Assembly (NCBI RefSeq): GCF_900156345.1
Contig: NZ_FTPP01000005.1
Location: 62,001-126,000 of the forward strand
Direction: 5' to 3'
Source: Pontibacter indicus
GTDB taxonomy: Bacteria; Bacteroidota; Bacteroidia; Cytophagales; Hymenobacteraceae
DNA: 64,000 nt
Shown piece by piece: positions 1 through 64,000 of this stretch (within the stretch, counting starts at the first letter, position 1; every line of letters begins with the position of its first letter). The position numbers and the translations under genes are program-made. Below the pieces are notes generated by a model. It saw only the letters and a list, made by a program, of their open reading frames with translations, was not told the DNA's origin and made no database searches.

Positions 1-1555
1 CCACCAGTTTCTCCACACGAAGCAGCGTCGATTCCGCCACGTAGGTTTTGATGGCCATGTCGGCGATGTTCATCAGGATCTCCTGCTCTTTAGCCAGCGA
101 GTTCATGTATTTCTGCACCGCCGTACCCGCTACCATTAGGATCGCCTTCTTGAGGTTGCGGATGGCCTTGTGCTCTGCAGCGAACAAACCTTCCTCTTCC
201 GCACCGAAATCAGGTATAGCCATCAGCTCGCTTTGCACGGCTTGGGCAGGGCCCATCAGGTCGAGTTCGCCGTTCATGGCTTTCTTGAGGATCATGTCCA
301 CAGTGAGCATACGGTTGATCTCGTTCGTGCCCTCAAAAATGCGGTTGATGCGGGAGTCGCGGTAGGCGCGGTCCATTGGGTAGTCGGCTGAGAAGCCGTA
401 ACCACCGTAAATCTGCACGCCTTCGTCTACCACGTAGTCGAGCACTTCGGAGCCTTCTACTTTCAGCATGGCGCACTCCACAGCAAACTCGCGGGCAGCA
501 CCCAGCATGGCCTCATTCTCGCCCTTACCAGCTGCCAGCAACTCCTGCTCCTTGCGGTAGATATCCATACCGCAACGGTATAGCGCCGACTCTACAGCAT
601 AAATGCGGATGGCTTGCTCGGCCAGTTTGTGGCGGATGGCACCGAATTTAGAGATCGGCAGTTTGAACTGCTGACGCTCGTTGGCATACTTCACCGACAG
701 GTCGACTACTTTTTTAGAGGCACCCAACGTAGCTGCGCAAAGCTTGATACGGCCAATGTTGAGGATATTGAAGGCGATCAGGTGTCCTTTGCCGATCTCG
801 CCCAGCACGTTTTCCTTTGGCACTTCGCAGTCGGAGAGGAATACCTGGCGTGTTGAAGAACCTTTGATACCCATTTTGTGCTCCTCGTTGCCTAGGCTCA
901 AACCTGGGTAGCCTTTTTCTACAATGAAGCCCGTGAACTTGTCGCCATCCACCTGCGCGAACACGATGAACACATCGGCAAAGCCGGCGTTCGTGATCCA
1001 CATTTTCTGGCCGTTGAGGATGTAGTGCGTGCCCGCACCATTCAATACGGCTTTGGTCTTGGCTGCCAGGGCATCGGAACCGGAGCCCGGCTCTGTGAGG
1101 CAGTAGGCAGCCGCCCACTCACCTGAAGTCAGTTTCGGCAGGTACTTCTGTTTCTGCTCCTCCGTACCAAAGTACAGGATCGGCAGCATGCCTATACCTG
1201 TGTGGGCAGCAAAGGCCACCGGAAATGAGTGTCCTCCACCCACTGACTCTGTCACGAGCAGTGAAGTGTTAAAGTCCATGTTCAGGCCACCGTACTGCTC
1301 CGGCATTGATACCGCAAACAGACCAAGTTCACCTGCCTTTTTCATCAGGCCTTCCATCAGCCCTTCTTCGTGGTTGTCGAGGCGGTCGAGCAGCGGGTTC
1401 ACTTCTTCGCGCACAAAGTCCAGACAGGTCTGCGCCATCATGCGCTGCTCCTCACTGAACTCAGCAGGTATAAACACCTCCTGCGGATCGGTTTCTTTGA
1501 TCAGGAATTCACCACCGCGGAGGGTAGCTTTATTTTTATCTGTTACATTTTCCAT
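1..1555 (-). CDS. acyl-CoA dehydrogenase, long two-domain type (3' end outside window)
   Basis: Catalyses the FAD-dependent first oxidation of acyl-CoA in beta-oxidation. The reading frame begins at an ATG at 1555 (MENVTDKNK...) and stays open for 518 codons to the window edge, so the C-terminus is missing. Visible motifs are the acyl-CoA dehydrogenase signature YCLTEPGSGSDA at about residues 151-162, the WITNAGFAD strand near 186-194, and FEGTNEINR near 407-415. The last contains the Glu that acts as catalytic base in MCAD/VLCAD relatives (E408 here). The length already exceeds the ~380 residues of short forms, as in VLCAD-like enzymes with a C-terminal extension. It is the last visible gene of a minus-strand operon, 38 bp after the thiolase. 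Confidence 0.93.
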   Translation of the reverse strand, partial: MENVTDKNKATLRGGEFLIKETDPQEVFIPAEFSEEQRMMAQTCLDFVREEVNPLLDRLDNHEEGLMEGLMKKAGELGLFAVSMPEQYGGLNMDFNTSLLVTESVGGGHSFPVAFAAHTGIGMLPILYFGTEEQKQKYLPKLTSGEWAAAYCLTEPGSGSDALAAKTKAVLNGAGTHYILNGQKMWITNAGFADVFIVFAQVDGDKFTGFIVEKGYPGLSLGNEEHKMGIKGSSTRQVFLSDCEVPKENVLGEIGKGHLIAFNILNIGRIKLCAATLGASKKVVDLSVKYANERQQFKLPISKFGAIRHKLAEQAIRIYAVESALYRCGMDIYRKEQELLAAGKGENEAMLGAAREFAVECAMLKVEGSEVLDYVVDEGVQIYGGYGFSADYPMDRAYRDSRINRIFEGTNEINRMLTVDMILKKAMNGELDLMGPAQAVQSELMAIPDFGAEEEGLFAAEHKAIRNLKKAILMVAGTAVQKYMNSLAKEQEILMNIADMAIKTYVAESTLLRVEKLV

Positions 1556-1593
1556 GGCAGATTATGATTAGTGTTTTAGGTACAGATTAATTA

Positions 1594-2772
1594 CTACTTC
1601 AGAAGTTCGAATATGCCGGCTACGCCTTGACCGCCGCCCACGCATGCCGTTACGATGCCGTGCTTGCCACCGGTGCGGCGCAGGTCGCTGAAGAGCTGCA
1701 CGCTCAGTTTGGCACCAGAGCATCCCAGCGGGTGACCTAGCGCAATGGCACCTCCGTTGATGTTCAGTTTCGCCGGGTCAAACTCCAGGTGACGCATCAC
1801 GGCAATAGACTGAGCCGCGAAGGCCTCGTTCATCTCGATCAGGTCGATGTCGTTGAGAGTCATACCGGCTTGTTTCAGGGCTTTCGGCACAGCGGCTATT
1901 GGGCCCATCCCCATGATGCGTGGGTCCACACCGCCAGTGCCGTAGCTTACCAGGCGGGCAATCGGCTCCAGGTTCAGCTCTTTTACCATGCGCTCGCTCA
2001 TCACGATCACAAAGGCAGCACCATCCGAAGTTTGCGAAGAGTTACCGGCTGTTACCGTACCGCCGTTCGCAAACACGGGCTTTAGCCTGGCCAATGCCTC
2101 CATCGAAGTATCGGCACGCGGACCTTCGTCGGTGTCTACCACATAAGAGCGGGTCTTTTTCTTGCCGTTCTCATCTACATAAGTTTCCTCCACTGTGATC
2201 GGCACGATCTGGTCTTTGAAGTAGCCGTTCTTGATCGCGTTGATCGCCTTCTGATGGGAGTTATAGGCGAACTCGTCCTGGTCTTCACGTGTAACCTTGT
2301 AGTCCTGGGCTACTGCCTCTGCCGTAAGGCCCATGCTCAGGTACCAGTCCGGGTTCTTTTTGGCGATGTTGTAGTTGGGCACCGTCTTCCAGCCAACGGT
2401 CGGCACCAACGACATCGACTCGGTACCACCGGCTACGATACAGTCGGCCATACCTGCCTGAATACGATTGCAGGCAATGGCAATGGTCTCTACACCCGAC
2501 CCGCAGTAGCGGTTCACGGTCATACCTGAAACGGACATTGGTAAGGCTAGCAGTGAAATCATACGGCCGATCTGGAGGCCCTGCTCTGCTTCCGGCACGG
2601 CGTTTCCTACGATCAGGTCATCTACGCGCTCCGGGTCAAGAGCCGGCACAGAGGCCATCAGGTGCTTGATAACATCAGCGGCCAGGTCATCGGGTCTGGT
2701 GAACCGGAAACCTCCGCGGTTGGCTTTACCAACGGCGCTGCGAAATCCGGCTACGATATAGGCATTGTTCAT
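1594..2772 (-). CDS. fadA: acetyl-CoA acyltransferase (thiolase)
   Basis: Performs the thiolytic cleavage of 3-ketoacyl-CoA, the last beta-oxidation step. The 392 residues match normal thiolase length. The nucleophilic Cys lies in [12 protein letters not shown] (C90). The C-terminal motif [15 protein letters not shown] carries the catalytic His (about H347), and [11 protein letters not shown] carries the second Cys (about C377). All three catalytic residues are therefore present. It follows the multifunctional dehydrogenase/hydratase gene on the same strand, but the GIY-YIG element is inserted between them. The fadA symbol is by function; the exact ortholog name in Bacteroidota is less certain. 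Confidence 0.93.
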
Positions 2773-2818
2773 ATTGATGCTCTTTATAGTTTATACTATC
2801 AGCTGTATTTCATTTTTA

Positions 2819-2860
2819 TTTTGTCATCCTGTAAGGATCTTGGTTGCTGGGAGATGAAGC
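2819..2860 (+). repeat. left arm of inverted repeat flanking GIY-YIG gene
   Basis: This 42-nt arm contains TTGTCATCCTG, then AAGGATCTTGGT, then GGGAGATGAAGC. It pairs with 3171-3212 in inverted orientation (32/42 matches). From memory, sequences of the type GTCATCCTGAAAGGATCTTGG are abundant intergenic repeats in many Bacteroidota genomes, which would make this a member of a wider family. I cannot verify that here. Confidence 0.7.
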
Positions 2861-2866
2861 TTTTAT

Positions 2867-3163
2867 CTACGGATCTGCCTTCAGAAATCGTAAGTATGGA
2901 TTCTCTCTTTTGATTAGCTCCATCTTCTTCTCACGACTCCACTCCTTCAACTCTTTCTCTCTATCGATTGCATGCTGTACATAAGTATAGCGTTCATAGT
3001 AGAGTAGCTTGTAACAGAAGTAGCGGCCTGCAAAAGTTTCAGGTTTGCCTCGGTTGTCCTTATGCTGTTCAAGCCTGTACACTAAGTCATTTGTAACTCC
3101 CACATAAAGCACCGTTTTGCTTGGATTGGTCGTGATGTAGACAAAGTAATTGTGGCTTTTCAT
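2867..3163 (-). CDS. small GIY-YIG endonuclease (UPF0213-type)
   Basis: A 98-residue single-domain protein. It starts with KSHNYFVYITTNPSKTVLYVGVTNDL, in which YFVYI and YVGVT correspond to the GIY and YIG strands. The catalytic-core Arg is in DLVYRLEQHK. A downstream Glu in IDREKELKEWSREKKMELI fits the metal-binding Glu of the fold. The C-terminus NPYLRFL resembles the NPxW/NPxL end of UrvC-like small nucleases. The gene stands alone between two operon genes and is enclosed by inverted repeats. Members of this family are scattered singly in Bacteroidota genomes; whether this one acts on its own repeats is inference. Confidence 0.88.
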   Translation of the reverse strand: MKSHNYFVYITTNPSKTVLYVGVTNDLVYRLEQHKDNRGKPETFAGRYFCYKLLYYERYTYVQHAIDREKELKEWSREKKMELIKRENPYLRFLKADP

Positions 3164-3170
3164 AGCTGGG

Positions 3171-3212
3171 GCTTAACCTCCCTTCTACCAAGTTTCTTTC
3201 AGAATGACAAAG
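3171..3212 (-). repeat. right arm of inverted repeat flanking GIY-YIG gene
   Basis: Read on the minus strand this arm is CTTTGTCATTCTGAAAG followed by AAACTTGGTAGAAGGGAGG and TTAAGC. It ends 7 bp before the nuclease start codon, so any transcript of the gene that begins upstream carries it in its leader and could pair with the 3' arm. Confidence 0.7.
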
Positions 3213-3242
3213 AACAAGCAGCCAATGCTGCATAACATCACA

Positions 3243-5645
3243 TTAATTTCTCAGCGGCTTGCCTGTGGTCAGGATGCTCTGGATACGCTCCAGCGTCTTG
3301 CGCTCACCGGTTAGTGACAGGAAGGCTTCGCGCTCCAGGTCCAGCAGGTACTGCTCGCTCACGTCGGTTGGGGCAGACAGATCGCCACCGCACATCACAT
3401 AAGCAAGCTTTTGCGAGATCTTCAGGTCGTGCTCCGACATGTAACGCCCCGTGAACATGGCGTTGGCTCCCGTCAGGAACATACCCAGACCGCCCTTGCC
3501 CTGCACCTTGATGTTGGTGCGTTGCACCGGCTTGGTATAGCCCGCCTCCGCCAGTCGGATAGCCTGTGCCTTGGCATCAGCTATCTGGCGGTTGCTGTTG
3601 ATAGAGATACCATCTGACTTACGCATGAAGCCCAGGTCAATCGCCTCTTTGGCCGAAGTAGAAACCTTGGCCATACCGATGTTGAGGAACACGTTCTTCA
3701 GGTCGTTCAGCTCGATGTCGCCGTCTGCGTACATGTCGGCTGCGCGCAGCGTCATTTCTTTGGTGCCGCCACCGCCAGGTATAAGGCCTACGCCAAATTC
3801 CACCAGACCCATGTAAGTCTCGGCAGCCGCTTGGATGTGGTCCACGTGCAGGTTCAGCTCGCAGCCACCGCCCAGCGTGAGGCCATGCGGTGCGCCTACC
3901 ACAGGTATAGCCGAGTAGCGCATGCGCATCATCGTGTTCTGAAACTGGCGGATGATCATGTTCAGCTCGTCGTAATCCTGATCGAGCGCATACATGTAGA
4001 TCAGGCCCACGTTGGCACCGGCAGAGAAATTGGCACCCTGGTTACCTACCACCATGCCACGGAAGTCTTTCTCGGCGAACTCGATGCCTTTATTCAGCGC
4101 CATGATCACGTCGCCGCCCATGGTGTTCATCTTAGTATGGAACTCCACGTTCAGGATGCCGTCACCAATGTCAGTTATAGTCGCTCCGGTGTTTTTCCAG
4201 ACAACTTTGTTCTCGCGCAGGTTATTCAGAATGATGAAGTTCTCGGCGCCAGGTATAGCCTTGTATTCTTTGCTCTGGATGTCGTAGTAGCGGCGGTTGC
4301 CGTTGTCTACAATGTAGAAGGATTCCTTGCCGCGCTCCAGCATTTCCTCTACCCAACGGGCAGGCTGGTAACCGGCTTCGATCATACGCTGCACCCCTTC
4401 GCGAGCACCGATCACGTCCCAGTATTCGAACGGACCCAGCTCCCAGCCAAAGCCGGCACGCATGGCATCATCGATGCGGTAGAGTTCGTCAGAGATCTCA
4501 GGTATGCGGTTGCTCACATACTGGAACAGGCCGTAGAGTGACTCGTTGAAGAATTGAGCAGCCTTGTCGTTTTGCTTCGAGAAAGTCTTTACACGCTTCT
4601 TCAGGTCCTCGATCGGTTTTAGTACTTCCAGACTCTGGAACTTGGCGCGCTGTTTCGGTCCGTACTCCAGCGTGTTCAGGTCCAGCGTCAGGATCTCGGT
4701 TTTGCCCTGTGCATCTTTTGTTTTTTTGTAGAAGCCCTGGCCGGTCTTATCGCCCAGCCATTTGTTCTCTACCATTTTCTGGAGGTAGCCTGGCAACTGG
4801 AACAGTTCGCGCGATTCGTCTTTTTCGCCGGTCTGGTACAAGCCGTTGGCTACGTTCGCCAACGTATCCAAACCAACCACGTCCAGTGTGCGGAAAGTGG
4901 CGGATTTCGGACGGCCGATTATTGGGCCAGAAATGCGGTCCACTTCGTCCACGTTCAGGCCGAGCTTGTTCATCACCTGCAGGCCCTGCATGATGGCGTA
5001 AATGCCCACACGGTTGGCGATAAAGGCAGGTGTGTCTTTAGCGAGTACGGTAGTCTTGCCCAGGTATAGGTCGCCGTAATGCATCAGAAAATCCACCACA
5101 GCCGGATCGGTTTCCGGCGTCGGGATGATCTCGAGCAGCTTGAGGTAGCGCGGCGGGTTGAAGAAGTGCGTACCGCAGAAGTGCTTGCGGAAGTCGTCGG
5201 AACGGCCTTCCAGCATCAAGTGAATAGGTATACCAGAGGTGTTGGACGTGATCAGGGTGCCCGGCTTGCGGTACTGCTCTACTTGGTCAAACACTGATTT
5301 CTTGATCTTTAGGTTCTCCACCACCACCTCAATGGTCCAGTCGGCCGTGGCGATCTCCTTCATGTTGTCCTCGAAGTTGCCGGTCTGAATCAGGCGGGCA
5401 TCGCTTTTGCGGTAAATCGGCGAGGGGTTGGATTTCAGGGCAGCCTCCAGCGCGCTGTTCACGATGCGGTTGCGGACCTGCTTGCTTTCCAGCGTCAGCC
5501 CTTTTTTCTCTTCGTCGGGCGTAAGCTCGCGCGGCACGATGTCGAGCAACAGCACCTGCACGCCAATGTTGGCAAAGTGGCAGGCAATGCGGGAGCCCAT
5601 GACACCGGAACCCAGCACGGCTACTTTCTTAATAATTCTTTTCAT
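3243..5645 (-). CDS. fadB: 3-hydroxyacyl-CoA dehydrogenase / enoyl-CoA hydratase fusion
   Basis: An 800-residue bifunctional enzyme that hydrates enoyl-CoA and oxidises the 3-hydroxyacyl-CoA. The dehydrogenase half is N-terminal. It has the NAD-binding GSGVMG at 12-17 and the catalytic His in GTHFFNPPRYLKLLE (H160), with the partner Glu about 12 residues later. The crotonase half is C-terminal. Its Glu residues are in LTLGGGCELNLH and VEFGVGLIPGGGG, matching the two catalytic Glu of enoyl-CoA hydratase. The domain order is the reverse of E. coli FadB and is usual for this Bacteroidota/Gram-positive type, so the symbol is functional only. The gene follows the MarR gene after 26 bp. Confidence 0.92.
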   Translation of the reverse strand: MKRIIKKVAVLGSGVMGSRIACHFANIGVQVLLLDIVPRELTPDEEKKGLTLESKQVRNRIVNSALEAALKSNPSPIYRKSDARLIQTGNFEDNMKEIATADWTIEVVVENLKIKKSVFDQVEQYRKPGTLITSNTSGIPIHLMLEGRSDDFRKHFCGTHFFNPPRYLKLLEIIPTPETDPAVVDFLMHYGDLYLGKTTVLAKDTPAFIANRVGIYAIMQGLQVMNKLGLNVDEVDRISGPIIGRPKSATFRTLDVVGLDTLANVANGLYQTGEKDESRELFQLPGYLQKMVENKWLGDKTGQGFYKKTKDAQGKTEILTLDLNTLEYGPKQRAKFQSLEVLKPIEDLKKRVKTFSKQNDKAAQFFNESLYGLFQYVSNRIPEISDELYRIDDAMRAGFGWELGPFEYWDVIGAREGVQRMIEAGYQPARWVEEMLERGKESFYIVDNGNRRYYDIQSKEYKAIPGAENFIILNNLRENKVVWKNTGATITDIGDGILNVEFHTKMNTMGGDVIMALNKGIEFAEKDFRGMVVGNQGANFSAGANVGLIYMYALDQDYDELNMIIRQFQNTMMRMRYSAIPVVGAPHGLTLGGGCELNLHVDHIQAAAETYMGLVEFGVGLIPGGGGTKEMTLRAADMYADGDIELNDLKNVFLNIGMAKVSTSAKEAIDLGFMRKSDGISINSNRQIADAKAQAIRLAEAGYTKPVQRTNIKVQGKGGLGMFLTGANAMFTGRYMSEHDLKISQKLAYVMCGGDLSAPTDVSEQYLLDLEREAFLSLTGERKTLERIQSILTTGKPLRN

Positions 5646-5671
5646 AGAAAAAGCTTGATGGTCTACTATGG

Positions 5672-6106
5672 TTAGAAAATCTCTTTATTCTCGATCATGT
5701 TGATGATGCGCTCTGATACCCGGAAGAAGGTGTTCAACTCTTCCCTCGGGATGGACTCCTGCAGCTTATGGTTGAAACGAAGCACCGTCCGCCGCGACAC
5801 CTCTTTCTTCTCCAGTCCCTTCTCAGTCAGGAAAATCCGTACCAGCCGCTTGTCCTTGTCGTCAGACACCTTGTAGATAAGGCCCTTCTCTTCCATGCTT
5901 TTCAGGATGCGGGTCAGGCTGCGCGCCTCCAGCCCCAGCAGCGGCGCAATCTTGGTGGCAGGGGTGCCGGTTTCTTGGTTGATGTTGAGCAGTACAAATC
6001 CAATGGAGGTGGTAATATCATTCTTGGCCGCCTCCACATTATACATGCGCGAGATGGCATGCCAACATACCTTTACATTATAATCTACGGTTTCTTCAGG
6101 CTTCAT
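5672..6106 (-). CDS. MarR-family transcriptional regulator
   Basis: A 144-residue winged-helix regulator. The N-terminal helix (DYNVKVCWHAISRMYNVEAA) is followed by the helix-turn-helix ATKIAPLLGLEARSLTRILKSMEEKGLIYKVSDDKDKRLVRIFLTEKG at about residues 55-100, including the beta-wing DDKDKRLVRIFLT typical of MarR. It is the first gene of the beta-oxidation operon, so it is a natural candidate for an acyl-CoA- or fatty-acid-responsive autoregulator. That role is inferred from position. A TAnnTTTG element and a short palindrome lie upstream. Confidence 0.9.
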   Translation of the reverse strand: MKPEETVDYNVKVCWHAISRMYNVEAAKNDITTSIGFVLLNINQETGTPATKIAPLLGLEARSLTRILKSMEEKGLIYKVSDDKDKRLVRIFLTEKGLEKKEVSRRTVLRFNHKLQESIPREELNTFFRVSERIINMIENKEIF

Positions 6107-6123
6107 GCTTAGGGTGTTTATAC

Positions 6124-6131
6124 CAAATATA
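6124..6131 (-). promoter_or_regulatory. -7 promoter element of the MarR/beta-oxidation operon
   Basis: The minus strand reads TATATTTG, an exact match to the Bacteroidota TAnnTTTG -7 element, 17 bp upstream of the MarR start codon. A TTG at the expected -33 side lies about 15 bp further upstream, slightly short of the usual spacing. Confidence 0.6.
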
Positions 6132-6142
6132 TAAAATAATGT

Positions 6143-6154
6143 TATGCAAGCATA
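6143..6154. promoter_or_regulatory. candidate MarR operator palindrome
   Basis: TATGC-AA-GCATA is a perfect 5-2-5 inverted repeat overlapping the -33 side of the promoter. Its position next to the MarR start suits an autoregulatory operator. It is short and could occur by chance. Confidence 0.3.
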
Positions 6155-6267
6155 CTATTTTAAAAGAAAAATTAATCCACCTCCGTCATCGTCAGCAAAA
6201 GCGGATTACATGCCATAGTACCTTTTGCTATAGTTTATGTATAATCCGTAGAATGGTTACAAACAAA

Positions 6268-6294
6268 AAACCCTTTCCGGTCAGGAAAGGGTTT
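6268..6294 (-). terminator. intrinsic terminator after the acyl-CoA ligase gene
   Basis: AACCCTTTCC pairs with GGAAAGGGTT around a 5-nt loop, and on the minus strand the hairpin is followed by a T-rich run (TTTTTTGTTT). It lies 40 bp beyond the ligase stop and separates the ligase from the MarR operon. Confidence 0.85.
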
Positions 6295-6334
6295 TCTTTA
6301 TGCCAAAGGATAATCGGCCTGTACTCAGAGTTGG

Positions 6335-8092
6335 CTAGTACATGGCATCAATTTCTTTCTGGTAGTTGGTCATGATGTTCTTGCGCTTCACCTTCAGGGT
6401 TGGCGTCAGCTCGCCGCTTTCCACCGTCCACATGTTCGGGATCAGCTTGAACTTCTTGATGGTTTCGTACTGCGCCAGGCCTTCGTTTGCCTTGTCTATC
6501 TCGCGCTTATACTTTTCCAGAATTTCCGGTTTCTTAATCATTTCCGCGTCAGAGGTATACGGGATGCCTTTGTGTGCGCACCAGTCCTGCAAGCCCAGGA
6601 ACGATGGCACGATCAGGGCAGCGGCATACTTCTGTCCGGCGCCTACTACCATGGCCTGCTCAATTACCACCGACTCTTTCAGCTTGTTCTCGATCGGCTG
6701 AGGGGCCACGTACTTGCCACCACTCGTCTTGAACATCTCCTTTTTGCGGTCGGTGATCTTCACATACTTGCCGTCTACCAATTCGCCGATGTCGCCGGTA
6801 TGGAACCAACCCTCCGCGTCGATCACCTCGTCGGTCAGGTCAGGCTTTTTGTAGTAGCCTTTCATCACGTGCGGTCCGCGGGTCAGGATCTCCCCGTCTT
6901 CGGCAATCTTAACCTCCACACCGTCGATCGGCAGACCAACGGTACCAATGGCGTTGTTTTCCGGTTCGAAGCGGTTCACGGTGATAACTGGCGAAGTCTC
7001 TGTCAGACCATAGCCTTCCATTACGCGGATGTTAGCCGACCAGAACACGCGGGCCAAACGCGGCTGCAGGGCCGCACCACCCGACACGATCGCGATCACA
7101 TTACCACCCAGCGCCTCGCGCCACTTGCTGAAAATAAGTTTGTTGGCCAGCCCCAGCTGTTTGTTGTACCACCAGCCTTTGTCTTCGCGGGTATCGTACT
7201 CCAGGCCGAGCTCCAGCGCCCAGAAGAACAGCTTGCGCTTCACGCCGGTGAGTTCCATGCCCTTAGCCACGATCTTGTCATATACTTTTTCGAGCAGGCG
7301 CGGAACGGTGGTAAACACGTGCGGCTGCACCTCTTTCAGGTTGTCGGCTACCTTTTCGATGCTTTCGGCATAGTAGATCGACACCCCGATACGCATGTAT
7401 AGGTATAGGAGCATGCGCTCGAAAATATGGCAGAGCGGCAGGAAGCTGAGGGCGCGGTGGTCTTTGTTCACCGGCACGTAAGGCAGTGTGCCCTTCACGT
7501 TGCTGATGATGTTGTTGTGCGTGAGCATCACCCCTTTCGGGTTACCGGTCGTGCCGGAGGTATAGATAATGGTCAGGATATCGTCAGGGGCAACAGCGGC
7601 CTTCATGGGTTCAAGCTGGGCCACGTCTTCTCCCTGGGCCATTTTAATCACTTCTTTCCAGTGCTTGGCGCCGTGTATCTCATCGAAGGTATAGATCTCT
7701 TTGATGCTCTCCATGCCCTGGGTAGCGGCCACGACTTTGTTGTAAAGCTCAGCGTCAGACACAAACACCGCCTTTACCTCCGCATCGTTGAAAATATAGC
7801 GGTAATCGTCTACCGTGATGGTCGGGTACATGGGCACGCTGATGGCGCCTATCTGCTGTATACCAAAGTCAGCGAACACCCACTCCGGACGGTTGAGGGA
7901 GATAATGGCCACTTTGTCGCCTTTTCCTATACCTAGTTTCAGCAGGCCGAGGCTCACCTGGTTGGCCATGTCCTGCACGTCCTGCGTGCTGTATTTTACC
8001 CACTGTCCGTTTATTTTAGTGGCCAGACAGTCTGGTTGGGCTAAGTTCTGCAGCTGGAAAGGCAGCAAATCAAGCGTACGGGTTACGTTCAT
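6335..8092 (-). CDS. fadD: long-chain fatty-acid--CoA ligase (AMP-forming)
   Basis: Activates fatty acids to acyl-CoA through an acyl-adenylate, feeding the adjacent beta-oxidation operon. The 585-residue protein carries the AMP-binding signature IIYTSGTTGNPKGVMLTH at about 171-188. It also has the A5-type motif EGYGLTETSP, the A7 motif WFHTGDIGEL, and DRKKEMFKTSGGKYVAPQPIE, which includes the hinge region. The length and the N-terminus (LLPFQLQNLAQPDCLATKINGQW) resemble the FAA1-like long-chain ligases of Bacteroidota. It has its own terminator and is probably transcribed separately from the MarR operon. The fadD symbol is by function. Confidence 0.9.
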   Translation of the reverse strand: MNVTRTLDLLPFQLQNLAQPDCLATKINGQWVKYSTQDVQDMANQVSLGLLKLGIGKGDKVAIISLNRPEWVFADFGIQQIGAISVPMYPTITVDDYRYIFNDAEVKAVFVSDAELYNKVVAATQGMESIKEIYTFDEIHGAKHWKEVIKMAQGEDVAQLEPMKAAVAPDDILTIIYTSGTTGNPKGVMLTHNNIISNVKGTLPYVPVNKDHRALSFLPLCHIFERMLLYLYMRIGVSIYYAESIEKVADNLKEVQPHVFTTVPRLLEKVYDKIVAKGMELTGVKRKLFFWALELGLEYDTREDKGWWYNKQLGLANKLIFSKWREALGGNVIAIVSGGAALQPRLARVFWSANIRVMEGYGLTETSPVITVNRFEPENNAIGTVGLPIDGVEVKIAEDGEILTRGPHVMKGYYKKPDLTDEVIDAEGWFHTGDIGELVDGKYVKITDRKKEMFKTSGGKYVAPQPIENKLKESVVIEQAMVVGAGQKYAAALIVPSFLGLQDWCAHKGIPYTSDAEMIKKPEILEKYKREIDKANEGLAQYETIKKFKLIPNMWTVESGELTPTLKVKRKNIMTNYQKEIDAMY

Positions 8093-8306
8093 GGTGATTG
8101 CTTAGGTTAGTGTCAGTCTTGTTGTAAAGCGTGTGTTAAACAGAATGGCAGGGCTGAGCCTGCATTCGTTAGTGCATTTTAATTATTTTTTTCTGAAATT
8201 TCTATACCTGCCTATACAAATATTTGTCAATTCTTATATTGATAGTACTTTTTACATTAAAAAGTTAGACTTAACTAAAAGCCGCTCGCAAAAGCTGCAT
8301 TTTCAC

Positions 8307-8314
8307 TATATTTG
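8307..8314 (+). promoter_or_regulatory. -7 promoter element TATATTTG
   Basis: An exact TAnnTTTG element 19 bp upstream of the ATG of the arginase-fold gene. No clear TTTG -33 element is seen. Confidence 0.5.
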
Positions 8315-8333
8315 ACTTTCCTCATACCGTTTT

Positions 8334-9485
8334 ATGAATCTTTCCATCTTCTTCGAACCTCTGAACGAGGACATCTTCGCGCTGCTCGACAAGCCGCGCA
8401 CGCTCGGTGCCTACATCGGCCGCTTCACAGGTAAGTTCCCCGACTGGCGCTCGGCCGACATTGCCCTGATTGGCGTGAACGAAACGCGCGGGCGGGGAGA
8501 AGAGACTGGATCAGAAACATTTCCGGCTCGCGCGGTGCGCAAAAAACTGTACAGCCTGCACAAGGGAACCGGCCGCTGCAACATCGTGGATTTGGGCAAC
8601 CTGCGCCCAGGTATAACACTCGACGACACCTACCTGCGCCTGAAGGAGATCGTGGAGATCCTCATCTCGCACAAGACCATACCTGTCATCATCGGTGGCT
8701 CGCATGACCTGGAGTACGGGCAGTACATGGGCTACGAACACCTGGAGCGTGCTGTGAACATGGTTACGGTGGATAGCAGCGTGGATATGAGCGAAGATCA
8801 GGAAATGCCTGCCAACAAAAAACAGCTGCACCAGATCCTGATGCACGAGCCGAACTACCTCTTCAGCCTTGGCCAGATTGGCTTTCAGTCGTACCTGGTG
8901 GACCCGGAGGTGATGGCTACGTTCGAGAAGCTCCACTTTGAGGCCTATCGTGTGGGGGAAGTACACCGCAGCGTGCAGGAAATGGAGCCTGTCGTGCGCC
9001 ACGCCGACCTGCTCACCTTCGACATCTCCGCCATCCGCCATCAGGATGCACCCGGCTATACCCCCGCCAACCCTTTTGGGCTCAGCGGCGAGGAGGCCTG
9101 CCAACTTTGCTGGTATGCAGGCTTGAGCGACCAAATGACGTCGCTCGGCATCTATGAATATGACCCGGAGCAGGACAAGCAGGAACTGACAGCCATGACG
9201 ATTGCCACCATGGTCTGGTATTTCATCGAGGGCTTCTACCACCGCAAGCACGAAACAGAGTTCAGCTCCAGCAAGTTTACCAAATACGCCGTGGCCTTTA
9301 ACGACAACCCCGACCGCATGACTTTTTTTAAGAGCAAGGTGAGTGAAAAGTGGTGGATGGAAGTAGAGCCCCTGTCAGACGAGAAGAGCCCGCGCATCGT
9401 TCCTTGCAGTTACGAAGACTACCTGCAGGCCATCAAAGGCGAGGTACCCAATCGCTGGATCCTGACGCAGGCTCGCATTGGCTAG
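8334..9485 (+). CDS. arginase-fold (formimidoylglutamase-like) protein with degenerate metal site
   Basis: A 383-residue member of the ureohydrolase superfamily. Motif 1 (IIGGSHDLEYGQ, about 118-129) keeps the metal-binding His. Motif 2, usually DAHxD, reads DSSVD (about 146-150), so the His is Ser. Motif 3, usually SFDxD, reads TFDISA, so the second Asp is Ser. At least two of the six Mn ligands are therefore missing. From memory, Bacteroidota carry a lineage-specific paralog of this kind often labelled formimidoylglutamase, so the loss may be shared by the subfamily. Hydrolase activity is doubtful. Its partner and function are unknown; the next gene encodes a small cytochrome b5-like protein. 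Confidence 0.75.
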   Translation: MNLSIFFEPLNEDIFALLDKPRTLGAYIGRFTGKFPDWRSADIALIGVNETRGRGEETGSETFPARAVRKKLYSLHKGTGRCNIVDLGNLRPGITLDDTYLRLKEIVEILISHKTIPVIIGGSHDLEYGQYMGYEHLERAVNMVTVDSSVDMSEDQEMPANKKQLHQILMHEPNYLFSLGQIGFQSYLVDPEVMATFEKLHFEAYRVGEVHRSVQEMEPVVRHADLLTFDISAIRHQDAPGYTPANPFGLSGEEACQLCWYAGLSDQMTSLGIYEYDPEQDKQELTAMTIATMVWYFIEGFYHRKHETEFSSSKFTKYAVAFNDNPDRMTFFKSKVSEKWWMEVEPLSDEKSPRIVPCSYEDYLQAIKGEVPNRWILTQARIG

Positions 9486-9517
9486 ACCAGCAAAGAAACA
9501 AACCCGATTATGTTCCG

Positions 9518-9553
9518 TTTGCCCCAATCACTAGGGCAGTATTATTATATTTG
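9518..9553 (+). promoter_or_regulatory. Bacteroidota-type promoter for the cytochrome b5-like gene
   Basis: TTTG at 9518-9521 and TATATTTG at 9546-9553 are separated by 24 bp, close to the consensus TTTG/TAnnTTTG layout. The ATG follows 30 bp downstream. Confidence 0.6.
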
Positions 9554-9583
9554 CAACACGGGCTCTGTGTGGCCCGCCACGAA

Positions 9584-9841
9584 ATGGAAGAAAACCTCCC
9601 GGAGTACACCCTGCAACAACTCGCCCTGCGCAACGGACAGGACCGCGACGAGGTATGGGTGGCCTACAAAGGGCTGATCTACGACGTGAGGAAATCGAGG
9701 CTGTGGCGGAGCGGCAACCACTACGAGCACTGGGCCGGGCAGGACCTGACCGAAGAGCTAAAGGACGCCCCCCACACCGAATATGTGTTTGACAAATTTG
9801 AGGTGATCGGACTAGTCAAAAACTCAGTATACCGAAAATAA
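9584..9841 (+). CDS. cytochrome b5-like heme/steroid-binding domain protein
   Basis: An 85-residue soluble protein that starts MEENLPEYTLQQLALRNGQ. It shows the cytochrome b5-like pattern EVWVAYKGLIYDVRKSRLWRSGNHYEHWAGQDLTEEL. In classical b5 the heme ligands are two His (HPGG and a later His). Here GNHYEHWAGQDLT has the first His region, and DAPHTEYVFDKFEVIG the second. The ATG at 9584 was chosen because a TAnnTTTG element lies 30 bp upstream; the open frame to its left would run through that promoter. It may bind heme or another ligand. The cellular role is not known. Confidence 0.8.
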   Translation: MEENLPEYTLQQLALRNGQDRDEVWVAYKGLIYDVRKSRLWRSGNHYEHWAGQDLTEELKDAPHTEYVFDKFEVIGLVKNSVYRK

Positions 9842-9904
9842 AGCAGCGGGAGTAGGTCAGCTTAGCGGGCAGGCTCCTGATTAACTATAAAAATACCCAA
9901 TACT

Positions 9905-10765
9905 ATGATTCTGATAGCTGACAGCGGCTCTACCAAAACAGATTGGCGCACCATTGATGCCGACAACCAGTATGAGCAGGTAACCACCACTGGCATCAAC
10001 CCGCAGTACCTGGATACTGAGAAGATCTACAGCATTTTTGAGACCGAGCTGCTGCCCCATCTGAAAGAGCGAAACATCAGCGCTATTTACTACTATGGTG
10101 CCGGCTGCAGCTCCCCGGATCGTAACAGGCGCGTGGAAGACGCCCTGAGCCGTGCCTTCCCGGGTGTGCCCAACTATGTGGACCACGACCTGCTGGCAGC
10201 TGCGCGTGCGCTGTGCGGCCACAAACCAGGTATAGCCTGTATTCTGGGCACGGGCTCCAACTCCTGCCTTTACGACGGCAAAAACATCATCGACAACGTG
10301 ACCTCGCTGGGTTTCCTGATGGGGGACGAAGGCAGTGGCGCCTACCTGGGCAAGCTGCTGATCAAAGCCTACATGTACCGCGAGCTGCCTGAAGAGTTGG
10401 CCACTTCCCTCACAAACAGGTATAACCTCACCAAGAACGGCATCCTGGACGCGGTGTACGGCTCCGACATACCGAGCCAGTACCTGGCGACTTTTGCCAA
10501 GTTCATGCACGAGAAGCGCAAGAATCCGGTGATCAAGGAAATGATTTACGAGAACTTTGAGGAGTTCTTCGAACGCCATGTCAGCAAGTATGAGGGCTTT
10601 GGTGAGCTGCCCGTAAACTTTGTGGGGTCCATCGCGTTTCATTTTGCGGATACGCTTAAGCTGGTGGCGAAGAAGTATGGCTGCCACATTGGGGTCATCA
10701 TCTCCAGCCCGAGCGAAGGCCTGATCAAATACCATCAGGAGCTGCTTAAAATGCAGAATGCCTAA
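9905..10765 (+). CDS. N-acetylglucosamine kinase (BadF/BadG ATPase family)
   Basis: A 286-residue sugar kinase of the ASKHA fold. The phosphate-1 loop is DSGSTKTDW at about 6-14, and GTGSNSCLYDG (about 115-125) is the phosphate-2/adenosine region. GDEGSGAYLGK (about 140-150) is typical of GlcNAc kinases. It sits 48 bp upstream of murQ on the same strand, which fits a cell-wall amino-sugar recycling or N-acetylmuramate/GlcNAc salvage operon. An open frame of similar length runs antisense and is treated as a shadow because this frame has clear family motifs. Confidence 0.87.
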   Translation: MILIADSGSTKTDWRTIDADNQYEQVTTTGINPQYLDTEKIYSIFETELLPHLKERNISAIYYYGAGCSSPDRNRRVEDALSRAFPGVPNYVDHDLLAAARALCGHKPGIACILGTGSNSCLYDGKNIIDNVTSLGFLMGDEGSGAYLGKLLIKAYMYRELPEELATSLTNRYNLTKNGILDAVYGSDIPSQYLATFAKFMHEKRKNPVIKEMIYENFEEFFERHVSKYEGFGELPVNFVGSIAFHFADTLKLVAKKYGCHIGVIISSPSEGLIKYHQELLKMQNA

Positions 10766-10813
10766 AGGCACCTTTACTCTTTTTTTAGTTTAAAAATCTG
10801 ACCGATCGACACC

Positions 10814-11632
10814 GTGTCTACTACCGAATCCGATTCTCTTTACAATAGACTGGAGCAAATGCCCGTGCACGAGCTGCTTACCTGCATCAATCAGGAAGAC
10901 AAGAGCGTGCCCCTGGCTGTTGAGCGTGTTATTCCGCAGATCGAAACCCTGGTGAACGCCACGGTGGAGCGCCTACGCGAGGGCGGCAGACTCTTTTACA
11001 TTGGGGCAGGCACCAGCGGCCGGCTAGGTATAGTGGACGCATCGGAGTGCCCTCCTACTTACGGTGTGCCGCATGGCATGGTCATCGGCATTATAGCGGG
11101 CGGCGATAGTGCTATCCGGAAAGCGGTGGAGTTTGCCGAGGATGATACCAAACAAGCGTGGAAAGACCTGCAGGAGCATAAGATCACAGATAAAGACATC
11201 GTGGTAGGTATAGCCGCCTCCGGCGGGACACCTTATGTGGTAGGCGGCCTGGAAGCCTGTCGCCGCCAAGGTATAGCTACCGGCTGCATCGTGTGCAATG
11301 CCAACAGCCCTGTGGCCGCCGTCGCTGACTATCCTGTGGAAGTCATCACAGGTCCTGAGTTTGTGACAGGCAGCACGCGCATGAAAGCCGGCACTGCCCA
11401 AAAGCTGGTGCTCAATATGCTTACCACGGCGACCATGATACAACTCGGCCATGTGAAGGGCAACAAGATGGTGGATATGCAGCTATCAAATACCAAGCTG
11501 GTAGAACGCGGTATCCGCATGCTGATGGAGGAACTGCAACTGGCTAAACCCGAGGCCGCCGCTTTGCTTAAGAAGTTTGGCAGCGTACGGGCCGCCATCG
11601 AAGCTTATCGCAACGGCAGCAGCCTTTCCTAG
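10814..11632 (+). CDS. murQ: N-acetylmuramic acid 6-phosphate etherase
   Basis: Cleaves the D-lactyl ether of MurNAc-6-phosphate to give GlcNAc-6-phosphate in peptidoglycan recycling. The 272-residue SIS-domain protein has the conserved FYIGAGTSGRLGIVDASECPPTYG (about 61-84), IAGGDSAIRKAVEFAEDD, the central GIAASGGTPYV, and EFVTGSTRMKAGTAQKLVLNMLTT. The likely start is a GTG at 10814 (MSTTESDSLY...). It is paired with the GlcNAc kinase gene and closed by a strong hairpin. Three of its Gly-Ile pairs are written GGT ATA inside copies of the interspersed AGGTATA motif. Confidence 0.95.
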   Translation: MSTTESDSLYNRLEQMPVHELLTCINQEDKSVPLAVERVIPQIETLVNATVERLREGGRLFYIGAGTSGRLGIVDASECPPTYGVPHGMVIGIIAGGDSAIRKAVEFAEDDTKQAWKDLQEHKITDKDIVVGIAASGGTPYVVGGLEACRRQGIATGCIVCNANSPVAAVADYPVEVITGPEFVTGSTRMKAGTAQKLVLNMLTTATMIQLGHVKGNKMVDMQLSNTKLVERGIRMLMEELQLAKPEAAALLKKFGSVRAAIEAYRNGSSLS

Positions 11633-11654
11633 CCCAGCCTATACCTGACAAAAG

Positions 11655-11698
11655 CAGCCCGGCCTGCCAGCGTTCACATACACTGGCAGGCCGGGCTG
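11655..11698. terminator. bidirectional terminator between murQ and a convergent gene
   Basis: A perfect 16-bp stem (CAGCCCGGCCTGCCAG and its complement) with a 12-nt loop lies between the convergent stops at 11632 and 11721, with T-rich DNA on the right side. Confidence 0.9.
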
Positions 11699-11720
11699 TT
11701 TTATAATGTTTGGGATGGGG

Positions 11721-12803
11721 CTAGTCCAGAATAGCCATGCTTTCCACCAGCACTTTTGCGGCTTCTTTGCTGGGTACTTTGTAATTGGTCACAGCCCAGT
11801 CATATCCTAGCTTAAAGCGATCATCTTTCATGGCGTACCGCATTTTTTCCCGGTAATCGGCCACGGGCTCCAATCCCAGTTCCTGCCGAAGCTCGTTTGC
11901 CTTCGCCTCCTCCTCTTCACTCACGCGTTGTATGAGGTAGCGGCTCGAAAGGTCTCCGAATTCCTCGTCGTCTTTGCAGTCCTCGGGTTTGTTACAGATG
12001 ACGCGGGCCAGCACTTTGGAGCGGTACAGGTTTTTGCCTTGCTGCTGATCCATCAGGTAGGCTGCTGCGTGCGGGTCGAGTTTGCCTTCCTGTACGGCCT
12101 GGGTGAGCACAGTTTTAAAATCGAAGCCATTGCGGGCGGTGGTCTGGCGCTGAATCACGATGCTGAAGCGTGGCAGTTGTTCCAGCGTGTCGGGCACCCC
12201 GATCAGTTCCTCTCCCGGGTAACCGTGTTTGCTGATCCAGGCCAGGAGCTTCTTCACGTTGTCGGCCTCTATTTTCCGGATCGTATCGGCATGCACGCGC
12301 AGCCCGCCCTTCGCCTGCCGAAAATACTGGTCACGTGCCCAGAGCTCGTCCAGGTCGGCGCGCAGGTCTATGTTCGTGTTCTCCCGGAAAGCCTTTCGGC
12401 GCTTCGGGTATTTCCTGACAAACTTCTTCCAGCTTTTGTGAGCCCTCAGGGTGTCGAGTGCCTCCTGCTGCTCCAGGTATTCCAGGGACACGCCTTTTGC
12501 CACCAGCTTCTCCAGGTAGTTTATACCTTGTTTCTCGTGGCCAGTGAGCGCGGCGCACACGGCTGCATTGTAGTAGTCGCGGGCAAAGCCATGGGGCACC
12601 TCCGAAAACGCCTGCTGGTATACCTGCAGCGCACCTTCGTGGTCTTTGGCCATAATCAGTCGTTCGGCTTTGTTGATGAGCGGGTGGTATGCTTTGGTGT
12701 AATCTGCCTTTGCCCAGGCCTGGCTGCTATAACTCAGCAGGGCCAGTAGGAAAAATACAGCGACCGTTTGTCTTAAAATAGTAGGGCTGAATGTGAACTG
12801 CAT
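11721..12803 (-). CDS. exported hypothetical protein, TPR-like N-terminus, possible DUF6624
   Basis: A 360-residue protein with a signal peptide (hydrophobic TVAVFFLLALLSYSSQAWA, cleavage near residue 31). Residues 34-120 contain helical TPR-like units (AYHPLINKAERLIMAKDHEGALQVYQQAF, FARDYYNAAVCAALTGHEKQGINYLEKLV). The C-terminal half resembles DUF6624 (AAAYLMDQQQGKNLYRSKVLARVICN, then LQELGLEPVADYREKMRYA). The domain assignment is from memory and tentative. It is monocistronic and convergent with murQ. Function unknown; periplasmic or surface location is likely. Confidence 0.75.
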   Translation of the reverse strand: MQFTFSPTILRQTVAVFFLLALLSYSSQAWAKADYTKAYHPLINKAERLIMAKDHEGALQVYQQAFSEVPHGFARDYYNAAVCAALTGHEKQGINYLEKLVAKGVSLEYLEQQEALDTLRAHKSWKKFVRKYPKRRKAFRENTNIDLRADLDELWARDQYFRQAKGGLRVHADTIRKIEADNVKKLLAWISKHGYPGEELIGVPDTLEQLPRFSIVIQRQTTARNGFDFKTVLTQAVQEGKLDPHAAAYLMDQQQGKNLYRSKVLARVICNKPEDCKDDEEFGDLSSRYLIQRVSEEEEAKANELRQELGLEPVADYREKMRYAMKDDRFKLGYDWAVTNYKVPSKEAAKVLVESMAILD

Positions 12804-13026
12804 AGGAAATGGGTGGTGTTTTCAGTTGGAACGTGCGATGTTATAACGTGCTCGGAACAGCCTTAGCATACCTGACTGCCATTTTGTTCCTGCTTATACC
12901 TGTATCAGCACACAGGAGTTGACCGAAACAGGTGATTTCTTCTTTAAATATAGCCAACTTTGTCCATATGCTTTAAGTAGACTGACAAATGCCAGCCGCC
13001 TTCACGGACACAGAACACATTGACCT

Positions 13027-13596
13027 ATGCATGACATTGAGCCCTTTTATAACTGGCTGGAGCTGTACTCTGCCACAGAGGACCCGCGCTCGCCGCTCTA
13101 TGGCGCCGAAAACAGCCTCACCTACTATACCCATACCATCTACGGGTACTACATACACCCGCAGTGGGACGACATCGACTCTGAGACGCTCTTCCTGAAA
13201 ATCCTTTATGCCGACTACGACCTGGGATTCGCTGTCATCGAGTTTATCGGAGAGTGGAACGATGCGCTGAACAACGACATCATGAAGCTGAAGCGCAACA
13301 TCATTGACCCGCTCTTAAAGGAAGGTGTGAAACATTTTATCCTGATCGGGGAGAACGTCTTCAACTTCCACGGCTCCGAAGACGACTACTACGAAGAATG
13401 GTTTGAGGATGTGGAGGAAGGCTGGATAGCGGCCATCAGCTTCCGGGATTTTGTGCTTAGCGAGATGCGCAGCTACAACCTTGACTCATACATTAACTCA
13501 GGCGGCACGCTCGATGAGCTGCATTGGCGCACCTATACCCCTAAACGGCTCTTTGCCCTGGTGAACAGCATGATCCAGAAACGGCTGGGTGCTTAA
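13027..13596 (+). CDS. conserved hypothetical protein
   Basis: A 189-residue acidic cytosolic protein without signal peptide or membrane segment; I do not recognise a family. Visible features are an aromatic-rich N-terminus (FYNWLELYSATEDPRSPLYG), a hydrophobic strand FAVIEFIGEW, the strand-like HFILIGENVFNF and the highly acidic SEDDYYEEWFEDVEEGW. The ATG at 13027 gives MHDIEPFYNWLELY. It has no operon partners and ends in a strong terminator shared with the convergent lipoprotein gene. It could be a Cytophagales-specific core protein; no function is proposed. Confidence 0.75.
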   Translation: MHDIEPFYNWLELYSATEDPRSPLYGAENSLTYYTHTIYGYYIHPQWDDIDSETLFLKILYADYDLGFAVIEFIGEWNDALNNDIMKLKRNIIDPLLKEGVKHFILIGENVFNFHGSEDDYYEEWFEDVEEGWIAAISFRDFVLSEMRSYNLDSYINSGGTLDELHWRTYTPKRLFALVNSMIQKRLGA

Positions 13597-13597
13597 A

Positions 13598-13634
13598 ACA
13601 AACGAGCGGGCCTGTGAGGGACCCGCTCGTTTGT
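13598..13634. terminator. bidirectional terminator
   Basis: ACAAACGAGCGGG pairs perfectly with CCCGCTCGTTTGT (13-bp stem, 11-nt loop) between convergent stops at 13596 and 13654. A-rich and T-rich flanks suit termination in both directions. Confidence 0.9.
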
Positions 13635-13653
13635 TTTATAATTCTGACTGAGA

Positions 13654-13842
13654 TTACTGAATAACAGCAGTAGTGTCTCCGTCCTCGATGCGATCAGCTT
13701 CCTGCTCACCGGCTTCTTCAATTTGATCAGCGCGCTCTTCGGCAGCATCTTCTACTTGGTCAGCTCTTTCGTCAGCTGGTGAGTCGCATGAAGCGAATGC
13801 GAAAAGGCCTGCGGCCAGGAAAAGGTAAAATGACTTTTTCAT
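13654..13842 (-). CDS. small acidic lipoprotein
   Basis: A 62-residue protein. The lipobox LFAFASC has the lipidated Cys at 19, followed by a short Asp/Glu-rich helix with a repeated pattern (ADERADQVEDAAEERADQIEEAGEQEADRIEDG) of about 11-residue spacing. The C-terminus TTAVIQ resembles that of the second small lipoprotein at 14029-14214. The two are probably paralogs. Such minimal lipoproteins may be envelope stress or spacer proteins; function unknown. Confidence 0.72.
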   Translation of the reverse strand: MKKSFYLFLAAGLFAFASCDSPADERADQVEDAAEERADQIEEAGEQEADRIEDGDTTAVIQ

Positions 13843-13960
13843 GTTATTTGGTTTTAGGTGATGGTTTAAAATGGTTGGTTATAGCCAGGTGCGGCACCTC
13901 CCGCATCATAGCTTCCAAGGCAATACGGCATCTGCACATATTAGTTCAGGTATATATATA

Positions 13961-13987
13961 AAAAAAGCACTCCTAGGAGTGCTTTTT
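13961..13987. terminator. terminator between the two small lipoprotein genes
   Basis: AAAAAAGCACTCC and GGAGTGCTTTTTT form a near-perfect palindrome with A/T runs on both sides. It lies 40 bp downstream of the lipoprotein gene at 14029-14214, so each small gene has its own transcription unit. Confidence 0.88.
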
Positions 13988-14028
13988 TCTTTTCCCCGAC
14001 TTGCGCCAGGTAGTACTGGTACCCGTGA

Positions 14029-14214
14029 TTACTGAACAGCAGTTGTGTCTTCCATAGTAGCAGTAGTGTCTGCCTCTACGTCTGTCTCAACTTCAACTGT
14101 CTCTACAGTTTCTGTCTCAGTAGCTTCAACTTCAGTTGCAGTTTCTTCTGTGTTATTGCAAGATGCAAAAGTGAACAGGCCTGCAACGAATAGTAAACCG
14201 AATACTTTTTTCAT
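14029..14214 (-). CDS. small acidic Glu/Thr-rich lipoprotein
   Basis: A 61-residue protein. Its signal (MKKVFGLLFVAGLFTFASC, Cys 19) is nearly identical in layout to the neighbour at 13654-13842. The mature part is almost only Glu, Thr, Val and Ala (EETATEVEATETETVETVEVETDVEADTT), and it ends in DTTAVQ. No fold is expected. A TATATTTG element lies at 14246-14253 on the same strand, 31 bp upstream. The shared lipobox and TTAV.Q terminus point to common ancestry with rapid change of the acidic middle. Confidence 0.72.
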   Translation of the reverse strand: MKKVFGLLFVAGLFTFASCNNTEETATEVEATETETVETVEVETDVEADTTATMEDTTAVQ

Positions 14215-14245
14215 AATGTTTTGTGATTGGTTAAAGATGAAGCTT

Positions 14246-14253
14246 CAAATATA
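14246..14253 (-). promoter_or_regulatory. -7 promoter element of the small lipoprotein gene
   Basis: The minus strand reads TATATTTG, an exact TAnnTTTG match, 31 bp before the ATG at 14214. Confidence 0.5.
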
Positions 14254-14286
14254 ACAGAACATCTGAATATATTGATACAGAAGTCT

Positions 14287-15600
14287 TTATTTTTTCTTGA
14301 ACAACACTTTGATCGGCACCCCTTCGAAGCCGAAATGCTTCCGGATCGCGTTTTCGAGGTAGCGGGTATACGGCTCCTTGATGTACTGCGGGAGGTTGCA
14401 GAAAAACGCAAAAGTCGGGTTGTGCGTCGGCAGCTGCGTCACGTACTTGATCTTGATGAACTTGCCTTTCATGGATGGTGGCGGGTAGCGCTCAATCTCC
14501 GGCAGTATCTTATCGTTCAGCTTGGAAGTAGCGATTTTCTGCGTTTTGTTCTCGTATACCTGCATGGCCGTTTCGATGGCCTTGTGCACACGCTGCTTCG
14601 TCACCACGGAGGTGAAAATGATCGGCACATACTTAATTGGCGCAATCGCTTCTAGTATCTTCTCCTCAAACTCTTTGGTGGTGTGCGTATCCTTCTCTAC
14701 CAGGTCCCACTTGTTCACCAGAATCACCATGCCTTTGCGGTTCTTCTCAGCCAGGGAGATAATGTTCACGTCTTGCGACTCTATACCGCGCGTAGCATCC
14801 AGAATAACAATGCACACATCGGAATCTTCCAGGGCACGCACAGAGCGCATCACCGAGTAGAACTCAATGTCTTCGCTCACTTTGCTCTTGCGGCGCAGAC
14901 CGGCCGTATCCACAATAATAAACTCTTTTCCAAAGGCATTGTAGCGCGAGTCGATGGCGTCGCGGGTGGTGCCGGCAATGTCGGTTACGATGTTGCGCTC
15001 CACGCCCAGCAGCAGGTTCACGAAAGAAGACTTACCCACGTTCGGGCGGCCCAACACGGCAAGACGAGGTATACCTGCGTCCGGGTCTTCTGTACCTTCT
15101 GTCTTGAAGTGCTTCACCACCTCGTCCAACAATTCACCTGTACCGGAACCGCTCTGCGACGAAATCGGAAAGATGTCTAAACCTATACCTAGCGCATAGA
15201 ACTCGCCCATCTGATGGGCACGGGCGTTGGTGTCGGCTTTGTTGGCTACTATGTAAATAGGCTTGTCGGTGCGGCGGAGCACATTGGCAAACTCCTCGTC
15301 GAGGCTGGTCACGCCTGCCTCGACGTCTACCATGAACAGGATCACGTCGGCCTCTTTGATGGCCAGCTCGACCTGCTTGTTGATCTCTCCTTCAAAAATG
15401 TCGTCGGAGCCGTGCACGTAGCCGCCTGTGTCGATCACGGTGAAGTACCTGCCGGTCCAGTCGCCGTGGCCGTAGCTGCGGTCGCGGGTCACGCCGCTCT
15501 CGTTGTCCATGATGGCCTGGCGACGCCCTACAAGGCGGTTAAAAAGAGTAGACTTGCCCACGTTCGGGCGGCCTACGATAGCAATGATGTTGGTTGACAT
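14287..15600 (-). CDS. der: ribosome-assembly GTPase Der (EngA)
   Basis: A 437-residue double GTPase required for 50S subunit maturation. The two G domains start with GRPNVGKST (9-17) and GRPNVGKSS (about 183-191). Each has a DTGG/DTAG G3 motif (VIDTGGY, IVDTAGLRRK) and an NKxD G4 motif (VANKADT, LVNKWDL). The C-terminal KH-like domain ends in HFGFEGVPIKVLFKKK. The start MSTNIIAIVGRPNVGKS leaves the usual short N-terminus. It follows era after 63 bp on the same strand, so the two ribosome GTPases are probably co-transcribed. Confidence 0.97.
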   Translation of the reverse strand: MSTNIIAIVGRPNVGKSTLFNRLVGRRQAIMDNESGVTRDRSYGHGDWTGRYFTVIDTGGYVHGSDDIFEGEINKQVELAIKEADVILFMVDVEAGVTSLDEEFANVLRRTDKPIYIVANKADTNARAHQMGEFYALGIGLDIFPISSQSGSGTGELLDEVVKHFKTEGTEDPDAGIPRLAVLGRPNVGKSSFVNLLLGVERNIVTDIAGTTRDAIDSRYNAFGKEFIIVDTAGLRRKSKVSEDIEFYSVMRSVRALEDSDVCIVILDATRGIESQDVNIISLAEKNRKGMVILVNKWDLVEKDTHTTKEFEEKILEAIAPIKYVPIIFTSVVTKQRVHKAIETAMQVYENKTQKIATSKLNDKILPEIERYPPPSMKGKFIKIKYVTQLPTHNPTFAFFCNLPQYIKEPYTRYLENAIRKHFGFEGVPIKVLFKKK

Positions 15601-15663
15601 CGAATAAAAATAAAATGGTTAAAGTGCCCCCGGAGCACCGTGCCCCGAAGCTTTAATGGTGCG

Positions 15664-16551
15664 CTACTCGCTGTAGCCGAATCGGCGTAGCAGCTTCTGG
15701 TCAGTTCGCCAGTTCTCGTTCACGCGCACGTATAAATCAAGAAATATCTTTTTCTGGAAAAACTCTTCCATGTCCACGCGGGCCTGCATGCCCACTTTCT
15801 TCAGCGCCTCGCCTTTGTGGCCGATCACAATGCCCTTCTGGCTCTTGCGCTCCACGCTGATCTCGGCCCGGATGCGGATGATCTCCTCTTCCTCTTTGAA
15901 CTCCTCCACTACCACCTCGCAGCTGTAGGGAATTTCTTTTTTGTAGTTGAGCAGGATCTTCTCGCGAATGATCTCCGACACGAAGAAACGCTCCGGCTTG
16001 TCAGTCAGTTCATCTTTCGGATAAAAAGCCGGGTGCTCGGGCAGCAGCGCCAGCAAACGGGCAAACAACTGCTCCACACCGAAGTTGTGCAATGCCGAAA
16101 TCGGATGAATCTCAGTCGGGTTCATCTTCTCCTGCCAGTAAGCCACCTTCTCGTTCACTTCCTCTTCTGTAGCCTGGTCGATCTTGTTGATGAGCAGCAG
16201 AATAGGCACATTGGCGTGCTGCAAACGCTTGATCACGTCGTCCTCGTCGTGCTTCTCGTAGATGTCCGTCACAAACAGGATGATGTCGGCATCCTCGAGT
16301 GAGGTGCGCACAAAACTCATCATCGACTCGTGCAAGGCATACTGCGGCTTGATGATGCCCGGCGTATCGGAGTACACGATCTGGAAATCATCGCCGTTCA
16401 GAATACCCATGATGCGGTGGCGGGTAGTCTGGGCTTTGGACGTGATAATAGAAAGCTTTTCCCCTACCAGGGCGTTCATGAGCGTGGATTTGCCTACGTT
16501 TGGCTTACCCACTATACTGACAAAACCGGCTTTGTGCGGAGTTTCGGACAT
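15664..16551 (-). CDS. era: GTPase Era
   Basis: A 295-residue 16S rRNA-binding GTPase. G1 is GKPNVGKST (about 16-24), G2 is the TTRHR region, G3 is DTPGI and G4 is INKID (about 121-125). The C-terminal KH domain shows VIGHKGEALKKVGMQARVDMEEFFQKKIFLDLYVRVNENWR, which carries the RNA-binding GxxG-type loop. Der follows after 63 bp on the same strand. A TAATTTTG promoter element lies 19 bp upstream of the ATG, giving a very short leader. Confidence 0.97.
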   Translation of the reverse strand: MSETPHKAGFVSIVGKPNVGKSTLMNALVGEKLSIITSKAQTTRHRIMGILNGDDFQIVYSDTPGIIKPQYALHESMMSFVRTSLEDADIILFVTDIYEKHDEDDVIKRLQHANVPILLLINKIDQATEEEVNEKVAYWQEKMNPTEIHPISALHNFGVEQLFARLLALLPEHPAFYPKDELTDKPERFFVSEIIREKILLNYKKEIPYSCEVVVEEFKEEEEIIRIRAEISVERKSQKGIVIGHKGEALKKVGMQARVDMEEFFQKKIFLDLYVRVNENWRTDQKLLRRFGYSE

Positions 16552-16570
16552 ACGCTAAAATTTAAGGACG

Positions 16571-16578
16571 CAAAATTA
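16571..16578 (-). promoter_or_regulatory. -7 promoter element of era-der
   Basis: The minus strand reads TAATTTTG (TAnnTTTG), ending 19 bp upstream of the era ATG. Confidence 0.5.
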
Positions 16579-16775
16579 CTTCTTTTTTTACGAAACACGG
16601 TGAAAATGTGTGGATTTAGGATTTTTGATTAAGTGATTGTGTGAATTGTTGATTGTTGTTCATGCACGGTTCGGACTGGTTACGACCTTTCCCTGCTACT
16701 GCTATACCTGTTGGGGGATGTCTAAGACCTCAAAGCATGTACAGCTCCTGCTGATGTCTTAACCAAAATATCCGG

Positions 16776-16825
16776 CTATACCTATACCTATACCTATACC
16801 TATACCTATACCTATACCTATACCT
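16776..16825. repeat. (CTATAC)8 tandem hexamer array
   Basis: Eight perfect copies of CTATAC followed by CT make an uninterrupted microsatellite. Each junction recreates TATACCTA, the same word that is scattered singly through the window. The array lies 215 bp upstream of hemH. The unit count is likely to vary by slippage. Confidence 0.97.
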
Positions 16826-17004
16826 GCTTATCCACCGCCAATCTGTTAGACGCTTGTGGGTTTGAAGACACCGCGAGGTCAGCGAACTCCTGAATACTTT
16901 GCGCAGTGCATTTTCAAACATTTCCGACCCTTTTTGGCTTTATACCCTGCCCTTCTCTATCAGGGCATAGAAACTATCGATCACAACTAACTCGTTATAC
17001 TTCG

Positions 17005-17012
17005 TATCTTTG
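17005..17012 (+). promoter_or_regulatory. -7 promoter element of hemH
   Basis: TATCTTTG is an exact TAnnTTTG match 28 bp upstream of the hemH ATG. Confidence 0.55.
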
Positions 17013-17040
17013 TAGAGCAACAGCACTTTTATCAGTTTAG

Positions 17041-18069
17041 ATGAAGAAGAAATCAACCGGAAAGATCGGGGTCCTGCTGGTGAACCTTGGTACGCCGGAT
17101 ACGCCTAATACTCCTGATGTAAGAAAATACCTTCGCGAGTTCCTCCTGGACCCGCGTGTGATGGACATAAACCCTGTGGGCCGCTATGCCCTGGTCAACG
17201 GCATTATCGCTCCGTTCCGGGCTCCTAAGTCAGCCAAGGTATACCAGCAACTCTGGACCGACCGCGGCTCCCCGCTCATGTTTCACGGACTCGACCTACA
17301 GGCCAAGCTTCAGACCGCTCTGGGCGAAGACTACCATGTGGCTTTCGGAATGCGTTACCAGAGCCCGAGTATTAAGAGTGCTCTGGAAGAGCTGCGCGAG
17401 AAGAGTGTGGACCGTATCGTGGTGGTGCCGCTGTTCCCGCAATATGCCGCCGCGACCACAGGTTCGGTGCAGGAAAAAATCATGGAAATCGTAAAGGACT
17501 GGTGGATCATCCCGAGCATCAACTTCATTTCCTCTTACTGCGATGATCCAGGCTTTATCAACGCCTTTGCCGAGCTGGGCAAAAAGTACATGGCCGAAGA
17601 CGAATACGATCACTTCGTATTCAGCTATCATGGGGTGCCGGAGCGCCAGGTGCTCAAGGGCAGCGACCACGGTTACTGCAAGCTGGGCTCCTGTTGCAAC
17701 AGCTACAACAAGCGCAACAAATACTGCTACCGCGCCTCCTGCTTTGTTACTTCCCGCTTGCTGGCTGAGCAACTTGGTCTGCGCGAAGACCAGTATACCG
17801 TCGCGTTCCAGTCGAGACTACTGAGCGATCCCTGGCTGCAACCTTACACCGACGACATCCTGAAGACCATGCCTGCTAAGGGCATCAAGAAAGTACTTGC
17901 CTTCAGCCCTGCCTTCGTAGCCGACTGCCTGGAGACCACTATTGAGGTGGGTGAAGAGTTCAAGGAGATGTTCGAGCACGCTGGTGGCGAGAAATGGGTG
18001 CTTGTCGAAAGTCTCAACTCCAGCGACACCTGGGTAGAAGCCCTCAAAAACATGGTACTGGAGAATTAG
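17041..18069 (+). CDS. hemH: ferrochelatase
   Basis: Inserts Fe(II) into protoporphyrin IX (or coproporphyrin III) as a late step of heme synthesis. The 342-residue protein opens with GVLLVNLGTPDTP. It contains VVVPLFPQYAAATTGS, the catalytic-His motif FSYHGVPERQ (H197) and the C-terminal FSPAFVADCLETTIEVGEE with the conserved Glu residues. A Cys-rich loop (YCKLGSCCNSYNKRNKYCYRASC, about 211-233) could hold an iron-sulfur cluster as in some bacterial ferrochelatases, but this is unproven. It is monocistronic, with a promoter element just upstream and a 20-bp-stem terminator downstream. Confidence 0.96.
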   Translation: MKKKSTGKIGVLLVNLGTPDTPNTPDVRKYLREFLLDPRVMDINPVGRYALVNGIIAPFRAPKSAKVYQQLWTDRGSPLMFHGLDLQAKLQTALGEDYHVAFGMRYQSPSIKSALEELREKSVDRIVVVPLFPQYAAATTGSVQEKIMEIVKDWWIIPSINFISSYCDDPGFINAFAELGKKYMAEDEYDHFVFSYHGVPERQVLKGSDHGYCKLGSCCNSYNKRNKYCYRASCFVTSRLLAEQLGLREDQYTVAFQSRLLSDPWLQPYTDDILKTMPAKGIKKVLAFSPAFVADCLETTIEVGEEFKEMFEHAGGEKWVLVESLNSSDTWVEALKNMVLEN

Positions 18070-18072
18070 TGC

Positions 18073-18108
18073 GATTTGAAAATTTGAAGATGTGGAGATT
18101 TGAAGATG
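18073..18108 (+). repeat. word-like repeat, left copy of an inverted pair
   Basis: GATTTGAAAATTTGAAGATG at 18073-18092 is followed by GATGTGGAGATTTGAAGATG-type words. The first 20 nt recur as an exact reverse complement at 18280-18299. The repeat begins 3 bp after the hemH stop codon. The same wording recurs at 42476-42514 and 43645-43682. Confidence 0.85.
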
Positions 18109-18155
18109 TCTCTACAGGCATAACACCTCGTCAGGTATAGCACCTTGGAAAATAT

Positions 18156-18201
18156 AAAACGGAAGCGCCGCTGCAGAATTTTGCAGCGGCGCTTCCGTTT
18201 T
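18156..18201. terminator. bidirectional terminator hemH/LOG
   Basis: A perfect 20-bp stem (AAAACGGAAGCGCCGCTGCA and its complement) with a 6-nt loop lies centrally between the convergent stops at 18069 and 18314. It is the longest perfect hairpin in the window and is nested inside the inverted word-like repeats. Confidence 0.95.
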
Positions 18202-18279
18202 CAATGCATTATCATCGTAGACTCAGGTATAAATGGTTAGACTGCGGCTTAAGTCTCTTAGGTCCTGGATCGAGAAATT

Positions 18280-18312
18280 CATCTTCAAATTTTCAAATCT
18301 CCAAATTTGAAA
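18280..18312 (-). repeat. word-like repeat, right copy of an inverted pair
   Basis: On the minus strand it reads TTTGGAGATTTGAAAATTTG and on to AAGATG. Positions 18280-18299 are the exact reverse complement of 18073-18092. It begins just after the stop codon of the LOG gene, mirroring the copy after hemH. Confidence 0.85.
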
Positions 18313-18313
18313 C

Positions 18314-18895
18314 CTAAATTCGCTTGAAGTCGACCCAATAATCGGAAGCGGTATCTGAATATTCTCTGATTTTCTGAAGCAGCACTCCCGGATCACTTTC
18401 CACAATCAGGTTTTCACGATGGTCAAGCTTTACGAAGCCCTCGCTTACCGTGTGGTCGATCATCTCGAAAAACTTGTCCCAGTAGCCGTTGATGTTGTAG
18501 AAGGCCACTGGCTTTTTGATGATCCCCAGCTGGTTCCAGGTGATGATCTCGCAGATCTCGTCGAAGGTGCCAAAGCCGCCCGGCATGGCCACAAAGGCAT
18601 CGGATCGGGCTGCCATAATGGCCTTGCGCTCGTGCATGGTCTCCACTACGATCAGTTCCTGCAAGCCTCTATGTGCCACCTCCCTGTCTACCAGGCTCTG
18701 TGGGATAACGCCTATACCTACACCTCCTTCAGCCAACACGGCATCCGCAATCACCCCCATCAAGCCCACATTGCCTCCACCATACACCAGCTTTATACCT
18801 TGTGTGGCCATCAACTCACCTAGCCGCGCCGCGGCATCGCTATACGCCGGGTTTATACCTGTATTGGCTCCACAAAAAACGCCTATACTTCTCAT
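18314..18895 (-). CDS. LOG-family protein (TIGR00730), nucleotide 5'-monophosphate phosphoribohydrolase-like
   Basis: A 193-residue Rossmann-fold protein of the LOG/YvdD group. These proteins hydrolyse cytokinin riboside 5'-monophosphate or purine nucleotides to base plus ribose 5-phosphate. It carries the two signature loops: VYGGGNVGLMG at 38-47 and the active-site PGGFGTFDEICE at 105-116, with ETMHERK before it. The length is normal. It is convergent with hemH and separated from it by a strong hairpin. The true substrate in this organism is not known. Confidence 0.92.
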   Translation of the reverse strand: MRSIGVFCGANTGINPAYSDAAARLGELMATQGIKLVYGGGNVGLMGVIADAVLAEGGVGIGVIPQSLVDREVAHRGLQELIVVETMHERKAIMAARSDAFVAMPGGFGTFDEICEIITWNQLGIIKKPVAFYNINGYWDKFFEMIDHTVSEGFVKLDHRENLIVESDPGVLLQKIREYSDTASDYWVDFKRI

Positions 18896-18992
18896 ATATT
18901 AAATTTATTCTGTTTTGGTCTTTCCCTGATCAAGAAAGGCTCCAACATTCCTGCTGAAGCCTTTCCGTATTGACAGTAAACTGCGCCTATAC

Positions 18993-20135
18993 CTAGGCCA
19001 GCTCTTTCTTATACATTTTGGCAACTGTCTCAGCCACGTAGTCAATTTCTTCTACGGTGTTATACTTGCTGAAAGAGAAGCGCACCGAGCCACGGCTTGG
19101 GTCAACGCCCAACGCGCGCAGCACATGCGATCCCGCATTGGCCCCGCTGCTGCAGGCGCTTCCGCCCGAAGCTGAGATTTTGGCGATATCCAGGCTAAAC
19201 AACAGCATCTCGTTGATGTCTGAGGCTGGCAGGCTCACGTTGAGTACCGTGTAAAGGCTCTTGTCTCCGAACTCCGACATACCGTTGAAACTCACATCCT
19301 CCATCTGCTCGCGCAGTTTGTAGATCATGCGGTCTTTCAAGCCCTGCATGTGCTTTTGGTGCTCAGCCATGTCGCGGTAAGCGATTTCCAGCGCTTTGGC
19401 CAGACCGATAATACCATACACGTTCTCGGTGCCGCCACGCATGTTACGCTCCTGCGAGCCTCCCTGAATCAGCGGCTGGATCTTCGTCTCGGCATCGCAG
19501 TACAGAAAGCCCACCCCTTTCGGTCCGTGGAACTTATGTGCTGAGCCTACCAGGAAATTGGCACCGATCTGCTGTACATCGTGCTTGTAGTGCCCCATGG
19601 TCTGCACCGTGTCAGAATGGAAGATCGCATCGTACTTTCTGCAGATCTCACCGATCTTCTCAATATCGTTGAGCGTGCCGATCTCATTATTGGCGTGCAT
19701 GATCGAAACGATGGTTCGGGGTTGGTTTGCCAGCAATTCCTCCAGGTGCTCTAGGTCCAGGTTGCCGCGCTCATCGTGACGCAGGTAGCTCAATTGCACA
19801 GCACCCTGCTTTTCCAGCATCTCCATGGTGTGCAGCACGGCATGGTGCTCCAGCTTGGTCGTAATGGCATGCTTTATACCCAGCGATCGGCAGGTACAGA
19901 CAATGGCCGCATTATCAGCCTCTGTGCCGCCGGAGGTAAAAAACACTTCGGCAGGCGACGTGTTCAGCAATGTAGCTACCGTGCGACGGGCTTTTTCGAT
20001 GGCGGACCTTACCTCGCGCCCATGGGAATGGATGGAAGAAGGGTTGCCGAAATGCTCCAGCATAAAGGGGGCCATCGCTTCAAAAACCTCTTTGTCCAGA
20101 GGAGTGGTAGCTGCATTATCTAAATAAACACGCAT
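18993..20135 (-). CDS. cysteine desulfurase (NifS/IscS class)
   Basis: A PLP enzyme that removes sulfur from cysteine for iron-sulfur clusters, thiolated tRNA or selenium delivery. The 380 residues begin RVYLDNAATTPLD. The PLP lysine is in VGSAHKFHGPKGVGF (K201), and H103-like pairing is seen in TTKLEHHAVLHTME. The catalytic Cys lies in SASGGSACSSGANAGSHV (C328), a flexible loop of the group I (NifS/IscS) type. It stands alone, apart from iron-sulfur assembly genes. The SelU/SelD genes at 45.7-47.8 kb would also need a selenium or sulfur donor, but a link is speculative. Confidence 0.95.
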   Translation of the reverse strand: MRVYLDNAATTPLDKEVFEAMAPFMLEHFGNPSSIHSHGREVRSAIEKARRTVATLLNTSPAEVFFTSGGTEADNAAIVCTCRSLGIKHAITTKLEHHAVLHTMEMLEKQGAVQLSYLRHDERGNLDLEHLEELLANQPRTIVSIMHANNEIGTLNDIEKIGEICRKYDAIFHSDTVQTMGHYKHDVQQIGANFLVGSAHKFHGPKGVGFLYCDAETKIQPLIQGGSQERNMRGGTENVYGIIGLAKALEIAYRDMAEHQKHMQGLKDRMIYKLREQMEDVSFNGMSEFGDKSLYTVLNVSLPASDINEMLLFSLDIAKISASGGSACSSGANAGSHVLRALGVDPSRGSVRFSFSKYNTVEEIDYVAETVAKMYKKELA

Positions 20136-20177
20136 GATTTGTAAGATTGAATTCTACTTATACGAACTACTAAAGTA

Positions 20178-20231
20178 CAAAAAAAAGTTGCGCCACCGGA
20201 CAAAAACATGGTTTCTCCCGTGACGCAACCT
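20178..20231 (-). terminator. terminator after glmM
   Basis: On the minus strand GGTTGCG.CAC.GG pairs with CC.GTG.CGCAACT around a loop of about 21 nt with two mismatches. It is followed by a run of nine T (complement of 20178-20186). It lies about 40 bp past the glmM stop. Confidence 0.7.
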
Positions 20232-20270
20232 CTGGTTACTTGCTAAAAAATATGCTACAGCAACAACACA

Positions 20271-21662
20271 TTATGCCTTGGCTGAGATAATCTCTTTGAT
20301 GTCAGCAATAATTTTATTGGCCAGGTGCTCGGCCGTAGCGTTGCTCTCTGACTCGGCATAAATGCGGATGATCGGCTCGGTGTTGGACTTGCGCAGGTGT
20401 ACCCACTCTTTGTCAAACTCGATCTTCACGCCGTCAATCGTATTAATCGGCTGCTTGGCATAACGCTCCTGCATTTGCTGCAGCACATCGTCCACGTCCA
20501 CATCCGGAGTCAGCTCAATCTTATTTTTAGAGATATGGTAATTCGGGTAGCTGGCACGCAGGCGCGTCATGCTCATACCTGACTTGGCCAGGTGCGTCAG
20601 GAACAGGGCTATACCTACCAGCGCATCGCGACCGTAATGCAGCTCAGGGTAAATAATACCGCCGTTGCCTTCACCACCGATAATGGCATTCTCTGCCTTC
20701 ATCATGTTCACCACGTTCACCTCGCCTACAGCAGCAGCAAAGTAGTTGCCACCAGCCTTCTCGGTCACGTCGCGCAGCGCTCTGGTTGATGACAGATTTG
20801 ACACCGTATTGCCTACCTGGTTTTTGAGCACATAATCAGCTACGGCTACCAAGGTATACTCTTCGCCAAACATACTGCCGTCTTCGTTGATCAGGGCCAA
20901 GCGGTCCACGTCCGGATCTACTACTATACCTAAGTCGAACTTGCCTTTCTCGATCACACGTGCAATCTCGCGCAGGTTTTCGGGCAGCGGCTCGGGGTTA
21001 TGCGGGAAGTTTCCGTCCGGCTCGCAGAACAGTTTTTCCACTTTGTGTACGCCAAGCGCCTCTAGCAGCATAGGGATGGCTATACCTCCGGAAGAGTTCA
21101 CACAGTCGATAGCCACGCTGAAATCTTTTTCTTTGATGGTGTTCACATCCACAAGTGGCAGGGCCAGAATAGCATCGATGTGTTTCTGCAAGGCTTCGTC
21201 GTCGCGCTGGTAGCTACCTAAGTCGTTTACCTGCGCAAACTCAAAGGCCTCCTTGTCCGCCAGCTCCAGCACCAGTTTGCCTTCAACGTCAGAAATAAAC
21301 TCTCCCTTCTGGTTAAGAAGCTTGAGTGCATTCCATTGTTTGGGGTTATGACTTGCCGTCAGGATGATACCGCCACCAGCCTTGTAGTCAGGCACCGCCA
21401 TCTCCACGGTAGGGGTAGTCGACAGGCCCAGATCGACCACATTTATACCTAGCCCCTGCAGGGTGGCACACACTAGTTTGTTCACCATGTCACCAGAGAG
21501 GCGGGCGTCGCGTCCCACGATAATGGTATTGTTGCCGGTCGTCTGCAATACCCAGGTACCGAAAGCGGCGGCAAACTTCACCACATCCACCGGCGTAAGC
21601 GCGTCACCGGCCTGCCCTCCAATCGTACCCCTGATTCCTGAAATTGATTTTATTAAAGCCAC
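20271..21662 (-). CDS. glmM: phosphoglucosamine mutase
   Basis: Interconverts glucosamine-6-P and glucosamine-1-P for UDP-GlcNAc synthesis. The 463-residue alpha-D-phosphohexomutase has the phospho-Ser loop LTASHNPKQWNALK (S104), the Mg-binding DPDVDRLAL, the sugar-binding GGEGNGGIIYPELHYGRDA and the C-terminal phosphate-binding RKSNTEPIIRIYAE. The start is a GTG at 21662, placed 23 bp after a TACTTTTG element. The Bacteroidota members are sometimes annotated as phosphomannomutase/phosphoglucomutase, so substrate preference is less certain than the fold. Related pathway genes in the window are murQ and the GlcNAc kinase. Confidence 0.9.
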   Translation of the reverse strand: MALIKSISGIRGTIGGQAGDALTPVDVVKFAAAFGTWVLQTTGNNTIIVGRDARLSGDMVNKLVCATLQGLGINVVDLGLSTTPTVEMAVPDYKAGGGIILTASHNPKQWNALKLLNQKGEFISDVEGKLVLELADKEAFEFAQVNDLGSYQRDDEALQKHIDAILALPLVDVNTIKEKDFSVAIDCVNSSGGIAIPMLLEALGVHKVEKLFCEPDGNFPHNPEPLPENLREIARVIEKGKFDLGIVVDPDVDRLALINEDGSMFGEEYTLVAVADYVLKNQVGNTVSNLSSTRALRDVTEKAGGNYFAAAVGEVNVVNMMKAENAIIGGEGNGGIIYPELHYGRDALVGIALFLTHLAKSGMSMTRLRASYPNYHISKNKIELTPDVDVDDVLQQMQERYAKQPINTIDGVKIEFDKEWVHLRKSNTEPIIRIYAESESNATAEHLANKIIADIKEIISAKA

Positions 21663-21685
21663 TGCTAGATTATTTATTTCAGCTG

Positions 21686-21693
21686 CAAAAGTA
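21686..21693 (-). promoter_or_regulatory. -7 promoter element of glmM
   Basis: The minus strand reads TACTTTTG (TAnnTTTG), 23 bp before the GTG start of glmM. Confidence 0.5.
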
Positions 21694-21818
21694 ATAATTT
21701 AGAATTAAGGTTTAGCAGTTTATGGAATTTAGCTGCTTGCTGCATCTTATATTTAAATGCATCCGAGCGTGGGTATGGCCACGGCATGGCAATAGAACAT
21801 CGCCCCGGATGATTTTAT

Positions 21819-21826
21819 TATCTTTG
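21819..21826 (+). promoter_or_regulatory. -7 promoter element directly abutting mazG
   Basis: TATCTTTG (TAnnTTTG) ends 5 bp before the mazG ATG at 21832. If used, transcription would begin at or next to the ATG, giving a leaderless mRNA. It also overlaps the alternative GTG start at 21826 and argues against that start. Confidence 0.5.
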
Positions 21827-21831
21827 TGTTC

Positions 21832-22644
21832 ATGAATGAAACGCAAAAATTTGAAGACAGCCCACGCGGGCGCCAGCTACAGGCCTTTAACCGCCTGCTG
21901 GATGTGATGGACGACCTACGCGAGAAATGCCCCTGGGACAGAAAGCAGACCATCGATAGCCTGCGGCACCTGACCATAGAAGAGACCTATGAGCTATCTG
22001 ATGCCATTATCCGACAGGATATGCAGGAGGTCAAGAAGGAAATCGGCGACATCATGCTCCACATGGTGTTTTATGCCAAGATCGCCTCCGAGCAGCAGGC
22101 TTTCGACATAGCCGATGTGCTTAACTCGCTCTGCGAAAAGCTCATTTTCAGACATCCGCACATCTATGGGGATGTTACCGCTAACACGGAGGAAGAGGTA
22201 AAGCAGAACTGGGAGCGTCTGAAACTGAAGGAAGGCAACAAGTCGGTGCTGGGTGGCGTACCAAGCTCACTCCCAGCGCTGGTGAAGGCCATGCGCATAC
22301 AGGAGAAGGCCCGAGGCGCGGGCTTCGACTGGGACGACAAGTCAGAGGTATGGAAGAAAGTACAGGAGGAGCTGACCGAGTTTGAGTCAGAGTTTAACAT
22401 CACGGAGGGGCAATCTATTGACCAGCAGAAAGCGACCGGCGAATTTGGAGACCTGCTCTTTTCGCTAATCAACTTTGCCCGTTTTATTGACATAAACCCG
22501 GAAGAAGCACTTGAAAAGACGAACCTGAAATTTATAGACCGCTTCCAGTATATGGAGGAAGAAGCAGCTAAAGACGGCAAAAGACTTCAGGACTTGTCCT
22601 TAAAAGAAATGGACATTTACTGGAATCAGGCAAAAAACAGATAG
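21832..22644 (+). CDS. mazG: nucleoside triphosphate pyrophosphohydrolase MazG
   Basis: Hydrolyses NTPs and dNTPs to monophosphate and PPi (house-cleaning). The 270-residue protein has two MazG domains. The first carries DLREKCPWDRKQTIDSLRHLTIEETYEL with the metal-binding EExxE pattern, continuing in EIGDIMLHMVFYA. The second carries GDLLFSLINFARFIDINPEEAL. The ATG at 21832 (MNETQKFEDSP) was preferred to a GTG two codons earlier because the GTG lies inside a promoter element. Divergent from glmM. No downstream partner gene follows, only a long non-coding gap. Confidence 0.94.
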   Translation: MNETQKFEDSPRGRQLQAFNRLLDVMDDLREKCPWDRKQTIDSLRHLTIEETYELSDAIIRQDMQEVKKEIGDIMLHMVFYAKIASEQQAFDIADVLNSLCEKLIFRHPHIYGDVTANTEEEVKQNWERLKLKEGNKSVLGGVPSSLPALVKAMRIQEKARGAGFDWDDKSEVWKKVQEELTEFESEFNITEGQSIDQQKATGEFGDLLFSLINFARFIDINPEEALEKTNLKFIDRFQYMEEEAAKDGKRLQDLSLKEMDIYWNQAKNR

Positions 22645-23203
22645 GCATGCATACAAATTTAGTAAACATGCACTATATTTAAGCCTTCAACTGTTCCCAT
22701 ACCTGATTCAAACAAACTTATTCGTGTTTAATTTTTTGTCACCAGCTAGTTTGAATACCTTCTTCTTATCATAATATTACCCGGCCTGAATTATTACTAT
22801 TACAGGAATCTCAAAATTACGTATGTTAATGCAACTTACCGGCAGAGTTCGCTGCCGAGAGGGAGAGCATGAAGTAACTAGTTAAAAGATACCGCAATAG
22901 CGTTGTTCTGGAGTTGATAAGACGTTCGGAGTTTAAACTTTGGATAAGACTTTAAAATAAAATACATTTGTAAAGCCGCAATATTTGCCTTTAGCAAAAG
23001 CAAATAAATACTTATTCTGGACAGACTTTGCGGTATTTTGACCTGTTTTTTCAAAATTAAAAGCCGTATATCGTTTGAAAATTGCGGAAAAAGCAGAAAT
23101 TGCAAAACCAATGAAGAACTAAATCCGAAACAATTACATTTTTATATTACACAATCGATTTTAATTACAACACAAACAGCTAAACTTTAAACTTTTAAAC
23201 AAA
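22645..23203. other. long AT-rich leader/intergenic region upstream of the Ton operon
   Basis: About 560 bp without a credible gene. A 77-codon minus frame at 22878-23111 has no family features. The clear element is a promoter at 22939-22970, which implies a 5' leader of about 230 nt for exbB. I saw no recognisable riboswitch. The AGGTATA motif is absent here. Confidence 0.6.
22939..22970 (+). promoter_or_regulatory. promoter of the exbB-exbD-tonB operon
   Basis: TTTG at 22939-22942, 20 bp spacing, then TACATTTG at 22963-22970. This is the best full match to the Bacteroidota TTTG/TAnnTTTG consensus in the window, about 233 bp before the exbB ATG. Confidence 0.65.
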
Positions 23204-24070
23204 ATGGAAAAAAAGACTGCAGTAGTGAGCAAAGATGCTAATGTAGAGAAAAAGCCTAGCCCAATTGGCGGCGTGTTTGCAAGTATTGTTATTCCACTTG
23301 CGCTGATAGCATGTGTGCTTATCTATATGTTCGTTTTTGGCAATCCTGCCAACTTCGAAGGTAACGACCCGAACAACCACCCACTTCCAGGCAACTACCT
23401 TGGCATCGTTTATAAAGGTGGATGGGTAGTACCTATGTTGTTAACACTTAACCTACTCGTATTCATTTTCGCTATCGAGCGTGCTCTTACAATCAGCAAA
23501 GCAAAAGGAAAAGGCGGCGTAGCTCAATTCGTGCGCACGATTTCTGCTAAACTGAAGCAAAACGACATCAACGGCGCTATCGCTGCCTGCGACGCTCAGA
23601 AAGGATCTGTTGCTAACGTAGTAAAGGCTGGTCTGTTGAAGTACAAGGAAATGCAGAACGAGCCGGAACTGTTGAAAGCAGAGAAAGTAGCCGCTATCCA
23701 GAAGGAAATCGAAGAGTCTACTTCGCTTGAGCTGCCAATGCTAGAGAAAAACCTGGTAGTTATCTCAACTATCGCCTCTATCTCTACACTGGTTGGTCTG
23801 ATCGGCACAGTACTTGGTATGATCAAGGCCTTCTCGGCTCTTGCAACTTCAGGTGCTCCTGACTCTGTAGCGCTTGCAAACGGTATCTCTGAGGCCCTTA
23901 TCAACACAGCCCTTGGTATTACTGGTTCTACGATCGCGATCATCGCTTACAACTACTTTACAAGCAAAATCGACGAGCTTACTTACGGCATCGACGAAGC
24001 AGGCTTTAGCATGGTGTCTACTTTCACGTCTCAGCACGAAACACCAGCTGCAAGACCACACACTGTATAA
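23204..24070 (+). CDS. exbB: ExbB/MotA/TolQ proton-channel protein
   Basis: A 288-residue inner-membrane subunit of the Ton motor. After a short N-terminus comes a first membrane segment (VFASIVIPLALIACVLIYMFVFG, about 24-46). The ExbB core has a segment at VVPMLLTLNLLVFIFAIERAL. The paired C-terminal segments are LVVISTIASISTLVGLIGTVLGMIKAF and ISEALINTALGITGSTIAIIAYNYF, which form the proton path. The extra N-terminal segment is usual in Bacteroidota. It heads the cluster exbB-exbD-exbD-tonB; the next gene starts 25 bp later. Codon use is of the highly expressed type and lacks the AGGTATA motif. Confidence 0.95.
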   Translation: MEKKTAVVSKDANVEKKPSPIGGVFASIVIPLALIACVLIYMFVFGNPANFEGNDPNNHPLPGNYLGIVYKGGWVVPMLLTLNLLVFIFAIERALTISKAKGKGGVAQFVRTISAKLKQNDINGAIAACDAQKGSVANVVKAGLLKYKEMQNEPELLKAEKVAAIQKEIEESTSLELPMLEKNLVVISTIASISTLVGLIGTVLGMIKAFSALATSGAPDSVALANGISEALINTALGITGSTIAIIAYNYFTSKIDELTYGIDEAGFSMVSTFTSQHETPAARPHTV

Positions 24071-24095
24071 GTTAAACCGTATTTAACCAGATAAG

Positions 24096-24698
24096 ATGCC
24101 TAAAGTAAAAGTAAAAAGAACGGCCCCTTCATTGGACATGACGCCAATGGTGGACTTATTCTTCTTGCTGGTTACTTTCTTTATGCTGACTGCAACAGCC
24201 CGTCCTGACGAGGCTGTTATAGTAGACACTCCTTCATCTGCTTCAGAAATCAAGATCCCGGACACTAACGTAATTACTATTACGGTTGATAAAAATGACC
24301 GTGTGTTCTTTGGGGTAGACGGGCAGCATACAAAGGAAGTATTGCTTGACAGAATTGCTAAGAACTACAATATTGGCTTTACCGAGGAGGAGCGAAAAAC
24401 ATTCTCTCTTCTCAGCAACTTCGGGGTGCCAATTAACCAACTAAAAGGTTACCTGGCAATGGAGTCAAATGATCGTAAGGAGGTAAACCAGCCGGGGATT
24501 CCGATTGATTCAACACGTAATGAACTTGGCGACTGGGTTCTGCAGACACGTCTTACTAACCCGCAAGTGGTAATTGCCATCAAGGGTGACCAGGACGTAA
24601 GCTACCCGACAGTAAAGCGAGTGATGGACATTCTACAAGAGAAGAAAGTAGACAGGTTCAACCTCATTACGGACATGGAGATGAAGCCTACGAACTAA
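24096..24698 (+). CDS. exbD: ExbD/TolR biopolymer transport protein (first copy)
   Basis: A 200-residue protein with one membrane segment near the N-terminus (SLDMTPMVDLFFLLVTFFMLTATARP). It includes the essential proton-carrying Asp of the DMTPMVD motif (about D18). The periplasmic domain (VITITVDKNDRVFFGVDGQ... PQVVIAIKGDQDVSYPTVKRVMDILQEKKVDRFNLITDME) is the ExbD/TolR fold. It is longer than E. coli ExbD (about 140 residues), with an insertion around residues 75-135. Two different ExbDs in a row are standard in Bacteroidota and may form a heteromeric dimer in the ExbB pore. Confidence 0.94.
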   Translation: MPKVKVKRTAPSLDMTPMVDLFFLLVTFFMLTATARPDEAVIVDTPSSASEIKIPDTNVITITVDKNDRVFFGVDGQHTKEVLLDRIAKNYNIGFTEEERKTFSLLSNFGVPINQLKGYLAMESNDRKEVNQPGIPIDSTRNELGDWVLQTRLTNPQVVIAIKGDQDVSYPTVKRVMDILQEKKVDRFNLITDMEMKPTN

Positions 24699-24720
24699 TA
24701 ATTAGAAAGGAGATAAGAAA

Positions 24721-25245
24721 ATGGCAGAAATGCAACAACAGGCCGACTCTGGCGGCAAAGGCGGGAAAAAACGCGCCAAACGCCAGTCGACCAAAATTGA
24801 CATGACACCGCTGGTAGACCTTGCCGCCCTTCTGATTACGTTCTTCATGCTTACCACAACCTTCAACAAGCCGCAGACGATGGAAATCAACATGCCGAAG
24901 AAGGTTGACAACCCAGAGGAGCAGATAGCATTGAAAGCCAGTAACGCCATGACTATTATACTTGGCCCTGACGACGATCTATACTACTACTTTGGTTTGG
25001 CAGAGGATAATCCGGAGATTGTGGAGTCGAGCTACGCCGCCAACGGTATCCGCCAGGTACTGTTATCGTCTAGAGTAAAATCGAACGACATGATGACCGT
25101 TATGGTAAAGCCAATGGAGAACTCACGCTACAAGAACATGGTGGATATCCTGGACGAGTTGAAAATAACGGATACCAAGAGGTTTGCGATGGTAGAAATA
25201 GCCGAGTCGGACAAAAAATTGGTACAAGAACAAATTGGGAATTAA
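24721..25245 (+). CDS. exbD: ExbD/TolR biopolymer transport protein (second copy)
   Basis: A 174-residue paralog of the preceding protein. A basic N-terminus (GGKGGKKRAKRQSTK) precedes the membrane segment TKIDMTPLVDLAALLITFFMLTTTF, which keeps the essential Asp (DMTPLVD). The periplasmic part ends YKNMVDILDELKITDTKRFAMVEIAESDKKLVQEQIGN. It starts 22 bp after the first exbD and is followed after 3 bp by tonB, so the operon is tightly coupled. The two ExbDs differ clearly in sequence, so this is an old duplication. Confidence 0.94.
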   Translation: MAEMQQQADSGGKGGKKRAKRQSTKIDMTPLVDLAALLITFFMLTTTFNKPQTMEINMPKKVDNPEEQIALKASNAMTIILGPDDDLYYYFGLAEDNPEIVESSYAANGIRQVLLSSRVKSNDMMTVMVKPMENSRYKNMVDILDELKITDTKRFAMVEIAESDKKLVQEQIGN

Positions 25246-25248
25246 GAT

Positions 25249-26079
25249 ATGGAAGTAAGTAAGTTAGAAAAAGCATCGCTCGATGACATCGTCTTTGAAG
25301 GACGAAACAGAGCATATGGTGCCTACCTACTTCGCCAGATTTACAATAAGCATATCACAATTGCCGCAACTGTAGCAATTGCATTGTTCTTCCTTTTCCT
25401 TAGCATTCCTTTGATCACCAAAATGATCAAGGGAGACCAGGAAGAAGAGCAAGTGGTTGACCGTATTGTAACAGAAGTAGACCTGGCTCCGCCACCACCA
25501 CTGGATGAAGCAACGCCGCCGCCGCCGCCGCCGCCACCACCAGATCTTCCACCGCCGCCGCCGCCAGTACGTGCACAGGTAAAGTTCACGCCTCCGGTAG
25601 TGAAGCGTGACAACGAGGTACAGGAAGAAGAAAAAGTGCCAGATCAGTCAGAACTGGAAGACGTAGACATCGGAACCAAAACGGTAGAAGGTGTTAAAGG
25701 CGCCCCGCTTGATCTAGGCGATATCGACGGTACCAGCGATGTAGTTGCTGAAGTAGTAGAAGAGAAGCCATATACTTACGTGGAGCAGATGCCTGAATTC
25801 CCAGGCGGAGAAGGCGAAATGATGAAGTATCTTGGCAAGAACATCCGCTATCCAGCTGCCGCACAGCGTGCCGGTGTAGAAGGCCTGGTAGTTCTTTCGT
25901 TCGTAGTCAGCCGAACAGGCGAGATCTCAGAAATTGAGGTTGTAAAAAGCCTAGGCTCAGGTACTGACGAAGAAGCCGTTCGCGTTGTGAAAACAATGCC
26001 GAAATGGTCTCCAGGAAAGCAGAACGGTAGATCAGTACCAGTTCGCTATACCTTGCCGGTTCGATTTGCTATCAAGTAA
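25249..26079 (+). CDS. tonB: energy transducer TonB (first copy)
   Basis: A 276-residue protein linking the ExbBD motor to outer-membrane receptors. The cytosolic N-terminus has the Bacteroidota motif DDIVFEGRNRAYGAYLLRQIYNKH. The membrane anchor is ITIAATVAIALFFLFLSIPLITKM (about 37-60). A periplasmic Pro-rich stretch (PPPPLDEATPPPPPPPPPDLPPPPPPVRAQVKF, about 82-114) follows. The C-terminal TonB domain (EMPEFPGGEGEMMKYLGKNIRYPAAAQRAGVEGLVVLSFVV... VRYTLPVRF) is complete. The Pro codons form a near-repeat of CCG/CCA, a possible site of length variation. A terminator follows. Confidence 0.95.
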   Translation: MEVSKLEKASLDDIVFEGRNRAYGAYLLRQIYNKHITIAATVAIALFFLFLSIPLITKMIKGDQEEEQVVDRIVTEVDLAPPPPLDEATPPPPPPPPPDLPPPPPPVRAQVKFTPPVVKRDNEVQEEEKVPDQSELEDVDIGTKTVEGVKGAPLDLGDIDGTSDVVAEVVEEKPYTYVEQMPEFPGGEGEMMKYLGKNIRYPAAAQRAGVEGLVVLSFVVSRTGEISEIEVVKSLGSGTDEEAVRVVKTMPKWSPGKQNGRSVPVRYTLPVRFAIK

Positions 26080-26097
26080 GTCTTATTCCATACCAGT

Positions 26098-26125
26098 AAA
26101 AAGGCCCTCTCACGAGGGCCTTTTT
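26098..26125 (+). terminator. terminator after tonB
   Basis: AAAAAGGCCCTC pairs with GAGGGCCTTTTT (12-bp stem, TCAC loop) and runs into seven T. It ends the exbB-exbD-exbD-tonB transcript. Confidence 0.92.
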
Positions 26126-26350
26126 TTATTTATACCTGATAAAGTGTATTATACCTGTAACTAACAACTCATACCTGGTTGCAATAACTCAGACTTAACG
26201 AAAAAACCGCTATCCAATCATAAGCATCCGATTTAACCAGTCTTTCTAAAGCCTCTTAAAAAATTTAACCCAATTTGTGGAATAACGGCAAGTGGTGCAT
26301 CTAATAAGAAAAAGCAGGTATAACTGCCCCACCTCTAAAACCCACATGCC

Positions 26351-27193
26351 ATGAAAGAGAGCTATTTATTCGACACGACCTTCAACAATGTAGTGTTTGC
26401 CGCCCGAAATAAAGCCTATGGAGCCTACGAGCTGAGGCAGGAGTACAGCAAGCACATAATGGCAGCAGCAATTGTTGCAATAAGCCTTTTCGCTACAGGG
26501 CTGGGATGGCCTCTGCTCATGCCTGTACAGGAAAAAGCTTCCATCAACCCAGAAACAACAGACAAAGACAAGGGCCGCGTGGTCATCGAGGAGTTGATCT
26601 TACAGCCGCCACCTGCAGCCGACCCTGAACCAGCGCAACAGGCACCTCCTCCTGCCACTGAAGAACAGGTCAAAACGGTAAAGAGTATAACAACCAGGGT
26701 AGTGCCAGACTCGCACCCCGGACCAGATGAAGCGCCACCAACCCAGCAGGAGATGGAAGGAGCTGTTATCGGCACCCAAAATATAGCGGGAGTAGCGCCG
26801 AATAATTTGAACCTGGCAGGTATAGACGGTAATGGAAGCGCCGGTTCCGTTGGCACAGGAGAGAGTGAAAGCAATAGCGTATTCGACTTTGTAGAGGAGA
26901 TGCCCTCATTTGAGGGAGGTGAAGCTGCACTAATGCGACACATCAGCAAAAAGATCCGCTACCCAAGACAAGCGATAACAGAGCAGATAGAAGGTATTGT
27001 TGTAGTGAGCTTTGTGGTGAACAGAAACGGCAAGGTAACGGAAGCTACCGTTTTGAAAGGCTTAGGTTACGGAACAGATGAAGAAGCACTGCGCGTTATC
27101 CAAAGTCTGCCCGATTGGTCGCCTGGCAAGCAAAACGGAAAACCGGTAGCAGTACGCTATACCGTACCAATCCGATTCAACTTGCAACGATAA
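26351..27193 (+). CDS. energy transducer TonB (second copy)
   Basis: A 280-residue paralog with the same N-terminal motif (TTFNNVVFAARNKAYGAYELRQEYSKH), a membrane segment (IMAAAIVAISLFATGLGWPLLM), a shorter Pro/Ala-rich spacer (PPPAADPEPAQQAPPPATEE) and a full C-terminal TonB domain (EMPSFEGGEAALMRHISKKIRYPRQAITEQIEGIVVVSFVVNRNG... YTVPIRFNL). It is separated from the first tonB by a terminator and about 220 bp, so it has independent expression. The differing linker suggests work on a distinct receptor set or a different envelope distance. Confidence 0.93.
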   Translation: MKESYLFDTTFNNVVFAARNKAYGAYELRQEYSKHIMAAAIVAISLFATGLGWPLLMPVQEKASINPETTDKDKGRVVIEELILQPPPAADPEPAQQAPPPATEEQVKTVKSITTRVVPDSHPGPDEAPPTQQEMEGAVIGTQNIAGVAPNNLNLAGIDGNGSAGSVGTGESESNSVFDFVEEMPSFEGGEAALMRHISKKIRYPRQAITEQIEGIVVVSFVVNRNGKVTEATVLKGLGYGTDEEALRVIQSLPDWSPGKQNGKPVAVRYTVPIRFNLQR

Positions 27194-27210
27194 GTTTGAA
27201 TATAAAGTAT

Positions 27211-27257
27211 AAAGCAGAAGCTAAACTACACATAGCATGGCTTCTGCTTTAATTTTT
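27211..27257 (+). terminator. terminator after the second tonB
   Basis: AAAGCAGAAGC at 27211-27221 pairs with GCTTCTGCTTT at 27240-27250, followed by AATTTTT. The 18-nt loop makes it moderately strong. Confidence 0.75.
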
Positions 27258-27305
27258 AAAGTATAAACCTTAAATTTAGGCCTACATATATAGGCAAACC
27301 TGAAC

Positions 27306-27569
27306 ATGCTACGACCACGGAGAGGAGACGAGAGAACGTCCGTTAATGCATTCAATAAATTCGCACGCTATTTCGGCATGCTGATGACATTGGTTTACGT
27401 AGCGGCTGGGTTGTTTTTGCTGCTGATGGATACGGAAAAGTATAACATAAACATGTCAGATCAGGCACGAACAATTTTTGGCGGGATACTCATCCTTTAT
27501 GGCCTCATAAGATTTATCAGAGCGTATCAGGTTAATTCCAAATCAAGGAGAGACAGACAAGATGATTAA
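27306..27569 (+). CDS. small two-helix membrane protein of the PstS-TPR unit
   Basis: An 87-residue protein with a basic N-terminus (LRPRRGDERTSVN), two membrane segments (YFGMLMTLVYVAAGLFLLLM and ARTIFGGILILYGLIRFIRAY) and a basic tail (NSKSRRDRQDD). Its last 8 bp overlap the start of the PstS-like lipoprotein gene, indicating translational coupling. From memory, such a small membrane protein regularly precedes the PstS-like/TPR genes of Bacteroidota Ton loci. Its role is not known. Confidence 0.8.
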   Translation: MLRPRRGDERTSVNAFNKFARYFGMLMTLVYVAAGLFLLLMDTEKYNINMSDQARTIFGGILILYGLIRFIRAYQVNSKSRRDRQDD

Positions 27570-28527
27570 AGCAGCCAAGGTGTTAATCCTGGGGCTCGGG
27601 CTGGCAGTGTTAGCTAGCTGCAGCGGCGACCCCAAGACACAGCGCGACACCTCTACGACAGGTACCATCGGCATTAGCGTAGACGAAACCCTCCAACCAA
27701 TTATTGAAAGTCAGGTACATGCATTTGAAGGTATCTACCGCTATGCTAAGCTAAATGCGCAGTACAAGGCAGAAGGCAAAGTATTTAATGACTTACTAGA
27801 TGACAGCACCCGCATTGCGATCGTGTCGCGTAAACTGACAGATCAGGAGAAAGCTGTTTTTGACCAGAGAAAAATAACGCCCAGGTATACCAGAATCGCT
27901 ATTGATGCCGTTGCACTTATTGTGAATAACAAAAATCAGGATACGCTCCTGACGATGAATCAACTGCGTGACATCCTGTCCGGAAAGATCACCACCTGGA
28001 AGCAACTGAACCCTGAGAGCAGCTTACGGGATATTGCGCTTGTGTTTGACAACAATAACTCCAGCACGGCCAGGTACATGCGCGACACGTTGATAGCAGG
28101 CCAGCCCCTGCCTCCAACAGCCACCGCCAGTAACTCTCACCCGGCGTTGATCGATTATGTAGCCAAAAACGAGAACGCAATTGGTGTTATTGGAGTGAAC
28201 TGGATAAGTGACCGGGACGACACGACTTCCGTTAATTTCCTCAATAAAATAAAAGTGGTGGGAATCAGCAAAGAAGATAACCCAATAACAACGGACAGTT
28301 ACTTTCAACCGTATCAGGCTTACATCGCACAAGGCGAATATCCGCTCAGAAGATTCTGGTATATCATTAGTACTGAGGGCCGTGCGGGTCTTGGCACAGG
28401 TTTTGCAGCTTACGTAGCAAGCGATCGCGGCCAACGTATTATATTAAAGTCTGGGCTTGTGCCTGCCACTATGCCTGTGCGCATCGTTGGCTTTAACAAC
28501 AGACCGAGTAAATTTCAACAAGATTAA
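27562..28527 (+). CDS. PstS-like phosphate-binding-fold lipoprotein
   Basis: A 321-residue lipoprotein. The signal GLGLAVLASC places the lipidated Cys at 20. The body follows the PstS pattern: GTIGISVDETLQPIIESQVHAFEGIY at the start, RIAIVSRKLTDQE, IAIDAVALIVNNKNQDTLLTMNQLRDILSGKITTWKQLNP (the hallmark of phosphate-binding proteins), then FDNNNSSTARYMRDT and a C-terminal RFWYIISTEGRAGLGTGFAAYVASDRGQRII. No pstC/A/B transporter genes are adjacent. It sits instead between Ton components and a TPR protein, so it is more likely a receptor or sensor part of the Ton system than an ABC component. Ligand unknown. Confidence 0.85.
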   Translation: MIKAAKVLILGLGLAVLASCSGDPKTQRDTSTTGTIGISVDETLQPIIESQVHAFEGIYRYAKLNAQYKAEGKVFNDLLDDSTRIAIVSRKLTDQEKAVFDQRKITPRYTRIAIDAVALIVNNKNQDTLLTMNQLRDILSGKITTWKQLNPESSLRDIALVFDNNNSSTARYMRDTLIAGQPLPPTATASNSHPALIDYVAKNENAIGVIGVNWISDRDDTTSVNFLNKIKVVGISKEDNPITTDSYFQPYQAYIAQGEYPLRRFWYIISTEGRAGLGTGFAAYVASDRGQRIILKSGLVPATMPVRIVGFNNRPSKFQQD

Positions 28528-28564
28528 AACAAACAGTAATAACACAACCTAAATTAAACAAACA

Positions 28565-30169
28565 ATGACAAATAACTGGAAATATGCTTTGCTGGTAGCT
28601 GCCATGTTCCCGACAGCAGCGGCATTCGCGCAGTCTGGCGATCAGGGCCGCAGAGCGGCTGAACTGGGACGCTATCAGGAGGCTAAGTCTATTTATAAAT
28701 CTCAGTTGAACAACAAAAACGCTGATAACGCATATTTTGGACTGGGTGATGTATACCTGCGTTCTGAAAACGTGGACTCAGCTGCCTACTACTTCAATCA
28801 GGGCTTGGCAAAGAACTCAAAATCTGCCATCAACATGGTTGGTTTGGGTAAAGTGGAGATGGCCAAAGGCAACCGCGCTGGCGCTGAGAAGCACTTTGCC
28901 GACGCGATGAAGCGTGGTAAGAAAGATGCTTTCGTACTGGCAAGTATTGGTGAGGCCTATCTGAAGGCTCCTGAGGCAACAGAGCAGGATTACAACAAAG
29001 CAATCGAATACCTGAAGCAGGCTGTTGATCGTGATAAGAATAACGCTGAGGCTTACCTGCTGATGGGCGATGCCTATCTGAAACTGGGTAACGGTGGACA
29101 GGCTATGACAAGCTACGACAATGCCATCCGCATTAACGACAAGTCACCGAAAGCCCACCTGAAAAGAGGACAGCTGTATACCAGCTCACGTAACTACAAC
29201 GAGGCAGAAGAGGCTTATAAGAAAGCGATCGAACTGGATCCGAACTATGCTCCTGCCTACAGCGACCTAGGCGAGCTTTACTACTTTGCCGGCCAGTACG
29301 ACAGAGCACTGTCTACGTTCAAGCAGTTTGTAGACATGTCTGAGAACACGCCTGAAACCCGTGCAAAATATGCGTCTTTCCTGTTCTTGACAAAAGACTA
29401 CGAAGGAACACTACGCGAGGTACAGGAAGTTCTGAAAACCGATCCTAACAACAAGACGATGAACCGTCTGTTGGCGTACTCATACCTGGAACTTGGCAAG
29501 CCTGAAGAAGCGCTTAAAGCCATGGAGAACTACCTGAGCAAGGTTGACCAGAACAACCTGATCGCAAGCGACTACGAGTACTATGGTAGAATACTGGCTA
29601 GAAACAACCAGCCAGCAAAAGCTGTGGAGAACCTGGAGAAGGCGATCGCGATGGAGCCAACCAAGCCGGAGCTTTACTATGACCTGGCTAACATGTACGC
29701 CCGCGAAAAGCAGTTTGACAAAGCTGTAGAGGTTTACAACAGAAAGCAGGAGAAACTAGGTGCGTCTAATACAGACTACTTCCACCTGGGTAACGCCTAC
29801 ATGATGGCGGAGCAGTTTGAAAAGGCTGACGAGACTTACAAGAAGATAACGGACGCTAACCCTACTTATGCTTACGCTCACATTTGGAGAGCCCGTGCGC
29901 AGGCTAACCTGGACCCTGAAACAGATAAAGGTCTGGCAAAGCCTCACTACGAAGAGTTCATCAAACTGACTAACGGTGAGACAGAGAAGTATAAGAAAGA
30001 GCTGATCGAAGCGAACACTTACTTGGGTTACTACTACTACCTGAAAGGCGAGCGTGACAACGCCGTGAAGTACTGGACGGAAGTGAAGACTCTAGACCCA
30101 ACTAACACGCAGGCTGAAACAGCTCTGGCTGAGATCAACAAGACAAATACTCCTAAAAAGAAGCGCTAA
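28565..30169 (+). CDS. periplasmic TPR-repeat protein
   Basis: A 534-residue protein with a signal peptide (MTNNWKYALLVAAMFPTAAAFAQ) and TPR units along almost its full length, e.g. AENAYFGLGDVYLRSENVDSAAYYFNQGL-like, AEAYLLMGDAYLKLGNGGQAMTSYDNAIRIN and AEEAYKKAIELDPNYAPAYSDLGELYYFAGQYDRALSTFKQF. I estimate 12 or more repeats. It follows the PstS-like gene after 37 bp and ends in a terminator. It probably scaffolds protein-protein contacts for Ton-linked components in the periplasm. Codon use is of the highly expressed type. Function beyond scaffolding is inferred. Confidence 0.9.
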   Translation: MTNNWKYALLVAAMFPTAAAFAQSGDQGRRAAELGRYQEAKSIYKSQLNNKNADNAYFGLGDVYLRSENVDSAAYYFNQGLAKNSKSAINMVGLGKVEMAKGNRAGAEKHFADAMKRGKKDAFVLASIGEAYLKAPEATEQDYNKAIEYLKQAVDRDKNNAEAYLLMGDAYLKLGNGGQAMTSYDNAIRINDKSPKAHLKRGQLYTSSRNYNEAEEAYKKAIELDPNYAPAYSDLGELYYFAGQYDRALSTFKQFVDMSENTPETRAKYASFLFLTKDYEGTLREVQEVLKTDPNNKTMNRLLAYSYLELGKPEEALKAMENYLSKVDQNNLIASDYEYYGRILARNNQPAKAVENLEKAIAMEPTKPELYYDLANMYAREKQFDKAVEVYNRKQEKLGASNTDYFHLGNAYMMAEQFEKADETYKKITDANPTYAYAHIWRARAQANLDPETDKGLAKPHYEEFIKLTNGETEKYKKELIEANTYLGYYYYLKGERDNAVKYWTEVKTLDPTNTQAETALAEINKTNTPKKKR

Positions 30170-30196
30170 TTTTAATTAGACCGCTCGATCATAGAG

Positions 30197-30222
30197 AAGC
30201 CCGCTCCATCAGGAGCGGGCTT
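30197..30222 (+). terminator. terminator after the TPR gene
   Basis: AAGCCCGCTCC pairs with GGAGCGGGCTT around ATCA, followed by TTTTG. The stem wording (AGCCCGCTCC) is the same as in the hairpin at 63965-63989. Confidence 0.92.
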
Positions 30223-30372
30223 TTTGTTTCTATACCTGCATGGATCGCTACCGACCTAACATGCATCCTAGATACTGCAGCTATTTAAATGCAACTGCTT
30301 TGCCCCAAAGCCTATCGGGACAGATGCGATATGTTCTGCTATACCTTAAATCGAGTAATGTTCACCTATACT

Positions 30373-31410
30373 TTACTGGTTTTCATAAAGCGACCATTTT
30401 TCCAGTACTGCCTGAAAATCTGCAGGTAATTCAGAGTTAAATTGGATAAACTCTTTTGTGGTGGGGTGGATGAAACCGAGCGATTTGGCATGTAGTGCCT
30501 GTCGCGGCATCAGTTTAAAGGCATTCTCCACGAAAGTCTTATATGAACCAGTTGGCATACCCTGTAGTATCTTATCCCCCCCGTATGTCGCGTCCGAGAA
30601 TAGCGGGTGCCCCAAGTATTTCATGTGTGCTCTGATTTGGTGCGTTCTGCCTGTCTCCAGGTTACACTGCACCAGCGAAGCGTACTTAAACTTCTGCAGT
30701 ACCTTGTAATGAGTAACGGCATGTTTACCGAATTCTCCGTTCGGGTATACGGTCATGACCCTTCTGTCTTTTGCACTTCGGCCCACGTGGCCCACAATCG
30801 TGCCGGCGTCCTCCTTTGGCACGCCCCACACCAAAGCATAATAAGTTCGCTCAATCGTGTGCTTAAAAAATTGCTTAGCCAAAAAAGCCATGCTATACTC
30901 TGTTTTCGCTATCACAAGCAACCCAGAGGTATCTTTATCAATACGGTGCACAAGTCCTGGACGCCCTTCTCCGTTGCGGGTGGTAGGCAACTGTTGCAAG
31001 TGGTAGGTAAGTGCATTCACCAGTGTGCCGGTCCAGTTGTTATACCCTGGGTGCACGACCATACCAGGCTCTTTGTTAATGATCAGCAACTCATCATCTT
31101 CATAGATAATGTTGATCGGTATATCCTCCGGAATAATTTCGGTGTCACGTGGCGGCGTAGCGAGGGTAATGGTGATCACATCGAGCGGTTTCACCTTATA
31201 GCTCACCTTCACCGGCTTCTGGTTTACCTGCACCGATTCGGAGCGTATAGCGCCTTGCAGTTTGTTGCGGGTCACGTTAGGCAGCCGATCCATCAGAAAC
31301 TTATCGATCCGAAGCAGTGCCTGCCCCTTGTCCACCACAATGCGGTGGTGTTCGTACAGTTCGTCCGAATCCTCTATACTGTCCTGCTCTTCTTCTTCAA
31401 AGTCAATCAC
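30373..31410 (-). CDS. rluD: 23S rRNA pseudouridine synthase RluD family
   Basis: A 345-residue pseudouridine synthase. The N-terminal S4 domain (HRIVVDKGQALLRIDKFLMDRLPNVTRNKLQGAIRSESVQVNQKPVKVSYKVKPLD) precedes the catalytic domain, which has the Asp motif PGLVHRIDKDTSGLLVIAKTE. LETGRTHQIRAHMKYLGHPLFSD is the usual RluA/RluD signature. The frame is open further upstream to an ATG at 31476. Those 22 codons would run through a perfect hairpin terminator (31438-31466) of the preceding gene, so the GTG at 31410 (MIDFEEEEQDS...) is preferred. It is the last gene of the envelope cluster. Confidence 0.92.
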   Translation of the reverse strand: MIDFEEEEQDSIEDSDELYEHHRIVVDKGQALLRIDKFLMDRLPNVTRNKLQGAIRSESVQVNQKPVKVSYKVKPLDVITITLATPPRDTEIIPEDIPINIIYEDDELLIINKEPGMVVHPGYNNWTGTLVNALTYHLQQLPTTRNGEGRPGLVHRIDKDTSGLLVIAKTEYSMAFLAKQFFKHTIERTYYALVWGVPKEDAGTIVGHVGRSAKDRRVMTVYPNGEFGKHAVTHYKVLQKFKYASLVQCNLETGRTHQIRAHMKYLGHPLFSDATYGGDKILQGMPTGSYKTFVENAFKLMPRQALHAKSLGFIHPTTKEFIQFNSELPADFQAVLEKWSLYENQ

Positions 31411-31437
31411 GGTACTTGCTTTAGGTATAAACAAAAA

Positions 31438-31466
31438 GAAAGCCGAGGTATAGAACATCGGCTTTC
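31438..31466 (-). terminator. terminator after the second OmpH gene
   Basis: GAAAGCCGA at 31438-31446 pairs perfectly with TCGGCTTTC at 31458-31466. On the minus strand the hairpin is followed by TTTTTGTTT. It lies just beyond the OmpH stop and sets a limit on the start of rluD. Confidence 0.8.
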
Positions 31467-31489
31467 CTGAACTCACAAAGGAGTGTTAC

Positions 31490-32101
31490 TTATTTTTTCT
31501 TTTTGGCTGGCGTAGTAGTTGCTGGCTTAGCGGCGGCTGGTTGCTGCTGCTGTGGCTGAGCCTGCTGCGCTGCGGCTGGCTGTTTGGTAGGGTCTACACC
31601 CAGTTTCTTGAACACCAGGTTGTTGATGCTGCCGCTCTCAGGACCTTCCAGAATAGCTTGCTCGCTCAGGATATAAAGGTATCCGTTCTCTTTGGCTACT
31701 TCTTTAATGGCGTTCTCGATTTTAACCAGCACAGGCTGAATCAGCGACTGCTCTTTTTCACGGATAGACATCTGCGCATCGTACTGGAACTTCTGGATAG
31801 ACTGCTCCAGGTTCATCAGTTCACGCTCTTTGTCTTCACGCACTACTTTGTCCATCGTAGATGCGCCTTTCTGGTATGCCTGTAACTTTGTGTTATACTC
31901 TGTTTCTTTTGAAGCGAACTGCTCTTGCAGCTTCTGACCATATACTTCCAACTCTTTCTGCATAGAGGCTCTTTCTGGCATCTTGCTCAGAATCTCTTCT
32001 ACGTTCGCATATCCTATCTTAGTCGCCTGCTCGTTCGTCTGTGCAAAAGAGGCAAAGCTGATAAAGAAAAACGCTACTACTAAAAATTTGATTTTGTTCA
32101 T
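31490..32101 (-). CDS. OmpH/Skp-family periplasmic chaperone (second copy)
   Basis: A 203-residue protein with a signal peptide (KIKFLVVAFFFISFASFAQ). The Skp-like helical body begins TKIGYANVEEILSKMPERASMQKELEVYGQKLQEQFASKETEYNTKLQAYQKGAS. It ends in EVAKENGYLYILSEQAILEGPESGSINNLVFKKLGVDP. The C-terminal tail is low-complexity Gln/Ala/Pro ending in a Lys run. Skp holds unfolded beta-barrel proteins on their way to BamA, and bamA is two genes upstream in the same cluster. It follows the first copy after 28 bp. Confidence 0.92.
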   Translation of the reverse strand: MNKIKFLVVAFFFISFASFAQTNEQATKIGYANVEEILSKMPERASMQKELEVYGQKLQEQFASKETEYNTKLQAYQKGASTMDKVVREDKERELMNLEQSIQKFQYDAQMSIREKEQSLIQPVLVKIENAIKEVAKENGYLYILSEQAILEGPESGSINNLVFKKLGVDPTKQPAAAQQAQPQQQQPAAAKPATTTPAKKKK

Positions 32102-32129
32102 GATTGGATGGTTAATTTGTTATTGTTGT

Positions 32130-32795
32130 TTAGTTGTTTGACTTCTTTTTTGTCGGAGGTGTTTTTTTCTTTTCCTGCTGCTGTGTTTGGCTCTCCTCGT
32201 TCTGTATACCTGTTTCAGGCAGACTATCCGGATCTTCCACTAACGCGTCTGCCGGCTGCTTGCCAGGCACATTCTGCTTATCGGTTGCAAGGCCCAACTC
32301 TTCCAACACATACTCCGTGTAGTCGTGTACCGGATTGGTATAGATCATGATCAGGTCTCCTGACTTATCAAATACCGTTTGCAGGCCTTTCGCCTTCGCA
32401 ACTTTCTCTACCGCCGTAAACACCTCGTCCTGAATCGGTCTGATCAGGTCCTGGCGACGCTTGAACATCATCCCTTCAAAACCGAAGACCTTGCGCTGGT
32501 ATTCCCGCACCTCGTTTTCTTTGCGGGTAATTTCTGCCAGGCGCTTCTTCTTCATCTCTTCCGTCAGAAGCACTTCTTCGGCCTTGTAGTCTTCCTTCAT
32601 CTTGTCCACCGCCTGGTGCATTCCTTCTATCTCCTTCTGCCAGGCTGCACTCTGCTTGTCCAGCTCCACCTGCGCCTTGGCGTAGGCCGGCATCTTGCTC
32701 AGGATAAAGTTAGAATCAATATAGCCAAACTTCTGCGCCTGCGAAACAGTCGTCAGCAAAAATCCAGCTAAAAAGATGAACAAAAACTTCTTCAT
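32130..32795 (-). CDS. OmpH/Skp-family periplasmic chaperone (first copy)
   Basis: A 221-residue paralog. It has a signal peptide (KKFLFIFLAGFLLTTVSQAQ), then KFGYIDSNFILSKMPAYAKAQVELDKQSAAWQKEIEGMHQAVDKMKEDYKAEEVLLTEEMKKKRLAEITRKENEVREYQRKVFG, the long coiled-coil tentacles of Skp. It ends in the basic KKTPPTKKKSNN. It lies 9 bp after bamA, so it is surely co-transcribed with it. The pair of Skp proteins directly after BamA is a conserved Bacteroidota arrangement. Confidence 0.93.
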   Translation of the reverse strand: MKKFLFIFLAGFLLTTVSQAQKFGYIDSNFILSKMPAYAKAQVELDKQSAAWQKEIEGMHQAVDKMKEDYKAEEVLLTEEMKKKRLAEITRKENEVREYQRKVFGFEGMMFKRRQDLIRPIQDEVFTAVEKVAKAKGLQTVFDKSGDLIMIYTNPVHDYTEYVLEELGLATDKQNVPGKQPADALVEDPDSLPETGIQNEESQTQQQEKKKTPPTKKKSNN

Positions 32796-32804
32796 ACTAA
32801 TTCA

Positions 32805-35297
32805 TTATCGTATCTGCTGTCCGATCATGAAGTGGAACTGGCCACGCTTCATATCTGGGCGTCCTGGCACATCGTCGAATCTCCAACCGTAGTCGAAGCC
32901 CAGCAGACCAAAGGCCGCCATGAAGATACGCACACCCACACCACCGGAGCGGTACAGTTTAAACGGATCGTATCGGTCATATGATCCAAAGCTATTTCCT
33001 GCTTCCAGGAAGGCCAGACCATAAATGGTAGCTCCCGGGTTAGGAGAGATCAACTGCCTTGCCTCCAACACAAACTTGTTATAGGCAATGCCTCCTGTAT
33101 TTATAAGAGTCGGGTCAGAGTTGTTGATAACCGATTCGTCATCATAACCACGAAGACCAATGTATTCAGTTCCTACAAAGAAGTTGGCACCTCCCATCAA
33201 GCCGTTACCGCCCAATCTAAAACGCTCGAAAGGACCTATGGCTGTCTTGGAGCTGTAGCTGTTCAGGAAGCCGAAGTGCGCTCGGGTGTTCAATACCAAA
33301 TTCCCTGCCAAATTCATAAAGAAGGAAGCGTCAAGCATCCATTTATTGAATTCGATATACTCGAAGTTGTTCCGCTTATCGGAGAACAATGAGTATGGAG
33401 GCGTCAGGTTCAGTGACAGTGAGAGGTTGGAGCCCCTTCTTGGGAAAGTCGGGTTATCAATGCTCACACGAGCCAGCGTGGTATTCAAAGAAATATTGTT
33501 TGAAGTACCATTGTTGAAACCACCAAACAGGTTGAAGTTTCTCAAGGTATAGCGGTTATAGCTCAGGCTATGGCTCAACTGGAAGTAGTTGTCCGGCCAG
33601 TTCAAAGTGCGACCTAGGCTCAGTGCTGCACCGTCCACATTCAGTCGGCTGTCAAGCTCCTCTCTAGGATCGCGACGCACAGTCTTGAACACGCTTGCTG
33701 TCAGGGCGTTTCTCTTACGGCCACCCAACCATGGTTCTGTAAAGGAGAAAGAGTAAGACTGGTAATAGCGACCGTTTGCCTGCACGTTGAGCGAAAGACG
33801 CTGTCCGTCGCCGCTTGGCAATGGTCTCCACTCCGACAACTTAAAGAGCTTACGGGTAGAGAAGTTGTTCAGGGCAAGGCCTACCGTTCCTACGGCACCA
33901 ATCGGGCCACCCCAACCTCCTGAAAGGCTGATCTGGTCATTCGGACGCTCCGTCACGGTATAGTTAATGTCTACTGTTCCTTCTTCCGGGTTTGGCATTG
34001 GGTTCAGCCCGATCGTCTCCGGGTCAAAGTAACCCAGGTTCGCCAGTTCGTTTCGGGAGCGAATCAGGTCGTCGCGGCTGTACTTCTGACCAGGCAAGGT
34101 ACGGATCTCACGGAGTACCACATGGTCACTCGTTTTGGTGTTGCCTGTCACCGTCACTTTGCTGATCGTAGCCTGCGGACCTTCCGATACACGCATCTCA
34201 ATGTCTATTGAGTCGCCTTCTACCGTCATCTCAACCGGGTCGATGTTGAAGAACAGGTAGCCGTCATTCTGGTAAAGGGCCGACACGTCTATATTTCCCG
34301 GATTATAGTTGAGGCGCTTGTCCAGTTCCTGCTTGTTGTAGACATCGCCTTTGTTGATGCCCAGCAAACGCGTCAGATAGTCGTCATCGTACAGGTAGTT
34401 CCCGTTCCAAGTGATGTTGCGGTAATAGTAGCGGTTGCCTTCATCCACCACAATGCGGATTCCCAAGCGGTCAGGGCTTACGTTATAGACACTATCTGAC
34501 ACGATGATCGCATCACGATAACCTTCCGAATTGTAAAAGTCGAGCAGGAGTTGCTTGTCGTTCTCGTATTCCGAACGCTGGAATTTCGAAGAAGTGAATA
34601 ACTTGTAAAGGCGTTTCTCCTTTGTCTTCTTCAACTGGCGGCGCAGCTTTTTGTCCGTAAAAGCCTCATTGCCTTCAAAGTTGATTTCGGCTATTTTTAC
34701 CTTATCACCTCTGTCAATGTCAATGTTCAGCACCACACTGTTCGGAATGAGCGAATCAGGTCGCTGCACAATATTGATCTTTGCGTTGAGGTAGCTCTTC
34801 TCAGCGTAATATTTGCGGATAACGTTACGCGTTTGGTTGAGCACAGCATCTGTTACTGTCCTACCCCTGATGAGATTGATCTTTTCGCGCAGAGCATCCT
34901 GCTGCGATTTGTTTATACCGTTGAACTCAAAGCGAGACAGACGCGGGCGTTCCTTCAAATCGAAGTTCAGGAAGATCTGGTTTCCTTCGATGCGGGTTAC
35001 GTATACCTCGATGTCTCCAAGAAGGCCCTGGTCCCACAGCTTCTGAATGGCACGGCTGATGTCCTCGCCCGGTACCGTGATCTCGTCACCAACCTTAAGG
35101 CCTATAATACCAGTTAGTGCGGTAGGGTCAAGGAATTTGATACCTGTAAACTCGATCCCGCCGATGCGGTACTGCTGGGGCTGGGCGTAGTCTATCGTAT
35201 TGCTCTGTGTCCGGTTATTCAGAACTTGTGATGAAGCTGTGCCTGCTATTAGCAAAAACACAAACACCCAGATGCATCTAGTCATTAATATGTTCAC
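32805..35297 (-). CDS. bamA: outer-membrane protein assembly factor BamA
   Basis: An 830-residue Omp85 protein that folds beta-barrels into the outer membrane. It has a signal peptide (CIWVFVFLLIAGTASSQ), followed by about five POTRA domains, e.g. QYRIGGIEFTGIKFLDPTALTGIIGLKVGDEI and KVKIAEINFEGNEAFTDKKLRRQLKKTKEK. The 16-strand barrel with the FRLGGNGLMGG region and RGYDDESV (the VRGY/F motif of Omp85) leads to a C-terminal FHFMIGQQIR. Its start overlaps the uppS stop by 4 bp. It is central to the envelope cluster. Confidence 0.96.
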   Translation of the reverse strand: MNILMTRCIWVFVFLLIAGTASSQVLNNRTQSNTIDYAQPQQYRIGGIEFTGIKFLDPTALTGIIGLKVGDEITVPGEDISRAIQKLWDQGLLGDIEVYVTRIEGNQIFLNFDLKERPRLSRFEFNGINKSQQDALREKINLIRGRTVTDAVLNQTRNVIRKYYAEKSYLNAKINIVQRPDSLIPNSVVLNIDIDRGDKVKIAEINFEGNEAFTDKKLRRQLKKTKEKRLYKLFTSSKFQRSEYENDKQLLLDFYNSEGYRDAIIVSDSVYNVSPDRLGIRIVVDEGNRYYYRNITWNGNYLYDDDYLTRLLGINKGDVYNKQELDKRLNYNPGNIDVSALYQNDGYLFFNIDPVEMTVEGDSIDIEMRVSEGPQATISKVTVTGNTKTSDHVVLREIRTLPGQKYSRDDLIRSRNELANLGYFDPETIGLNPMPNPEEGTVDINYTVTERPNDQISLSGGWGGPIGAVGTVGLALNNFSTRKLFKLSEWRPLPSGDGQRLSLNVQANGRYYQSYSFSFTEPWLGGRKRNALTASVFKTVRRDPREELDSRLNVDGAALSLGRTLNWPDNYFQLSHSLSYNRYTLRNFNLFGGFNNGTSNNISLNTTLARVSIDNPTFPRRGSNLSLSLNLTPPYSLFSDKRNNFEYIEFNKWMLDASFFMNLAGNLVLNTRAHFGFLNSYSSKTAIGPFERFRLGGNGLMGGANFFVGTEYIGLRGYDDESVINNSDPTLINTGGIAYNKFVLEARQLISPNPGATIYGLAFLEAGNSFGSYDRYDPFKLYRSGGVGVRIFMAAFGLLGFDYGWRFDDVPGRPDMKRGQFHFMIGQQIR

Positions 35298-36058
35298 TTT
35301 GTTAGTTGTTCACTTGTCTTGCCAAAGCGGCGTTCTCTTCTCTGGAAGGCACAAATGGCTTCGTAGAGGTGCTCCTTTCGGAAATCGGGCCAGAGAAGCT
35401 CTGTAATGTAGAGCTCCGTATAAGCCAGCTGCCAAAGCAGGAAGTTACTAATGCGCTGCTCTCCGCTTGTGCGAATCAGCAGTTCGGGATCTGGCATACC
35501 TGCCGTGGAAAGGTGCTGCGCTATAGTGGCCTCACTGATATCAGCTGGTGCTATAGTACCATGACCCACTTCAACCGCAATACGTTGCATGGCCTGGGCT
35601 ATATCCCAACGGCCGCTGTAGCTTAACGCCAGCACCAGCGTCATGCGGGTGTTACCCTTTGTTATCTCGATTGCCTCGAACAGTTCTTTCTGGCAGGCCT
35701 TCGGCAGGCTTTCCGTATTCCCGATCGTTTGCAGGCGGATATTATTCTTGTTCAGCGTGGCGGTTTCCTTTCTGATAGTAGATACCAGCAGCTGCATCAG
35801 CGCAGAAACCTCGGTTGCGGGTCTCGACCAGTTTTCGGTGGAGAAGGCGTATAGGGTAAGGTATTCGACACCCATCTCCGCAGCAGCCTCTACTGTTTCG
35901 CGAACAGCTGTGATGGCACTTTGATGACCGAAAATTCGCAGGCCGCCCCGTTTCTTTGCCCAACGCCCATTTCCGTCCATGATAACGGCAATGTGTCTTG
36001 GCAAATTGTCTAAATCTACTTGTTCCCTAAAATTCATTAAACCACAATTTCCTTGCAA
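35294..36058 (-). CDS. uppS: isoprenyl (undecaprenyl) diphosphate synthase
   Basis: Makes the C55 lipid carrier for peptidoglycan and polysaccharides. A 254-residue cis-prenyltransferase with the catalytic AVIMDGNGRWAKKRG (D28 if the first ATG is used), YLTLYAFSTENWSRP, LVLALSYSGRWDI and the C-terminal PDPELLIRTSGEQRISNFLLWQLAYTELYITELLWPDF. An alternative ATG seven codons downstream (MNFREQVD) would fit the usual short N-terminus. Its stop overlaps the bamA start, linking wall-lipid supply and outer-membrane assembly in one transcript. Confidence 0.96.
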   Translation of the reverse strand: MQGNCGLMNFREQVDLDNLPRHIAVIMDGNGRWAKKRGGLRIFGHQSAITAVRETVEAAAEMGVEYLTLYAFSTENWSRPATEVSALMQLLVSTIRKETATLNKNNIRLQTIGNTESLPKACQKELFEAIEITKGNTRMTLVLALSYSGRWDIAQAMQRIAVEVGHGTIAPADISEATIAQHLSTAGMPDPELLIRTSGEQRISNFLLWQLAYTELYITELLWPDFRKEHLYEAICAFQRRERRFGKTSEQLTK

Positions 36059-36097
36059 GTTACAAAAAGCAAGATAATTTAATGAAATTTTAGCGGG

Positions 36098-36904
36098 TTA
36101 ATCTAGTATTCCGGCTTTGCGCTTGTAGACAGGTGGGCAATTGAGACGGTATAGCGTGTAAGAGAGGCTTATACCGTTGTAGAAGTACATATCCTTATCA
36201 AAGGGATTAACATACGACTTGGAATTACTGGCTCCCAGGTCAGTGGCCAGCAGCCCGGAACCACTCTCCTGTAGATAATCCAGATTGTCGGTAAGCATAA
36301 AGCGTGGGCCAAATTCCAGACCCAGGTTCCAGTGCTTACTCAAAGCATACTTCACCCCTACCCCAAAAGGAATTGTAACCGTGAACTTATTGTCGAATGG
36401 CTCCATTACGTCGCCCTGACGAGAAAGCTGATGGTTAAAGTTAAGCAGGGCCGCCCCTAGGAAGAAATAAGGCGACACCCGGTGCGGTTGACGGATATCT
36501 GCATAGTAATCTAGGAAGTTGTATTCTATACCTAACGAAAACTCCAGCATACTCAGTTTCAGCTCCGCATCGCGCCAATCATGGTGCGGCAGGTTCTGCG
36601 ACCCGTCCTTAAAAGCTTTGTCGTTGAAAATGCGGTGACTGCCCATGAAGGCAGCCTTCAAAGTAATAGGAGCAGATATATCATGACGATAGAAGATCGT
36701 CATGGCCGGCTGGTTGTTTAGGAAACGGTAATTTGGCGATAGTTCCCCAACATAATTAGCGCCGCCAATACCAAAACCAATCTCGCTGGTAGTCACTGGC
36801 TTGATCTGCTGCAGCTGTGCCTTAGCTGTATGGCATAAAAAGACGCTCCCAATTTGCAGTAGTACACAAATAAGGAGCGTCTGTCTAAATGTATTCAAAG
36901 TCAT
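36098..36904 (-). CDS. DUF6089-type outer-membrane beta-barrel protein
   Basis: A 268-residue protein with a signal peptide (ending FLCHTAKAQ). The body is a small barrel: VTTSEIGFGIGGANYVGELSPNYRFLNNQPAMTIFYRHDIS, a middle strand YFFLGAALLNFNH, FGVGVKYALSKHWNLGLEFGPRFMLTDNLDYL, and a basic end. The IGFGIGGANYVGEL start and the LSKHWNLGLEFGPR region match the DUF6089 family as I remember it. It is related to the next gene upstream (36954-37955). It lies 39 bp before uppS in the same direction. Possibly a structural outer-membrane protein; function unknown. Confidence 0.83.
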   Translation of the reverse strand: MTLNTFRQTLLICVLLQIGSVFLCHTAKAQLQQIKPVTTSEIGFGIGGANYVGELSPNYRFLNNQPAMTIFYRHDISAPITLKAAFMGSHRIFNDKAFKDGSQNLPHHDWRDAELKLSMLEFSLGIEYNFLDYYADIRQPHRVSPYFFLGAALLNFNHQLSRQGDVMEPFDNKFTVTIPFGVGVKYALSKHWNLGLEFGPRFMLTDNLDYLQESGSGLLATDLGASNSKSYVNPFDKDMYFYNGISLSYTLYRLNCPPVYKRKAGILD

Positions 36905-36953
36905 GTAAACTTGTTTCGGAGTTTAGGAAAACAACGCGCTACACTCCGTTATA

Positions 36954-37955
36954 TTATCTGAACTTAGGTCTTCTTATACGTGGATTCAGGATATAGTTAA
37001 CACCCAAGCTGGTTTGGATATACCAGTCGTTGTCGGAGCTGTTACCACGCGTGCGGTTGTTGCTTGTACCGTATGGGCGCAGTCGGCTAAATCCATTAGG
37101 CTCTGTGATCAGGTCGTTTGTGAAACCTGACTCAGCACTTCTGTCAGAGAAAATAACAGAGGCATTGCGATTGCCTACGCGGTTACCTTCGCTAAGCAGT
37201 ACATCCTTGTCTACGTGGGCAGTACTTACGTCATCCAGGTAGTCTGTGAAAGTGGCTCTCCAACCTACCTCGAAGCTGAAGTCCCAGTTACGGTCCAGCT
37301 TGTATCTTACGCCAAGGCCAAACGGAATGGCAATCTGCACGCGGCTGTAAGGGTCACTCACAGTTCCCGGTTGGTCTACAAACTGACCTTCTGTGCCAAG
37401 CGGCTGCAGTGCATACCAGCCTGAAGGGATATCCTTGTCAGGCGACAGGCCTGGATGCGAACCGTTTTCATAATACGCCTTTGGGTTGTGGTGCAATACT
37501 GCCACACCCAGGAAACCATAAGGTACGAAGTCAGGACGACGACGGTAGTAGTGGCGGTTTTCGAAAAGGTCTATGATGGCTACGGCGCTCAGCTCCTTGA
37601 TATCGTTGCGGAAGGACAGGTTACGTCTGTAACGGCCTAAGTTCTCCCCTTCATCGGGCCCGGCTGCTTTGGCGTCATCACCCGCGATCCGGTTCCAGTT
37701 GAAAGCGATACGTGAGGAGATACGCGGAAAATGGCGTTTTGTATAGTTGATGCCGATGCTCGGACGAGTTGACTTTAGGCGCATACTCGTAAAGTCAGGC
37801 TGAGGCACCAGGTCGCCAAAGTAGTTGGAAGCACCCAGCTGTATGCCCACTGTGGCATATTGCTTTCGCTTCGTAAAACGCTGTGCTTCAGCCTCTAGGG
37901 CTACCGTAACGAGCACAACAGTAAATAATAAAAACAGCGTAGTAAATTTCTTCAT
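36954..37955 (-). CDS. DUF6089-type outer-membrane beta-barrel protein
   Basis: A 333-residue paralog of the following gene. It has a signal peptide (MKKFTTLFLLFTVVLVTVALEAEAQ), then the same opening VGIQLGASNYFGDLVPQPDFTSMRLKSTRPSIGINYTKRHFPRISSRIAFNWNRI. The middle is YGFLGVAVLHHNPKAYYENG, and FGLGVRYKLDRNWDFSFEVGWRATFTDYLDDVST closes it. The frame extends upstream, but the ATG at 37955 starts a proper signal peptide. A TATTTTTG promoter element lies 66 bp upstream, so this gene can start the unit DUF6089-DUF6089-uppS-bamA-skp-skp. Confidence 0.83.
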   Translation of the reverse strand: MKKFTTLFLLFTVVLVTVALEAEAQRFTKRKQYATVGIQLGASNYFGDLVPQPDFTSMRLKSTRPSIGINYTKRHFPRISSRIAFNWNRIAGDDAKAAGPDEGENLGRYRRNLSFRNDIKELSAVAIIDLFENRHYYRRRPDFVPYGFLGVAVLHHNPKAYYENGSHPGLSPDKDIPSGWYALQPLGTEGQFVDQPGTVSDPYSRVQIAIPFGLGVRYKLDRNWDFSFEVGWRATFTDYLDDVSTAHVDKDVLLSEGNRVGNRNASVIFSDRSAESGFTNDLITEPNGFSRLRPYGTSNNRTRGNSSDNDWYIQTSLGVNYILNPRIRRPKFR

Positions 37956-38021
37956 AGCGAACCAATTTCTTTTAAGCGTATTCCAGCAAGGCGATAATCC
38001 ATCCAAATTAAACCTTTGTGA

Positions 38022-38029
38022 CAAAAATA
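38022..38029 (-). promoter_or_regulatory. -7 promoter element of the DUF6089-uppS-bamA unit
   Basis: The minus strand reads TATTTTTG (TAnnTTTG), 66 bp upstream of the ATG at 37955, inside a 123-bp gap after nadK. Confidence 0.5.
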
Positions 38030-38078
38030 GAAATAATTTTCTGGTATAAAAATATGTATATTAAATATTGAATATAAT

Positions 38079-38966
38079 TTACCTGAAAATATTTGTTCTT
38101 TTATCAAGACCCCAGTTTAATTTGCCACGCAGGGTGGTTAGGAAATTTACATGATGCAGTTTGACTAGCCGTGCTACGAAGTTCTCGCGCCGCACCGCAA
38201 TCTGAACCGACATGTCCACTGGCACAGACCTCGAGTCGAGGGAGGCGAGGTACGTACTGCTGCGCCCTTCTACCTCAAACGAGATCACACTCCGGTCTGA
38301 CACGATCATGGGCCGCACATTCAGGTTGTGAGGGCATACGGGTGAAATTACGAAATTGTTGGTCTGAGGCAGCACCAGCGGACCGCCGCAGCTAAGCGAG
38401 TAGCCTGTCGATCCGGTTGGGGTAGCCACCACCAGTCCATCGGCCCAGTATGTGTTCAAATATTCCCCATCTATATACGCATGCACAACTATCATGGACG
38501 AGGAATCGCGCTTGAGCAAACTAAACTCGTTGAGACCAAAATTGATGCCGTCAAATATCTCCAGATCAGAATCCACCCGAATCAAAGCACGGTCGTCGAA
38601 GGTATAGTGGCCTTTGAAAAGGGCATCCAACGCCAGGTTGATGCTGTCGTGCGCGATGGTGGCCAAAAAGCCGAGCCGGCCAGTATTGATCCCAAGGATC
38701 GGAATCTGAAGCCCACCCACATACGTCACCGTGTCCAGCAGCGTTCCGTCCCCACCCAGACTCAGCACAAAGTCAACTCCCGCCAGGCTGTCGCCTCGGG
38801 TGAAAGTGGAGACGTCCTCCGGTAAGTTGATACGATTCTGAAGAAAAAGGGCAAAGTGCTCTACCACCCGCACCTCGGCATTCCGGCGCAGCAGTTCATC
38901 AAACAGGTTCTGTATAAAAGGCCCGTATTCTTCTTCAAAAGGCTTTCCTAGTATAGCAAATTTCAT
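38079..38966 (-). CDS. nadK: NAD kinase
   Basis: Phosphorylates NAD to NADP. The 295-residue protein has the GGDGT motif in FVLSLGGDGTLLDTVTYVG (about 68-86), the NE/D-containing LNEFSLLKRDSSSMIVVHAYIDGEYL and the glycine-rich GLVVATPTGSTGYSLSCGGPLVLPQ. All family signatures are intact. It lies 15 bp after the TamA/BamA-like gene and 123 bp before the DUF6089 genes, in a run of same-strand genes. Confidence 0.96.
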   Translation of the reverse strand: MKFAILGKPFEEEYGPFIQNLFDELLRRNAEVRVVEHFALFLQNRINLPEDVSTFTRGDSLAGVDFVLSLGGDGTLLDTVTYVGGLQIPILGINTGRLGFLATIAHDSINLALDALFKGHYTFDDRALIRVDSDLEIFDGINFGLNEFSLLKRDSSSMIVVHAYIDGEYLNTYWADGLVVATPTGSTGYSLSCGGPLVLPQTNNFVISPVCPHNLNVRPMIVSDRSVISFEVEGRSSTYLASLDSRSVPVDMSVQIAVRRENFVARLVKLHHVNFLTTLRGKLNWGLDKRTNIFR

Positions 38967-38981
38967 ATGTCTTCTGTTTCA

Positions 38982-40370
38982 TTAAAAAGGGAAGCGGCCG
39001 CTCAGGTAAAAGCCACCCGTCTTCTCGCGGTTGACGGTATATTCGGCCCGGAACACAAAGTCATAGAAAGTGACCAGGTGCAGCCCCGCCCCTATGCCTG
39101 CCAAGAACCGGTTAGCCAGTGGGTTGCCTTTCTCAAACTCCTCATCAATAACATAGCCCGCATCGGTAAACACATTGGCATACAGGGCAAGCGGCACTTT
39201 GTTGAACTTGGGGCTTTTGATAAACTTCAGGTGCACTCCTTCATGCTGGAAAAGCTCCCGGGTAAGCCCCTGCTTAAACAAGCCGAAGTGCTGTCCACCC
39301 ACTACCTGCAGTTCGTAGCCCCGCACCAGCGACCGAAAGCCCAGCGCCACGTTATCAGCATAGGCATACTGTTTCGAGAAACGGGCCTGTGCTTCGCCAC
39401 CCACAAAATAATAATATTTGCCTGATAGATGGTGATAATCTACATACTTTGCGCGCAAAGTGGTGATGGGCGCCCCGTTTCCATTCAAAAAGAAGGTTTG
39501 GGCAACGATTGCCTCAAAGTAACTGCCTGTGAGCGGGTATACGAAGGAGTTGCGTAGGTTTATTACTTTCGCTAATTCCAGTCGCAGGTACTGCCTGTCC
39601 TGTTTATCCGCAGTATAATATTCCGGATTTAACGCCAACACCGTATCAGCCACCTGTTCCTGCACATACGTTAGTCGCAGTCCCTCCTGCCGCTGAACGC
39701 TTTGCCGGTGGGTGAGGCCGGTCGTGAGCAGGGTGCGCTGAATGGGCACGCCGCTCTCCTGCACAAAGAAACGCTGCCGGTTATTGAGCGTGCGATAGTC
39801 GATGGCCCGGCTACGGTAGTCCGCTATCCCGAAATCCATACCCAGCTTGTGTGCACGGCTTACGTAAGGCACGCGGTAGGTAAACTCCAGCCGTTTGTTA
39901 AAGCCCTGCTGCAGCCTGATGCGCACTTCTTCATTGCGTCCTCTGAAATTGCGCCTGATCAGGTTGATGCCATAATCGACCCGGTCCCAGTCGCGGCGCT
40001 CGAGCCAGGCGTTGAAATTACGGTCGGCTAAATCAAAGATAGGTATAGGGTATAAGTACCAGCGCTCCTGCATGGTGTAGGTCACACTTACCAGCCCCTC
40101 CCGGCAGGTATAGGTATAGCCGACTTCGTGAAAAAGCCGCAGGTTGAAGAGCCTTCGCCGGTTTTCCTCCAGCTTCTCTTCCAGATCAGCCGTCAGCAGC
40201 GTGTCGCCGGGGGCAATGTTGAGTTCAAAGAGGAGCATCCGGCTTTTGCTGACCTCATTACCTTCGAAGCCAATGCTATCGATAACGACTGACGCGGTTT
40301 GGCAGGACTGCGCCGCCAAGGTATGGCAGAACAAACTCAAGCACAGCAGCAGGAAAGTGCGCAGAATCAC
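38982..40370 (-). CDS. BamA/TamA-like outer-membrane protein with one or two POTRA domains
   Basis: A 462-residue Omp85-type protein, about half the length of BamA. It has a signal peptide (LRTFLLLCLSLFCHTLAAQ). One POTRA unit (VVIDSIGFEGNEVSKSRMLLFELNIAPGDTLLTADLEEKLEENRRRLFNLRLFHEVGYTY) is followed by a second short unit ending VTYTMQERWYLYPIPIF. The barrel ends with ALGFRSLVRGYELQVVGGQHFG (VRGY motif) and the terminal strand GGFYLSGRFPF. It lies between a CBS-domain gene and nadK. It may assist export or lipid handling like TamA; no TamB partner is in the window. Confidence 0.87.
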   Translation of the reverse strand: MILRTFLLLCLSLFCHTLAAQSCQTASVVIDSIGFEGNEVSKSRMLLFELNIAPGDTLLTADLEEKLEENRRRLFNLRLFHEVGYTYTCREGLVSVTYTMQERWYLYPIPIFDLADRNFNAWLERRDWDRVDYGINLIRRNFRGRNEEVRIRLQQGFNKRLEFTYRVPYVSRAHKLGMDFGIADYRSRAIDYRTLNNRQRFFVQESGVPIQRTLLTTGLTHRQSVQRQEGLRLTYVQEQVADTVLALNPEYYTADKQDRQYLRLELAKVINLRNSFVYPLTGSYFEAIVAQTFFLNGNGAPITTLRAKYVDYHHLSGKYYYFVGGEAQARFSKQYAYADNVALGFRSLVRGYELQVVGGQHFGLFKQGLTRELFQHEGVHLKFIKSPKFNKVPLALYANVFTDAGYVIDEEFEKGNPLANRFLAGIGAGLHLVTFYDFVFRAEYTVNREKTGGFYLSGRFPF

Positions 40371-40378
40371 GGACGGGG

Positions 40379-41044
40379 CTATATGTCCAGGTATTTGAAA
40401 AGCATGTCCAGGCGGTCGCGGCCCACGTCGTACTTGGCCCCATCCTGGAACTGCGCCGTCACCCGATACTCGAAACGCTCCAGCGTAGCGATGATACGGG
40501 TAAGATCGGACGTGTTTAGTTTTAGCGTGAGCTTGATGTTGTAAGGGTCCACCTCGTCCGGCGACACATAGGCGCTCAGTATCTTGACATTGTCCTCCTC
40601 AATCAAGCGGCTGATCTGGCCAAGGGAGTAGTCACGCTCCGGCATGGTGAGCACCAGGATGCTACCCTGCCCCTGTAGCGCCGACATCTGCCCGAAGGCG
40701 GCCAGTGTGTCGTTGATGGTGATGATGCCCATGTAGTCCTGCTCCTCGTCGAGCACGGGCACCACTTGAATTTTGTTTTTGATGGCAGCCTCCATCACAT
40801 CGTAAAAGTGCTGGTGGTGCATCACAAAAACATCCTGAAACTCCAGCGTAACCTGGTCCAGGGTCTGGCTTCGGTCCGGCAGTTCGATCAGGTTGGTTTC
40901 GGTGGCCAGGCCCATGTACTTGCGGTTGCGGGACACGGGCAGTTCGTTTACGCGGAACTCATCCATCCATCGCAAAGCCTTCTCCACAGTGTCGTAAAGC
41001 TTGAGCGGCGGTATCATTTGGTTGATGAGTTCTTCTGCAATCAT
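40379..41044 (-). CDS. CBS-domain pair protein
   Basis: A 221-residue cytosolic protein with two CBS units: LINQMIPPLKLYDTVEKALRWMDEFRVNELPVSRNRKYMGLATETNLIEL (about 5-55) and HHQHFYDVMEAAIKNKIQVVPVLDEEQDYMGIITINDTLAAF (about 76-118). The C-terminal ACT-like region is SILVLTMPERDYSLGQISRLIEEDNVKILSAYVSPDEVDPYNIKLTLKLNTSDLTRIIATLERF. CBS pairs usually bind adenine nucleotides. Its start overlaps the stop of the alpha/beta hydrolase gene by 4 bp. Possible regulator of a neighbour such as NadK; this is inference from adjacency only. Confidence 0.88.
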   Translation of the reverse strand: MIAEELINQMIPPLKLYDTVEKALRWMDEFRVNELPVSRNRKYMGLATETNLIELPDRSQTLDQVTLEFQDVFVMHHQHFYDVMEAAIKNKIQVVPVLDEEQDYMGIITINDTLAAFGQMSALQGQGSILVLTMPERDYSLGQISRLIEEDNVKILSAYVSPDEVDPYNIKLTLKLNTSDLTRIIATLERFEYRVTAQFQDGAKYDVGRDRLDMLFKYLDI

Positions 41045-41817
41045 GTGGCTGTTTCCCCTGCTTCTGTTTTGGCCAAAAATTTATCTAAGATACTGTTAAA
41101 TCTCTCCGGATGTTCCATCATGGGCGCGTGTCCGCACTTGTCGATGAAATAAAGTTCGGAATTATGGATTAACCGGTTGAACTCGTGTGCTACCAGCGGC
41201 GGCGTAATCGTATCGTTCAGTCCCCATATTAACAGCGTAGGCACCTGAATGTTCTCCAGGTCTTTGCCCAGGTTGTGCCGCTGCGCCGATTTGGCGATGG
41301 CTATGATGCGCAGACACTTGGCGTTGCTATTCGTGATGTCGAACACTTCGTCCACCAGTTCTTTGGTAGCAGTGGCCGGATCGTAGAAGGTATAGGCCGT
41401 GCGCTCCTTCACATATTCGTAATTGCCACGCTTCGGGAACGAGCCGCCCATGGAGTCTTCGAAAAGGCCGGAGCTTCCTGTCAGCACAAGGCGTTTTACT
41501 TTGGCGGCGTTTTTTAAGGTATAGACCAGCGCCACGTGCCCGCCCAAGGAGTTGCCAAGCAGCGTCAGGTCGTTCAGTTTCTTAAATTTAACAAAATCCT
41601 CTATAAAAGAAACGAGCCCCGGCACGCCTGCCTTGTGAAGCGCCATCTCGTAAATAGGCATCAGCGGAATGACCACACGGTAGCTTTTAGAGAAATGGTC
41701 CACAACGCCGTTCCAGTTACTCAGGGCTCCGAATAAGCCGTGCAGCAACAGCAATACTTCTCCTTCTCCCTCTTCAATGTACTGAAATTCGCCTTCGTGT
41801 TTAACCTGTAGATTCAT
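41041..41817 (-). CDS. alpha/beta-fold hydrolase
   Basis: A 258-residue hydrolase. The oxyanion region is LLLLHGLFGALSNW, the nucleophile elbow is LLGNSLGGHVALVY (Ser at about residue 93), the acid is in LLIWGLNDTITPP and the catalytic His in IDKCGHAPMMEHPERF. The triad is therefore complete. It overlaps the CBS gene by 4 bp and follows the glutamine amidotransferase gene after 42 bp. Substrate unknown. A second alpha/beta hydrolase (47840-48610) is a different subfamily. Confidence 0.9.
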   Translation of the reverse strand: MNLQVKHEGEFQYIEEGEGEVLLLLHGLFGALSNWNGVVDHFSKSYRVVIPLMPIYEMALHKAGVPGLVSFIEDFVKFKKLNDLTLLGNSLGGHVALVYTLKNAAKVKRLVLTGSSGLFEDSMGGSFPKRGNYEYVKERTAYTFYDPATATKELVDEVFDITNSNAKCLRIIAIAKSAQRHNLGKDLENIQVPTLLIWGLNDTITPPLVAHEFNRLIHNSELYFIDKCGHAPMMEHPERFNSILDKFLAKTEAGETAT

Positions 41818-41859
41818 TCCTGTTAATCCTAAAAGTAATGTGTTGTAAAAATCCGGCTG

Positions 41860-42432
41860 TTACCGACCTGCAATATTAGCAAAATCAAGCCAGTTTTTCA
41901 GCATGTCGAGCCCATAAGTCGTGAGCGCGGCCTCTGGGTGAAACTGCAGCGCATACAGCGGCAGGGTGCTGTGCCTGAAGGCCATGAGTTCGCCTTCGGC
42001 AGTATACGCAAGCGGCACGATGCTGTCGGGCCATTGGTTGAGAACCAGCGAATGGTAGCGCACAACGGGCATTTTCGAGGGCAGCCCGGCAAACAGCGGA
42101 TCAGGCTCACAAATGATCTCGGATATTTTGCCGTGCATGGGCTTTATACCTTTAGCGAGGCGGGCACCAAAAAACTGACCGAGCGCCTGATGCCCCAGGC
42201 AGATGCCCAGCATTGGCACCTTGTCGTGGTAATGCCGGATCACATCCATCATCACGCCTGCCTTTTGCGGCTCTCCCGGCCCGGGCGATAACACGATGCC
42301 TGTAATCGGAAGCGCCATGATCTCCTCCAGCCCCACCTCATTGCGCACCACGTGTACCTCCACCCCCAGCTGACCAAAGTAGTCGACCAGGTTGTAGGTA
42401 AAGGAGTCGAAATTGTCGAGCAGTAGAAGCAT
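41860..42432 (-). CDS. anthranilate/aminodeoxychorismate synthase glutamine amidotransferase
   Basis: A 190-residue class I glutamine amidotransferase that provides ammonia to chorismate-using enzymes (TrpE or PabB). It begins MLLLLDNFDSFTYNLVDYFGQLG. The nucleophile is in MLGICLGHQALG (C78), and the His and Glu are in LQFHPEAALT (H165, E167). The frame extends 10 codons upstream, but the ATG at 42432 gives the family start. The gene stands apart from trp or pab genes, so whether it is TrpG or PabA, or serves both, cannot be told. Its start codon touches the left end of the word-like repeat. Confidence 0.93.
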   Translation of the reverse strand: MLLLLDNFDSFTYNLVDYFGQLGVEVHVVRNEVGLEEIMALPITGIVLSPGPGEPQKAGVMMDVIRHYHDKVPMLGICLGHQALGQFFGARLAKGIKPMHGKISEIICEPDPLFAGLPSKMPVVRYHSLVLNQWPDSIVPLAYTAEGELMAFRHSTLPLYALQFHPEAALTTYGLDMLKNWLDFANIAGR

Positions 42433-42515
42433 TTTTAAATGTGCTGATTTTTTAATGTGCAAATGTGCTGGTGTGGATGTGGAGATTTGAAAATGTAGAG
42501 ATTTGGAGATGAAGC
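42430..42515 (+). repeat. word-like repeat, left border of the SRPBCC island
   Basis: From GCATTTTTAAATGTGCTG through AATGTGCAAATGTGCTGG to GATTTGAAAATGTAGAGA. The same order of words appears on the minus strand from 43729 down to 43645: GCATTTTTAATGTGCTAATG, then GATTTGAAAATGTAAGGA. The two make imperfect inverted borders around two AT-rich genes. Confidence 0.75.
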
Positions 42516-42578
42516 AATCGGCTACAGGGTTTGTAAAATGAGATAAGAACTTAATACGACCAGAAGTTATGGTTATAC

Positions 42579-43031
42579 CTAAGCACCCTCTTTTTCAAGG
42601 TAGTTCTTTAAATCAACAAGCCGCTGCCTTACATTGCTTTGAAGATTCCTTTTGATAAGTTTTCCTATAATGGTAAAAGGGAACCTTAGAGTGAATGAAT
42701 ATAAAAATACTACCTCTGTTTCGTGCTTACTAATTTCTTTAAACGTCCATGAGCCCAGGAAAGAACTAAACATAAATGGCCCTTTTGTCATTTTTACTGC
42801 TGTTACTTTAGGTCTGTAAAAAGAAACATATTCTGTCTCCATACCTATCCCATTGTGAGCTACGCAGTATGCTTTAATTCCCTTGTCTGCTTTTATAGCT
42901 CCTTCAACTAACTCTGCTCTTTTTAAGAAGGTGTCCCATACAAGTCTTTTATTATAGTCCTGTGTGTAATCAAACACTTTTTCTGCTGCCGCCTTTATAG
43001 TAATTGATTGTGAAAATTTCACAGAGCCCAT
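42579..43031 (-). CDS. SRPBCC-fold (polyketide cyclase/START-like) protein
   Basis: A 150-residue protein with the SRPBCC pattern: MGSVKFSQSITIKAAAEKVFDYTQDYNKRLVWDTFLKRAELVEGAIKADKGIKAYCVAHNG... KMTKGPFMFSSFLGSWTFKEISKHETEVVFLYSFTLRFPFTIIGKLIKRNLQSNVRQRLVDLKNYLEKEG. The N-terminal strand and the long C-terminal helix are typical. The start directly abuts the stop of the preceding gene at 43032, so the two are an operon. The base composition is AT-rich relative to flanks. It may bind a hydrophobic ligand; the ligand is unknown. Confidence 0.8.
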   Translation of the reverse strand: MGSVKFSQSITIKAAAEKVFDYTQDYNKRLVWDTFLKRAELVEGAIKADKGIKAYCVAHNGIGMETEYVSFYRPKVTAVKMTKGPFMFSSFLGSWTFKEISKHETEVVFLYSFTLRFPFTIIGKLIKRNLQSNVRQRLVDLKNYLEKEGA

Positions 43032-43541
43032 TTATTCAGAATTCTTTTTGATTGAATTTAATAAATACCTTTGAAAGGCCTTTAAAATAATATTTACAGG
43101 GAGACTGAACAAAAGGTAAAACCTGTTATCGATACTGTATTCGGTCTTAAGCCGCAATGTAGTTTTGCTACCGCTATAGGTTAAAAAGTAAGCACCTGAT
43201 AAAATTCTAAAGACTCCTTCAGAAAGCTCAAAAAAATAACCAACCCGAAAGCCCTTTTCTGGATTAAATAAAAAGGAGTACTCCTCGAAAGGCTGCCAGA
43301 CGGTGATCTCTTGTATAAACCTTTTACCTGTATCAAAATAGGCAATACGCTTTCCTCCTTTCCCTTCTGAAAGCACTTCAGCTCTTAACGGCTTAGGAAT
43401 GTCTAATAATTTGAAGATGTAAGGGTCAGAGAATTGTTCGATTTTAACATTGGTAATATTATCCCAAATTATTTCAGGCTTACCATTGATCTCAATAGAA
43501 GAATCGATACTTCTGATGGTATGATTACCGACCTTGCTCAC
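43032..43541 (-). CDS. hypothetical protein, probably SRPBCC-like
   Basis: A 169-residue AT-rich gene. The layout IRSIDSSIEINGKPEIIWDNITNVKIEQFSDPYIFKLLDIPKPLRAEVLSEGKGGKRIAYFDTGKRFIQEITVWQPFEEYSFLF resembles an SRPBCC N-terminus (ligand-binding helix-grip). It ends in SIDNRFYLLFSLPVNIILKAFQRYLLNSIKKNSE, an amphipathic C-terminal helix. No signal peptide. It is directly followed (0 bp) by a second SRPBCC gene. Function unknown; a paired or heteromeric ligand-binding role is possible. Confidence 0.7.
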   Translation of the reverse strand: MSKVGNHTIRSIDSSIEINGKPEIIWDNITNVKIEQFSDPYIFKLLDIPKPLRAEVLSEGKGGKRIAYFDTGKRFIQEITVWQPFEEYSFLFNPEKGFRVGYFFELSEGVFRILSGAYFLTYSGSKTTLRLKTEYSIDNRFYLLFSLPVNIILKAFQRYLLNSIKKNSE

Positions 43542-43644
43542 TAGCGCTTATTATTCTTAGGCATGAACATCCAAATCATGCAACTGTCGCCAAAAGGTTG
43601 TTTGATGCATTAGATTCTGCTTTTCATGCTTCTTATAAACCTCC

Positions 43645-43729
43645 ATCATCTTCAAAGCTTCAAATCCTTACATTTTCAAATCACAATTAGCACTTTAAAA
43701 AATTAACCCATTAGCACATTAAAAATGCT
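43645..43729 (-). repeat. word-like repeat, right border of the SRPBCC island
   Basis: The minus strand starts at the end of cvpA (its stop codon TAA is within GCATTTTTAATGTGC). It continues with GTGCTAATGGGTTAATTTTT, GTGCTAATTGTG and GATTTGAAAATGTAAGGA. It matches the word order of the left border at 42430-42515 in inverted orientation. Confidence 0.75.
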
Positions 43730-44237
43730 CTTTCAGCGACAGCAGCATCGACTTCACAAAGGGCATCACATAGCTCAACACGCTGAGCGCGTAGGGGGTG
43801 GTTTTGACTACAAATGGGTATACAGTGGAAGCCGCAGCCGTTTCGGGGGTGATGGCTATACCTGCCATTTCTGACACGTAGAGCAACAGGCTCAGGGCCA
43901 GGGTCCATTTCAGGGCGCCTAGCAAACCACCCAGTATATTATCAAACATACCGAACGGCGTGAAATCGATCACTTTTTTGAGCAGGATGCCCAGTACGCG
44001 CACGCCCAGGATAATGGCTACGAAAATGACCAGGAACGTGACGAAAGGCAGCAGTCCACCGGCATCGCCAATGTACTCTTTCATGATGGGCAGGCCGGAA
44101 TCTAGCAGTTTGAGGCCAAGCAAAATGCCCAGCACCAGCGCAAACAGCGAAATCAGCTCAAGCAGCAGTCCTTTGCGGAAACCCAGAAAGGCACCTACTG
44201 CGATAGGTATAGCCAGGAAAATGTCGAAGGTACTCAC
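43719..44237 (-). CDS. CvpA-family membrane protein
   Basis: A 172-residue inner-membrane protein. The typical CvpA start FDIFLAIPIAVGAFLGFRKGLLLELISLFALVLGILLGLKLLDSGLP holds the first two segments. Further segments are LLPFVTFLVIFVAIILGVRVLGILLKK and LLGALKWTLALSLLLYVSEMAG, followed by a C-terminal region. In E. coli CvpA is linked to colicin V production and envelope function. It is preceded by the yqeY gene and a terminator. The last codons overlap the right border repeat of the SRPBCC island. Confidence 0.9.
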   Translation of the reverse strand: MSTFDIFLAIPIAVGAFLGFRKGLLLELISLFALVLGILLGLKLLDSGLPIMKEYIGDAGGLLPFVTFLVIFVAIILGVRVLGILLKKVIDFTPFGMFDNILGGLLGALKWTLALSLLLYVSEMAGIAITPETAAASTVYPFVVKTTPYALSVLSYVMPFVKSMLLSLKEHF

Positions 44238-44251
44238 AGGATAGAAAATTA

Positions 44252-44284
44252 AAGGCAGAAGCGAACACCTGTCGCCTCTGCCTT
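44252..44284 (-). terminator. terminator after the yqeY gene
   Basis: AAGGCAGAAGCGA pairs with TCGCCTCTGCCTT (one G-U pair, 7-nt loop) and on the minus strand is followed by TAATTTTC. It lies between the yqeY stop and the cvpA start. Confidence 0.7.
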
Positions 44285-44340
44285 CAAATATAGTGCAATT
44301 GCTGCATTCACGCTAGTCTGCGCACTGCAAAAAACCGATC

Positions 44341-44802
44341 TTAGAAATCTGTATTATTCAGCAAATCGCTTACGGCTCTGGAAATGGCACGTCCATCGGC
44401 TTGCCCAGCCAGCTCGCGGGAGGCAACGCCCATCACTTTGCCCAGATCCGACGGGCCGCTTGCCCCGACACGCTGAATGATCTCCAGCAGACGAATGCGC
44501 AGGTCGCCCTCGTCGAGTTGCCCGGGCAGGTATTCTTCGATCACGGCAAGCTCTGCCAATTCTACCTGTTCCAGGTCGGCGCGCTGCTGTTTGGCGTATA
44601 TTTCGGCAGACTCGCGGCGCTGTTTAGCGGCTCTTGTCAGCAGCTTCATCTCCATGTCCGGGCTCAGGCCCTCTGTCCCGCCCTTCTCGGTCTCGGCCAG
44701 CATGATGAGCGACTTGATGCTACGCAATGCTTGCAGGCGGGCTTTGTCTTTTGCCAGCATCGCCTGCTTGATGTCGGCTTCTATGCGTTGTTTTAAACTC
44801 AT
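44341..44802 (-). CDS. GatB/YqeY domain protein
   Basis: A 153-residue protein of the YqeY family, related to the tRNA-binding tail domain of GatB. The start MSLKQRIEADIKQAMLAKDKARLQALRSIKSLIMLAETEKGG and the middle LLTRAAKQRRESAEIYAKQQRADLEQVELAELAVIEEYLPGQLDEGDLRIRLLEII are diagnostic, with the C-terminal GKVMGVASRELAGQADGRAISRAVSDLL. Possible role in tRNA-related metabolism, uncertain. It is divergent from pdxJ across 167 bp. Confidence 0.93.
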   Translation of the reverse strand: MSLKQRIEADIKQAMLAKDKARLQALRSIKSLIMLAETEKGGTEGLSPDMEMKLLTRAAKQRRESAEIYAKQQRADLEQVELAELAVIEEYLPGQLDEGDLRIRLLEIIQRVGASGPSDLGKVMGVASRELAGQADGRAISRAVSDLLNNTDF

Positions 44803-44969
44803 GGTTTTATTTTGTTTATGGTTATCGGCTCACGGCGCATGCCCCGCCTCGTACTTTATACACTACTACGGCAAAAGGTATAGGTTATCATCTTATTCAA
44901 AATTCCACTAATTTAGTCCTTCCGTACATATAGAATGTCAATCGGCTTAGCGGCCTTAAAATAATACCC

Positions 44970-45683
44970 ATGACCAAACTCAGTGTAAATATAAACAAAA
45001 TAGCCACGCTTCGGAACGCCCGCGGGGGCGACAGACCCAACGTGGTGCAGGCGGCCAAAGACTGCGAGCGATTTGGAGCCGAAGGTATAACCGTGCATCC
45101 TCGTCCCGACGAGCGCCACATCCGCTACCGCGATGTGTATGACCTGAAGGAAGTCGTGACCACAGAGTTCAACATCGAAGGTAACCCTACCCCCGATTTC
45201 CTCAAAATAGTGAAGGACGTACGCCCTGCACAGGCTACCCTGGTGCCGGATGCTCCGGACGCCATCACCTCCAACGCCGGCTGGGACACGCTCACGCACA
45301 AGGACTTTCTGACGGATGTGATCGGCGAGTTGAAGGAACTAGGTATACGCACCTCTATTTTCGTGGATCCGGATGTAAGAATGATCGAAGGAGCTTCTTT
45401 TGTTGGCACCGACCGGGTGGAGCTCTATACTGAGGCATACGCCAAAGGCTACCCTACCAACCCCGAGGAAGCCATTCGCTCATACCTGGTGGCAGCCCAA
45501 AAAGCACAGGAACTGGGTATCGGACTCAACGCTGGCCATGACCTGGACCTGGATAACCTTAAGTATTTGAAAGACACACTGCCGGGCCTTCTAGAAGTGA
45601 GCATCGGCCATGCGCTGATTTGTGACGCGCTATACCTGGGATTGGAAAACACGATTCAGTTATACCTGCGCCAACTCAAATAA
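44970..45683 (+). CDS. pdxJ: pyridoxine 5'-phosphate synthase
   Basis: Condenses 3-amino-2-oxopropyl phosphate with deoxyxylulose 5-phosphate to pyridoxine 5'-phosphate. The 237-residue TIM barrel starts [28 protein letters not shown]. It carries [55 protein letters not shown]-like and [18 protein letters not shown], and ends [28 protein letters not shown]. It is followed after 2 bp by the selU gene, so the two are co-transcribed. In many Bacteroidota pdxJ sits near nadK and bamA; here it lies 6 kb from them. Confidence 0.96.
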
Positions 45684-45685
45684 CG

Positions 45686-46714
45686 GTGGTCAACAGCATC
45701 CCCATAGCGGAGTTTTTGGAGAAAGCGAAGCAGCTACCGATGCTGGACGCTCGCGCACCCAAAGAATTTGCCATCGGTCACATTCCGCAGGCACACAGTT
45801 TCCCCATTTTCTCAGACGAGGAGCGGGCCAAAGTTGGCACGGCCTACAAACAGCAGGGGCACGACCCGGCGGTGCTGATCGGCTTGGACCTGTTCGGGCC
45901 GAAGATGTCGGGGTTTGTGCGGGAGGCCGAAAAGCTGGCGCCACAGAAAGAACTGCTCGTGCACTGCTGGCGCGGAGGCATGCGCAGCGGGGCCATGGCC
46001 TGGCTGCTCGACTTCTCGGGCTTTCGGGTATACCTGCTGCAGGGTGGTTACAAAGCCTACCGCCAGTACATGCACGAACTGATAGAGCGGGAACGGCCGC
46101 TTCTTGTGCTCAGCGGCCATACCGGCAGCGGCAAAACTGACCTGCTTCCCTGCCTGCAGCAACACGGGCAACAGGTAATTGATTTGGAAGGTATAGCCAG
46201 TCACAAGGGCTCTGCCTTCGGAAGTATAGGCATGGCGCCGCAGCCGAGCACAGAGCATTTCGAGAACCTGCTGGGTATGGCTCTGCTAAAACTGAATACC
46301 CAACAGCCGCTGTGGCTCGAGGACGAGAGTCTCAGCATCGGTAAGGTGCAAGTGCCGAAGACTTTGTATGACCGGATGCAGCAGGCCCCAACTATTGTGC
46401 TCGAGGTGCCGAAGCAACTACGCATCCGGAAACTCGCCGAGGAATACTGCCGCACTGACCCAGCCCTGTTGGAGGCAGCCATCCTTAAAATTAAAAAGCG
46501 ATTGGGTGGCTTGTCCACCAAGGAAGCGCTCGAGGCGATCGCTACTGGCGACATGGAGAAGATGGTCGATATTGCCCTCACCTACTACGACAAAGCCTAT
46601 ACCTACGACTTGGCTAAAAAGCAGCAGGTGCTGCCCCTTCAACTGCAAGGTATAGATCCTGCAGAAAACGCACTGCAGGTAATTGAATTCGCAAAACAGC
46701 ATCAACTGATCTGA
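45686..46714 (+). CDS. selU: tRNA 2-selenouridine synthase
   Basis: Replaces sulfur of 2-thiouridine at the wobble position of certain tRNAs with selenium, through a geranylated intermediate. The 342-residue protein has an N-terminal rhodanese domain with the active Cys in [13 protein letters not shown] (C94) and a P-loop ATPase domain with [10 protein letters not shown] (144-151). [17 protein letters not shown] follows, and [17 protein letters not shown] is the walker-like region. The start is a GTG at 45686, 2 bp after the pdxJ stop. selD follows 2 bp downstream and supplies selenophosphate, which fixes the assignment well. Confidence 0.95.
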
Positions 46715-46716
46715 TC

Positions 46717-47769
46717 ATGGAAGAGACTACCCAACAAGACATAAAGCTTACCCAATACAGTCATGGTGCCGGCTGCGGCTGTAAGATTTCGCCTAAAGTG
46801 CTTGACGCGATCCTGCATACGGAGGTGAGCTACCCCGAAAACAAGAACCTGCTGGTAGGCAACAGCTCCCGCGACGATGCCGCCGTGTACGACATCGGCC
46901 ATGGCCGCGCCGTCATCAGCACTACCGACTTCTTCATGCCGATCGTAGACGATGCCTACGACTTTGGGCGCATCGCCTCGGCCAACGCCATCTCAGACGT
47001 GTACGCCATGGGCGGTATACCTACCATGGCCATTGCTGTGCTGGGCTGGCCTGTGGACAAGCTGGCCCCTGAGGTAGCCAAGCGCGTGATTGAGGGCAGC
47101 CGCAGCATCTGCCACGAAGCAGGCATACCGTTGGCAGGCGGTCATAGCATCGACAGCCCGGAGCCGATCTTCGGACTGGCCGTAACGGGCATGCTTGACA
47201 TCCCGAACCTGAAGCGTAACGACACGGCTACGGTCGGCTGCGAGCTATACCTGACCAAGCCGCTGGGCGTAGGCATTCTCACCACTGCTCAGAAAAAAGC
47301 CATCCTGAAGCTAGAGCACGCGCACCTGGCACCGCAGCAGATGATGCAACTCAACAAGATCGGCGCTGAGCTGGGCCAGCTGCCGCAGGTAAAAGCCATG
47401 ACCGACGTAACGGGTTTTGGTCTGCTCGGTCACCTTTCCGAAATGTGCGAAGGCAGCGGCCTGAGCGCAGAGGTGCACTTCGACAAGGTGCCGGTTATAC
47501 CGGAAGCCTTGGAATACCTGGCACAGAAAGCTATTCCTGGCGGCACGCACCGCAACTTCGACAGCTACGGTCACAAAATAGCAGAACTCACCCCGGACCA
47601 GAAGCACCTGCTCTGCGACCCGCAGACCAGCGGCGGTCTGCTCGTAGCCGTTGATCCGGCCGGACGCGAAGAGGTGATGCAGGTATTTGAGAGGTATGGC
47701 CTGCAACTTCAACCGCTGGGCGTGCTAAAGGAACGAGGCAGCGAAGAGAGGCTGATCCAGGTGGTATAG
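46717..47769 (+). CDS. selD: selenide, water dikinase
   Basis: Makes selenophosphate from selenide and ATP. The 350-residue protein begins with the SelD catalytic motif [16 protein letters not shown] (Cys20 corresponds to E. coli Cys17, Lys23 to Lys20). A Cys rather than selenocysteine is used, as no in-frame TGA is needed. It has [46 protein letters not shown] and [11 protein letters not shown]. It is coupled to selU (2 bp). No selA, selB or selC is in the window, so selenium may be used only for tRNA here. Confidence 0.96.
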
Positions 47770-47839
47770 CGACCCATTACGGCTGACTTCCGTAAGCCTA
47801 CATTAACTTATTAATAACTGACCCTGTACACTGATAAAC

Positions 47840-48610
47840 ATGAAACTACACTACAAGGAAATGGGCCATGGGCAGCCGCTGCTGATTCTGCACGGCCTCT
47901 TCGGCACATTGGATAACTGGCAGACCCTGGCCAAAAGACTGGCTGAGCACTATAATGTATTTCTGGTAGACCTGCGCAACCACGGGCGCTCCCCGCACAG
48001 CGACCAGCACGACTACGATGTAATGGCCGAAGACGTGCTGCGCCTGGTGGATGAGCTGCAGATTCCCACCCCGGCCATCATGGGCCACTCGATGGGCGGA
48101 AAAGTAGCCATGAACTATGCCCTGAAATACCCGACCCGCCTCACCAAGCTGATTGTGGTAGACATTGCGCCCAAGGCCTACCCGCCGCACCACGATGAGA
48201 TCATCGACGCCCTGCAGTCGGTAGACCTGAGCACAGTGACCAGCCGAGGCGATGTGGACGCACAGTTAGCAAAATCTATAAAGGAGGAGAGTGTACGCCT
48301 GTTCCTGATGAAGAACCTCTACCGTAAGGAGGACAATACCTTCGGTTGGCGCATGAACCTGGACACTATTGAGCAGAATTACGAAAACGTGGCGGCCGCC
48401 ATTACCTCTGACATTCCTTTCAAGAAAAGCACGCTCTTCATCAAAGGAGGCAGATCCAGGTATATCCTGCCGGAAGATGTTTATTCTTCCATCGAGCATT
48501 TGTTCACGCTGGTGCAGGTAGAGACGATACCGGATGCAGGCCACTGGGTGCACGCCGAGGCGCCTGACCAGGTATACGACCTGGTAGCCAGGTTCCTGGA
48601 AACCGACTAA
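47840..48610 (+). CDS. alpha/beta hydrolase, YbfF-like esterase
   Basis: A 256-residue alpha/beta hydrolase. The oxyanion region is LLILHGLFGTLDNWQTLAKRLAEHYNVFLVDLRNHGRSPHS. The nucleophile Ser is in IMGHSMGGKVAMNYAL (about S98), the acid in DVDAQLAKSI or ILPEDVYS, and the His in IPDAGHWVHAEAP. The HGLFG.. DNW and DLRNHGRSPHS regions are typical of the YbfF/esterase group that hydrolyses acyl-CoA or short esters in E. coli. It follows selD after 70 bp. The substrate is unknown. Confidence 0.9.
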   Translation: MKLHYKEMGHGQPLLILHGLFGTLDNWQTLAKRLAEHYNVFLVDLRNHGRSPHSDQHDYDVMAEDVLRLVDELQIPTPAIMGHSMGGKVAMNYALKYPTRLTKLIVVDIAPKAYPPHHDEIIDALQSVDLSTVTSRGDVDAQLAKSIKEESVRLFLMKNLYRKEDNTFGWRMNLDTIEQNYENVAAAITSDIPFKKSTLFIKGGRSRYILPEDVYSSIEHLFTLVQVETIPDAGHWVHAEAPDQVYDLVARFLETD

Positions 48611-48734
48611 GTCTTTTCCATTTTCAAGATAAGATGATGGGCAAAACCGGCCTGACCTTGCAGTGTGCACAGCTCCTGCGAGTGTTTGGGCTAGCTACAG
48701 AAGTATGATGGGCAACCCATCGCACTGATACCCC

Positions 48735-48761
48735 AAAGCCGCAGTCCAAAGCTGCGGCTTT
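48735..48761 (+). terminator. terminator after the esterase gene
   Basis: AAAGCCGCAG pairs with CTGCGGCTTT (10-bp perfect stem, 7-nt loop). The T-run is short (TTTC), so strength is moderate. Confidence 0.7.
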
Positions 48762-48789
48762 CATCTAAGGTATAGCCGCCGCAACAGGT

Positions 48790-48843
48790 ATACTCCACCA
48801 CCATTTAACCATTCAACAATTAAGCAATTAAGCAATTTACCCC
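48790..48843. repeat. AT-rich word-like repeat upstream of the RsmI-like gene
   Basis: ATTTAACCATTCAACAATTAAGCAATTAAGC-type wording; the complement (GCTTAATTGTTGAATGG words) resembles 16617-16655 (GATTAAGTGATTGTGTGAATTG). It is likely a member of the same degenerate family seen near 18.1, 42.5 and 43.7 kb. Confidence 0.45.
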
Positions 48844-48845
48844 AT

Positions 48846-49562
48846 ATGAAGAAGACCGGCACGCTATACCTGATACCTACCATCCTTGCCGAGGACACCG
48901 CTGATCAGGTGATATCGCCTCAGGTGAAGGACACGGTGCGTCGCCTCACCTACTTTATCGTGGAGAACCTGCGCACGGCCCGGCGCTTTGTCAAAAGCAT
49001 CTGCCCGGAACTGGTTATTGAGCAGCTGCATTTCGTGCAGGTAGATAAAGACGCGACACCTGCCCAGGTACAGGCCTCTTTGAAACCACTGCTGGAGCAA
49101 GGTATAGACGCGGGTATTATCTCGGAAGCAGGTTGCCCAGGCATAGCTGACCCCGGTGCCGAGGTGGCCAAGTATGCGCATCAGAAAGGTATACGCGTGG
49201 TGCCTTTTGCCGGACCTTCGGCCATTCTGCTCAGCCTGATGGCCAGCGGCTTCAATGGCCAGCGCTTCGCCTTCCATGGATACCTGCCCATCGAGAAGGG
49301 ACTACGCCTGCAGGCGCTGCGCAACCTGGAGAAAGAAATGCTGCAGCGGGACCAGACACAGATTTTCATGGAGACGCCCTACCGCAACAACAAACTCCTT
49401 GAGGACCTGGTACAGACCTTGAGCGGAAGTACCCGCCTCTGTATTGCGGCTAACATCACCTCGCCCGAGCATGAGTTTATCCAGACCAAAACCATCGCCG
49501 AATGGAAAGGCAAGCTACCGGACATCCACAAACAGCCGGCGGTGTTTCTGATCTATAAGTAA
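48846..49562 (+). CDS. SAM-dependent tetrapyrrole-methylase-fold enzyme (RsmI-like)
   Basis: A 238-residue methyltransferase of the SAM/tetrapyrrole methylase fold. It starts GTLYLIPTILAEDTADQVISPQVKDTVRRLTYFIVENLRTARRFVKSI. The central GIDAGIISEAGCPGIADPGAEVAKYAHQKGIRVVPFAGPSAILLSLMASGFNGQRFAFHGYLP resembles RsmI (16S rRNA C1402 ribose methylation). It ends CIAANITSPEHEFIQTKTIAEWKGKLPDIHKQPAVFLIYK. It lacks the long C-terminal part of full RsmI (about 285 residues), so it is a short relative common in Bacteroidota. The exact target is uncertain. Confidence 0.85.
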   Translation: MKKTGTLYLIPTILAEDTADQVISPQVKDTVRRLTYFIVENLRTARRFVKSICPELVIEQLHFVQVDKDATPAQVQASLKPLLEQGIDAGIISEAGCPGIADPGAEVAKYAHQKGIRVVPFAGPSAILLSLMASGFNGQRFAFHGYLPIEKGLRLQALRNLEKEMLQRDQTQIFMETPYRNNKLLEDLVQTLSGSTRLCIAANITSPEHEFIQTKTIAEWKGKLPDIHKQPAVFLIYK

Positions 49563-49625
49563 ACTACCTGAAGGCGCGCTTCACCAAAGCTTGCTTTTGG
49601 CTGACCTATACCTGCATACTGGCAT

Positions 49626-50663
49626 CTACCAGCCTTCAGGTATAACCATGGTCGTATTTTTCATCACCCGGCAATCATCGGGGTAGCGGAACGGGGCGAA
49701 AGGATAATCGATGTCGCTTCGCAAAATGGTTACCTGCTTTGTACTCACCCCCGATACGTCGAAGAAGCCGATCACCTGTTCATTGGCATTATTCACGCTG
49801 TTGATGTTCCCTTTAACTTCAGCAGGCGGCGGGTCGAACACGGTGCCTGTCGCCACTTTCTGCTGCTCCAGAATGCGGAAGAAATTGTAAGCGTCTTCGG
49901 TAATGGAGTGTTGGTACAGCGTCAGTTTATTCTTCACGCCCAGGTATTTCTCAAAAGGCATAAAGAGTACATTCTGGCGAAGTACCTGTTTGCCGTTGGT
50001 CAGGCGGTCGTCTATCACTTTGAGTTGCTCCAGCTTCTCCTCCAAAAAGCATTGCACGCAGCAATCCTTCGGGGCGGGAAGCCCGGTGAAAGGATCAATG
50101 TAATCCTGGGGCTGTGTTCTGACTTCGTATTGGGTCGCAAATGACCAACGTAAAAAGTTCTTTTCTGCTGCCGGATCGGAATAGTCTACCAGCACGCTAT
50201 ACCCGGGCAGCAATACTTTCTCACGGTCCCCCGGGAAAGCAAACGTCTGCTCCGACACCTCAAACTGCACCGAGTCTATCGCTATAGGGGCTTTCATAAC
50301 CACCGGCTCCGATTGGTACAGCTGGTCTCCTACCGTAACATTGAGCGTATAGGTATGCCCGGGTACGCCTACCGCCTCTCCGGTGGCAGGCGGGTAATAA
50401 TACCCTGCCTTGTCATATGAAAACACGTGCCATTCGCCTTCTTCGCTTGTTACCGTGACAATCGCCTCTTCTTCAAATTCATTATAGGGGGAGGAATGCG
50501 GCTGCGAATAACTCAATCGCACGTAATTCAGCTTGGCCTCATTTGTAAAGTATCCTTCCACGACCAAATGCTTTCGCTGGGTGTTCAGGTCCGTATCGAC
50601 CGGGTCGATGCAGCCCATGAGGAGGAGCAGGAAAAATGGCAGCAACCTTCGTAGCATACGCAT
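49626..50663 (-). CDS. DUF4249 lipoprotein
   Basis: A 345-residue lipoprotein (MRMLRRLLPFFLLLLMGC, lipidated Cys 18). The DUF4249 start is DPVDTDLNTQRKHLVVEGYFTNEAKLNYVRLSYSQPHSSPYNEFEEEAIVTVTSEEGEWHVFSY, with the later DVSGVSTKQVTILRSDIDYPFAPFRYPDDCR. Its start overlaps the stop of the TonB-receptor gene by one base. The receptor plus DUF4249 pair is a standard Bacteroidota module, in which the lipoprotein probably covers the receptor as SusD does. A Cys-rich PKDCCVQCFLEE segment (about 203-214) is notable for a surface lipoprotein. Substrate unknown. Confidence 0.88.
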   Translation of the reverse strand: MRMLRRLLPFFLLLLMGCIDPVDTDLNTQRKHLVVEGYFTNEAKLNYVRLSYSQPHSSPYNEFEEEAIVTVTSEEGEWHVFSYDKAGYYYPPATGEAVGVPGHTYTLNVTVGDQLYQSEPVVMKAPIAIDSVQFEVSEQTFAFPGDREKVLLPGYSVLVDYSDPAAEKNFLRWSFATQYEVRTQPQDYIDPFTGLPAPKDCCVQCFLEEKLEQLKVIDDRLTNGKQVLRQNVLFMPFEKYLGVKNKLTLYQHSITEDAYNFFRILEQQKVATGTVFDPPPAEVKGNINSVNNANEQVIGFFDVSGVSTKQVTILRSDIDYPFAPFRYPDDCRVMKNTTMVIPEGW

Positions 50664-53020
50664 TAGAATTTAACATTTAAATTAATGGAAGGTATAGGAG
50701 TGCCGATCACGGCCAGTTTATACGCCGTTGGTGCCTCTCCATAATAGTGCTGGTACAGCATGGAGTAGGCGTTCTTTCTGCCATAGAGGTTATAAATGGA
50801 GAAGCTGCCGCTGTATTCAGCCCTGCCCTTTTTGATGATCTCCCGATTCAGCGCCACATCCAGGCGGTGGTAGTCGGGCATCCGCTCCTGGTTCCGGCCA
50901 GAGTAGTTGGCAAAGATCTGCCCCTGGTACCAATACCAGGAGTCCGCCGCCGTTACTGGCCTGCCAGTGGTGTAGGTAAAGTTTGCCGTCAGCTTCCATT
51001 TAGGCCAAAGGTGATAATCGGTAAAAATATTCAGGTTGATCGGTTTGTCGTAATTGGATGGATAGGCTTTGCCCCCGTTAATAGTTTCTGCTTCGGTTTT
51101 GCCCGCTATCGTTCTGAAAGACCGTGAGTAAGTCAGGCTCACCCACCCGGTCAGGCGTCCCTGGTTCTTTTTCAGCATCCACTCAGAGCCGTACGCTTCT
51201 CCCTCGCCGAACAGCAGATCAGATTCGAGCGTGGGATTCAACAAAAGCGTTGCTCCATCTTTGTAATCAACCTGGTTGTAGAGCTTTTTGTAATAGATCT
51301 CCCAACTGAAATCGTACCAGCTCTCGGAACCTGTGTAGAAATAGCCCAGGGCCACCTGGTCAGCGATCTGGGGCTCTATGTGTTTATTGGAGAGTTTCCA
51401 GACATCCACCGGTGTGATAGCGGCCGTGTTGGAGATGAGCTGAATGTACTGCCTCGTTCTGCTATAGCCCACTTTCAAAGAGGTGTTGTCAGTCAGAGAA
51501 TATTTGAAAGACGCACGCGGTTCCAGCCCGGAGTAGGTTTGCACCACCTCTCCCGTGCCATAGGAAAGCGTATCGACAATGTTCACATCACTCCGGGGCC
51601 GCCCCTCCGCATAGACATAAGTATCGGTAGGCCCAATCTTGTCAAACCGGGAGTAACGAAGCCCCACCGACATCGACAGCCTGCCTGTGAGCGTTACGTC
51701 ATCGTTCAGGTAGATGGACGTTTCGTACCCTTTGTCGCTCTCCAATTGGCGTGGGTTGAGGCTCGAGCTGCCGTACGGCACCAACTCTCCCGGCTGAATA
51801 AGGTATGCGGACGCTTCGGCCCCAAAGTCTAGTTGGTGATTGTCAAACCCGAAATACCCAAAGTCTAGCTTCAGTTGATTGAGGTCTATACCTGAGTTGA
51901 GCGCAAACTCTTCCCCGATGGCAATGCCCTCCACTTTGTTAGTATAATGGCTCTTAACCAGGGTGGCTATACCTGAAAAGTTGTTGTTGAAAAGATGGCT
52001 CCACTTGAGCGTTCCCAGCGTGTTATTCCATTGGTAGGTCGTGTCGTTCGGAAACTTGAAGCCGTCCCCACTGTGGTAGCCAGAGAAGCTGACCGTGTTC
52101 TTTGCGTTTAGCTTATACTTGAATTTGAGGTTGCCATCGTAGAAATGCCCCGAGCTGTTTTTGATGTTCCGGTTGGGAAAAAGCTTCATGATGTAGCCCG
52201 GATACGCTCCCCTGAAAGCGGCCAGGAACGTAAGTTTATCAGATAGCGGCCCGTCTACGCTGAACTTTCCTGAGATGGGGGACAGGCCGATCTCATACTT
52301 CATTTTCTCCTCGTTTCCGTCCCGGAGGCTTACATCGAGAATAGACGAAATCCTGCCTCCATACCTGGCAGATATACCGCTGCGGTGCAGCTCGTAGCTT
52401 TTAAGGATATCCGGATTGTAAACGGAATAGAAGCCGAACAAATGGTTAGTGTTGAAGACAGGGGCATCATCCATCAGCACCAGGTTCTGGTCAGCACTGC
52501 CACCCCGCACAAAAAAGCCCGATGTACCCTCACCCGCATTCACCACGCCGGGCAATGCCGACACACTCCGCAACACATCCGCCTCTCCCAGTAGCTTTGG
52601 CATGCGTGTCAGCATCTTCTGGTCCAGAAAAGAACTCCCCATCTGGGTGCTGTTAACATCTGTCACCGGCCTGCTCGTGATCTCCACCTCTTTCAGCTTG
52701 AAATTGGCCCGTGTCAGTGTTAGTTCAATCTCCTTGTCTCCCACCAGGGTCACTGTTTCGCGGAGAGGCGCCATCCCTATGTACTGACAGGCAATTTCAT
52801 ATTCCCCCGGCTCTAACAGCACCGAAAAGCGCCCTTGTTTATCAGAGAAAACGCCATTTTTACCCGGTGTGATCACCAGAAAAGCTCCCTCGAGTCTCTC
52901 CCCCCAGAGTCCCTTCACAGTGCCGGTCAGTTTGTACTGCCTGGGAGCCGCTGACTGGGCCCAGGCATCTAAAGTAAAAGCCATCAGCAAGAGGATAATT
53001 GCGACTGATTTCCGGGGCAT
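50663..53020 (-). CDS. TonB-dependent receptor with carboxypeptidase-like N-terminal domain
   Basis: A 785-residue outer-membrane receptor. It has a signal peptide (PRKSVAIILLLMAFTLDAWAQS), a carboxypeptidase-D-like domain (YKLTGTVKGLWGERLEGAFLVITPGKNGVFSDKQGRFSVLLEPGEYEIACQYIGMAP) and a plug (SSFLDQKMLTRMPKLLGEADVLRSVSALPGVVNAGEGTSGFFVRGGSADQNLVLMDDAPVFN). The barrel ends KLAVIGTPIPSINLNVKF. The ATG at 53020 gives the signal peptide; the frame opens 7 codons earlier. It is coupled to the DUF4249 gene. It is not of the SusC length (about 1000+), and FVRGGSADQNLVLMDD marks the family with DUF4249 partners. Substrate unknown. Confidence 0.9.
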   Translation of the reverse strand: MPRKSVAIILLLMAFTLDAWAQSAAPRQYKLTGTVKGLWGERLEGAFLVITPGKNGVFSDKQGRFSVLLEPGEYEIACQYIGMAPLRETVTLVGDKEIELTLTRANFKLKEVEITSRPVTDVNSTQMGSSFLDQKMLTRMPKLLGEADVLRSVSALPGVVNAGEGTSGFFVRGGSADQNLVLMDDAPVFNTNHLFGFYSVYNPDILKSYELHRSGISARYGGRISSILDVSLRDGNEEKMKYEIGLSPISGKFSVDGPLSDKLTFLAAFRGAYPGYIMKLFPNRNIKNSSGHFYDGNLKFKYKLNAKNTVSFSGYHSGDGFKFPNDTTYQWNNTLGTLKWSHLFNNNFSGIATLVKSHYTNKVEGIAIGEEFALNSGIDLNQLKLDFGYFGFDNHQLDFGAEASAYLIQPGELVPYGSSSLNPRQLESDKGYETSIYLNDDVTLTGRLSMSVGLRYSRFDKIGPTDTYVYAEGRPRSDVNIVDTLSYGTGEVVQTYSGLEPRASFKYSLTDNTSLKVGYSRTRQYIQLISNTAAITPVDVWKLSNKHIEPQIADQVALGYFYTGSESWYDFSWEIYYKKLYNQVDYKDGATLLLNPTLESDLLFGEGEAYGSEWMLKKNQGRLTGWVSLTYSRSFRTIAGKTEAETINGGKAYPSNYDKPINLNIFTDYHLWPKWKLTANFTYTTGRPVTAADSWYWYQGQIFANYSGRNQERMPDYHRLDVALNREIIKKGRAEYSGSFSIYNLYGRKNAYSMLYQHYYGEAPTAYKLAVIGTPIPSINLNVKF

Positions 53021-53149
53021 AGGGAGCGAAATATTATACAAATACTTTTTTTAAATATACAAAGTTTGGACATTAAATTACTACCTGTTCCGAAAGCTTT
53101 TCTGCATATCAGAGCGATACACTGACTGCTGTAAATTCCTGCGAAAAGA

Positions 53150-53176
53150 AAAGGTCTCCGGAATCCGGAGACCTTT
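53150..53176 (-). terminator. terminator after the first SusD gene
   Basis: AAAGGTCTCCGG pairs with CCGGAGACCTTT (12-bp stem, 3-nt loop), followed on the minus strand by TTCTTTTC. It ends the first SusC-SusD transcript. Confidence 0.85.
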
Positions 53177-53231
53177 GCCAATGAAGAAGACTACTACCTA
53201 GTTTTCTTAAAATTCAAATCAAAAATCTTTA

Positions 53232-54671
53232 TTATCTAATGTCCCAGAACAGCTTGGTTGAGCTCTGATCACCACCAATTGCTGACGAAGCAGAAGTATA
53301 GTTTGACGGGTTAAGCGTCTGCTCGTTTACAGGATAGATCAATCTTGTCGGTACGATCAGGCCGTCTACCGGAGGAAGGAGCGTTGGCGCATCCAGTCTT
53401 CTCCAGGTTACCCATGCATCGTAGCCGCGGTTGTACATCGCGATCCACTCCTGCGTACCAATTTTCTGTTTCCAGTCGCCAGGAGCAGTCAGGTAGTTCA
53501 CGCTTGGCTGTGCCAAGTATAATTTAGCCTGATCCTCAGTACCACCCCAATAAGTAATAGAGGCCGTAACACCTTTGTTGTAGTGCTCCATTGCAGTGCC
53601 ACCTACATTATAACCTCTTTCTACAGCCTCAGCCAGCAAAAATTCTACTTCAGCATAGTCCAGCAGAAGAGCTTCGAAAGTAGGATCAGCAACCTTAGCG
53701 CTCACAGTCGAGAAATCAGTAAAGGTGTTAGGGAAACCATACTTACCACCTTTGAACTGACCGCCTACCTGCGAGAAGTAGAACTCTCTTCTTGGGTCGT
53801 TACGCTGGTTCATGGCGTCAACCAAAGTGTTGGCGGCAACATAGTCCTCTCTGGTTGAAAGTGGGCCCTTCACGTTTGAAGAGATTGGGTTGTTGTTTGG
53901 TGGAGCAGACAGGTATTCGAAGGATGCATTCTCAGCATTGCTTGAAATAACGCCACCTGCATCTGCTGCCGTTGCTGACTCTGCCAGTGCTTTCGCTCTT
54001 GCATTGTCAACATCTGCTACTACCATACCTAACTTCAGCTTCAAAGAGTTGCCAAACTTAAGCCAACGCTGCATGTTACCACCGTAAAGGATGTCACCAT
54101 TACCGGTAAATCCGGCAGAAGAAGTATTAATCTGATCTACAGCAGTTTCAAGACGAGACAGGATGTCGTTGTAAATAGCCTGCGCATCATCGTATTTAGG
54201 CAGTGCATTCTGAGAGTTAAGTGCCTCTGTGTAAGGAACATCACCAAACGTGTTAACTAATACAGACCAGGTATACACCTCCATGATCTCTACCTGAGCC
54301 AGTTGGTTTTGTTTAACAGCTTCTGCAAGCGTCTGATCCTCGTTGATGATTCTCTTCGCTTCAACCAGGTCCGCCAGCACATCACGGTACAGGGTTGTCC
54401 ACATACCCTGCGGAATTGTACGTGATGTCATGTTATAGCGTGGCTCATCCAGGTACTGTGTGGATGTCCAGTGCTGCACATAAAAACGGTAGTTGTTCGT
54501 GTTAACGTTGGGTGTCGTCAACACGTCTGTCAGGTTCTTGGTTGCACCCGTGAACAGGGTAACAGCCGGAACTACTGTCGCTTGCTTCTGGTCAATGTTA
54601 TACTCGTCCAGATCATCTACGCATGATGCCAAAAACACCAGCGAGAATAAGCATATGATAAGTTTCTTCAT
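53232..54671 (-). CDS. SusD/RagB-like nutrient-binding lipoprotein (copy 1)
   Basis: A 479-residue surface lipoprotein (MKKLIICLFSLVFLASC, lipidated Cys 17). It is a SusD-type protein: DDLDEYNIDQKQATVVPAVTLFTGATKNLTDVLTTPNVNTNNYRFYVQHWTSTQYLDEPRYNMTSR, helical TPR-like middle, and an end LLDYAEVEFLLAEAVERGYNVGG... GLIVPTRLIYPVNEQTLNPSNY. It follows its SusC after 11 bp. Copy 2 is at 58818-60239. A block of 97 bp near the 3' end (53314-53410) is nearly identical to copy 2 although the rest has diverged. The ligand of the pair is unknown; no glycoside hydrolase or protease cargo is adjacent. Confidence 0.93.
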   Translation of the reverse strand: MKKLIICLFSLVFLASCVDDLDEYNIDQKQATVVPAVTLFTGATKNLTDVLTTPNVNTNNYRFYVQHWTSTQYLDEPRYNMTSRTIPQGMWTTLYRDVLADLVEAKRIINEDQTLAEAVKQNQLAQVEIMEVYTWSVLVNTFGDVPYTEALNSQNALPKYDDAQAIYNDILSRLETAVDQINTSSAGFTGNGDILYGGNMQRWLKFGNSLKLKLGMVVADVDNARAKALAESATAADAGGVISSNAENASFEYLSAPPNNNPISSNVKGPLSTREDYVAANTLVDAMNQRNDPRREFYFSQVGGQFKGGKYGFPNTFTDFSTVSAKVADPTFEALLLDYAEVEFLLAEAVERGYNVGGTAMEHYNKGVTASITYWGGTEDQAKLYLAQPSVNYLTAPGDWKQKIGTQEWIAMYNRGYDAWVTWRRLDAPTLLPPVDGLIVPTRLIYPVNEQTLNPSNYTSASSAIGGDQSSTKLFWDIR

Positions 54672-54682
54672 TTTCTGAAATT

Positions 54683-57600
54683 TTAGAAATTTAATTTAAC
54701 GTTGAAGCCATAAGTCTTAACCGCTGGGTAAGCGCCAGACTGGTAACCACGGCCAGCATTGCCTGAGCTCAAACCTTCTTCAGGGTCAGAGTACTCCATG
54801 TTTTTGTGGATGATCCAAAGGTTACGGCCGATCAGCTGCAGGTCAACACCTTTCACAAATCCAAGGTTCCCAACAAGTGACTGTGGCAGGGCATAAGAAA
54901 GAGCAACTTCTCTCAGCTTCACGAAGCTACCGTCAAACACATACATGGCGAGTGGAGCACCTTCGTAGTTGTTGGCAGCGTAGCCATAAGGCGTCATGCC
55001 GTCACCGTCCTGGTTCTCACCGTAGATGTCGTTCGGAGTACCGTCTTCTTTAACTCCTGGCAGCAGCACACCACCACCTTCGTCAACTGGCAGACGAGAA
55101 GGGTTGCCCTTGTCGTTCAGACCTGCTGTGTGAGCATAAAGACCGGTTGCTTCGCCATACCACTGGTCAAGCGAGAACACGTCTCCACCTTTACGAACAT
55201 CGATCAGGAAGCCCAGTGACAGACCTTTGAATGTTAAGGTGTTGTTGAAACCACCAGTCCAGTCTGGGTTTGGATTGCCAATGATCATGTCTGATCTGTC
55301 AGAGGTCAGGTAGTATCCGTTTTCTCCAACTGTTTTCTGACCATTTGTGTACACAAAGTCAGTGCCTCGGATAACACCATAAGGCTGGCCAATGGCAGCG
55401 TTAAGCGATACACCACCCTGGAAAGCAGCAAGTGACAGGTTCTGCACGTCTTCGTACAGGCTCAGCACCTTGTTTCTGTTACGGGCGAAGTTGAAGTTCA
55501 TAGTCCAGGTGAAATCTCCAGTTTGGATAGGCGTAACGAAAGCAGCTACCTCAAAACCTTTGTTTTCTACTTCACCGGCGTTTACGTAACGGCTTGTGTA
55601 GCCGGAAGCAGCCGTCTGGCTAACTGGCATGATCTGGTCAACCTGGTTTTCCTTGTACACTGTCAGGTCGAAACCGAACAGGTTGTTGAAGAACTCAGCC
55701 TCTATACCTGCTTCCATACTCTTCTTTCTTTCTGGCTTCAGGTTAGCGTTGTTCTTAGTGCTTGGAAGCGAGAAGATCGGAGTGGATCCAAAACCAGTAG
55801 GCTTGGTATACACGTCGTAGATACTCAACGGCGGCGCATCGTTACCTACCTCTGCGTAGTTAACTCTCACTTTACCGTGTGATAACCAAGAAGTCTCCAG
55901 CAGGTTAGAGAACAGTACGTTCACACCAGCAGCTGGGTAGAAGTAAGCGTTGTCGCCTTCAGGAAGTGTAGTAGACTTATCTTCACGAGCAGAAAGTTCC
56001 ATGAAGTAAGTGTCTCTGAAACCAAGGTTTACGTTGGCGAAAATACCGTCAACACCTCTGCGTGTTAAAGTTTCAGTTGGAGGGTTTACAGGGCTAACTG
56101 AGTTGGAGATAGAGTACAGTCTTGGAACAACCAGACCACCGTTTGTTGCTGTGAAGATAGATTCAGCACGGTCTCTGCGGATGTTACCACCCAACAAACC
56201 TGTAAAGCTTAGGTCTTCAGAGAAGTCTTTTTTGAAATTCAACATCAGGTCGAAGTTGGTTTCGTTAAAGTCTCTGTTGTATCTTGAATAGCTGCTCAAA
56301 CCTGCACTACCAACTGCTACACGCTCTTCCTGCATGTCGGCTGTAGTGTTGAAAGAGGCTCTACCCAATGCGCTCAGCCAATCGGTAATCTTGTAGTTTA
56401 CAGTTGCATAGCCGTAAATGTTATCTCTGGTGTCGTTTGAGTAGTTTTCGTACTGCGTCCAGTATGGGTTGTCAGAGTAAATAGGGCCTGTGTTAGAGCT
56501 GTTCCAGTTCCAGGTAATGTTCTGGCGGTTTCTGAAGTAAGCATCTTTCTGCTCCTCCAGGTCCACGTTGGTCTGCCACCACTGACGGAACTGCTGGTTC
56601 GGGTTGTTACCGCTATAACCTGTACCGTATCTACCTACACCTACTGTGCGGGTATAGTTACCAGATGCAGAGACTGTCAATCTTTCAGTGGCCTCGTAAG
56701 AAGCGTTGAAGTTGAACATGTCTTTGTCGATGCTGGAGTTAGGCAGGTTACCTTTGATGTCGTTACGAGTGTAACCAAGGTTGAAGGTAGTCTTGTCGCC
56801 ACCGCCGCTTACTACAACACTCTGGTTGGAGTTAAGGCCTGTGCGGTAGAAAGCAGTTGGGTCGTTTTCAGCAGCTACCCAAGGTCTGGTCTTGCCATAG
56901 TTCGGGTGAAGCGGGTCAATGGCATCCCACTGGTATACCTGCAGGTTCGGATCGAATTTAGGACCATAAGAGGCGTCATCCTGGTAACGAACTACTGGTG
57001 CTACACCGCTGCCCAGATCACGTGATGCACGGAAGCCTTGGAAATAGCCACCGCCGTACTCTTTCTGGTACTTCACATACGTGCTTTTATCGATGTTGCT
57101 CCATGTCACACCGCTGTTTACAGCTACGTTCAGGCTGTTTTTAGCACCTTTTTTGGTTGTGATCATGATTACACCGTTTGCTGCACGAGAACCGTAAAGC
57201 GCAGTCGCTGCCGCACCTTTCAGTACGTTCACCGACTCGATGTTATCTGGGTTCAAGTCAGCAGCAGCGTTACCAAAGTCAGCACCACCACGGCCAGTAG
57301 CCTGGTTAGAGCCGTTGTTGTTAGCGTTACTTACCGGCACACCGTCAATTACGAACAACGCCTGGTTGTTACCTGTAAGAGAAGAATAACCACGAATGAT
57401 CACGTTAGTAGAACCGCCCATGGTGTTGTTGGTTCTGATGTCGAGACCAGCCACTTTACCTGACAGGGAGTTTACTACGTTTTCGTTTCTGGCACGTGTG
57501 ATCAGGTCGCCGCTAACTTCCTGAGCTGAGTAAGCCAGCTCGTTTCTGTTACGCTCGATACCGAGGGCGGTCACCACAACCTCACCCAGCTGGCGGGTAT

Positions 57601-57895
57601 CAGTTCCCATGGCCACGTCCATGCTTGTGTTGGTGCCGATTGGTCGCTCGATGGTCTGATAACCTATGAAGCGAAAAACCAGGGTGTTGCTGCCTTCGGG
57701 TACGTTAATAGTATAAGTACCGTCTGCCCCCGTGGCAGTACCCGCCGACGTGCCTTTCACCAAGACTGTAACCCCTGGCAGAGGCTGTTTGGTAGTAGCG
57801 TCTGTCACCGTACCGGTGATTGCCCTGACTTGAGCCATGGCCTCTTGAATCAAGGCCGACACAAGCAGCAGGCATAGCATTAGAATTTTTTTCAT
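54683..57895 (-). CDS. SusC/RagA-family TonB-linked receptor (copy 1)
   Basis: A 1070-residue SusC. It has a signal peptide (KKILMLCLLLVSALIQEAMAQ), a carboxypeptidase-D-like domain (RAITGTVTDATTKQPLPGVTVLVKGTSAGTATGADGTYTINVPEGSNTLVFRFIGYQTIERP) and the plug with GKVAGLDIRTNNTMGGSTNVIIRGYSSLTGNNQALFVIDGVPVSN. LNPDNIESVNVLKGAAATALYGSRAANGVIMITTKKG precedes a long 22-strand barrel ending YGFNVKLNF. It pairs with SusD copy 1 as a pedal-bin transporter powered by the Ton operon at 23-26 kb. It is very similar to copy 2 along the whole length. Confidence 0.95.
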   Translation of the reverse strand: MKKILMLCLLLVSALIQEAMAQVRAITGTVTDATTKQPLPGVTVLVKGTSAGTATGADGTYTINVPEGSNTLVFRFIGYQTIERPIGTNTSMDVAMGTDTRQLGEVVVTALGIERNRNELAYSAQEVSGDLITRARNENVVNSLSGKVAGLDIRTNNTMGGSTNVIIRGYSSLTGNNQALFVIDGVPVSNANNNGSNQATGRGGADFGNAAADLNPDNIESVNVLKGAAATALYGSRAANGVIMITTKKGAKNSLNVAVNSGVTWSNIDKSTYVKYQKEYGGGYFQGFRASRDLGSGVAPVVRYQDDASYGPKFDPNLQVYQWDAIDPLHPNYGKTRPWVAAENDPTAFYRTGLNSNQSVVVSGGGDKTTFNLGYTRNDIKGNLPNSSIDKDMFNFNASYEATERLTVSASGNYTRTVGVGRYGTGYSGNNPNQQFRQWWQTNVDLEEQKDAYFRNRQNITWNWNSSNTGPIYSDNPYWTQYENYSNDTRDNIYGYATVNYKITDWLSALGRASFNTTADMQEERVAVGSAGLSSYSRYNRDFNETNFDLMLNFKKDFSEDLSFTGLLGGNIRRDRAESIFTATNGGLVVPRLYSISNSVSPVNPPTETLTRRGVDGIFANVNLGFRDTYFMELSAREDKSTTLPEGDNAYFYPAAGVNVLFSNLLETSWLSHGKVRVNYAEVGNDAPPLSIYDVYTKPTGFGSTPIFSLPSTKNNANLKPERKKSMEAGIEAEFFNNLFGFDLTVYKENQVDQIMPVSQTAASGYTSRYVNAGEVENKGFEVAAFVTPIQTGDFTWTMNFNFARNRNKVLSLYEDVQNLSLAAFQGGVSLNAAIGQPYGVIRGTDFVYTNGQKTVGENGYYLTSDRSDMIIGNPNPDWTGGFNNTLTFKGLSLGFLIDVRKGGDVFSLDQWYGEATGLYAHTAGLNDKGNPSRLPVDEGGGVLLPGVKEDGTPNDIYGENQDGDGMTPYGYAANNYEGAPLAMYVFDGSFVKLREVALSYALPQSLVGNLGFVKGVDLQLIGRNLWIIHKNMEYSDPEEGLSSGNAGRGYQSGAYPAVKTYGFNVKLNF

Positions 57896-58740
57896 TGTGC
57901 TGTTTGTTTAGGTGAGAATAAAATCAAAATAGTTAAGGTGTTATTTTATAGCTGCGCTGAATAACAGCGTCAATCTGTTTGTTTAGTTCTCGGTATGAGC
58001 AAAGGCTCGCTCTGTCTGTTGATCACCTCCTTCTTCTTTCGAAATCCTTCGCTACTGGCATCTGACAACGATCCGCAAAGCGGATATACAAGCTTCCTGC
58101 AACAGGTGCTGTCTGTACTGATCTAGGATGCCGGAATCAGCAAAGCTAGGGACAGACACGCGACCCTGAATAGGAAATTATCGTCAACAGGTTACTGTAT
58201 CGGATGCCGAGAAAGCTGGTTTATATTAATTATTTACCAGAATAAGTATACAGCTGTGCCTTAAGCAGACTAAAGAGCCTGAAAAACAACAGTTGGATAG
58301 CTTAGATTGGAGCTATGTTAATTGGTAAATACTTAGAAGGCCGCTAATTTGTCAGAAATTGGTAAGCGGCATTGGGGCAAAAGTAACTCTTGGGGTAGTA
58401 GAGATCTTTTCATTATTATTATTTGTTTAAGGTGAGAGATGCCCAATTTTAAAGAATGTTTTTGGCTTTCACAAACAATTATTCATTTTTTGAATCCGAC
58501 AGTGAATTTTAGCTAGCTTTTTATTGGCTCCTGGATGCTGCAAAGGCGGTTTCTGATTACAGCTGCAAAAACTCCTCTGTATACGGGCATGTATAAGAAA
58601 AGATAAATTTATTCAATGCGATAGCAAAAAAATTAAATTTTTAAAAGATAAGGCAAACAGAATCAAGATTTTATCTTTTCGGCCGAAAGGTTTAACCATA
58701 TAATTATAGCGCTTGTTTTGCTATACCTGACCATAAAAGA
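57896..58740. other. intergenic region between the two SusCD units
   Basis: About 845 bp upstream of SusC copy 1. It holds no credible gene. Two possible minus-strand -7 elements, TAGCTTTG at 58141-58148 and TACTTTTG at 58378-58385, have no good -33 partner. A perfect short palindrome ATCCGC-AAA-GCGGAT lies at 58071-58085. I cannot choose the promoter. Confidence 0.5.
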
Positions 58741-58769
58741 AAAATGCCTCCAAAGTTCAGAGGCATTTT
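58741..58769 (-). terminator. terminator after the second SusD gene
   Basis: AAAATGCCTC pairs with GAGGCATTTT (10-bp stem, 9-nt loop), followed on the minus strand by TTCTTTTATG. It lies about 50 bp after the copy-2 SusD stop. Confidence 0.8.
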
Positions 58770-58817
58770 CTGCAGAAAACTACTACCAAGTTTATCTTCT
58801 ATACATTTGATCTGCTG

Positions 58818-60239
58818 CTACCGCACATCCCAGAACAGTTTGGTGAAACTTTCGTCCCCTCCTATAGCCGAAGCTGCAGCTGCACGGTTGTTCGGGTTCA
58901 GCGTCTGCTCGTTTACAGGATAGATCAATCTTGTCGGTACGATCAGGCCGTCTACCGGAGGAAGGAGCGTTGGTGCATCCAGTCTTCTCCAGGTTAGCCA
59001 CGCCTCATAGCCGCGGTTGAAGAAGGCGATCCAGGCCTGCGTGCCAATCTTCTGTCTCCAGTCGCCGGGAGCGCTGGCGTAGTTAACTGCAGGCTGAGCC
59101 AGATAAGCATCCGCCTCTGTTTCTGTCCCTCCCCAGTACAGGATGGATGCCCTGATCGCTGCATTGTAATGCTCAGCTGCAGACCCGGCAATGAATCCTC
59201 TTTCTACAGCCTCTGCCAGCAAGAACTCTACCTCGGCATAATCCAGCAACACACCAGGGAAATCAAGTGCCGCCACTTTCTCGCTTACTGTGGAGTTCTC
59301 TTCATAATTGTTCGCAAAGCCAACTCTGCCACCTACAAATTGCCCATCGACATCTGTAAAGTACTGCGGCCTCCTGGGGTCATTCAGCGAATTCATCAAG
59401 TCGACCAGTGTGCTGGCTGCTATAAAGTCTTCCCTTGCTGAGAGCGGCCCCCTAACGTTATCAGAAATCGGGTTGTTGTTCGGGGTGGCAGCCGTGTATG
59501 GGAATAAGGCATTGTCCGCATTGCTTGTGAACACATTCGGCGCAGCTTCTGCTACAAGCGTTCCGGCTTTGGCTGCGTCAACATCGGCTATGACCATGGC
59601 TAACCGCAGCTTCAGAGAATTACCGAACTTCACCCACTGTGCCATGTCTCCATTGTAAAGCACATCCCCTTCTTCAAACCCAGATTCTGCCGTGTTGATC
59701 ATACCAAGCGCCATATCAAGGCGTTCCAGGATATCGTTGAAAATCGCCTGGTCGTCATCGTATACCGGCTGCGTATTGGTCGGATCGAGCGCCTCTGTGT
59801 AAGGTACGTCACCAAAGGAAGTTACCAGAACAGACCAGGTGTATACCTCCATGATCTCAATTTGAGCCAATTGGTTGCTTTTGAGCACCGGATCAATCGT
59901 CTCATTGGCATTCAACAGCCTTTTGGCTTCTTTCAAATCAGCCAGCACGTCCCGGTAAAGCGCATTCCAGTAGTTTTGAGGAATCAAACGACCCGTCATG
60001 TTGTACCGGGGCTCCTCTACATATTGAGTTGTAGCCCAATGCTGCACATACAACCTGATGTTGTTCGTGTTAACGTTCGGAGTGGTCAACACGTCCGTCA
60101 AGCCTAGCAAGGCATTGGTAAACAGCGTGGCAGGCGGGACATCGGTTGCCCGCTTCGTGTCTATATTATATTCGTCCAGATCGTCTACGCAGGCTGCCAT
60201 AAACACCAGCGAGAATAGACATATGATAACTTTCTTCAT
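58818..60239 (-). CDS. SusD/RagB-like nutrient-binding lipoprotein (copy 2)
   Basis: A 473-residue surface lipoprotein (MKKVIICLFSLVFMAAC, lipidated Cys 17), paralogous to copy 1 with the same opening (DDLDEYNIDTKRATDVPPATLFTNALLGLTDVLTTPNVNTNNIRLYVQHWATTQYVEEPRYNMTGR) and the same end (GLIVPTRLIYPVNEQTLNPNNRAAAASAIGGDESFTKLFWDVR). Protein similarity is high but not uniform, so both copies are old enough to have drifted apart in the middle. It follows SusC copy 2 after 11 bp, the same spacing as in copy 1, as expected from a duplication of the whole SusCD unit. Confidence 0.93.
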   Translation of the reverse strand: MKKVIICLFSLVFMAACVDDLDEYNIDTKRATDVPPATLFTNALLGLTDVLTTPNVNTNNIRLYVQHWATTQYVEEPRYNMTGRLIPQNYWNALYRDVLADLKEAKRLLNANETIDPVLKSNQLAQIEIMEVYTWSVLVTSFGDVPYTEALDPTNTQPVYDDDQAIFNDILERLDMALGMINTAESGFEEGDVLYNGDMAQWVKFGNSLKLRLAMVIADVDAAKAGTLVAEAAPNVFTSNADNALFPYTAATPNNNPISDNVRGPLSAREDFIAASTLVDLMNSLNDPRRPQYFTDVDGQFVGGRVGFANNYEENSTVSEKVAALDFPGVLLDYAEVEFLLAEAVERGFIAGSAAEHYNAAIRASILYWGGTETEADAYLAQPAVNYASAPGDWRQKIGTQAWIAFFNRGYEAWLTWRRLDAPTLLPPVDGLIVPTRLIYPVNEQTLNPNNRAAAASAIGGDESFTKLFWDVR

Positions 60240-60250
60240 GTCTTGGTAGT

Positions 60251-63200
60251 TTAGAAATTAAATCTGACGTTAAATCCGTAGTTCCTGAAAGCAGGGTATG
60301 CGCCAGACTGATAGCCTCTGGATGCATTGCCCGAACTCAGGCCCTCTTCCGGATCGGAGTAATCCATGTTCTTGTGGATGATCCACAGGTTGCGTCCGAT
60401 CAGCTGTATGTCAACCCCTTTTATAAAGCCGAGGTTTTCCATCAGCGACTGCGGCAAAGCGTAGGAAAGGGCAACCTCTCTCAGCTTCACGAAACTGCCG
60501 TCGAACACATACATGGCCCTTGGGGCTTCTATACCGCCCGCAGCATACCCAAAAGGCGTGTTGCCGTTGCCGTCTGTATTCTCTGCATAGACGTCGTTCG
60601 GGGTTCCGTCTTCTTTCACGCCGGGCAGCAGTACACCACCACCCTCGTCTACCGGAAGACGGGAAGGATTTCCCTTGTCGTTCAACCCGGCAGAATTCGG
60701 ATACAGACCGGTTGCCTCGCCATACCACTGGTCAAGCGAGAATATATCACCCCCGTGTCGCACATCGACCAGGAAGCCGAGCGACACCCCTTTAAAGGTG
60801 AGGGTGTTGTTAACACCACCGGTCCAGTCCGGGTTCGGGTCACCGATAATGTCAGACGCGTTGCCAGAGTTGATGTAGTACCCATCGGAGTTCACGGTCT
60901 TCTGACCATTTGTGTACACAAAGTCAGTGCCTCGTATAACACCAAATGGATGGCCAACGGCAGCGTTAAGCGACACACCTCCCTGGAACGTGGCAAGCGG
61001 GATGTTCTGAACATCCTGGTACAGGCTCTTAACTTCACTTCGGTTTCGGGCAAAGTTGATGTTAATGTTCCATGAGAAATCACCTGTCTGAACTGGCGTT
61101 GCAAAAGCAGCCACCTCAAATCCTTTGTTTTCCACTTCACCGGCATTCACCCACTGCGCTGTGTAGCCCGTGGCACCCGTAGTAGACACGTTGATGATTT
61201 GGTCTATTGTGCTGGAGCGGTAATAGGTGAAGTCAAACCCAAACAGGCTATTGAAAAAGTCCGCCTCGATACCGGCCTCAAAGCTCTTGGTTCTCTCAGG
61301 CTTCAGGTTCTCGTTGTTTTTGGTATTCGGGATTGAGAAGAGTGGAATGGAGCCCAATCCGGTTGGCTGTGTGTACACATCGAATATACTGAAGGCCGGC
61401 GCACTGTTGCCCACCTCAGCATAGTTCACGCGAAGCTTACCACCCGATAGCCACGGCACTTGGAAGAGGTTGGAGAACACCACGTTTCCGGCTATGGAAG
61501 GATAAAAGTACGAGTTATCTCCTTCTGGCAGTGTGGTCGATTTATCCTGACGGGCAGAAAGCTCCAGGAAGTAGGTTTCTCTAAAGCCGATGTTCGCATT
61601 CGCAAAAATGCCGTCCACACCTACACGCTCAAAGTTTTCAATAGGGGCCGTGATGGGGTTAACTGAGTTTGACAGCGTGTATAGCCTCGGTACTACAAGA
61701 CCACCGTTGGTAGTGGCTCTGATATCTCTGAGCCGTTCCCGGCGTAGGTTGCCCCCAATCAAACCATTCAGGGTAATGTCTTCCGTAATATTCCTGTTGA
61801 AGTTTAAGAAGAGGTCGTAGTTGGTTTCATTGTACTCTCTGTCATATCGCTCAAACTCGCTCACGTCAGCACTTCCTATAGCCACGCGCTCTTCCTGCAT
61901 GTCTGTGGTTGTATTATAAGTGACTCTACCCATTAAGTTTAACCAGTCTGTAAACTTGTAGGTAGCAGATGCATAACCGTAGAAGTTGTCTCTGGCGTCG
62001 TTGGAGTAGTTTTCATACCTGGTCCAGTAGGGGTTGTCAGAGTAGATAGGGCCGGTGTTGGCCGCATTCCAGTTCCAGGTAATGTTCTGGCGGTTTCTGA
62101 AATAGGCGTCTTTCTGCTCATCGATATCCACGTTGGTCTGCCACCACTGGCGGAACTGCTGGTTGGGGTTTCGGCCCTGGTAACCTGTGCCATACCTGCC
62201 GACACCCACTGTGCGCGAGTAGTTGGCCGAAGCACTTACCGATATCTTTTCGGTCGCCTCAAAAGTTCCCGTAAAGTTAAACAGGTCCTTATCAAGCGTT
62301 GCATTTGGCAAGTTGCCTTTGATGTCGTTTCGGGTATAGCCTACATTGAAGGTAGTTTTATCGCCGCCGCCACTCACCATGATACTCTGGTTTGAGTTAA
62401 CGCCTGTCTCGTAAAAGTCACGAGGGTCATTTGCAGCAGCCACCCAAGGCCTGGTCTTGCCAAAGTTCGGGTGGAACGGGTCAATGGCATCCCACTGGTA
62501 TACCTGCAGGTTCGGGTCGAACCGCGGACCGTAGGAAGCATCATCCTGGAAACGAACTACCGGAGCAACCCCGCTACCTAAGTCAGCTGATGTGCGGAAT
62601 CCCTGGAAGTAACCTGCTCCATACTCTTTCTGGTAATCCACATAAGTGCTCCTGTCCATCGTGCTCCAGGTAACACCACTGTTGATCGTAATATTTAGGC
62701 TGTTCTTCGCGCCTTTCTTGGTTGTGATCATGATAACGCCGTTTGCGGCACGCGAGCCATAAAGCGCGGTTGCGGCCGCACCTTTCAGCACGTTCACCGA
62801 CTCAATGTTATCAGGGTTCAAGTCCGCTGCGGCGTTACCAAAGTCAGTTCCCGTTCTGCCGGACTGCTGGTCGGCTGTGTTGGTGTTGGCATTACTTACC
62901 GGCACCCCGTCAATTACGAAAAGCGCCTGGTTGTTGCCTGTGATGGACTTGTTGCCGCGAATGATCACGTTTGTGGAACCGCCCATGGTGTTGTTGGAGC
63001 GGATATCGAGACCAGCCACCTTACCTGAAAGCGAGTTCACAAAGTCAGCTGGTCGTGTACGCGTAATTTGATCTCCGCTCACCTGTTGGGCTGAGTAAGC
63101 CAATTCGTTTTTGTTTCGTTCAATACCCAGTGCTGTCACCACCACCTCGCCCAGTTGCTCTGCGGCTACAGGGAGTGCTACGTTCACAGTAGTGGCATTA

Positions 63201-63460
63201 CCAATGGCACGTTCAGTAGTCTGGTAACCGATAAACCGGAACACCAGGGTAGTGGCGCCGTCCGGCACCGTTATGGAGTAGTTTCCGTCGGCACCTGTGG
63301 CGGTACCTACAGATGTTCCCTTCACCAGTACCGCTACCCCTGGTAAAGGCTGATTTGTGGAAGCGTCTGTTACATTGCCCGTAATGGCCCTTCCCTGGGC
63401 CAGCACCTGTAGCTGTAATGCAAAGATCAGTAAGAAGCTTATTGCTAGAAGTTTTTTCAT
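60251..63460 (-). CDS. SusC/RagA-family TonB-linked receptor (copy 2)
   Basis: A 1069-residue SusC. It has a signal peptide (KKLLAISFLLIFALQLQVLAQ), a carboxypeptidase-D-like domain (RAITGNVTDASTNQPLPGVAVLVKGTSVGTATGADGNYSITVPDGATTLVFRFIGYQTTERA), the plug (GLDIRSNNTMGGSTNVIIRGNKSITGNNQALFVIDGVPVSN) and a barrel ending YGFNVRFNF. The length and almost every landmark match copy 1. Differences gather in extracellular-loop-like parts, e.g. NSGNASDIIGDPNPDW against TSDRSDMIIGNPNPDW. It is the first gene of the second SusCD unit. Substrate unknown; the duplication may widen the ligand range or dose. Confidence 0.95.
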   Translation of the reverse strand: MKKLLAISFLLIFALQLQVLAQGRAITGNVTDASTNQPLPGVAVLVKGTSVGTATGADGNYSITVPDGATTLVFRFIGYQTTERAIGNATTVNVALPVAAEQLGEVVVTALGIERNKNELAYSAQQVSGDQITRTRPADFVNSLSGKVAGLDIRSNNTMGGSTNVIIRGNKSITGNNQALFVIDGVPVSNANTNTADQQSGRTGTDFGNAAADLNPDNIESVNVLKGAAATALYGSRAANGVIMITTKKGAKNSLNITINSGVTWSTMDRSTYVDYQKEYGAGYFQGFRTSADLGSGVAPVVRFQDDASYGPRFDPNLQVYQWDAIDPFHPNFGKTRPWVAAANDPRDFYETGVNSNQSIMVSGGGDKTTFNVGYTRNDIKGNLPNATLDKDLFNFTGTFEATEKISVSASANYSRTVGVGRYGTGYQGRNPNQQFRQWWQTNVDIDEQKDAYFRNRQNITWNWNAANTGPIYSDNPYWTRYENYSNDARDNFYGYASATYKFTDWLNLMGRVTYNTTTDMQEERVAIGSADVSEFERYDREYNETNYDLFLNFNRNITEDITLNGLIGGNLRRERLRDIRATTNGGLVVPRLYTLSNSVNPITAPIENFERVGVDGIFANANIGFRETYFLELSARQDKSTTLPEGDNSYFYPSIAGNVVFSNLFQVPWLSGGKLRVNYAEVGNSAPAFSIFDVYTQPTGLGSIPLFSIPNTKNNENLKPERTKSFEAGIEADFFNSLFGFDFTYYRSSTIDQIINVSTTGATGYTAQWVNAGEVENKGFEVAAFATPVQTGDFSWNININFARNRSEVKSLYQDVQNIPLATFQGGVSLNAAVGHPFGVIRGTDFVYTNGQKTVNSDGYYINSGNASDIIGDPNPDWTGGVNNTLTFKGVSLGFLVDVRHGGDIFSLDQWYGEATGLYPNSAGLNDKGNPSRLPVDEGGGVLLPGVKEDGTPNDVYAENTDGNGNTPFGYAAGGIEAPRAMYVFDGSFVKLREVALSYALPQSLMENLGFIKGVDIQLIGRNLWIIHKNMDYSDPEEGLSSGNASRGYQSGAYPAFRNYGFNVRFNF

Positions 63461-63961
63461 CGCTTTCTGGATTTAGTAAAAACCGGAGTATGGCTGGCCT
63501 ATAGAAGTATAGCCAAGTTACCCAGCGCCAGGATGGCGTCTGTTCAGAAGAAGGTAGATGAGGATCCCGGCAGCGCTGGGCAGCCGTTCAGACGTAAGCG
63601 AAAAGTACCGGAGCCAGAGTGGCCACCGTAAAGTGAAGATAATTAAATGATTTACAGCTAATCAGTTCCCTGTGATATACCCTGACAGGAACACACCGCA
63701 TGCGGCCACTGCATTTATTCCTGCGCCATATGTTATACCTGCAGTGCAGAATATTTGTTATAACAATTTTAATCTAGATTTAATCTTTTTAGCTAAAAAG
63801 CAAAAATAAGGAGCTAAATAATACAAAACTAAGCGCAACACGCTTCTTTTTGGGATTTTCCAAAGCCAGCTTAAAGATTAGCTAGTTGAGGTTACTTGAT
63901 TTGCCACCTTGGAGTCACTCATTATAGACAGGTAAAAGCGCTTTGCCAGACGCTGCAAAGA
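63461..63961. other. leader/intergenic region upstream of SusC copy 2
   Basis: About 500 bp without a credible gene. A minus-strand TATTTTTG element at 63801-63808 has TTTG about 15 bp further upstream, which would give a leader of about 335 nt. No regulator gene (anti-sigma/ECF, hybrid two-component) lies next to either SusCD pair inside the window. Confidence 0.45.
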
Positions 63962-63964
63962 AAA

Positions 63965-63989
63965 AGCCCGCTCCTTTGGGGAGCGGGCT
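63965..63989 (-). terminator. terminator of a gene beyond the right edge
   Basis: AGCCCGCTCC pairs with GGAGCGGGCT around TTTGG. On the minus strand it is followed by TTTTTCTTTG, so it should end a minus-strand gene lying right of 64000. Confidence 0.8.
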
Positions 63990-64000
63990 CTTCCGTTATA

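Follow-up and report, generated by a model that had tools for sequence, protein, structure and literature searches.

A GIY-YIG nuclease gene framed by tagged palindromes: a probable minimal REP/RAYT-like element in Pontibacter and other bacteria

The 64,000-nucleotide stretch of Pontibacter indicus DNA analysed here (the window; contig NZ_FTPP01000005.1, positions 62,001 to 126,000) raises the question of why a small nuclease gene, enclosed by a pair of inverted repeats, lies inside a beta-oxidation operon. The gene (2867..3163, minus strand) encodes a single-domain GIY-YIG nuclease of 98 aa, as judged by PF01541, alignment, predicted structure and dN/dS. On one side lies a host thiolase gene (1594..2772, minus strand; PF00108, PF02803), and on the other a host FadB-type gene for a 3-hydroxyacyl-CoA dehydrogenase/enoyl-CoA hydratase (3HCDH/ECH; 3243..5645, minus strand; PF02737, PF00725, PF00378). 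These domain matches confirm the position between fadB and the thiolase gene that was given in the initial annotation. The host thiolase leader, GATAGTATAAACTATAAAGAGCATCAAT (2773..2800, minus strand), lies outside the element, and a similar leader is found at the bare sites of relatives.

The left arm, on the 3' side of the nuclease gene (2820..2860, plus strand), was placed by the inverted repeat and its position. It carries an outward GTC tag (2823-2825) followed by the palindrome ATCCT-GTA-AGGAT (2826-2838), whose 5-bp stem is perfect and of the type found beside clade A relatives. The right arm, on the 5' side (3171..3211, minus strand), was placed by the inverted repeat and folding; its outward GTC tag is on the minus strand (3208-3206), and its stem is imperfect (ATTCT...AGAAA). 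TGTC-AT is present in both arms, and the tail is CTTGG. In a gapless alignment 32/41 positions are identical (32/42 over the 42 nt originally proposed), and the arms are 6 bp from the stop side and 7 bp from the start side of the gene, exactly the enclosure that had been claimed. The alignment score of 23 was equalled by 0/2000 dinucleotide shuffles (shuffle maximum 15). The window arms thus form terminal inverted repeats, a feature by which IS and MITE elements are recognized. An automatic repeat search at default settings reported no inverted pair. Single-arm folding energies are uninformative: for the 24-nt cores, z was -1.5 and 0.4 relative to shuffles, and neither arm folded notably better.

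To characterize the nuclease, the window ORF was compared with PF01541, which it matched with an E-value of 1.8e-13 and 51 bits (curated cut-off 22.6). All 30 aligned family members (30/30) matched this model at E <= 0.001, and Y9, Y20, R30, H34 and E69 are invariant in the 30-row alignment; we take the conserved Tyr, Arg, His and Glu of the GIY-YIG domain to be catalytic residues. The structure of the 98-aa protein was predicted with a pLDDT of 94.5. A Foldseek search returned 1zg2 (UPF0213 BH0048), Slx1 and the UvrC N-domain as the nearest PDB entries, with a best E-value of 2.4e-3 and none at E <= 0.001; the predicted fold of the catalytic domain is what the protein would share with UPF0213-type and Slx1/UvrC nucleases. 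Slx1 is a structure-selective nuclease acting on branched DNA, in agreement with the titles of the PDB entries. Among eight copies, dN/dS was 0.02-0.10 in 27/28 pairs (dS was high, and one pair was undefined), indicating that the protein is kept by strong purifying selection. Several copies of the gene carry stops. Phage carriage of the element was considered and dropped, as the window protein had no match in the phage collection searched.

Framing by palindromes was then assessed across the family. We scanned 250 bp on each side of the genes for GTC-AT-NNN and N'N'N'-AT separated by a loop of 3-45, with the tag pointing outward. After removal of 4 loci with short or masked flanks, 76 of the 80 loci encoding relatives were usable. 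A palindrome was found upstream in 48, downstream in 57 and on both sides in 40 of them, compared to 10, 4 and 0, respectively, among 498 distal window pairs of the same loci. With any of ten scrambled tags or five altered inner dinucleotides, no locus (0/76) was framed on both sides. When no palindrome was presupposed, 130/188 outward GTCAT words near the genes were palindromic, versus 85/806 far away and 222/3760 when the downstream sequence was shuffled. A chance origin of the arms is ruled out by these word counts, the distal-window controls and the dinucleotide shuffles.

The framing extends to further samples; as the 76-locus, Pontibacter and other-phyla samples overlap, the counts were not summed. 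Each of twenty further Pontibacter members (20/20) had at least one flanking palindrome, whatever its side or orientation, and in 8/20 outward palindromes flanked the gene on both sides. Across several phyla, 22/30 loci from 11 genomes were framed on both sides and 26/30 on any side. In Alphaproteobacteria the values for both sides were 10/29 for best hits, 4/20 for middle hits and 1/20 for distant paralogues, and those for any side 22/29, 14/20 and 3/20; members without any arm made up 7/29 of the best and 6/20 of the middle hits. From a plasmid collection we examined 12 of the 32 matching records, picked for variety: seven were framed on both sides, nine on any side and three not at all. The framed records include Neisseria gonorrhoeae (2.17 Mb, classed there as a plasmid), Planktothrix and Aeromonas, with S. 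meliloti framed on one side; the armless ones are Novosphingobium aromaticivorans, R. tumorigenes and a Sphingobium. A typical arm in these records is CGTCATCCCCGCGAAGGCGGGGATCCAGG. The unit interrupts another operon in Azospirillum lipoferum 4B (AZO_p3, L408): a family member (1498-1791) lies between sufB and sufC and is framed by two identical CGTC repeats.

Repeats might simply gather in any dispensable intergenic region, with the nuclease gene merely among them; they lie mostly outside long ORFs, and any small spacer gene could acquire such neighbours. This is very unlikely indeed given the controls, and we consider it the least probable of the explanations weighed here. The distal windows are not framed, nor are other GIY-YIG genes (0/20 distant paralogues of Pontibacter) or Y1 transposase genes of Pontibacter (1/20, a long-loop and probably chance match), and where a genome has two paralogues, each goes with a stem type of its own. 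One of the distant GIY-YIG paralogues, of a type widespread in the genus, is found in the source genome itself (L004, G000:C8:1028693-1028923; 35% identity); twenty other paralogues of this type have no repeat arms. As far as these samples go (0/20 in Pontibacter, and both sides in 1/20 in Alphaproteobacteria), lack of framing also sets UPF0213-type and Slx1/UvrC nucleases apart from the family.

The initial annotation had likened the arms to abundant intergenic repeats. Dispersal was indeed observed: with up to 3 mismatches, the arm pattern had 19 matches in the source genome (G000), compared to 0 for a control read backward, and the repeats lie mostly outside long ORFs. A second copy of the unit (at G000:C7) has the same arms, and its ORF contains 2 stops. 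The same genome has a relative with 64% identity that adjoins a different palindrome, GTCATTTCGA...GAAAT. A search for the arms with and without the gene, as had been proposed, recovered facing pairs that lack it. One of them (L010) reads as the unit minus its ORF. Three more in another Pontibacter genome (G048) belong to the same stem group, and their inner sequence (GGAGGTTAAGC or GCTACCAAG) is common to gene-bearing units. On the evidence of their sequences, the gene-less pairs look like the element after deletion of its gene.

To delimit the element, we compared six pairs of copies, each from the same genome. In five of them the shared sequence stops 44-59 bp past the gene, which is the arm's end. 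In the window's own pair (C3/C7) it stops 92-96 bp past the gene, and about 40 bp of thiolase leader are common to both copies. On the start side sharing stops 0-68 bp before the gene, the beginning of the arm being about 46 bp upstream of it. At different sites, the sequence that copies share ends approximately at the arms, although the copy ends are not always exact. We considered, and dropped, an element extending past the left arm by about 45 bp; these bases are similar to the leader of the thiolase gene at bare sites, and the C7 copy therefore seems to have taken host flank along. No target site duplication was seen by eye, either at the copies or at the bare sites, all of them old or diverged.

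Counting of repeats in whole genomes requires a remark. Scanning with a three-base stem was noisy, with total hits of 41 in G048 C3 (12-43 for scrambled tags) and 24 in G000 C6 (13-45); the genome repeat counts reported here therefore rest on fixed patterns. In the alphaproteobacterial G145 C8, 74 hits exceeded those for scrambled tags (11-29), and a scan with a five-base stem gave 6 versus 0-5. Two other short sequences were noted in these surveys. The octamer AGGTATAG occurs 61 times in the window, where 1.9 are expected from base composition (about 30-fold over), and its 7-mers are equally enriched there (Markov expectation 52). It is found 428 times versus 11 in G000:C6:1-400000 and 325 versus 12 in G048:C3:1-400000; in G145 C8 the count was 9 versus 14 expected. 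Another perfect palindrome, GACAGGTCGCGACCTGTC, which is not of the GTC-AT type, recurs in Pontibacter spacers (L009, L332, L341, L344), with 5 sites per 400 kb in G048 C3 and 1 in G000 C6 (10 and 2 counting both strands).

We then turned to the same site in relatives. The fadB-thiolase spacer was resolved in 46/50 Pontibacter genomes, the window's genome included; in the remaining four, not resolved by the script, G004 was read separately as bare, and G041 has the gene beside thiolase by coordinates. Sixteen of the 46 spacers are bare (29-34 bp of leader), 15 are other spacers of 60-104 bp, 10 hold the unit, 3 hold repeats without the gene, 1 holds a nuclease remnant and 1 a longer unrelated insert. 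Two of the ten site copies (in G012 and G017) carry a stop. The presence of the unit in 10/46 resolved genomes indicates that the insertion at this site is old, though not universal. Operons without the insertion had been sought to define its exact ends; they exist, the site being bare in 16/46, but the ends of the copies are not always exact. The bare sites may represent the ancestral state or a deletion. The repeat-bearing spacers without the gene (L317, L315 and L324, of G016, G019 and G024) contain further short palindromes, e.g., CGGATTTGCAATCCG, indicating that repeats of different families accumulate at the same site.

The patchiness at this site bears on the idea of a domesticated housekeeping enzyme that would trim or resolve repeat cruciforms for its host, with the flanking repeats acting on its expression. 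The strong purifying selection (dN/dS 0.02-0.10) would fit such a role, as would the presence of the structure-selective Slx1 among the nearest folds of the predicted structure. However, a gene that is patchy at the fadB-thiolase site, has copies at many sites and includes decayed copies with stops argues against it, and its position between repeats is left unexplained. We regard this explanation as quite improbable.

Stem type and protein correspond. In Pontibacter, 52 loci were labelled as clade A or B by identity to the window protein, not by tree. Clade A had CCT, CTT or TCT (NNT) stems in 28/28 loci and clade B had TTC, CTC, TCC or CCC (NNC) stems in 22/24, the other 2 being without a stem. 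In the 10 genomes with loci of both paralogues that were compared, the stem types were never swapped. On a protein tree of 173 rows, 152 of them labelled and 21 without a stem label, stem type required 64 changes, compared to at least 95 in 200 label shuffles; 99/170 inner branches of this tree are open, and the label test leaves shared descent in. Without Pontibacter and Rufibacter the numbers were 54 and at least 63. Residue 75 is glycine in 14/21 loci with a mid-stem G and in 0/131 others. A tree-corrected pairs test of this W75G-stem association was not significant, and we therefore give it little weight.

The repeat load of a genome tracks the nuclease as well. Among 240 alphaproteobacterial genomes, 44/68 of those showing a strong hit to the nuclease had at least 5 repeats, versus 15/172 others (Fisher p 3e-18, species being non-independent in this test and the repeat pattern covering some stem types only). 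A strong hit was defined as E <= 1e-24, a cut chosen after viewing the list, in which the next best E-value was 1.2e-16. For genomes of at least 3 Mb, the values were 30/42 and 9/59. Counterexamples occur on both sides: at least 10 copies are present in 9/172 genomes that lack a strong hit, and the count stays below 5 in 24/68 that have one. Within Pontibacter, type-B repeats are more numerous where clade B is present (median 7.5 versus 0, p 7e-4). For type-A repeats and clade A the difference is weak (16 versus 8.5, p 0.046), and a close nuclease is missing from two genomes rich in type A, G021 (79 copies) and G034 (42).

These exceptions matter for the main rival, in which the nuclease is a homing gene. 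As a parasite targeting repeats it would land inside repeat pairs, and something else would spread the repeats. Homing enzymes occur among GIY-YIG nucleases, and they share with the window protein the same catalytic domain in mobile or selfish use. The NCBIfam model TIGR01453, for group I intron endonucleases, gives E <= 0.001 for 16/30 members of the family (4e-6 for the best of them); the window protein itself has no match to it. Repeat-rich genomes without a close nuclease, both the two in Pontibacter and the 9/172 in Alphaproteobacteria, also fit homing. In contrast to homing endonucleases, the window protein is a lone 98-aa domain with no added DNA-binding domain, and its gene lies in an intergenic spacer, not an intron, and is framed by repeats. 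The inner sequence of the gene-less pairs is common to gene-bearing units, as for deletion derivatives, and repeat load tracks the nuclease (44/68 versus 15/172); both speak against homing. The correspondence of paralogue and stem does not separate the two readings, because homing would keep it too. Overall, we consider homing unlikely.

Repeats resembling these were surveyed as CGTC-tagged REPs by Di Nocera, De Gregorio and Rocco (2013; PMC3733652). The survey describes repeats tagged by CGTC or TGTC, whose 8-9-bp stems almost always begin with AT, with loops of mostly 4-5, CCA tails and an arrangement as facing dimers; neisserial dRS3 and two rickettsial RPE families are included, and Novosphingobium aromaticivorans is among the hosts. 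The tag, the AT at the stem start and the facing dimers are shared by the repeats reported here, and the CGTC/TGTC tag with an AT stem start is found in the window arms and family-wide. Outside Bacteroidota the likeness goes further, as many alphaproteobacterial arms have long stems and end in ATCCA. The Pontibacter arms, however, have a 5-bp stem and a 3-nt loop and lack the CCA tail, and thus depart from the published stem, loop and tail. We call them CGTC-type and, given their shorter stems and other tail, do not place them in any of the four published families.

According to that survey, a dedicated transposase is apparently absent for CGTC-tagged REPs, and no Y1 transposase gene was found framed by them (PMC3733652). 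We nevertheless weighed whether Y1 (RAYT-type) transposases move the repeats, the GIY-YIG gene being a bystander. In its favour, a Y1 domain match is present in 43/50 Pontibacter genomes. Yet Y1 genes are framed in 1/20 only, by the long-loop match mentioned above, and no Y1 match exists in G048 despite its 78 type-A copies. We set this candidate aside since its genes are not framed by repeats; it has, in our judgement, a slim chance of being right.

REP/RAYT systems (REPtrons; REPINs) offer the closest parallel. There, too, short palindromes frame a small nuclease gene and many gene-less copies are spread over the genome. The differences are that the enzyme here is GIY-YIG and not a Y1 HUH transposase, and that the tag is GTC and not GTAG; the scrambled tag GTA-AT gave 0/76 on both sides. 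The unit works like a REPtron without being a member. The REP/RAYT logic is already known, and it is the enzyme superfamily that differs. Among the literature matches listed, judged by titles and the starts of abstracts and including few subscription papers and preprints, none linked GIY-YIG proteins to these repeats.

Taken together, we favour, with a probability of about 70%, the reading that the unit is a minimal REP/RAYT-like element, selfish or tamed by its host, in which a GIY-YIG nuclease gene lies within its own tagged palindromes and gene-less copies are non-autonomous. As its mechanism we infer that the nuclease binds and nicks the repeats, that the element moves, and that host repair takes part. 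Weighing against this reading are the inexact copy ends, the absence of visible target duplications, the mismatches between nuclease presence and repeat load, the family members that lack arms, the one distant alphaproteobacterial paralogue with arms on both sides, and the imperfect right stem and weak single-arm folding in the window. The suggestion of a REP/RAYT logic in the initial annotation was well founded and has turned out broader than guessed, as the dispersed arms, the gene-less pairs, the match of paralogue and stem, and the bare sites support it. A facing pair of tagged palindromes, each with an outward GTC and then a hairpin starting AT-NNN, would bound the nuclease gene, and loss of the ORF would leave gene-less pairs and single palindromes as non-autonomous copies. 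When a repeat becomes single-stranded or is extruded at a replication fork, the nuclease would recognise its own hairpin, with specificity presumably coming from the three stem bases after AT, and would nick beside the GTC tags. GIY-YIG chemistry is hydrolytic and does not join ends, which is why host replication and repair are invoked for the spread; through them the freed or copied piece could reach new sites.

For a repeat family that is widespread but has no known mobiliser, the GIY-YIG subfamily is a strong candidate partner enzyme. A wider proposal, which we advance tentatively and judge somewhat less probable than an even bet, is that of a pan-bacterial class of mobile elements built on a single hydrolytic GIY-YIG nuclease. 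Such an element, lacking any transposase, recombinase or polymerase, would spread its tagged palindromes through nicking, with host replication and repair completing the process, and the nuclease would be the missing agent of CGTC REPs, neisserial dRS3 included. For the CGTC-tagged repeats, a single protein subfamily whose specificity matches the repeats can now be named as a candidate, and the mobiliser question can be tested using a short DNA hairpin and an enzyme of 98 aa. Should this candidate be right, bacterial populations of REP-like repeats would be driven by a second, independent enzyme type as well, and a function could be assigned to many genes now annotated merely as 'GIY-YIG nuclease family protein'.
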